Below, piece after piece: positions 1-24,163 of a stretch of DNA of 24,163 bases. The translations under genes and the position numbers were made by a program. The notes under the pieces were generated by a model, which had not been told where the DNA came from, did no database searches, and saw nothing but the letters and a program-made list of their open reading frames with translations. The stretch's first letter is position 1. Each line of letters opens with the position of its first letter. Source of the DNA: SAR202 cluster bacterium (GTDB taxonomy: Bacteria > Chloroflexota > Dehalococcoidia > UBA3495); NCBI GenBank assembly GCA_009392775.1, contig VFFT01000088.1, positions 1 through 24,163 on the forward strand, written 5' to 3'.

Positions 1-873
1 GTTATTGCGGGCGGCGTCGAGAGTATGAGCAATGCAGAATTTTATGTAAACGAATCTCGCTGGGGAGCACGATTTGGCTCAGTACAATTTCATGACCGAC
101 TGGAACGGGCACGTGTAACAATTGCACCTGAAGAACGCTTTGGACCCATACCCGGGGGTATGGTTGAAACTGCCGAAAATCTAGCAAAGAAATATGAGAT
201 ATCAAGAGAAGAGCAAGACGAGTACGCTATAAGAAGCCATCAAAGGGCATCAGAAGCCATGGAATCTGGCAAATTCGACAAAGAAATCGTATCAGTATCA
301 GTTCCTCAGAGAAGAGGTGACCCAATAGATTTCATAACTGACGAAAATCCTCGTCCTGGTACTAACATGGAAAGTCTTGCAAGGCTGCGCCCAGTTATGA
401 AAGATGGATCGGTAACCGCTGGAAATGCAAGCAGCCAGAACGATGCCGCATCAGTTTGCATGGTAGTAGCGGAAGATAAACTCGAGGAACTAGGCTTGGA
501 ACCCATGGGATACCTAAAGGGTTGGGCAGTAACCGGTTGCCACCCTGCATATATGGGCATCGGCCCAGTACCGTCAGTTAACAAACTAATGGATAAGCTT
601 GGCCTAACACTTGATGATATGGACCTAATTGAACTAAACGAGGCATTTGCTTCACAAGTGTTGGCCGTACTTAGAGAATGGAAACTACCCAACGAAGACA
701 TACTCAACGTGAATGGTTCCGGTATTTCACTAGGGCATCCTATAGCTGCGACCGGTGCAAGAATTCTAACTACTCTCCTTCATGAAATGGAAAGGAGGGA
801 CGTGCAATTCGGACTTGAGACAATGTGCGTCGGCGGTGGTCAGGGAGTAGCAGCTATATTTGAACGCGCCTAA
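1..873 (+). CDS. Thiolase family protein (acetyl-CoA acyltransferase type), 5' truncated by window edge
   Basis: Thiolase, which cleaves or condenses beta-ketoacyl-CoA using CoA, probably in cytoplasmic fatty-acid or side-chain beta-oxidation. The reading frame is open from base 1 (V-I-A-G-G-V-E-S-M-S), so the ATG at 25 is internal and the N-terminal part with the nucleophilic cysteine lies outside the window. Visible family motifs are GGVESMS at the left edge, NEAF near base 640, the histidine motif GHPIAATGAR (bases 733-762), and the C-terminal C-V-G-G-G-Q-G loop that carries the second catalytic cysteine. The histidine motif is preceded by NGSG instead of the usual NGGA. The GMC oxidoreductase gene follows 52 bases downstream on the same strand, so the two may be co-transcribed. 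The family is secure; the exact substrate (acetoacetyl-CoA or longer chains) cannot be told. Confidence 0.93.
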   Translation, partial: VIAGGVESMSNAEFYVNESRWGARFGSVQFHDRLERARVTIAPEERFGPIPGGMVETAENLAKKYEISREEQDEYAIRSHQRASEAMESGKFDKEIVSVSVPQRRGDPIDFITDENPRPGTNMESLARLRPVMKDGSVTAGNASSQNDAASVCMVVAEDKLEELGLEPMGYLKGWAVTGCHPAYMGIGPVPSVNKLMDKLGLTLDDMDLIELNEAFASQVLAVLREWKLPNEDILNVNGSGISLGHPIAATGARILTTLLHEMERRDVQFGLETMCVGGGQGVAAIFERA

Positions 874-925
874 TTACCCTTCGTTGGCTAATTTAGTAAT
901 CCGGAAGATCTAATCGGAGCAAACA

Positions 926-2521
926 ATGTCGATAAAATCAGATATAGCAGATGTATTAGTCATAGGAGCGGGCGCTTCAGGAGGTGCATTCTGCTGGAGC
1001 TTATCAGAGTCTGGAGCAAAGGTAGTATGCTTAGAACAAGGCGGATGGGTTCCACTAGATGCATTTCCAACTGACAAAGCTGAAAGTGCTATCAACTGGC
1101 AGACCGATTTCAACCCGAACCCAAATCTGCGGCAGTTGTCCGAAGACTACCCCGTAGACGAGACCGAGACACCCATTTCACCACTGATGTATAACGCGGT
1201 AGGGGGAAGCTTAATACACTGGGGATCTCATTTTCCAAGATTTCATCCTTCCGATTTTAAGGTTAAAACCCTTGACGGAGTAGCAGATGACTGGCCTATG
1301 ACCTATCAAGAACTGGAACCTTATTACGACCTTAATGACAATATGCATGGCGTCTCTGGTCTCAAGGGAGACCCCGCTTACCCTCCGAAACCAACTAGAC
1401 CTACCCCTCCGTTAGCATTAGGTCATTCAGGTGAGGTCCTTGCTCGTGGATTCAACAAATTAGGATGGCACTGGTGGCCATCTGATAATGCGATACCATC
1501 GGTAGAATACGATGGCAACAGTCCTGATCACGGCGGCTACTTAAGATCAATGACCAGTTCAGATATAGTTTATTGGCCAAAAGCCTTGAGAAGAGGCGTG
1601 CAACTAAAAACTTATTCTCGGGTGAGGGAGATTCTCGTTGACAAAAGCGGGAAAGCCTCAGGAGCCATCTACTACGATAAAAATGGCGATCTACAGATAC
1701 AAAAGGCCAGAGTGGTAGTTATGGCAGCCAACGGTGTAGGGACAAGTCGTATACTCCTTAATTCGAAATCAGGATTATTTCCAGAAGGATTGGCTAACAG
1801 TACAGGTCTAGTCGGGAAAAACCTGATGCACCACCCGTGCGGGATGGTTGTGGGGTTATTTGAAGAGTCTTTCGAATTTAAGGGAGGACCAAGAGGCAGT
1901 TCCATGTTAAGCCAGGAATTTTATGAAACTGACTCGAACCGTGATTTCGTCAGAGGATATGATCTGCAAGTTTTGGGTAGTGAACAAGCTCCATTAGCAT
2001 CCGCACTAGGAGGACTATTGGGATTACCCGTCGTTTGGGGACAAAATCACCATGACGAGTTCGCCGAAAGGTTCAGGCACACCATAGGTATCTCAATAAT
2101 GACGGAAGACTTGCCTGAAGAGCATAATCAAGTGCGCCTAGATCCAATACACACCGATAGTCACGGGATACCTGGGGCAAAGATCAATTACACTGTCAGT
2201 GACAATACACACCGTATGCTAGACCACGGTCTTGAGCGAGCGTCAGAAGTGCTTAAAGCTGCCGGGGCGACTAAGATTATGTCTGCCCATATTCGTCGGA
2301 ATTGTGGATGGCACTTACTCGGCACAGCTCGCATGGGAGATGATCCTGAAACGTCTGTAGTAGACCGCTGGGGAAGATCACATGATGTATCGAATTTATT
2401 CATTATTGACGGTAGTATATTTACAACTAGTGCGTGCATTAACCCGACCTCTACCATAGAGGCTCTCGCCTTACGAACAGCGGATTATCTAAAAGGTGAG
2501 GGAAGTGCTACTATCGGGTAA
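926..2521 (+). CDS. GMC family FAD-dependent oxidoreductase
   Basis: Glucose-methanol-choline family flavoprotein of 531 residues, a usual family length, that oxidises an alcohol or sugar hydroxyl with FAD. The FAD-binding Rossmann motif G-A-G-A-S-G-G is at residues 14-20, followed by an acidic beta-2 end (LEQGG). The C-terminal GMC domain has the catalytic pair: His463 within W-H-L-L-G-T-A-R-M-G and Asn506 in I-N-P-T-S-T. The second flavin contact L-F-I-I-D-G-S lies between them. There is no signal peptide, so it is probably cytoplasmic, and the layout is closer to gluconate or choline dehydrogenase-like members than to secreted oxidases. The start ATG is preceded by a purine-rich CGGAGC. 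It sits between a thiolase and an NHL protein and probably shares the thiolase transcript. The substrate is unknown. Confidence 0.93.
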   Translation: MSIKSDIADVLVIGAGASGGAFCWSLSESGAKVVCLEQGGWVPLDAFPTDKAESAINWQTDFNPNPNLRQLSEDYPVDETETPISPLMYNAVGGSLIHWGSHFPRFHPSDFKVKTLDGVADDWPMTYQELEPYYDLNDNMHGVSGLKGDPAYPPKPTRPTPPLALGHSGEVLARGFNKLGWHWWPSDNAIPSVEYDGNSPDHGGYLRSMTSSDIVYWPKALRRGVQLKTYSRVREILVDKSGKASGAIYYDKNGDLQIQKARVVVMAANGVGTSRILLNSKSGLFPEGLANSTGLVGKNLMHHPCGMVVGLFEESFEFKGGPRGSSMLSQEFYETDSNRDFVRGYDLQVLGSEQAPLASALGGLLGLPVVWGQNHHDEFAERFRHTIGISIMTEDLPEEHNQVRLDPIHTDSHGIPGAKINYTVSDNTHRMLDHGLERASEVLKAAGATKIMSAHIRRNCGWHLLGTARMGDDPETSVVDRWGRSHDVSNLFIIDGSIFTTSACINPTSTIEALALRTADYLKGEGSATIG

Positions 2522-2576
2522 CCCTAGAGTAGGCCTTATACTACGGGCAATAGAGAAAGGGTTAACATTAACTAAC

Positions 2577-2605
2577 TTGACACCCCAAATACGTTTACGT
2601 AGGAT
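2577..2605 (+). promoter_or_regulatory. Sigma70-like promoter upstream of the NHL-repeat gene
   Basis: A perfect -35 TTGACA (2577-2582) is followed 17 bases later by TAGGAT (2600-2605), which keeps the most conserved -10 positions (T, A and final T). Transcription would start near 2612, about 45 bases before the gene. This suggests the NHL gene has its own promoter rather than depending on read-through from the GMC gene. Confidence 0.6.
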
Positions 2606-2624
2606 TACCGGGATCACAAGTAAC

Positions 2625-2638
2625 GAGATTTCAATCTC
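2625..2638 (+). repeat. Short palindrome in the NHL gene leader
   Basis: GAGATT and AATCTC form a perfect 6-bp inverted repeat around a 2-base centre. It lies in the predicted 5' untranslated region, a few bases upstream of the ribosome binding site (AGAGG, 2645-2649). It could be an operator half-site pair rather than an RNA hairpin, because a 2-base loop is too tight. The function is unproven. Confidence 0.3.
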
Positions 2639-2656
2639 AATTAAAGAGGTATGAAC

Positions 2657-3607
2657 ATGGCAGATATTTATGGAGAGGGTAACTTTCAATATAGGTTCGT
2701 AGAAGACTGGATCAAATTGCCAGACGGTATGAAACTATTAGAATGCCCCGGAGTAGCAGTAGACGCGGAAGATCGAGTATTTATACTAACCCGTGGAGAA
2801 CACCCAATAATGGTGTTTGACAGAGACGGTAATTTTATACGGTCATTCGGTGAAGGGTTATTTAGCGACAATCGAACTCACGGACTGTACTACAGTCCTG
2901 CTGATGGAACATTATTAGCTGCCGACGACGGAATACATACCATACAAAAATTCACTCCTGACGGCGAGAAAGTCATGGAAATCGGCGAACGAAACCACCC
3001 TTCTCCTCGTTGGAGTGGCCAACCTTTTAACCGGCCAACTTCCGCAGCAATCAGACATAGTAATGGCGATATATACATCTCAGACGGGTACGGCAACTCA
3101 AAAATTCACGTTTACACTAGTGATGGCCAATATAAATTCTCATGGGGAGAACCAGGAATCGATGCAGGGCAATTTATCAGACCACATAACATAGTATTCG
3201 ACGACCAAGAACGAGTATATGTAGTAGACCGTGAATGCCACAGGATACAGATATTTGATCCGGAAGGAAACTTCCTTACAATGTGGAGCAATATACATAG
3301 GCCCGATTCGATGGTTCTATGGCAGGATCATGTATATATTGGGGAACTAAACGGTATGGGCGGAGTCGACGATGCGCCTGGCCTAGGGCACAGAGTAAGC
3401 ATATACGACCTCGATGGTAACCGTGTTTGCATGTTCGGTGACAAAGACGAGGGAGAGGGACCAGGTCAATTTATAGCACCTCACGGTATAGCAGTTGACT
3501 CTCATGGAGATATTTATGTAGCCGAAGTCTCCTTCACAATCAGAGGGTCTCATATGGACCCACCTAGAGAACTCCGTAGTTTCTCAAAATACGAACGAGT
3601 CTGGTAA
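2657..3607 (+). CDS. NHL-repeat beta-propeller protein
   Basis: Protein of 316 residues made almost wholly of NHL-type repeats, predicted to fold as a six-bladed beta-propeller related to SMP-30/gluconolactonase-like and peptidylglycine alpha-hydroxyglycine amidating lyase-like proteins. Blades are recognisable by the recurring pattern H/G-(I/L)-A-V-D-x-x-x-x-(I/V)-Y-(I/V)-x-D with F-D-x-(D/E)-G-N-F at the blade ends, spread over the whole length. There is no signal peptide or membrane segment. Two in-frame ATGs exist at 2651 and 2657; AGAGG (2645-2649) is 1 base from the first and 7 from the second, so the second is chosen. Members either bind ligands or act as lyases or lactonases, and the sequence does not decide which. 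It has its own promoter and a strong downstream hairpin, so it is probably a single-gene unit. Confidence 0.88.
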   Translation: MADIYGEGNFQYRFVEDWIKLPDGMKLLECPGVAVDAEDRVFILTRGEHPIMVFDRDGNFIRSFGEGLFSDNRTHGLYYSPADGTLLAADDGIHTIQKFTPDGEKVMEIGERNHPSPRWSGQPFNRPTSAAIRHSNGDIYISDGYGNSKIHVYTSDGQYKFSWGEPGIDAGQFIRPHNIVFDDQERVYVVDRECHRIQIFDPEGNFLTMWSNIHRPDSMVLWQDHVYIGELNGMGGVDDAPGLGHRVSIYDLDGNRVCMFGDKDEGEGPGQFIAPHGIAVDSHGDIYVAEVSFTIRGSHMDPPRELRSFSKYERVW

Positions 3608-3613
3608 TGGCTA

Positions 3614-3649
3614 AAGAGGCCGGTTTCAAAGAGACCAAACCGGCCTCTT
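3614..3649 (+). terminator. Strong hairpin terminator after the NHL gene
   Basis: A perfect 13-bp GC-rich stem (3614-3626 pairs with 3637-3649) encloses a 10-base loop. With one bulged A the stem extends by three more pairs (GCT/AGC). It starts a few bases after the NHL stop codon. The downstream strand has no clear T-run, so termination may be weaker than the stem suggests, or the hairpin may mainly protect the mRNA 3' end. Confidence 0.65.
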
Positions 3650-3671
3650 AGCTTAGAATTGTATTAGCATT

Positions 3672-4736
3672 ATGAGCGAATCTAACCAAGATACTACAAG
3701 CATTCATATAGCTGATCCCATCAACGGTTTTGAAATAGGCTACGAACTTGGGTGGACTGACGGCCTCCCGATTGTACCTCCAACCGATTACAAGGTTTCA
3801 GAATTTTTAGCCCACTCCAACCTAAATGGCGATGAGGTAGTCGGAGAAATACCTGAGCGTCGCCGAGAAATTACGTCCCGTAAAATCGCGGCGAACGCAG
3901 TGATGGCCGGTTGCCTGCCAGAATATTTTCCTGTAGTTCTAGCCGCTAGCAAGGCAATGCTTGAACCCAAGTTCAACCTTGTCGGCCCATCGTCAAGCCT
4001 AGGTGGTGCAGCGATACTCGTGATAGTAAATGGTCCTATAATAAATCAGATTGGGATAAATTCACGAGGAAATCTATTTGGACCAGGGAACAGGGCAAAT
4101 GCTACGATTGGAAGGTCTATACGCCTCGTCCTTATGAACGCCTGCGCAGCCGTACCAGGTCTGTTTGATCGAAGCGTCATCGGACATCCTGGAAAGTTTT
4201 CCTACTGTATCGGTGAGGCACATGCAGAAACACACTGGCCTGGATTACACGAAGAACGCGGTATATCCTCAGATTCTAGCGCCGTCACGGTATTTGCTGC
4301 TGAAGCTCCTAGGCAAGTCAGAGCAGTAGGAGATCCTGAAGCAATACTGTATTCAATAGCTGACGCAGCTTCATCACTAGGGACTTCCTTGTCTACTAGC
4401 GGGTCAGTCTCAGACAAATCAGTGGGTATAAGACAAGGAGAAATAGCTGTGACAATTGCTGGAGACAGCAGCTTATGGTCGCAATGGACTAAGCAACAGG
4501 TCAAAGAAACTCTGTATTCACAAATTAAGCGATCCGTTGCAGATCTGAAGAAAGCTAAAGTCTTCAAGGGAGACCTAGTAGAAGCAGACGAACGTACTTT
4601 TATTCCACTGCTAGAATCTCCCGATGACATTTTGTTACTTTTTGCTGGAGGGGAAGAGGCCAATTTCTCTTCGGTAATCCCCAGCTGGGGACCAAAGGTA
4701 GCATCAACGGCTGCTACGGTACAGATCGAGCTATAA
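3672..4736 (+). CDS. Conserved protein of unknown function, adjacent partner of the UGSC selenoprotein
   Basis: I do not recognise a characterised function. The 354-residue protein is soluble, without signal peptide or obvious membrane helices. It has well-ordered blocks typical of a conserved family: GWTDGLPIVPPT (about 28-39), a segment with AANAVMAGCLPEYFP (about 75-89), a glycine-rich LVIVNGPI, and GNLFGPGNRANATIGR (about 136-151). Two cysteines, in AGC-L-P-E-Y and N-A-C-A, fall inside these blocks. It is followed 39 bases later by the UGSC selenoprotein gene, so the two are likely co-expressed and may form one enzyme. The ATG has no Shine-Dalgarno sequence; a TAGAAT box at 3654-3659 could be a -10 element giving a nearly leaderless mRNA. 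The possible link to Sec-dependent reductases is inference. Confidence 0.8.
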   Translation: MSESNQDTTSIHIADPINGFEIGYELGWTDGLPIVPPTDYKVSEFLAHSNLNGDEVVGEIPERRREITSRKIAANAVMAGCLPEYFPVVLAASKAMLEPKFNLVGPSSSLGGAAILVIVNGPIINQIGINSRGNLFGPGNRANATIGRSIRLVLMNACAAVPGLFDRSVIGHPGKFSYCIGEAHAETHWPGLHEERGISSDSSAVTVFAAEAPRQVRAVGDPEAILYSIADAASSLGTSLSTSGSVSDKSVGIRQGEIAVTIAGDSSLWSQWTKQQVKETLYSQIKRSVADLKKAKVFKGDLVEADERTFIPLLESPDDILLLFAGGEEANFSSVIPSWGPKVASTAATVQIEL

Positions 4737-4775
4737 ATATATTTATCATCCTTACTATGGAGTGTCGAAACTATA

Positions 4776-5312
4776 ATGAACACCGTTAACTACACCCTCA
4801 TAAACCCGACAACAACTGCTAAGGTCCCTGATTTTAACGGAGCTCAAAGAATCCCAACCCTCGCTGGAACCACATTAGGTATCATTGACGATAGTAAACG
4901 CAACGCAGACGTTTTATTGGAAGAATTGGCAGAGGTATTGATCAATCGATACGAAATATCTAACGTAATTTGGCACAAAAAACCAAGTGCTTCGAGACCC
5001 GCTGACCCAAAAGAAATCAATAACCTGGCAGCAAAATGCGACTCAGCTATAATAGCCATTGGTGATTGAGGATCCTGTAGCGCGTGCAGTGTGCACGATG
5101 GTATTCATTTAGAAAAAGCAGGGATCCCTTCTGCCACAATTTGTACAGATAGGTTCATAGATACTGCTTCAGGAATGGCCAAAATGTGGGGTGCAGAAAA
5201 CTACCCTACCATATTCACTAAACACCCAATTGAAAACCTGACTAGAGATCAACTGCGTTTACGCATGGAAGAACTCGCGTCCGAGGTAGTGACTATACTC
5301 ACAGGAACCTAA
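4776..5312 (+). CDS. UGSC family selenoprotein; TGA at 5067-5069 read as selenocysteine
   Basis: Two open stretches in the same frame (4776-5066 and 5070-5312) are separated only by TGA at 5067-5069. Reading it as selenocysteine gives a 178-residue protein with Sec98 in the motif U-G-S-C-S-A-C, the signature of the UGSC selenoprotein family known from marine metagenomes. After the motif comes HLEKAGIP and A-T-I-C-T-D, a pattern also seen in the Sec subunit of glycine reductase. The N-terminal part contains L-G-I-I-D-D-S-K-R-N, and the segment before the Sec ends A-I-I-A-I-G-D. A compact hairpin at 5083-5097 fits a bacterial SECIS. The role is probably redox or reductive, acting with the 354-residue protein upstream. 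GGAG at 4759-4762 is 13 bases from the ATG, so the start is less certain. A nonsense mutation is the alternative but would not explain the intact motif. Confidence 0.87.
5067..5097 (+). promoter_or_regulatory. Candidate bacterial SECIS element (selenocysteine insertion)
   Basis: Directly after the in-frame TGA, CGTGCA (5083-5088) pairs perfectly with TGCACG (5092-5097) around a three-base loop GTG. The loop begins with G then U, as in known bacterial elements, and lies 20 bases from the TGA, inside the usual range for SelB-dependent hairpins. The lower stem is weak, with only isolated pairs. The hairpin is part of the coding sequence (residues after Sec98). Confidence 0.7.
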
Positions 5313-5494
5313 TTACCGCCATTAGACCTATTCATAAAATTTGGAACGGAATTAGTTATTGGATAACTGATATCACAGGTAATACAACTAAGACTCCCAG
5401 TAATGATATCGTCCTGAACCTCAGATATTACTGATAGGGTAAGCTGGCCCTTACAGTCAGGACAAGCCAATATATCCAGCATTCGCTTATTCAT
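5309..5494 (-). CDS. Trm112-like zinc-binding small protein
   Basis: Small protein of 61 residues of the Trm112/YcaR family. It starts MNKRMLDILACPDCKG, with the zinc-binding pairs Cys11/Cys14 (C-P-D-C) and Cys37/Cys40 (C-I-T-C), then the typical Y-P-I-T-N-S-V-P-N-F. Trm112 activates several methyltransferases by forming complexes with them in eukaryotes and archaea; the bacterial homologues are less well understood. It is encoded 17 bases downstream of the CopD-like gene on the same strand and probably shares its transcript. Its stop codon overlaps the 3' end of the convergent UGSC gene by 4 bases. The family call is firm; the role in this organism is inferred. Confidence 0.88.
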   Translation of the reverse strand: MNKRMLDILACPDCKGQLTLSVISEVQDDIITGSLSCITCDISYPITNSVPNFMNRSNGGN

Positions 5495-5511
5495 TATCTT
5501 TTAAAACCATT

Positions 5512-5997
5512 CTATTTATATTCTAAATTCGTCTCTATTAGCAACGTTAATAGGTCTGACAGTCCGAACACTATAACCCCCAATACCAACACTGCGTACG
5601 TACTCGTCAAGCTGCGCCTAACCTTTCCCAACAGGGTAACCGGCGTATCTATTTCCGAGTTAAAGTTTCTAGACTTCGCCAGCCATGCTAAATAGAACAT
5701 GTAACTAGCCAAGGAAACCTTTATTGCTAATATTATGACGTACATTAAACTAACTGATTGAGAAGTCAGACGACTAGCAGCCAAGATAACACCGGTAATA
5801 ATAAGGATAGTCACTGCAGTCTTAATGACATGCTGAAATTCCGCTGTCAAACTTCGATTCGCCTCAGTGAATCCGTTGAGCCTATCCGATACAGGTCTGA
5901 TAACAAACATGTAAAACATAGACCCTCCGACCCACGCTACTGCCCCCAATGCATGGCACCACCTCACCAGCAATAATATCCAATCCAACAAAGTCAC
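5512..5997 (-). CDS. CopD-like integral membrane protein
   Basis: Protein of 161 residues with four predicted transmembrane helices, at about 5-33, 57-75, 83-107 and 131-155. The first helix has H-A-L-G-A-V-A-W-V-G-G, with His15 conserved as in CopD/DUF-type membrane proteins associated with copper handling or cytochrome c oxidase assembly. The start is GTG at 5997, with GGTAAAGA just upstream. It precedes the Trm112-like gene and appears to be transcribed from a promoter at 6066-6094. Copper transport is possible but not shown; many CopD-fold proteins have no known function. Confidence 0.78.
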   Translation of the reverse strand: MTLLDWILLLVRWCHALGAVAWVGGSMFYMFVIRPVSDRLNGFTEANRSLTAEFQHVIKTAVTILIITGVILAASRLTSQSVSLMYVIILAIKVSLASYMFYLAWLAKSRNFNSEIDTPVTLLGKVRRSLTSTYAVLVLGVIVFGLSDLLTLLIETNLEYK

Positions 5998-6064
5998 TCT
6001 TTACCAACTCAGCAAGCAAATTTACTTCTTTCGGGGCAGTGAACCAATCCACTGTTAGAACAAG

Positions 6065-6070
6065 TATAAT
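6065..6070 (+). promoter_or_regulatory. Candidate -10 box for the SDR gene
   Basis: A perfect TATAAT at 6065-6070 lies about 65 bases upstream of the SDR start. No good -35 element is seen at 16-18 bases, so an activator may be needed, or the box may only be the complement of the divergent promoter. The gene's ribosome binding site, AGGAGG at 6125-6130, is excellent. Confidence 0.35.
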
Positions 6071-6094
6071 ACAAGAAATTATCATTACACCCAA
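6066..6094 (-). promoter_or_regulatory. Candidate promoter of the CopD-like/Trm112 unit
   Basis: On the minus strand TTGGGT (6094-6089) is followed after exactly 17 bases by TATTAT (6071-6066). Transcription would start near 6059, about 60 bases upstream of the GTG start. The box overlaps the TATAAT of the divergent SDR gene on the other strand. Confidence 0.45.
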
Positions 6095-6135
6095 ACATTA
6101 GACAGAGTAGGTCTCGGTGCAAATAGGAGGATACG

Positions 6136-6888
6136 ATGCGATTAGATAACAAAGTAGCCTTAATCACCGGAGGTGCCAGAGGGCAAGGTGCCGTAGAAGC
6201 AAGACTATTCGCTGCAGAAGGTGCTAACGTTGTCATATGCGACATACTGGACGAAGAAGGCAAGCGCATTGAGTCTGAAATAAATAACACTGGAGGCTCG
6301 TCTTTATTTGCGCACCTAGACGTGACCGATGAATCAGAATGGCAGCATGTTATAGAAACTACACTGAACTCATTCGGGCAGCTAGACATTCTAGTCAACA
6401 ACGCCGGAATATATAAATGGTCTCAAGTCGAGGAAACAACCTCGGAACTCTGGGACCAAACCATGGATATCAATGCAAAAGGGGTCTTTCTAGGTACCAA
6501 ACACGCAATAGCGCCGATGCGTAATTCCGGAGGCGGTTCTATCGTAAACATTTCGTCAGTTGCCGGACTCGTAGGCAGTGCAAATGCTGCAGCTTATTGC
6601 GCGTCAAAAGGAGCAGTAAGACTCCTAACCAAATCCACCGCCATACAATATGCCAAAGATGGGATTAGGGCAAACTCAGTACATCCAGGAATAATCGACA
6701 CTCCTATGACTACTCCTAATTTATTGGCGACGAAGGAAGCCAGAGACCGTTCGGCTTCTCGGCATCCGCTGGGTAGAGTAGGCACATCAGAAGACGTTGC
6801 CTATGGAGTATTATTTCTAGCCTCCGACGAATCCTCGTTTATGACAGGATCTGAACTAGTGATAGATGGGGGATTAACCGCCCAATAG
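6136..6888 (+). CDS. Short-chain dehydrogenase/reductase (SDR), NAD-type
   Basis: Classical SDR of 250 residues that oxidises or reduces an alcohol/ketone pair. The cofactor motif T-G-G-A-R-G-Q-G is at residues 11-18, Asp36 after the second strand favours NAD(H) over NADP(H), N-N-A-G is at 88-91, and Asn113, Ser141, Tyr154 and Lys158 form the catalytic set (Y-C-A-S-K). The C-terminal substrate loop is P-G-I-I-D-T-P-M and the end is I-D-G-G. It is like 3-alpha/20-beta-hydroxysteroid and 3-oxoacyl reductase-type family members. AGGAGG at 6125-6130 with 5-base spacing fixes the start. It is convergent with the GGT-family gene, with one base between the stops. The substrate is unknown. Confidence 0.94.
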   Translation: MRLDNKVALITGGARGQGAVEARLFAAEGANVVICDILDEEGKRIESEINNTGGSSLFAHLDVTDESEWQHVIETTLNSFGQLDILVNNAGIYKWSQVEETTSELWDQTMDINAKGVFLGTKHAIAPMRNSGGGSIVNISSVAGLVGSANAAAYCASKGAVRLLTKSTAIQYAKDGIRANSVHPGIIDTPMTTPNLLATKEARDRSASRHPLGRVGTSEDVAYGVLFLASDESSFMTGSELVIDGGLTAQ

Positions 6889-6889
6889 G

Positions 6890-8647
6890 TCATCTGCCTA
6901 TCGCATACCCATCGCGTCTCAAATCTGCCCCACCAAACAAAGCCCCTCTTTCATGATCGACTTCAATGGCGCAAAGTGCACCCATCCTAGGAGTCCAGTC
7001 GTCCCACACTTCTAATTCATGCCCCATACTGGAGAGCCCGGCCAATGTGTCCGAATGTATCCTCCCTTCAATACCAATTAAATTCTTGTGATAAGCATGT
7101 GGCCAGAACGAATTTGGAAAGTTCCATGTAGATATTCTTGGAGCTTCTATCGCCTGCTGAACATTCATTCCAAATTCTGAAACGTTCAAGAATAATTGCA
7201 CCATGGACTGACATTGCACGTCGCCACCAGGTGTGCCAAAAGGCATCAACAAACGTCCATTCCTAAACGCCATAGAAGGGGTAGGTGTAAGCCTTGGTCG
7301 CTTGCCAGGCGCTAGGCAAGAAGGATGTTCTTCATCTAGCCATGACTGAGAACCTCTTGGAGAAATTACAAACCCCAGCCCAGAAACAGTAGGTCCGCCA
7401 CCTATTCCATCACTAGGAGTACCCGAAAAAGCATTACCCCATTGGTCCACTACGGATATGTAACTCGTATCCGCTGGGAGTCCTCCCACCACCTCTTTGG
7501 GGACCCTGACTGTTCCCCTAGATGATTCTCCAGATTGATATTTCCAGGGGTCCCCGGGCAACGGCATTTCCACCGCAGCCCTATTGTGATCAATCATATC
7601 AGCCCTAGTTTTTGCATAATCACCAGAGAGTAGCCCTTCCATAGGAACGTTCACAAAATCCGGATCACCGTAGAAGTTATGTCGGTCTGCAAAAGCTAAT
7701 TTAAGGGCCTCAACCACCGTATGCAGATAAGATGCAGAATTGTGCCCCATCGATACCAAATCATAAGTTTCCAATATTTTTAGCGTCTGAAGAGTGACCG
7801 GTCCCTGACACCAAGGGCCACAGGAATACACTTCACAATCCTTGTAAGTAATCGAAGGAGGCGTCTCTATTTCAACGGAAAACTCCGCGAGATCATCAAT
7901 CGAAAGAAGGCCACCCTGACTCTGGATAAAGGCAACCATTTCCTCTGCTATTTCACCTTTATAAAAATAATCTCGCGCTGATTGTATAGCTTCTTCACGA
8001 CCCAAACTTTGGTAAGCTTTCTCAACTTCTATCAAACGATTAAATGTATTGGCAAGGTCTTTCTGAACTAGAACCTGACCCGTTTGCAAAGCAATCCCGT
8101 TGCGAAAAAATACATCCATGCTTGTTGACCAGAAAACACCTTCCCCTTCATCATGAACGAGCTTATCTCCTTCTTTCACTAACGCGTTATGTAAAGAACT
8201 GGGAATCGGAAATCCGTTTTCAGCCAGTTCCCACGCAGGCCTCACGACTTCCTCAAATTTCATAGTTCCAAAGTTTTTCAATGTGGTTAGCCATGCATCA
8301 GCAGCAGAAGGAGTAACAGTTCTTAAAACACCCGCCGGCAATTCCAAATTATGGTTTTTTGAAAAATACTCTACGGACGCGCTTTTTGGCCAGCGACCCA
8401 ATCCACTAATGCTTTTAGTTTGATTGCTAGCTTTATCATAAATGAGTATCGGCGCGACTCCACCAAAACTCGTGTACTGGGGCAGTACTACATTGAGAAC
8501 TAAACCCGCAGCCACTCCTGCATCGGTAGCATTTCCACCTTGTTCCAGTATCCTATATGCCGCAGCCGTAGCTAAATAATGGCCCGTCGAAGCAATGTGT
8601 GATACTCCAGTAATGAGCGGACGATGAGTCTCTATCCCTATAGCCAT
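6890..8647 (-). CDS. Gamma-glutamyltransferase family protein
   Basis: Member of the gamma-glutamyltranspeptidase family, N-terminal nucleophile hydrolases that cleave themselves into two subunits and transfer or hydrolyse gamma-glutamyl groups. About 585 residues, normal for the family. The N-terminal part has G-G-N-A-T-D-A and the small-subunit start is D-T-S-Y-I-S-V-V-D-Q-W-G-N, whose Thr (residue 394 from the chosen start) is the expected cleavage site and nucleophile. The C-terminal T-P-T-P-S-M and P-F-G-T-P-G-G-D blocks shape the active site. No signal peptide is seen, so this looks like a cytoplasmic branch rather than periplasmic GGT. ATGs exist at 8659 and 8647; GGAGGG (8657-8652) overlaps the first and sits 4 bases from the second, so 8647 is chosen. 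True substrates may be amides or lactam compounds other than glutathione. Confidence 0.9.
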   Translation of the reverse strand: MAIGIETHRPLITGVSHIASTGHYLATAAAYRILEQGGNATDAGVAAGLVLNVVLPQYTSFGGVAPILIYDKASNQTKSISGLGRWPKSASVEYFSKNHNLELPAGVLRTVTPSAADAWLTTLKNFGTMKFEEVVRPAWELAENGFPIPSSLHNALVKEGDKLVHDEGEGVFWSTSMDVFFRNGIALQTGQVLVQKDLANTFNRLIEVEKAYQSLGREEAIQSARDYFYKGEIAEEMVAFIQSQGGLLSIDDLAEFSVEIETPPSITYKDCEVYSCGPWCQGPVTLQTLKILETYDLVSMGHNSASYLHTVVEALKLAFADRHNFYGDPDFVNVPMEGLLSGDYAKTRADMIDHNRAAVEMPLPGDPWKYQSGESSRGTVRVPKEVVGGLPADTSYISVVDQWGNAFSGTPSDGIGGGPTVSGLGFVISPRGSQSWLDEEHPSCLAPGKRPRLTPTPSMAFRNGRLLMPFGTPGGDVQCQSMVQLFLNVSEFGMNVQQAIEAPRISTWNFPNSFWPHAYHKNLIGIEGRIHSDTLAGLSSMGHELEVWDDWTPRMGALCAIEVDHERGALFGGADLRRDGYAIGR

Positions 8648-8717
8648 GATACCCTCCATAAACGCTTAATACCTGATTCCAATAGGACTGCCGGATTTCA
8701 CATGTCATCGAATATCT

Positions 8718-9803
8718 CTATAATTTCAAATCAGCAAGATTTGGCATTACATCTTCTGATAAATATTGCATAGATTTAAGCCACTTATCGTAAGGATTCC
8801 ACTCATGCCCCATGGCAAGTAGAACCCCAAATCCTCCAGTATCCCTAAAAAGCTGTCTGAGTTGCTCAGTAACGTCATCGATACTACCTACTATCCAGAC
8901 ATTATCCAGTAAATATTCCGGAGTCACATCGGAATCAGCAATTTCATTATTCCCTTTAAACAAACTCAGTGAATCCATATAAGACATTAACGGGATGAAA
9001 TAATCCTGAAAATCACGACCAATAGTGCCCTCCAAGACTTCCTCCCGTGCCTGTGCAGTTGTGTCAGCGACATAAATCTCTTTCGCGATACGCCATGTTG
9101 AACGGTTTGCCTTTTTGCCTGCTAATGCAGCTCCCTTTTCTACGGCATCCCAATGACTACTTAGTACTTCCGACGGGACCAAATTTATACTGAGAGGCAA
9201 CCATCCCTTCTCTCCTGCCATAACCAGTGTGTCAGAGTTGGGAGACACACCCGCCACCCCAATAGGTGGATGTGGTTTTTGATACGGTTTCATATGAAAC
9301 TCTAGCCCGATCTCTGGCACCGGCCGAGGGATGGCAAATTCCCAAGCTTCATGTTTGTACTGACCAGGAGCAGGATCCTCCCACATCCGTAGGATTAGCT
9401 CAATTGCATCTCGCGACATACCACGATGAAACCCAGTAGAAGGATCAAATCCAAACACTTCGAAATCTCCAGGAAACCCCCCAGACCCTACTCCCCAATG
9501 GAAGCGGCCTTTAGCTAAATTATCCAACTGTGCAATCCGATGTGCGATCATAAACGGATCATGATTCGGCATACATGTTACGCCAGTACCAAAAACAATG
9601 TTCTTAGTTCGTGATAAGGCAGCTGCAATGAATTGATCCGGAGCAGGAATATTTTCCCAGACGGTAGTGAAATGCTCTCCTATCCAGGCTTCTTTATATC
9701 CTAATTTATCGAGACATTCCATTTGATGCAGATCAGCTTCCATGGTATCTGCTGGATCTGAACCAGGAGGATGCAGCGGCATTGTAAAATATCCGACTTC
9801 CAT
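8718..9803 (-). CDS. Luciferase-like (LLM class) flavin-dependent oxidoreductase
   Basis: TIM-barrel flavin-dependent monooxygenase of the bacterial luciferase-like superfamily, 361 residues. Visible marks are E-A-W-I-G-E-H-F at about 37-44, T-G-V-T-C-M-P-N-H-D-P around 73-83, an L-D-N-L-A-K-G-R-F strand, G-V-G-S-G-G-F-P-G-D, and P-H-P-P-I-G-V-A-G-V-S-P-N in the barrel. Such enzymes use FMNH2 (or F420) with oxygen to oxidise organic substrates; the cofactor here cannot be read from sequence. GGGAG with 5-base spacing precedes the ATG. It has its own promoter and is divergent from a small orphan gene. Marine SAR202-type genomes carry many paralogues, and a second distant one lies at 11609-12784. 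Confidence 0.93.
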   Translation of the reverse strand: MEVGYFTMPLHPPGSDPADTMEADLHQMECLDKLGYKEAWIGEHFTTVWENIPAPDQFIAAALSRTKNIVFGTGVTCMPNHDPFMIAHRIAQLDNLAKGRFHWGVGSGGFPGDFEVFGFDPSTGFHRGMSRDAIELILRMWEDPAPGQYKHEAWEFAIPRPVPEIGLEFHMKPYQKPHPPIGVAGVSPNSDTLVMAGEKGWLPLSINLVPSEVLSSHWDAVEKGAALAGKKANRSTWRIAKEIYVADTTAQAREEVLEGTIGRDFQDYFIPLMSYMDSLSLFKGNNEIADSDVTPEYLLDNVWIVGSIDDVTEQLRQLFRDTGGFGVLLAMGHEWNPYDKWLKSMQYLSEDVMPNLADLKL

Positions 9804-9845
9804 ATGGTCTCCCTCAGCTAATCAGAATACCGTATAGCTGGGCCA

Positions 9846-9874
9846 AGTATAAGTCATTAACACTTCTTCCTCAA
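9846..9874 (-). promoter_or_regulatory. Promoter of the luciferase-like monooxygenase gene at 8718-9803
   Basis: On the minus strand, TTGAGG (9874-9869) and TATACT (9851-9846) are 17 bases apart. The predicted start near 9839 leaves a leader of about 36 bases before the ATG at 9803, which fits the Shine-Dalgarno position. Confidence 0.55.
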
Positions 9875-9880
9875 TTAAAC

Positions 9881-9909
9881 TTGATGTTACTAGCAGATAG
9901 CCATAAAAT
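9881..9909 (+). promoter_or_regulatory. Promoter of the small orphan gene at 9943
   Basis: TTGATG (9881-9886) and TAAAAT (9904-9909) are 17 bases apart. The predicted transcription start near 9916 is followed by AAGGTG (9930-9935) and the ATG at 9943. It sits back to back with the promoter of the divergent monooxygenase, 7 bases apart at the -35 boxes. Confidence 0.55.
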
Positions 9910-9942
9910 CGTTGTACCATTTTTTAACCAAGGTGACAGTTG

Positions 9943-10290
9943 ATGCTATTCGAAATTGAAGTATCCGCGGAACTTAACAGCCCTTTCGAATTTAATAGAG
10001 TATTCGATTTGTTATCTGATCCCTCACCGGTTAAACAGGTGTACACTTCCAACCTATCAGGGCAGGACACATGGTGTGACGTCATTGGATGGGATGAATC
10101 TGGGCCATGCCAAGCGTTCGCAGTATTATCAGAAGATTCTGGAGACGGAGTGATACTTTTGTTGTATGGGGGCCAAGAAGGTATCAGACTAAAACCGTCC
10201 GATTCTACAGAAGATTGGGATCTCAGCAGTACAAACCAGTGGGGAGAACCCTGCCTGATGCTGGACAAGAACACTTCGTATATAGAGTGA
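9943..10290 (+). CDS. Small hypothetical protein
   Basis: No family recognised. The 115-residue product is strongly acidic and lacks membrane helices or a signal peptide. It starts M-L-F-E-I-E-V-S-A-E-L-N-S and carries D-L-L-S-D-P-S-P near residue 24 and three cysteines, one in each third. The opening (alternating hydrophobic strand followed by a 'F-D-L-L-S-D' helix start) loosely recalls START/polyketide-cyclase-like small proteins, but this is too weak to name. ATG at 9943 is preferred over the TTG at 9940 because AAGGTG lies 7 bases upstream. A good promoter at 9881-9909 supports that it is real, whereas the equally long minus-strand frame over the same bases has no such support. It ends 14 bases before the convergent pentapeptide-repeat gene. 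Confidence 0.62.
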   Translation: MLFEIEVSAELNSPFEFNRVFDLLSDPSPVKQVYTSNLSGQDTWCDVIGWDESGPCQAFAVLSEDSGDGVILLLYGGQEGIRLKPSDSTEDWDLSSTNQWGEPCLMLDKNTSYIE

Positions 10291-10304
10291 AAGAAACCTG
10301 CATC

Positions 10305-11519
10305 CTATAGCGGGCTGATGCGCCTACCAATAACTTCTCGTAGTTTGGAGCAACTTCCTTCAAGTTTATCGCCATCAGAAAAATCTAACATTTCAAAAGT
10401 TTTCATCTGGGCTAATCCTTCAGACCTATTAGACAAAATAGTTTTATCCAAGGCGATCCCAATCAGGTCTGTTCGATCCCCATTACTGGTAATGTGAGCA
10501 TGCATAACCTGGTTGAACAGCTTCCAAGTGTACGGACTTCTGTAGGAGTTTTCCGAACAGACTAGAATCTTAACATCATAATTACCCAAACGACTCAAAG
10601 GGGGAAATGATATATCCTTTACCAACTTATCTTCATCCCCGACTGGCATGTACCAACAATTCGCACCCGATTTAGCAATCTCGTTCTTGAGTTCTGTCAT
10701 AAACGTGGCATCTCTGTAAGAACCCAAGATGATCACTCGTAGACTGCTGTTAGCAGAATCTCGGGTATATCCAATCAGCTTATCCAAATCTGGCAAACCT
10801 GTTTCAATGAGAAAGTTCATAGAAATATTACCGTTTGATCTCACTAGTGTATTGAGTCCAATTGTACTTGAGGAACTATGTCTGGCTGATTCAAGATCCA
10901 ACGCTCCACTCAAGTCACTATCACCAATGACCGTCATACCCATGCGTACACTCGTAAATAATGTTCCATTAGCACTAACCCGATTAAGGTTTGCACACCG
11001 GAGATCGGCTCCGGATAAATTCGCCAAATCCAAGTTCGTTCCTGTTAACCTGGCATTCATAAGATTAGCGCCGGTAAGATCTGACTGTTTCATATCAGTC
11101 AAAGTCAGGTCTGCATTGCTCAAGTTACAGCCACTAAAATCTGAAGCTGAAGCATCTGCTGACGCAAGATCTACCGTTGTTAAATCACAACCAGTAAACA
11201 AAACTCCCCTCAAATTCGCACCAACCAGTGTAGCAGTCTTCAAATCTGCTCCGGATAGATTTGATCTTTCCACGACGGCATCATCCAATAGCGCGCCGGC
11301 AAGATTGGCATATGACAGCTTGCTATTTCTCAGGTCACATTTCCTTAGATCAGCATGATTTAGATCATCGTTAGATAAGTCTATATTGCTGAGATCGAGC
11401 CCTGACAGAACTGAATGCGATAGATCCAAACGCTTACTGTGCGAAGGTCCGCTTTCGCGCCAACGCGATACACTTCGGGCACCTTCCCGCACAATTGATA
11501 AGTGCTCCTGGTTAGCCAC
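10305..11519 (-). CDS. Pentapeptide-repeat protein with C-terminal degenerate TIR-like domain
   Basis: Protein of 404 residues. An N-terminal helix (about 5-22, with R-x-S-R-W-R) leads into roughly 30 pentapeptide repeats of the A-(D/N)-L-x-x type over residues 30-185, expected to form a right-handed quadrilateral beta-helix. A linker (about 208-243, S-T-I-G-L-N-T-L ... G-L-P-D) matches what I recall between repeats and TIR domains in bacterial fusion proteins. Residues 258-400 follow the TIR pattern: V-I-I-L-G-S-Y-R-D, A-N-C-W-Y-M-P, then I-L-V-C-S-E-N-S and W332. The glutamate expected four residues after that Trp in NAD-cleaving TIRs is Asn336, so the enzyme activity may be lost. It may be a scaffold or sensor, possibly in defence or signalling. 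No partner gene is adjacent. Confidence 0.75.
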   Translation of the reverse strand: MANQEHLSIVREGARSVSRWRESGPSHSKRLDLSHSVLSGLDLSNIDLSNDDLNHADLRKCDLRNSKLSYANLAGALLDDAVVERSNLSGADLKTATLVGANLRGVLFTGCDLTTVDLASADASASDFSGCNLSNADLTLTDMKQSDLTGANLMNARLTGTNLDLANLSGADLRCANLNRVSANGTLFTSVRMGMTVIGDSDLSGALDLESARHSSSSTIGLNTLVRSNGNISMNFLIETGLPDLDKLIGYTRDSANSSLRVIILGSYRDATFMTELKNEIAKSGANCWYMPVGDEDKLVKDISFPPLSRLGNYDVKILVCSENSYRSPYTWKLFNQVMHAHITSNGDRTDLIGIALDKTILSNRSEGLAQMKTFEMLDFSDGDKLEGSCSKLREVIGRRISPL

Positions 11520-11544
11520 ACGTATCTCCTTCCTGAACTTGAAA

Positions 11545-11579
11545 ACACCCTCCCCATTACGATGAATCGGAGAGGGTGT
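11545..11579 (-). terminator. Rho-independent terminator of the monooxygenase gene at 11609-12784
   Basis: Read on the minus strand, an 11-bp stem with one G-T pair (11579-11569 with 11555-11545) encloses a 13-base loop and is followed by TTTTC. It comes about 30 bases after the stop codon of the luciferase-like gene and about 25 bases before the start of the pentapeptide-repeat gene, so the two minus-strand genes are separate units. Confidence 0.75.
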
Positions 11580-11608
11580 CTATTAATAGCTATAGCTATA
11601 TTGTACTA

Positions 11609-12784
11609 CTAGTCATCTGCAGGAATAGTCACTGAACCTATCTCTGCCCCAGAAAACGATGGCATTACTTCCTCAGCGAATATACTGAGTTGTTGCTTGA
11701 ATTCTGACCAGGGCATGCCTTCTGGCCACTGGAACACTACATCTTCTAACCCAGGATATTTCTCCTCTATACCTTTCAGATAAGACACAAACTCTTCAGA
11801 TGAACCGCAGAACCATGCCTTCTGCTCTACTCCATCCTCAACACGTGGAGTTCTAGCGGGAGCTCCTGGAGTTCCCCAAGGTCTGCCTTCCTCATCCGTA
11901 TATCGCACATATCCAAATGGAGCAAACCACTTATATCGCTCGTCGTGGTACGGCCTCACTTTTTCCATTGCCTCAGTTTTACTGTCAGCGATGTAAAAAC
12001 CTACTCCAAACGCGATATTCTCCCCTAAAGCCACGTTCTTACCAGCATTTTTATATGCGGTCTGGTAATTACTAATCATTTCATCAGCCATTACCTCACC
12101 AGTCAGAGCAACCATGCCCTTTATACCGTGCTGAGCCATAAATTCGATCGATCTACCACTTGTAATGGGTTGCCATATCTCCACAGGGAGATTCACGGGC
12201 CTAGGGACTAATGTTACATCAGTCATTTCGTACCCTCGGTAAGGCACTTCAGCAGGAATAGTATGTCTAGGACCTTTATGGCTAAAAGACTCCTCGTTAA
12301 AAGCCTTTAAGATGATCTCCATGTTTTCTTCAAAGACTGCCCTATTTGCATCTTGATCAATCAGCGGGGCACCCATGGTCTCTACTTCCCTTGACTGATA
12401 CCCGCGGCCGACGCCAAATATCAACCTACCTCTAGTCATCACGTCTGCCATAGCAAAATCTTCTGCCAGACGTATAGGATGCCACATAGGCACAATATTA
12501 AAACCCGCACCGAACTTCAACCTCTTGGTAATTCCTGCTAAATGAACTCCTAAAAGAGTCAGGTTAGGAAAGACTTCATATCCTTCTCGTTGGAAATGAT
12601 GTTCAGCAGCCCAGAGACAATAAAAGCCCAAATCATCCATATGCTTCGCCAATTCCTCGGCATGATAGTAAGGCTCGATTAAGGTTTCATTTGGATAGCG
12701 TCGATCATTCGCTGGCGTAGCATCTGCTCCTACGTCCTCAAAATCTATTTGTCCTACATACAACACTGAAAATCGTTTAATCAT
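11609..12784 (-). CDS. Luciferase-like (LLM class) flavin-dependent oxidoreductase, second copy
   Basis: A second luciferase-like TIM-barrel monooxygenase, about 391 residues, from a different branch than the copy at 8718-9803. Landmarks are W-A-A-E-H-H-F (about 41-47), L-K-F-G-A-G-F-N-I-V-P-M-W-H-P, D-V-M-T-R-G-R-L, G-V-G-R-G-Y-Q-S-R-E, and W-F-C-G-S-S-E-E near the C terminus. The E-H-H-F and G-R-G-Y-Q motifs are typical of alkanal/limonene-type members. In-frame ATGs are at 12793 and 12784; GAGGGA abuts the first and is 9 bases from the second, so 12784 is chosen. It has an extended -10 promoter and a clear terminator, so it is transcribed alone. The substrate and whether the cofactor is FMN or F420 are unknown. 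Confidence 0.92.
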   Translation of the reverse strand: MIKRFSVLYVGQIDFEDVGADATPANDRRYPNETLIEPYYHAEELAKHMDDLGFYCLWAAEHHFQREGYEVFPNLTLLGVHLAGITKRLKFGAGFNIVPMWHPIRLAEDFAMADVMTRGRLIFGVGRGYQSREVETMGAPLIDQDANRAVFEENMEIILKAFNEESFSHKGPRHTIPAEVPYRGYEMTDVTLVPRPVNLPVEIWQPITSGRSIEFMAQHGIKGMVALTGEVMADEMISNYQTAYKNAGKNVALGENIAFGVGFYIADSKTEAMEKVRPYHDERYKWFAPFGYVRYTDEEGRPWGTPGAPARTPRVEDGVEQKAWFCGSSEEFVSYLKGIEEKYPGLEDVVFQWPEGMPWSEFKQQLSIFAEEVMPSFSGAEIGSVTIPADD

Positions 12785-12830
12785 AGATACCATTCCCTCA
12801 TTGGATAGATAAATATATAGAAGATGACTT

Positions 12831-12859
12831 ATTATATCAGCGGCCTATATGATTGAAAA
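12831..12859 (-). promoter_or_regulatory. Extended -10 promoter of the second monooxygenase gene
   Basis: Minus strand: TTTTCA (12859-12854), 17 bases, then TATAAT (12836-12831), with TG one base upstream of the -10 box (extended -10). The start of transcription would be near 12824, about 40 bases ahead of the chosen ATG. Confidence 0.6.
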
Positions 12860-12891
12860 TATCACGTAGAGGGTGTGACAAGGAGTTAATC

Positions 12892-13668
12892 ATGGACCTA
12901 GGATTAGATGGAAAAATTGCAATGATAACTGGGGGAAGCCACGGGCTGGGGTATCAGATCGCTTCATGTCTAGCACGTGAGGGATGTAGCGTCTCACTCT
13001 GCGCCCGTGATAAAAGACGTGTAGATGAGGTTGTTACAGAAATACGGAATCTGGGCTTCATAGCCTACGGTAGCCAAGCAGATGTAACTAATGAATCCGA
13101 TTTACAACTATTCTACGATCAAACACTGGAACAACTAGGCCATCCGGACATCTTAGTAAACAATGTCGGTGGTAGACGAGGTTCAGTGAACTTCGCAGAT
13201 ACAAGCATGGACCAATTCATAGCAGGTTTGGACTTAAACCTTATCAGCGCAGTCCGCCTCACAAAATTAGTCATTGACCATATGAAATCCCAGCAATGGG
13301 GACGGATCATTAACATTGCCTCCATATCAGGCCGCGAACATGGAGGATCCATTGATTATATGACAGCTAAAGCGGCTCTAATTGCATTTTCCAAACACCT
13401 TGCCCTGCAATCTGCTCAGCACAACGTATTAGTGAATTGCGTTGCTCCAGGATCTATAGATTTTCCAGGGAGTACTTGGGATAGGTACCAACGCATAGAG
13501 CCACCCGACGTGGTAGCTGAATTCATTGACAGGAACCTACCAATGGGAAAATTCGGCTGGCCTGAACCAATCGGAGAGACGGTAGCCTTTTTGGCGTCAG
13601 AAAAAGCTGACTTAATTACCGGAGCATGTCTGAACGTAGATGGAGGGCAATCACATTCATTAATTTAA
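12892..13668 (+). CDS. Short-chain dehydrogenase/reductase (SDR), NADP-type
   Basis: Second SDR, 258 residues. T-G-G-S-H-G-L-G at 13-20 binds the dinucleotide; A-R-D-K at about 38-41 places Arg after the second strand, which points to NADP(H). The usual N-N-A-G is N-N-V-G (90-93). The catalytic set is Ser144, Tyr156 and Lys160 (Y-M-T-A-K). The C terminus ends in N-V-D-G-G-Q, as in 3-oxoacyl-[acyl carrier protein] reductase-like enzymes. A TTG frame opening at 12853 would add 13 residues, but AAGGAG (12880-12885) 6 bases before the ATG at 12892 fixes the start. It is divergent from the monooxygenase and convergent with the alpha/beta hydrolase, seven bases apart. The substrate is unknown. Confidence 0.93.
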   Translation: MDLGLDGKIAMITGGSHGLGYQIASCLAREGCSVSLCARDKRRVDEVVTEIRNLGFIAYGSQADVTNESDLQLFYDQTLEQLGHPDILVNNVGGRRGSVNFADTSMDQFIAGLDLNLISAVRLTKLVIDHMKSQQWGRIINIASISGREHGGSIDYMTAKAALIAFSKHLALQSAQHNVLVNCVAPGSIDFPGSTWDRYQRIEPPDVVAEFIDRNLPMGKFGWPEPIGETVAFLASEKADLITGACLNVDGGQSHSLI

Positions 13669-13675
13669 CCCTAAC

Positions 13676-14482
13676 CTAATGAGAAAGATTGCCCAAGAAT
13701 TCTCGCCATACAGCAACGCATGCCGCCGGATCAGAATGCTGTATATAACCGGATCCGCCTGTTATCTCGGCCAGACGCCCGTCATTAAGCAGGTCTGCCA
13801 TAACTTTTCCTCTATCAAGAGTATTCATAGCACTTTCTTTACCAACCACTACCAAGGTAGGGGTTGGTATGAGTGGCAATACATCGGTAAGATCCACTGT
13901 AGACAAATATGCCAAGGTCTCAACCACGACATGTTGAGAGGTTTGACTCATTTGATCCGAATACCAGCTGAGATGCTCAGGGTTCGACTTACCAGGTTCT
14001 AATCTATTATTAGCTGTCTTAGCTATCCAACTTGAAACACCTTCTTCTTTTACTAACTTATGGTACTCAAGATACGTGGGCACCCCTGTGAATTTATACG
14101 GTGAAGTACACGTAGTTAGAGAAGTCAATCTTTCAGCATGCTCATAAGCGAATTGAAGACCAATCGTACCTCCAATAGTTTCACCTACAAAATGCACTTT
14201 CTCAAGGTCCAGCGTATCTAATAACGCCAACAAGTCATTACCAAAACCACTCAAACTCCAGTTGTATCCTGGCTCAGGCACAGTCGATTTACCAAAGCCT
14301 CTCGCGTCCACCCTAATTACTCGATAATGCCTTGATAACAGTGGAACCCACTCGTACCACAACGCGGAATTTTTGGCATTGCCATGATGAAGAACGACAG
14401 TCTCCGGAGTGCGCCATGGATCCGCGTAACAATCATCTTCATAATACATTTTTAAATTGTCCGGTAAATTAGCGAAAGGCAT
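13676..14482 (-). CDS. Alpha/beta-hydrolase fold protein with altered catalytic residues
   Basis: Protein of 268 residues with a complete alpha/beta-hydrolase fold: oxyanion L-H-H-G-N at 31-35, R-V-D-A-R-G-F-G-K-S at 57-66, and a nucleophile elbow at 99-105. The elbow reads G-E-T-I-G-G, so the nucleophile position is Thr102 where family members have Ser. The region where the catalytic histidine is expected, G-S-G-Y-I-Q-H (243-249), has Tyr246 at the usual His place and a His three residues later. The fold is clear, but activity as an ordinary esterase or haloalkane/lactone hydrolase is doubtful. AAAGGAG with 6-base spacing gives a firm start. It is downstream of nothing on its strand, so it is likely a single unit; the MFS gene follows 67 bases upstream of its start. 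Confidence 0.88.
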   Translation of the reverse strand: MPFANLPDNLKMYYEDDCYADPWRTPETVVLHHGNAKNSALWYEWVPLLSRHYRVIRVDARGFGKSTVPEPGYNWSLSGFGNDLLALLDTLDLEKVHFVGETIGGTIGLQFAYEHAERLTSLTTCTSPYKFTGVPTYLEYHKLVKEEGVSSWIAKTANNRLEPGKSNPEHLSWYSDQMSQTSQHVVVETLAYLSTVDLTDVLPLIPTPTLVVVGKESAMNTLDRGKVMADLLNDGRLAEITGGSGYIQHSDPAACVAVWREFLGNLSH

Positions 14483-14549
14483 ATCGATACTCCTTTATAG
14501 AACAGTTAGGCTAAATCTATTTCTACTCGAGTTTACAGTGGCGTCAACT

Positions 14550-15869
14550 TTACAATCTAGTCTCTTCTAATCTCCTCGGGGCTTTTGGACGGCGCATCAA
14601 CACATAGAATATTCCCGATAGCAAAGCACTGGCAAAAGAAACCCAGATAATCATAAAATAACTATCGTGTCTATCAAACCACCATCCTGCTGCCCAAGGT
14701 AATCCTACCAGAGCCCAGCTGTGGCTCAGATTTATAATCCCTCGCAAGGTAGCAAAATAACTCCTACCAAAATAATCTCCTATAGCACCCCAATTAATTG
14801 GTGTTATGCCTTCGGCAAGTCCTCCCAAAAAGGCCGCTAAAAGAAACATCCATAAAGATGCGCCATAGATCAAAACAAGCATAGAAACGGCGTACAGCAC
14901 CATACCACCGCCCAATGACACTTGTTTAGGAACTTTATCTCCAATAAACCCGAAGAATAATTTTGACGGCACATTCATACCCAACCAAAATGCAAATATG
15001 AGACTAGCCGTAGCTACATCCAAACCTTTCCAATGTAGAATCGCCACGATGTGGACCTGTATTGGCGCTTTTGCAATTTGTCTAAACATAGTGCCAACCA
15101 ACAGAAACCAATAAGTCGGTGTCAACAACGCCTCTCTCAAGCTAAAATCAGGGTTGTCGTAATAGCTGAGGGTACGACTGGCACTGCTACTCAGACCTTG
15201 TTGTTGCGCATTCCTGATTTTGTTTAGCTCTTCTGGATCCGCGCCATCCGGAAGCAAACCAACACTTTCCGGTGAACTCTTAACAAAAGCCGAAAGAGGT
15301 AATATCACAAAGAAGTAGGAAGTAGCAGCTAACGCAGCAGCCCAGCGCCAACTAAAATATGCGATCAGTAATCCAATCAGTGGTATCAGCAGCATTGACC
15401 CGAGGTTCCCCGATGCTTCCTGTATAGCCAGGGCTCTAACACGGTATTTGCTGAACCACATGTTTACCGTAGCGGCAATCGCATGCTGAAAGCCCATTGT
15501 TGCCCCCACTGCTATAAACACTAAATAAGCAACGGCAAACATCCAAACATTCGGAGCCAGTGCAAATATTACGAAACCTATACCAGCCAGAACAGTTCCT
15601 ATAACCATCATTTTCTTTGAGCCAAATCTATCAACTAAATAACCAACTATTGGGCCTTCTACTGCGCCCTCAGATCTGGCCAAGGAAAATATCAGAGAAG
15701 AAGTGGCTCTACTTAAGCCAAGACTTGTTTCCACAGGGAGAAGAAAAAGTGCACTCCCCTTGGAGAAAAAAGCATTGTTTAAAGAGCCCATAAAGCTGAT
15801 TAGAGCAAGGAGTTTCCATCCGTAGAAAATATTGGATGAAGTTTTTGACGACCTATTCACGAAACCCAT
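14550..15869 (-). CDS. MFS transporter, monocarboxylate/oxalate-formate antiporter-like
   Basis: Twelve-helix major facilitator, about 439 residues from the chosen start. The N-terminal F-Y-G-W-K-L-L-A-L and the first-half loop V-D-R-F-G-S-K-K between helices 2 and 3 are typical of the monocarboxylate (MCT) and oxalate/formate antiporter-like branch; the second-half loop is G-D-K-V-P-K. It probably carries an organic acid across the cytoplasmic membrane. The frame opens further upstream from TTG at 15968, but those 33 residues look non-native and the ATG at 15869 has AAGGTGG close by, so 15869 is preferred. The alpha/beta hydrolase is downstream on the same strand after 67 bases. No direct evidence ties transport to that enzyme. 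Confidence 0.87.
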   Translation of the reverse strand: MGFVNRSSKTSSNIFYGWKLLALISFMGSLNNAFFSKGSALFLLPVETSLGLSRATSSLIFSLARSEGAVEGPIVGYLVDRFGSKKMMVIGTVLAGIGFVIFALAPNVWMFAVAYLVFIAVGATMGFQHAIAATVNMWFSKYRVRALAIQEASGNLGSMLLIPLIGLLIAYFSWRWAAALAATSYFFVILPLSAFVKSSPESVGLLPDGADPEELNKIRNAQQQGLSSSASRTLSYYDNPDFSLREALLTPTYWFLLVGTMFRQIAKAPIQVHIVAILHWKGLDVATASLIFAFWLGMNVPSKLFFGFIGDKVPKQVSLGGGMVLYAVSMLVLIYGASLWMFLLAAFLGGLAEGITPINWGAIGDYFGRSYFATLRGIINLSHSWALVGLPWAAGWWFDRHDSYFMIIWVSFASALLSGIFYVLMRRPKAPRRLEETRL

Positions 15870-15912
15870 GCCCACCTTTTTTGCTCGTACTGTCCTAATG
15901 TCCGCGTAGGAT

Positions 15913-15951
15913 GATAGCAAAGCCACCCTCTTCAAAATCCAGAGGGCTATC
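15913..15951 (-). other. Bulged hairpin in the MFS leader
   Basis: GATAG (15913-15917) pairs with CTATC (15947-15951), and within it CCCTCT (15926-15931) pairs with AGAGGG (15941-15946), with an 8-base bulge on one side. It sits upstream of the chosen ATG, in the presumed leader. It may affect expression, but no riboswitch family is recognised. Confidence 0.25.
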
Positions 15952-16012
15952 CCAAGACGCAATACCAAACTACTAATTAAATAAGAGTAGCCCCTTTAAC
16001 CAGTTTGTTGTA

Positions 16013-16366
16013 CTAATCGGTTAAAGGTATGGCTATTGATACTCGTTCTATTGGTCCTACTGCTTTAGTAGTGTGTCCTCTACCGGTTAGATCATCTGCC
16101 AGCAAGACATCTCCTGCATTGAAAATGTGAACTGTCCCATCACCTAGTCCTATCTCAGCTTGACCTTGAAGGGTAATGACATACTGTCTTCTGGGCGCCA
16201 CATGGAAATCTTGAAAATCACCGCTCGCTACGCGTCGGAACTGGATCCCAGAAGCTCCTTCCATGGCAGTACGTTCTGCATTGGCTATTTTTTCATACGG
16301 GAGTTCCAATTCTTCAAGATGCGACTCCCCATCCTCTCCTGTATAAACCCTTATAACTTGCATCAT
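16013..16366 (-). CDS. Small cupin-domain protein
   Basis: Single-domain cupin of 117 residues. The beta-barrel is seen from H-V-A-P-R-R-Q-Y-V-I-T-L-Q-G-Q-A-E onward, followed by N-A-G-D-V-L-L-A-D-D and a final G-H-T-T. Only one histidine (in D-F-H-V-A-P) sits near the usual first metal-binding motif, so metal binding is uncertain. Family members are isomerases, dioxygenases or binding proteins. Two consecutive ATGs begin at 16366; GAGGGA lies 4 bases upstream, whereas the longer frame from 16408 has no such site. The MFS gene is 143 bases downstream on the same strand. Confidence 0.82.
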   Translation of the reverse strand: MMQVIRVYTGEDGESHLEELELPYEKIANAERTAMEGASGIQFRRVASGDFQDFHVAPRRQYVITLQGQAEIGLGDGTVHIFNAGDVLLADDLTGRGHTTKAVGPIERVSIAIPLTD

Positions 16367-16423
16367 TTGTTCCCTCTCAAAACTGTAATAGTGTAAAGAT
16401 AGTACCATATAAAATGTTTGTGA

Positions 16424-17110
16424 CTACGTTTCATTCTCGACTTTATGCACAGATGAAGATCCAGTACTGCATATATCTAATAAGCAGCAATCAATACATT
16501 TAGGGTTTGTTTTCGTACAATGAGTTTTCGCATGTTGCACTAGTAACGCGTGATACTCGTTAAATAATGCAATATCTTCAGGGATGCTTTCGTGTACTAG
16601 TTTTTGCCAGGAATCGTAGTCCATTCGTGGGGAGTGTGGCATTATACCGATCCTGGAGAAGATTCTTCTGGTATAAGCATCTATGATAAAGGACGGATAT
16701 CGTGCGGCATAAACCATAATGTCATCCGCCGTCTCAGGGCCAATGCCGGGGAGTGCCAATAATTCTCTCCTCACAAACTCAGCAGGGTTCCTCAAGAATA
16801 CGTCGATACTACCTGAATGATTATTTACCAGATATTCAGCAAAAGCCTTCAACGTTTTGGCTTTCGCATTGTGATATCCGCTCGACTTGATCAACAGGGA
16901 TAATTCGTCAAGTGATATATCATTCAGTGAATCAACATCGATGCATTTGGCATCCTCCATATTACGGATAGCCAATTCAACATTCCTCCACGATACAGCC
17001 TGGGTCAAAATGGCCCCTACTACAACATCAATCTGACTGTTTCCTGGCCACCATGATTGGTCTCCATATCTTTGATGCAAAAGTCCATATATATCTATCA
17101 ATAGAGACAT
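16424..17110 (-). CDS. Endonuclease III-like DNA glycosylase (HhH-GPD) with iron-sulfur cluster
   Basis: Base-excision-repair glycosylase of the helix-hairpin-helix GPD superfamily, 228 residues. The hairpin motif L-P-G-I-G-P-E-T-A-D-D lies at 120-130, the catalytic Asp is Asp144 (F-I-I-D-A-Y-T-R-R), and the C-terminal cluster ligands are C198-x6-C205-x2-C208-x5-C214, the classical [4Fe-4S] pattern. Classical endonuclease III has a lysine in the hairpin for lyase chemistry; here that place is Glu126, so a monofunctional glycosylase (no beta-elimination) is likely. It may remove alkylated or mismatched bases instead of oxidised pyrimidines. It follows sfsA on the same strand after 42 bases and is likely co-transcribed with it. 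Confidence 0.9.
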   Translation of the reverse strand: MSLLIDIYGLLHQRYGDQSWWPGNSQIDVVVGAILTQAVSWRNVELAIRNMEDAKCIDVDSLNDISLDELSLLIKSSGYHNAKAKTLKAFAEYLVNNHSGSIDVFLRNPAEFVRRELLALPGIGPETADDIMVYAARYPSFIIDAYTRRIFSRIGIMPHSPRMDYDSWQKLVHESIPEDIALFNEYHALLVQHAKTHCTKTNPKCIDCCLLDICSTGSSSVHKVENET

Positions 17111-17152
17111 ACACTCAACACCACGGCCAAAATCTTATTGTCTGAGTCGCAA

Positions 17153-17851
17153 TCAAATCTCCACTAAGGGTATTCTCTTCGATATGTTTATATCAGTTAA
17201 CGATACTCGGCAGGAATAAGCATAAACGTCTACACCACATTGCATAGCATTGCTTAATGCATGGTAAAAATCAGGGTCTGATTCTTCTTGTATTCTGCAC
17301 ATATCAGCATCTTCGCGCTGGACAATGAACACTACAGCAGATCTATAGCCTTCCTGCTTTGCACGAATCAGTCCATTCACATGTTTAGTTCCGCGACTAG
17401 TAGGTGCATCTGGAAACAACGCGATTCTGTCTTCCACAAGCGTTACTGATTTAGTCTCGATAAAGCAGTGAGACTCTGCGTTTTTCAAAAACAGGTCGAA
17501 TCTACTGTCTGAGTAAGAAACTTCGCGCTTGATATCAGGATACCCACAGAATTCGTGGATATGTTTGCCACGTATTGCCTCCTCAATCAAAAAGTTAGGC
17601 AATCTAGAATCTGCCGAACACAGATTCGTTTCCATTTGGACCAGCGCCAAGTCGAATGCAGTCTTACGATGATTGGAATCAACTGGGGAAAGCCACATTG
17701 TGTGCTCTGGAATCAACAACTCGCCTAATCTTCCGGAATTAGCAACATGAACCATCACTTCATTACCGCCTACATCCATTAGTGCTGCAAACCTATTGAG
17801 TCTGCGAATAAAAGTACCCGGCACAAGGTTCCTAGGTAAGTCCATAGTCAT
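17153..17851 (-). CDS. sfsA: SfsA family protein (sugar fermentation stimulation protein)
   Basis: SfsA homologue, about 232 residues, full family length. Motifs are H-V-A-N-S-G-R-L-G-E-L-L near the N terminus, R-F-D-L-F-L, E-T-K-S-V-T-L-V, and F-P-D-A-P-T-S-R-G-x-K-H, which together form the restriction-endonuclease-like active site region (E and K in E-T-K). The family was named for an effect on maltose metabolism in E. coli and is thought to bind DNA; the true role is unclear. The frame opens at TTG 17869; family alignment suggests a start at ATG 17851 or 17845, and the first is given. It is divergent from pyrF with 98 bases between them. Confidence 0.92.
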   Translation of the reverse strand: MTMDLPRNLVPGTFIRRLNRFAALMDVGGNEVMVHVANSGRLGELLIPEHTMWLSPVDSNHRKTAFDLALVQMETNLCSADSRLPNFLIEEAIRGKHIHEFCGYPDIKREVSYSDSRFDLFLKNAESHCFIETKSVTLVEDRIALFPDAPTSRGTKHVNGLIRAKQEGYRSAVVFIVQREDADMCRIQEESDPDFYHALSNAMQCGVDVYAYSCRVSLTDINISKRIPLVEI

Positions 17852-17871
17852 TGCGTCCCATAGTGTCAAAA

Positions 17872-17901
17872 TTGTTAGCGATTAGTCGTTGCATATATAA
17901 T
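17872..17901 (+). promoter_or_regulatory. Candidate pyrF promoter
   Basis: TTGTTA (17872-17877), an 18-base spacer and a perfect TATAAT (17896-17901). It lies about 50 bases upstream of pyrF. The box sits inside an AT-rich inverted repeat (GCATAT 17891-17896 and ATATGC 17900-17905 around ATA), which may serve as an operator. Confidence 0.5.
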
Positions 17902-17905
17902 ATGC
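17891..17905. repeat. Palindrome overlapping the pyrF -10 box
   Basis: GCATAT-ATA-ATATGC is a perfect 6-bp inverted repeat with a 3-base centre, followed directly by ATATGCATAT (17900-17909), itself self-complementary. The layout would suit a repressor overlapping the -10 element between sfsA and pyrF. AT-richness makes chance occurrence possible. Confidence 0.35.
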
Positions 17906-17949
17906 ATATCCTTTTGAGACCATAATCTTTTCGGATAAGGTTAACACTT

Positions 17950-18786
17950 TTGAAAACATTCTCAGAAAAGCTTGCCAATTCAACTAACTCAGCAAAAAGC
18001 CTAGTATGCATTGGACTGGACCCTGATTTGACGAAGATGCCTATAAAAGACGTCTTCAGATTCAACCAGTCTATAATAGACGCCACATCCGACCTAGTAT
18101 GTGCCTATAAGCCCAATTTCGCATTTTATGAATGCCTCGGCCTTGACGGATTAGTGGCTCTAGAAAGAACTGTAAACCATATCAGGTCCCAATCGTCCGA
18201 TGTCATCATCATAGGAGATTGTAAGCGCGGAGACATCGGACCATCTAGTGCAGCATATGCCGACGCGATGTTCCAAACCTGGGGGTTTGACGCAGTAACA
18301 ATAAACGCCTGGGGTGGTAAAGACACGGTTGAGGCCTTCGTTTCAGATGAAAGATATGGCGCATTCATTTGGTGTAGAGGATCCAATCCAGGGTCAAGCG
18401 ACTTACAAGACCTGGTAGTGCAAACTGACGGAGCAAACATACCGTTATACGAACATTTAGCCACTAAATCCACCGAGTGGGGCCAAGGCAATTTGGGTCT
18501 TGTAGTAGGAGCCACCGTACCCGAACAACTAAATATAGTCAGGAACTTATGCCCCGCCTCTCCAATTTTAATTCCAGGGATCGGAGCCCAAGGAGGCGAG
18601 CTCAAGGCATCCGTATTATACGGGGTGGACACACATGGCCGATCTGCGATTATCAGTTCCTCCCGAGGAATATTATATGCCTCTTCTGGAAAAGATTACC
18701 CAAGAGTAGCTCGCGAAAAGACTCTCGAACTCAAATCCGAAATCAACTCCATTCTAGATGAAGCAGGTAAGGGATGGCACCGCTGA
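17950..18786 (+). CDS. pyrF: Orotidine 5'-phosphate decarboxylase
   Basis: OMP decarboxylase, the last step of UMP synthesis, cytoplasmic TIM barrel of 278 residues. Length and layout are those of the longer type-2 family found for example in actinobacteria. The catalytic Asp/Lys/Asp array is D90-C-K92-R-G-D95-I-G; K54-P-N upstream and L-I-P-G-I-G-A-Q near residue 200 line the active site; the phosphate is held near I-S-S-S-R. The start is TTG at 17950, since the next in-frame ATG is at codon 30, inside the fold; AAGG lies about 10 bases upstream. The DUF951 gene begins 13 bases before its stop codon, indicating translational coupling. Confidence 0.95.
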   Translation: MKTFSEKLANSTNSAKSLVCIGLDPDLTKMPIKDVFRFNQSIIDATSDLVCAYKPNFAFYECLGLDGLVALERTVNHIRSQSSDVIIIGDCKRGDIGPSSAAYADAMFQTWGFDAVTINAWGGKDTVEAFVSDERYGAFIWCRGSNPGSSDLQDLVVQTDGANIPLYEHLATKSTEWGQGNLGLVVGATVPEQLNIVRNLCPASPILIPGIGAQGGELKASVLYGVDTHGRSAIISSSRGILYASSGKDYPRVAREKTLELKSEINSILDEAGKGWHR

Positions 18787-18980
18787 TAGAAATTGGATCC
18801 ACAGTACGTCTCAAAAAACCCCATCCATGTGGGAACTATGACTGGACAGTAACAAGATTAGGCACTGACATAGGATTGCTGTGTGTTAATTGCAAAAGAA
18901 GAATTATGGTGTCTCGTAGCCAATTAAGCCGTCGCCTAAAAGAAGTCGTGTCAAATAGCGAAACTTATCTCACATGCTAA
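18774..18980 (+). CDS. DUF951-family small protein
   Basis: 68-residue protein of the DUF951 family, recognised by V-R-L-K-K-P-H-P-C-G-N-Y-D-W at 11-24 and D-I-G-L-L-C-V-N-C at 32-40. Cys19, Cys37 and Cys40 plus His17 could bind zinc. The function is unknown. Its ATG overlaps the end of pyrF by 13 bases, with AAGGG immediately upstream, so the two are read from one mRNA. The DUF951 product is not predicted to be in the pyrimidine pathway; the link is positional. The stop lies 28 bases from the convergent MFS gene. Confidence 0.86.
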   Translation: MAPLIEIGSTVRLKKPHPCGNYDWTVTRLGTDIGLLCVNCKRRIMVSRSQLSRRLKEVVSNSETYLTC

Positions 18981-19008
18981 GCCGAAGAGTAATCTAATAA
19001 AGCACTTC

Positions 19009-20259
19009 CTAAGCTTTCTCCTTATTCAAAGTCTCTTTTACGAAGACCATGACACCTATCGCCGCGCAAATTAATAAAGCTGCATCCACAACCAGTGAGG
19101 CTACAAATCCAGCGAGATCAGCAACCCCCCCAAGCAACAAAGCTCCTATAGCAGAACCAACACCACCAAATGTTCTATATAACCCCATAGTTACTCCTTC
19201 GAGACCGGGTGGAGCTATATCAGCGAAAAACGCCAAGCTGGGAGGCCCAGCCAACCCTTCCCCTAACCCTAGTAAAACGCCAGACAATATTAATTTGTGG
19301 ACATTATCTGTGAATATAAAGAGCATAAGGCCTATAGTTATCAATGTAACAGCAGGTATTATCGTTGATTTTCTACCAAACTTATCAGACAGAAAGCCTG
19401 CCAGCATGGTAGTGAAGAACTGGGGTATATGAGTAACGCTGATGAATGACCCTAGCTGAGACGCGGTGAACCCTTTGCTTTCTCCATATAGCGGTAATAC
19501 GCTAAACCGGCCTCCCTGTCGGTTAGCAACAATCATTAAAGTAAACATACCTACAAATATGAATGCAGGGCTTAAGAGGAGTCTCAGTAATCCTTGCCGT
19601 TCCCTTGTATCACCGCCTGCCTCACTTGATTCCTTTCGCGTTTCATTACCGTGGGGTTCCGAAGTTACTGAAATGCTTGATCTGCTTTCTGGCACAAGAA
19701 ATTGCAGCACCAGAAACGACAGTGCAACAAATACGGCAGATATATGTAAAGGAATCCTATATCCCCATCTATCTCCAAGATATCCCCCCAATAGAGGGCC
19801 TAGGCTTTGTCCGGCTAATATACTCATCTCGAGAAGACTCAAGAATCTAGCTCTATTATCTACACTGGCAACATCCCTCAAATAAACGGAGGACCCTGTG
19901 AGATAAACACTCCATCCCAGCCCTGATATGAATCTCCAGCAAATCAGCCACGTATACGAAAATGAGAAAGCCACCATTACTGCGCCGATTACACTGATGA
20001 TAGAACCTACTTGAAGTACTACCCTGCGGCCATATCTCTGAGTTAAGTATCCCGCCGGTAGACTAGTGAAAATTCTGCTAATACCAAATAACCCAACAGC
20101 TATTCCCACTTGCGTACGATTGACAAGAAATTCTGATTCAGTAAATAGGGGTAAAATAGGCGCTAGAGCGCCCATACCAACGCTGGTCAAAAAGATAGTG
20201 GTGCATAAATAAAATACACCAGGACGCGCCTTGAGACCCTTAAAAGCAGCTGCTAACAT
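19009..20259 (-). CDS. MFS transporter, DHA1-type
   Basis: Twelve-helix major facilitator of 416 residues. The first-half signature between helices 2 and 3 is G-Y-L-T-Q-R-Y-G-R-R, and the second-half repeat is G-F-L-S-D-K-F-G-R-K; a polar loop rich in S, E and G (about 196-220) separates the halves. It belongs to the drug:proton antiporter-1-like or sugar-efflux-like group and probably exports or imports a small organic molecule. The ATG at 20259 has no clear Shine-Dalgarno sequence. The LysR regulator lies just upstream on the same strand (73 bases from its stop), so it may control this transporter. Confidence 0.9.
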   Translation of the reverse strand: MLAAAFKGLKARPGVFYLCTTIFLTSVGMGALAPILPLFTESEFLVNRTQVGIAVGLFGISRIFTSLPAGYLTQRYGRRVVLQVGSIISVIGAVMVAFSFSYTWLICWRFISGLGWSVYLTGSSVYLRDVASVDNRARFLSLLEMSILAGQSLGPLLGGYLGDRWGYRIPLHISAVFVALSFLVLQFLVPESRSSISVTSEPHGNETRKESSEAGGDTRERQGLLRLLLSPAFIFVGMFTLMIVANRQGGRFSVLPLYGESKGFTASQLGSFISVTHIPQFFTTMLAGFLSDKFGRKSTIIPAVTLITIGLMLFIFTDNVHKLILSGVLLGLGEGLAGPPSLAFFADIAPPGLEGVTMGLYRTFGGVGSAIGALLLGGVADLAGFVASLVVDAALLICAAIGVMVFVKETLNKEKA

Positions 20260-20331
20260 ACGGTTTTACGTTATCGAGAATATCTCACCGGACGCTACGT
20301 ATCCAGTCTATATCAAGCCGAACAAACGTAT

Positions 20332-21258
20332 CTAACGCCCTCTAGGACTTAAATTCCATTCTGACACTTCTGGATGGAATCCTTCCAACTCCTCGACGAG
20401 TGCATCGATAAAATTACGAACTGCTCGTCCAATAAATTTACCCTTTAATGTGCAAATTCCTATCTCTGCGGCAGGAAAGATATGATCCATTCTGACCACT
20501 CCTAACTTATCATGGTCATCAGGATGAAGCGTGAAGTCACTTCCGATCGCAATACCCATACCTATCTCTACGTATTGTTTAATCAACTCAGTGTTGTCCA
20601 TCTCCAGCACCACTTCATAGTTCACTGATTGTTCTTTCAACGCCGATTCCACTCTCTTCCGAGTAAGACTCTCTGGACCAGCTAGAATAAGAGGCCAAGG
20701 AGCAGCGTCTTCGAGCAGTATAGAAGGTCTACTTAACAACTCGTGCCCTGGTGGTGTCATCATAACTATGTTGTATTCGAACAATTTTCGGAACTCTAGC
20801 GTGGTATCTTCCATGCTAGGAGACGTACAAATGGCCAGATCAACTTCCCCTGATTTCACTAGCTGGATCAGCGAAGAATAACTCCGGGCAACGAGTTTTA
20901 GTCTCACGTCTGGATAATCTTTCCAAAAAGTCCGTATTGGATTTGGCAAGTGATGCATAATCAGATCCGGATAAGCCCCGACTACAAACGACCCGCGCCG
21001 TTCCGAGTAATCCATGTGGGTTTTCAATGAATCAACACTGCTGACAATTGGTGTAATCAATTCCAAGAAGGTACGACCATCCGAGGTAAGTTGGATAGGC
21101 CTTTTGATGCGATCAAACAGGATTATACCGAATTCGTCTTCCAATTTTTTTAGGTGGGTAGTTACTGTCGGTTGACCCAATTCTAGGCGATTAGCCGCCT
21201 TAGAGACACTCCTAAGCCTAGCAACGTGATAAAAACTAGTTAGTTCACGCAACTCCAT
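20332..21258 (-). CDS. LysR-family transcriptional regulator
   Basis: LysR-type regulator, 308 residues. The N-terminal winged helix-turn-helix covers about 1-60 (F-Y-H-V-A-R-L-R-S-V-S-K-A-A, then Q-P-T-V-T-T-H-L-K-K-L-E). The C-terminal effector domain has the periplasmic-binding-protein fold, with V-G-A-Y-P-D-L near 92 and Q-Y-V-E-I-G-M-G-I-A-I near 230, close to the CysB/Cbl group layout. AGAGGA lies 9 bases before the ATG. It is divergent from the ferredoxin gene across 138 bases and upstream of the MFS gene. Targets cannot be assigned; both neighbours are candidates. Confidence 0.94.
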   Translation of the reverse strand: MELRELTSFYHVARLRSVSKAANRLELGQPTVTTHLKKLEDEFGIILFDRIKRPIQLTSDGRTFLELITPIVSSVDSLKTHMDYSERRGSFVVGAYPDLIMHHLPNPIRTFWKDYPDVRLKLVARSYSSLIQLVKSGEVDLAICTSPSMEDTTLEFRKLFEYNIVMMTPPGHELLSRPSILLEDAAPWPLILAGPESLTRKRVESALKEQSVNYEVVLEMDNTELIKQYVEIGMGIAIGSDFTLHPDDHDKLGVVRMDHIFPAAEIGICTLKGKFIGRAVRNFIDALVEELEGFHPEVSEWNLSPRGR

Positions 21259-21335
21259 CTAATCACATCCTCTAAGCATCGGATACATGCTTTACCCCTT
21301 AGTATTCTGCAATACAATATATCATATAATATTAC

Positions 21336-21364
21336 TTGACAAAATAAAGCAGGAAATTGAGAAT
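21336..21364 (+). promoter_or_regulatory. Candidate promoter of the ferredoxin gene
   Basis: A perfect -35 TTGACA (21336-21341) with a 17-base spacer to GAGAAT (21359-21364), a weak -10. TATAGT (21364-21369) is a better box but its 22-base spacer is too long. The weak -10 suggests activation, possibly by the divergent LysR protein. Confidence 0.4.
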
Positions 21365-21396
21365 ATAGTTAGTAATGACAATCAGGGGAGGTACAT

Positions 21397-21636
21397 ATGG
21401 CCTTCGTGATAACTGAGCCATGCGTCGGCGTCAAAGACGCCTCATGCTTGGACGTATGTCCAGTAGACTGTATACACACAAACGACGAAGCCGACCAATA
21501 TTTTATTAGCCCTGATGACTGCATAGACTGCGCATACTGTGTAGAAGCTTGCCCAGTACAAGCTATTTTCGACGAGTTTACAGTCCCTCCACAATGGCGC
21601 CATTATTTAAACAAAAACCGCGACTTTTATAAGTAA
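21397..21636 (+). CDS. fdxA: Seven-iron ferredoxin (FdxA-type)
   Basis: Small soluble electron carrier, 79 residues. C9-V-G-V-K-D-A-S-C17-L-D-V-C21-P-V-D-C25 matches the [3Fe-4S] half of FdxA-type ferredoxins, and C42-I-D-C45-A-Y-C48-V-E-A-C52-P the [4Fe-4S] half. It may supply electrons to oxidoreductases in the cell. GGGGAGG with 5-base spacing gives strong translation. It is divergent from LysR and 91 bases from the MFS gene downstream. Confidence 0.94.
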   Translation: MAFVITEPCVGVKDASCLDVCPVDCIHTNDEADQYFISPDDCIDCAYCVEACPVQAIFDEFTVPPQWRHYLNKNRDFYK

Positions 21637-21727
21637 ATCACCTTATCACGACCCACAGACCCCAAGTTAGAGACGAGTAAACATAGCAAAACCTAACCAT
21701 GTTACTACTTAATGGAACAGGTGCACG

Positions 21728-23257
21728 TTGGACATACTTAAAGAGACACTTCGCAGATTAAACGTCATAGGCCACTATCGAGAGCTTGGCACAGATCGCC
21801 AACGCAAAGAAAGCATGATAGCCCTGGCATCAACCCAGTTACTCGTCCAACTGTCCAGCATGCCCATTGCCATGACAATACCCTCTGTTGCTAGGCACTT
21901 CGAGGTAGAAGTTTCACAAGCATCCTGGATGGTGGTTATTCGGTTGCTAATGCTAGGTAGCACCGTGTTTTTAGCCGCCCGACTAGGAGAACGGTACGGT
22001 TACGCCAGAATATACTTCATCGGTGCGATCCTTATGACCGTAGCCAGTGTCCTATCCGCATTCTCTAATAGTTTACTAACTTTGATTCTATGGAGTGGGG
22101 TAGTTGGACTCGGTGGCGCTCTGATCACAGGTAACGCTAATGCTATTCTAGCCCAGGTATTTGATACTAACGAAAGAGGAAGAGCTTTTTCCGTCATGGT
22201 AGTGTCTGCTCGGCTGGGGACTCTAATAGGTTTGGCATTATTTGGAATTTTCTTGCAATACTTCAGCTGGAGACTGGTATTTCTAACAAGTCTTCCTATA
22301 GGCCTACTGGCCATGAAGAACAGTTACCCTCTTTTGAAATACCAAGCAGAGCAATTCAAAGACACAGTGAAAGCAATTAACATTAATTACGTGGCAGCTG
22401 TGCTTATGGTTGCAACGCTTGGGGCTCTAATACTCTCAGGAATGCATATTCACGAAGGAGCAGAAACCTTCACTTCAAACGAAGCTTTGGCCTACCACGT
22501 TCCAATGCATCTATTATTCTTTGCCCTGCTTGGGCTATTTATAGTAGTACAGGGCAGAACCGGCGAACCATTCGTGCAGTTCGAGTACTTCAAACAGAAA
22601 GCCTTCTCCATGGCGCTTTACAGCAACACCACATTTCATCTGTCCATGCTCGCGGTTACAACGCTCATACCAATCGTTATAGAGAACGGACTAGGTTATT
22701 CACCAATCGTAGTTGCTCTAGTTATAATGCCGAACCAGTTAATGGGATTATTCCTACCTGCCTTAGCTGGTTGGATCTACGACAAATACAACCCCAGGTG
22801 GCTTCGACCATCTGCACTTATGGGAATAGCTTTGGGGTTTGTGCTAGTAGGATTCTTCGCTGGTGTAGTGCCAGTATGGGGGATTCCGATACTTTTGCTA
22901 CCAGCGTACATAGGATCTAACCTTTTCAACACCGCAAACAATGCCTTAGTAATGAACACTCTACCAGAGAGTACCGCCTTCGCTTCAGGAATGCTAGAAA
23001 CCACTAGACAAATGGGACACACCGTAGGGGCAACCATTAGCGCAGCTGTTGTCAGCTTGGCCATTCCTGCTACGATAGAGTTCTTGAGTCCTAGTGATCT
23101 TCAGGCAGTTTACAGAGAAGGATTCAGATATGCAGCTATAGCAGTTGTATGGATAATGGTATCAGGAAGTATAGTGGCAGCATTCCAAAAAATGCCAGAG
23201 AGCATGCAGAAACGTAAAGATGCTGACCCCAAACCTCAGCCAACCGGCGGAGACTAA
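21728..23257 (+). CDS. MFS transporter, DHA2-type (14 helices)
   Basis: Large major facilitator of 509 residues with about 14 predicted membrane helices, matching the drug:proton antiporter-2 group. The motif after helix 2 is R-L-G-E-R-Y-G-Y, and the motif C-like region is W-S-G-V-V-G-L-G-G-A. The N terminus carries a long cytoplasmic extension (residues 1-28), and the C-terminal tail is charged (K-R-K-D-A-D-P-K). Start TTG at 21728 is chosen because AGGTG (21719-21723) is 4 bases upstream; there is no better ATG nearby until residue 30. Efflux of a toxic or waste organic compound is likely but unproven. It may share the ferredoxin transcript. Confidence 0.9.
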   Translation: MDILKETLRRLNVIGHYRELGTDRQRKESMIALASTQLLVQLSSMPIAMTIPSVARHFEVEVSQASWMVVIRLLMLGSTVFLAARLGERYGYARIYFIGAILMTVASVLSAFSNSLLTLILWSGVVGLGGALITGNANAILAQVFDTNERGRAFSVMVVSARLGTLIGLALFGIFLQYFSWRLVFLTSLPIGLLAMKNSYPLLKYQAEQFKDTVKAININYVAAVLMVATLGALILSGMHIHEGAETFTSNEALAYHVPMHLLFFALLGLFIVVQGRTGEPFVQFEYFKQKAFSMALYSNTTFHLSMLAVTTLIPIVIENGLGYSPIVVALVIMPNQLMGLFLPALAGWIYDKYNPRWLRPSALMGIALGFVLVGFFAGVVPVWGIPILLLPAYIGSNLFNTANNALVMNTLPESTAFASGMLETTRQMGHTVGATISAAVVSLAIPATIEFLSPSDLQAVYREGFRYAAIAVVWIMVSGSIVAAFQKMPESMQKRKDADPKPQPTGGD

Positions 23258-23342
23258 CTGACAGACTGACCAGTGCAATTGCGACCCAGACACGTTACTT
23301 GGCTAACACCGTACGTCATTGCTACCACGCACTCACGCAGGT

Positions 23343-23361
23343 ACACTGTCAGTTACAGTGT
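23343..23361 (+). terminator. Small hairpin after the DHA2-type transporter gene
   Basis: ACACTGT (23343-23349) pairs with ACAGTGT (23355-23361) around a 5-base loop, followed by TGTTCC. It is the only clear stem in the 138-base gap between the transporter and the next gene. It might be a weak terminator or a leader element of the downstream gene; no T-run is present. Confidence 0.35.
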
Positions 23362-23395
23362 TGTTCCAAACCACCCGTATAGGAGACTCTAATAC

Positions 23396-24163
23396 ATGGC
23401 TATATTCCTACGTGATGTCGAAGTGTCCGAAACATTATCCATGGATCAGATGATTGAAAAGATTGAGTCTATGCAATCGTATTATGGAAACGGGGAAGCC
23501 TCTAATCTGCCAAGAAGAAAGATCATATCCAGTGGCGGAATGCTGGCAGTTATGGGCGGCGGCTTATTTTACGAGGGCGTTCTAGGAGTGAAGACATACA
23601 CTGTTGTAAAAGGACAGTATTCTTTTCAGGTAAGCCTCTATGATGCCGAAACAGGAAAACTTTTATGCTATACCCAAGCCAATCGGCTAGGGCAACTACG
23701 AACTGGCGCAACAACCGCGGTGGCCGCAAAATATTTGACTCACAATCCCGATGTAACAGTTGGAATCATTGGTACTGGATACCAAGCAGCAACCCAATTA
23801 GAAGCAGTTTCTAAAGTCCGAAACATTACTAACATAAAAGCTTTCAGCCGGACGGAATCTAGCAGGAAGCTATTCGCTGAAAACATGAGTGATGCACTAC
23901 AAGTGCCTGTAACAGCAGGAGCGTCAGCGGAAGAAACTGTCAGAAATTCTGACATCATAATATGTATAGCTGCAACCATGGAGCCCGTAATAAACGGGGA
24001 GTGGCTCGCCGATGGCTCTACCCTTATAGCAGCAGGTCCTACTACATGGAGGGCGAAGGAAGTAGATAGCCTAACCCTAACTCGATCGGAGAAAATAGTC
24101 GTTGATTCCATTGATCAGGCCCCTAATGAGTCTGGAGATTTATCGAATGCCGTTGATCAAGGA
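23396..24163 (+). CDS. Ornithine cyclodeaminase/mu-crystallin family protein, 3' truncated by window edge
   Basis: The first 256 residues of an ornithine cyclodeaminase/mu-crystallin family enzyme; the frame remains open to the last base. Family marks are G-V-K-T-Y near residue 64 (substrate-carboxylate lysine), R-T-G-A-T-T-A-V-A-A-K-Y-L at about 102-114, and the NAD(H)-binding motif G-I-I-G-T-G-Y-Q-A at about 123-131, then G-E-W-L-A-D-G-S further on. Members deaminate ornithine or other amino acids or reduce imines, in the cytoplasm, so the name does not fix the substrate. AGGAG (23381-23385) lies 10 bases upstream of the ATG. Confidence 0.9.
   Translation, partial: MAIFLRDVEVSETLSMDQMIEKIESMQSYYGNGEASNLPRRKIISSGGMLAVMGGGLFYEGVLGVKTYTVVKGQYSFQVSLYDAETGKLLCYTQANRLGQLRTGATTAVAAKYLTHNPDVTVGIIGTGYQAATQLEAVSKVRNITNIKAFSRTESSRKLFAENMSDALQVPVTAGASAEETVRNSDIIICIAATMEPVINGEWLADGSTLIAAGPTTWRAKEVDSLTLTRSEKIVVDSIDQAPNESGDLSNAVDQG

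What the first reader, a model, noticed from the sequence alone, without database searches (positions are those of the whole stretch)
4776..5312. UGSC selenoprotein encoded across an in-frame TGA
Two same-frame open stretches (97 residues before and about 80 after) are split only by TGA at 5067-5069, and the bases after it spell G-S-C-S-A-C, so recoding gives U-G-S-C exactly. An ordinary annotation would report two truncated hypotheticals or a pseudogene. Seen: the frame continuity and the motif. Known: UGSC proteins form a selenoprotein family first noted in marine metagenomes. Inferred: the host uses selenocysteine, so selA, selB, selC and selD should be elsewhere in the genome.
Basis: partly seen in the sequence, partly recalled or inferred. 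Interest (0 to 1): 0.88.

Follow-up and report, generated by a model that had tools for sequence, protein, structure and literature searches.

The report
Selenoprotein read through a stop codon
A gene from an ocean bacterium is cut in two by a stop codon that is almost certainly read as the selenium amino acid selenocysteine, which places it in a known but poorly understood family; most of its relatives sit beside, or are fused to, a second unnamed protein, so the two probably form one selenium enzyme.

Summary
Confirmed: one frame, 4776-5312, split only by TGA at 5067-5069, encodes 178 residues with U98 and C101. The reading is right: the joined protein passes Pfam UGSC (186.8 bits, cut-off 25) and NCBIfam UGSC_fam (156.3, cut-off 125). 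TGA sits at residue 98 in the window and all 53 related loci. A hairpin at bases 14-28 after the TGA has frozen synonymous codons and covaries. Most relatives examined carry SelA, SelB, SelD and tRNA-Sec; the host genome is not held. The family is already named, so this is a new member of a known kind. Beyond the finding: UGSC is paired with a 354-residue protein without a Pfam or NCBIfam family, fused or within 1.5 kb in 119 of 126 cases, with equal copy numbers in five genomes tested. Its selenium domain is homologous to that of GrdB/PrdB reductases; the predicted fold is Rossmann-like, not thioredoxin-like as proposed in print. Thioredoxin reductase genes lie beside some copies. I infer a thioredoxin-fed two-part reductase; substrate unknown.

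The parts
4776..5312 (+). UGSC-family selenoprotein gene, 178 aa, Sec at residue 98, Cys at 101
5067..5069 (+). in-frame TGA, Sec codon
   Evidence: TGA at this residue in 54 of 54; Cys codon in 7 of 9 distant homologues, TGA in 2
5083..5097 (+). SECIS-like hairpin: stem 5083-5087 / 5093-5097, loop 5088-5092 (AGTGT, G second)
   Evidence: 92.1% of cells paired, 73 cells with changes on both sides, 0 of 500 shuffles as high for these; no synonymous variation in these codons in 53 sequences; folding of the window sequence alone is not significant
3672..4736 (+). partner gene, 354 aa, no Pfam or NCBIfam family; 39 bases before the UGSC start codon
   Evidence: adjacency or fusion; copy number
2651..3607 (+). 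NHL-repeat beta-propeller protein, same strand, probably same operon
   Evidence: its cluster occurs in 25 of 64 loci, window included
926..2521 (+). GMC-type FAD oxidoreductase, same strand
   Evidence: its cluster in 32 of 64 loci
1..873 (+). acyl-CoA thiolase, cut by the window edge, same strand
   Evidence: its cluster in 24 of 64 loci

Best explanation
The gene makes a full-length UGSC selenoprotein. The ribosome inserts selenocysteine at UGA 5067 under the direction of a bacterial-type SECIS hairpin just downstream (shown by comparison, not by experiment). The protein is the selenium-bearing subunit of a two-part enzyme with the 354-residue protein encoded just upstream (strongly supported by context). 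Its domain is homologous to the Sec-bearing C-terminal domain of glycine and D-proline reductase (GrdB/PrdB), with Sec at the same place (supported). Inferred: the partner binds the substrate, the selenolate of U98 attacks it or takes part in its reductive cleavage, C101 resolves the selenium as a Se-S bond, and thioredoxin with thioredoxin reductase re-reduces the pair. The many paralogues, most with their own partner, would be enzymes for different organic substrates in catabolic operons; here the operon also holds a thiolase and a GMC oxidoreductase. The substrate is unknown.
For: Family scores. TGA conserved in 54 of 54, in 111 of 111 UGSC matches in 20 genomes and in 75 of 78 matches in 301 genomes of the phylum. 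Hairpin covariation and frozen codons. Over the family cut-off: SelB 19 of 20, SelA 18 of 20, SelD 20 of 20 genomes, against 2, 1 and 2 of 14 control genomes; tRNA-Sec at 62 bits or more in 16 of 20. Partner: of 126 UGSC domains 20 are fused to it in one frame, 76 lie within 300 bases, 23 within 300-1500; equal counts of both genes in the five of 20 genomes tested, 39 and 39, of which by their coordinates 36 pairs lie within 1.1 kb; adjacent in 10 of 10 Methylomirabilota loci fetched. GrdB/PrdB homology: hhalign probability 93%, P 3.3e-7, Sec on Sec, two controls 0.3-0.4%; weak NCBIfam GrdB hits in 25 of 26 members. Thioredoxin reductase directly beside UGSC/partner in six loci of three phyla, and 8.9 kb off in Paracoccus.
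Against: No protein evidence. Host genome not held. The partner's fold and chemistry are unresolved, and it is not detectably related to GrdE. A TrxB match was found in only 3 of 124 loci scanned from the genome collections (window included, where there is none) and in 4 of 9 named-plasmid loci. Of 126 UGSC domains, 6 have no partner in the stretch held (3 of them close to a contig edge) and one has it 5.2 kb away; in G005 two UGSCs and two partners lie far apart. Among nine G001 paralogues UGSC and partner distances are not correlated (r 0.10). One homologue has Arg at the Sec position. The window hairpin alone folds no better than shuffled sequence, and one of five covariation measures (pairs with a change on both sides, 4 against 3.6) is not above the shuffles. 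GrdB homology is weaker with narrower profiles (6.7-77.8%).
Confidence: 0.65

Rival explanations
1. The TGA is a real stop: the gene is a pseudogene or holds a sequencing error, and the window makes a 97-residue protein.
For: 119 of the 120 listed database proteins (of 295 found) are truncated at 97-103 aa; the cluster of P0002 holds 38 sequences.
Against: TGA at the same residue in 54 of 54, purifying selection after it (0.066 nonsynonymous, 0.456 synonymous), whole-length family match, covarying hairpin.
Confidence: 0.02
2. UGA is read in this lineage as another amino acid (for example Trp or Gly) by a changed genetic code.
For: The frame is open across TGA.
Against: Of the six other single-TGA stretches listed, five are extensions of listed ORFs, some of which end in TGA, and one lies opposite a longer ORF; distant homologues have Cys at the site; relatives carry the Sec machinery.
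Confidence: 0.01
3. UGSC is a stand-alone thiol oxidoreductase with a thioredoxin-like fold, and the partner is linked for another reason.
For: UxxC motif; [quoted passage not shown]
Against: Confident predicted model (mean pLDDT 89.3) whose matches shown are flavodoxin-, receiver- and lumazine-synthase-like folds; profile homology to GrdB/PrdB; pairing and fusion with the partner.
Confidence: 0.12
4. UGSC-partner is the selenium site of a non-redox enzyme (for example a lyase or transferase using the selenolate as nucleophile), and Trx only keeps it reduced.
For: The partner has invariant polar residues (N75, N130, N143, R148, E182, H193 in the 17 members of A6); Foldseek's top hits for it are class I fumarases and cyclic amide hydrolases.
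Against: Those structural hits have TM of about 0.2-0.3 and are not trustworthy; C101 is kept in all 12 proteins of A5, which suits a redox cycle.
Confidence: 0.15

Closest known systems
UGSC family (seleno)protein, NCBIfam NF041046 / Pfam PF24696
   Same: Match over both curated cut-offs, UGSC motif, UGA at the motif; family reported from marine samples (passages).
   Different: Nothing essential: a new member. The partner gene and the GrdB relation are not in the passages of the papers that I read.
Glycine reductase selenoprotein B (GrdB, TIGR01917) and D-proline reductase PrdB
   Same: Sec at the same place in the domain and an E-AGIP stretch after it; two-gene organisation in which a companion precedes the Sec subunit (GrdE-GrdB in G015 and G006); link to thioredoxin (named for GrdA in PMC13188914, passage).
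   Different: Far below the GrdB cut-off (22.6 of 602.2 bits); only the C-terminal part of GrdB is matched; partner not detectably related to GrdE or GrdB; no PF09338 match in G001 and G002, which hold 10 and 6 UGSC; lineages described as aerobic (recalled).
PrdB-like UPxC selenoproteins in the same genomes
   Same: Same Sec domain; TGA at that place in 13 of 13 read through.
   Different: UPxC motif, different flanking parts; not tested for a partner.

Membership tests
UGSC (PF24696 / NF041046) | score over the curated cut-off along the whole length | tested here: met
   186.8 against 25 and 156.3 against 125 bits
UGSC (PF24696 / NF041046) | UGSC motif with Sec or Cys first | tested here: met
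   U98-G-S-C101; Sec/Cys at 98 and C101 in all 12 of A5
bacterial selenoprotein gene | SECIS hairpin soon after UGA with G among the first two loop bases (definition recalled) | tested here: met
   loop G is the 20th base after the UGA; all five pairs in 83 of 104 distinct sequences, covariation
bacterial selenoprotein gene | SelA, SelB, SelD and tRNA-Sec in the host | tested here: inconclusive
   present in 18, 19, 20 and 16 of 20 relatives; host genome not held
bacterial selenoprotein gene | selenium in the protein | not testable with these tools
   needs mass spectrometry or 75Se labelling
GrdB (TIGR01917) | score over the curated cut-off | tested here: not met
   22.6 of 602.2 bits
GrdB/PrdB superfamily, Sec domain only | profile homology with Sec aligned to Sec | tested here: met
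   hhalign 93.0% against GrdB and PrdB-like together, 77.8% against two GrdB, 69.0% against PrdB-like alone; controls 0.3-0.4%
GrdB complex | GrdE (PF09338) companion | tested here: not met
   no PF09338 hit in any of 24 partners; partner against two GrdE 0.1-0.4%; G001 and G002 lack PF09338 matches
thioredoxin-like fold | Trx fold | tested here: inconclusive
   model is Rossmann-like and no thioredoxin is among the rows shown, but a missing match does not exclude a fold

The most novel reading that the evidence does not exclude
UGSC and its unnamed partner form a new class of thioredoxin-coupled two-part selenoenzyme, built on the Sec domain of glycine/proline reductase but with an unrelated substrate subunit. 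It has been multiplied to as many as about ten paralogous pairs per genome in SAR202-type Chloroflexota and in Methylomirabilota, where it would reductively cleave diverse recalcitrant organic compounds.
Probability: 0.45. Interest if true: 0.78.

Novelty: new member of a known kind. Interest (0 to 1): 0.5.

Why it matters
UGSC is one of the commonest marine selenoprotein families (255 sequences in GOS, PMC2398784, table passage; 8.2% of selenoprotein genes, PMC9402790, passage), yet the papers whose passages I read give it no function. A regular partner, fusions, a thioredoxin link and homology to GrdB/PrdB turn it into a testable enzyme: one can now choose what to co-express and which reductant to try. 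Databases hold these genes truncated, so a large selenium-dependent capacity in uncultured marine and other bacteria may be hidden.

Tried and rejected
Pseudogene, sequencing error and changed genetic code: rejected (see rivals). Folding the window hairpin alone gave z from -1.44 to 0.03 and says nothing; the covariation does. Rfam on the window and on the Paracoccus segment L141, and ARAGORN on both, found no gene, so selC of Paracoccus lies elsewhere or was missed. Partner families: nothing consistent in Pfam (of 24 members at most 2 match any one family, best E 0.015) or NCBIfam (none of 17), and no solved structure; UGSC has no solved relative either (one chance-level match). The partner model is of middling quality (mean pLDDT 79.3); its hits (fumarase, cyclic amide hydrolase, tubulin) were set aside as unreliable. 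Partner = GrdE: the first test was flawed because my length filter took a GrdB frame from L159; repeated properly with two GrdE sequences (54% identical to each other) it gives 0.1-0.4%. Partner as a redox protein through its conserved cysteines: C81 and C179 are lost in some members, so not adopted. Mirror comparison of UGSC and partner distances: r 0.93 over 115 pairs, but this follows from shared descent; within nine G001 paralogues r 0.10 (604 of 2000 permutations as high), so it gives no support. An early count of 23 'same open frame' cases was inflated because TGA stops were read through; one search leaves 20 fusions, 19 with one TGA and one (in L131) with none.

Rows dropped or doubled: from 128 UGSC domain hits two loci were duplicates (L082, L083), leaving 126 for adjacency; one gene in L122 counts as two pieces. 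The hairpin count used 104 distinct stretches, after dropping identical rows, those under 45 bases or with N, and the two not reading TGA. Of the 78 matches four were not fetched (G211:C187, G261:C520, G085:C222, G197:C145). Codon variation left out L052. One search lists only the best part of its matches; all rows shown have one TGA, the rest were not seen. Copy numbers of the partner were counted in 5 of the 20 genomes, chosen by me. The clusters contain L083, which overlaps L001. Of 17 plasmid hits I fetched 9 records (10 regions, one record twice); whether Acidovorax (L134) has a partner I did not check. Of 24 GRDB matches 15 were read. One protein search, two genome searches and two paper searches were not used.

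Full report
Observation. The + strand frame 4776-5312 is open from ATG to TAA except for TGA at 5067-5069. Read as U it gives 178 residues with I-A-I-G-D-U-G-S-C-S-A-C around the site. The joined protein matches Pfam PF24696 UGSC at 186.8 bits (residues 8-176) and NCBIfam NF041046 at 156.3 bits, both over the cut-off. No whole genome is held for the window. Of 53 related loci, 52 are titled Chloroflexi, Chloroflexota, Dehalococcoidia or SAR202 MAGs and one Methylomirabilota; the closest, L001, is 88-89% identical.

Is the TGA a Sec codon? In the window and all 53 loci the codon at residue 98 is TGA, including the Methylomirabilota locus at 38-39% identity. In 20 genomes of such loci all 111 UGSC matches contain TGA; in 301 genomes of the phylum 32 hold UGSC and 75 of 78 matches contain TGA. 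Distant homologues on named plasmids have a Cys codon there in seven of nine and TGA in two. After the TGA the window and L001 differ at 0.066 of nonsynonymous and 0.456 of synonymous sites, so the second half is translated. Against: one metagenome protein (P0003) has Arg at the site, and one diverged copy in L131 reads ACC there.

SECIS. In 53 sequences (window and 52 loci, L052 left out) the codons +5 to +9 (GCG TGC AGT GTG CAC) show no synonymous variation; elsewhere between codons -20 and +29 only the TGA and the -1 codon are fixed. These codons form a stem of five pairs with a five-base loop, positions 17-31 counted from the T of TGA (window 5083-5097). Among 104 distinct sequences including paralogues, 83 form all five pairs. 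The pair count gives 92.1% of cells paired against 72.8% in shuffles, 73 cells changed on both sides against 18.0 and covariation 0.449 against 0.131, each with 0 of 500 shuffles as high; further pair types 12 against 8.3 (1 of 500); pairs with a change on both sides 4 against 3.6 (313 of 500, not informative). Sliding the partner by 1-3 columns gives lower pairing and covariation each time. Stems such as CGTGC/GCACG, CGTGG/CCACG, CGGCC/GGCCG, CCCGC/GCGGG and CGAGC/GCTCG keep pairing while the encoded residues change. A subgroup of nine with CGGCG GTCGC CGTGC does not form all five pairs in these columns and was counted as it stands. Ten Methylomirabilota loci all carry CGGGC-AGTGT-GCTCG. That bacterial SECIS elements have a G at the start of the loop is recalled.

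Machinery. Over the family cut-off: SelB in 19 of 20 relatives, SelA 18 of 20, SelD 20 of 20, with an in-frame TGA in the best match of 19; in 14 control genomes these pass in 2, 1 and 2. The tRNA-Sec model passes its cut-off in 19 of 20 but also in 5 of 14 controls, so I count only matches of 62 bits or more: 16 of 20; in the other four the best matches (44-49 bits) are probably ordinary tRNAs. G001, the genome of L001, has all four.

The partner. The gene at 3672-4736 (354 aa) lies 39 bases before the UGSC start. It has no Pfam or NCBIfam family but thousands of homologues (7747 of 8000 scored candidates). Of 126 UGSC domains, 20 are fused to a partner in one reading frame with UGSC first (many of one subfamily), 76 have it within 300 bases, 23 within 300-1500, one at 5.2 kb, and six none in the stretch held, three of these close to a contig edge. 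In the five of 20 genomes in which I counted both, the numbers are equal: 10/10, 6/6, 8/8, 8/8 and 7/7. By their coordinates 36 of these 39 pairs lie within 1.1 kb, one at 5.2 kb, and in G005 two UGSCs and two partners lie apart. All ten Methylomirabilota loci fetched have it directly upstream. The same pairing is seen in Natrinema (two species), Halalkalicoccus, Halorientalis, Arthrobacter, Roseovarius and Paracoccus, so it spans Bacteria and Archaea. A GOS paper reports UGSC fused to a domain called Unknown_1 (PMC2398784, passage); whether that is this partner I could not check, as supplements were not available.

Electron donor. Thioredoxin reductase genes lie directly by UGSC/partner in Arthrobacter (with trxA), Roseovarius and Neorhizobium (a match in two pieces) and in three Chloroflexota loci (L065, L124, L126), and 8.9 kb off, beside selA, in Paracoccus. 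In L065 it begins about ten bases after the UGSC match. That is 3 of 124 loci scanned from the genome collections, window included, and 4 of 9 named-plasmid loci; stretch lengths differ, and no background rate was computed. TIGR01292 is over its cut-off in four of the seven and below it in L124, L126 and L140.

Setting. In the window the order thiolase - GMC oxidoreductase - NHL protein - partner - UGSC on one strand is kept in L001. The first three clusters recur in 24, 32 and 25 of 64 loci (single-linkage clusters and one overlapping locus, so counts are rough). This suggests a catabolic operon. Methylomirabilota hold UGSC in 72 of 95 genomes, up to 12 copies. A 2026 review mentions a Methylomirabilota MAG with 63 selenoprotein genes (PMC13188914, passage), so the selenium richness of that phylum is already in print.

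Literature. The UGSC family is known; I saw passages of PMC2398784, PMC13188914, PMC7539508, PMC9402790, PMC9312934 and PMC5029168 and read no paper in full. Searches: UGSC with selenoprotein (8 papers), with thioredoxin reductase (6), with glycine reductase (5); SAR202 with selenocysteine (2), with selenoprotein (0); Chloroflexi with selenoprotein and SECIS (6); Rokubacteria with selenoprotein (1); Methylomirabilota with selenocysteine (1). No title, abstract start or passage that I saw states the partner gene or the GrdB relation; the papers may hold more, and most subscription papers are not held.

Verdict. The gene is a new member of a known selenoprotein family. The pairing with an unnamed partner and the GrdB/PrdB relation are the parts of most interest. 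The mechanism as a thioredoxin-fed reductase is inference.

Noticed in passing
L141 (CP038202.1, 1315054-1336942): On Paracoccus ferrooxidans plasmid pFER4 about 21 kb with trxB, selA, a cysteine desulfurase, DsrE, TusA, UGSC (split by TGA), partner and selB lies between two inverted ISPme2 copies. About 20 kb of it is found at 98-99% identity in two P. versutus records, where the match stops short of the ISPme2 copies. It looks like a movable selenocysteine cassette; no tRNA-Sec was found in it.
   Followed up: partly
L144-L155, L157: Chloroflexota genomes with UGSC also hold GrdB-like proteins with a UPxC motif, whose frames run on across a TGA at the Sec place (13 of 13 read).
   Followed up: partly
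phylum of G013 (L052, titled Methylomirabilota): UGSC in 72 of 95 genomes, up to 12 copies, one TGA in every row shown.
   Followed up: partly
L140 (CP090555.1, about 134658-137280): Neorhizobium galegae has Cys instead of Sec in a UGSC homologue that runs on into partner-like sequence, beside a thioredoxin reductase match split over two pieces.
   Followed up: no
L132, L133: A gene annotated phosphosulfolactate synthase lies near the Cys-type UGSC in both Natrinema zhouii and Arthrobacter, a possible hint at the substrate.
   Followed up: no
window 8718-9803 and 11609-12793: Two luciferase-like monooxygenases near the UGSC operon, a gene type often said to be expanded in SAR202 (recalled).
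   Followed up: no
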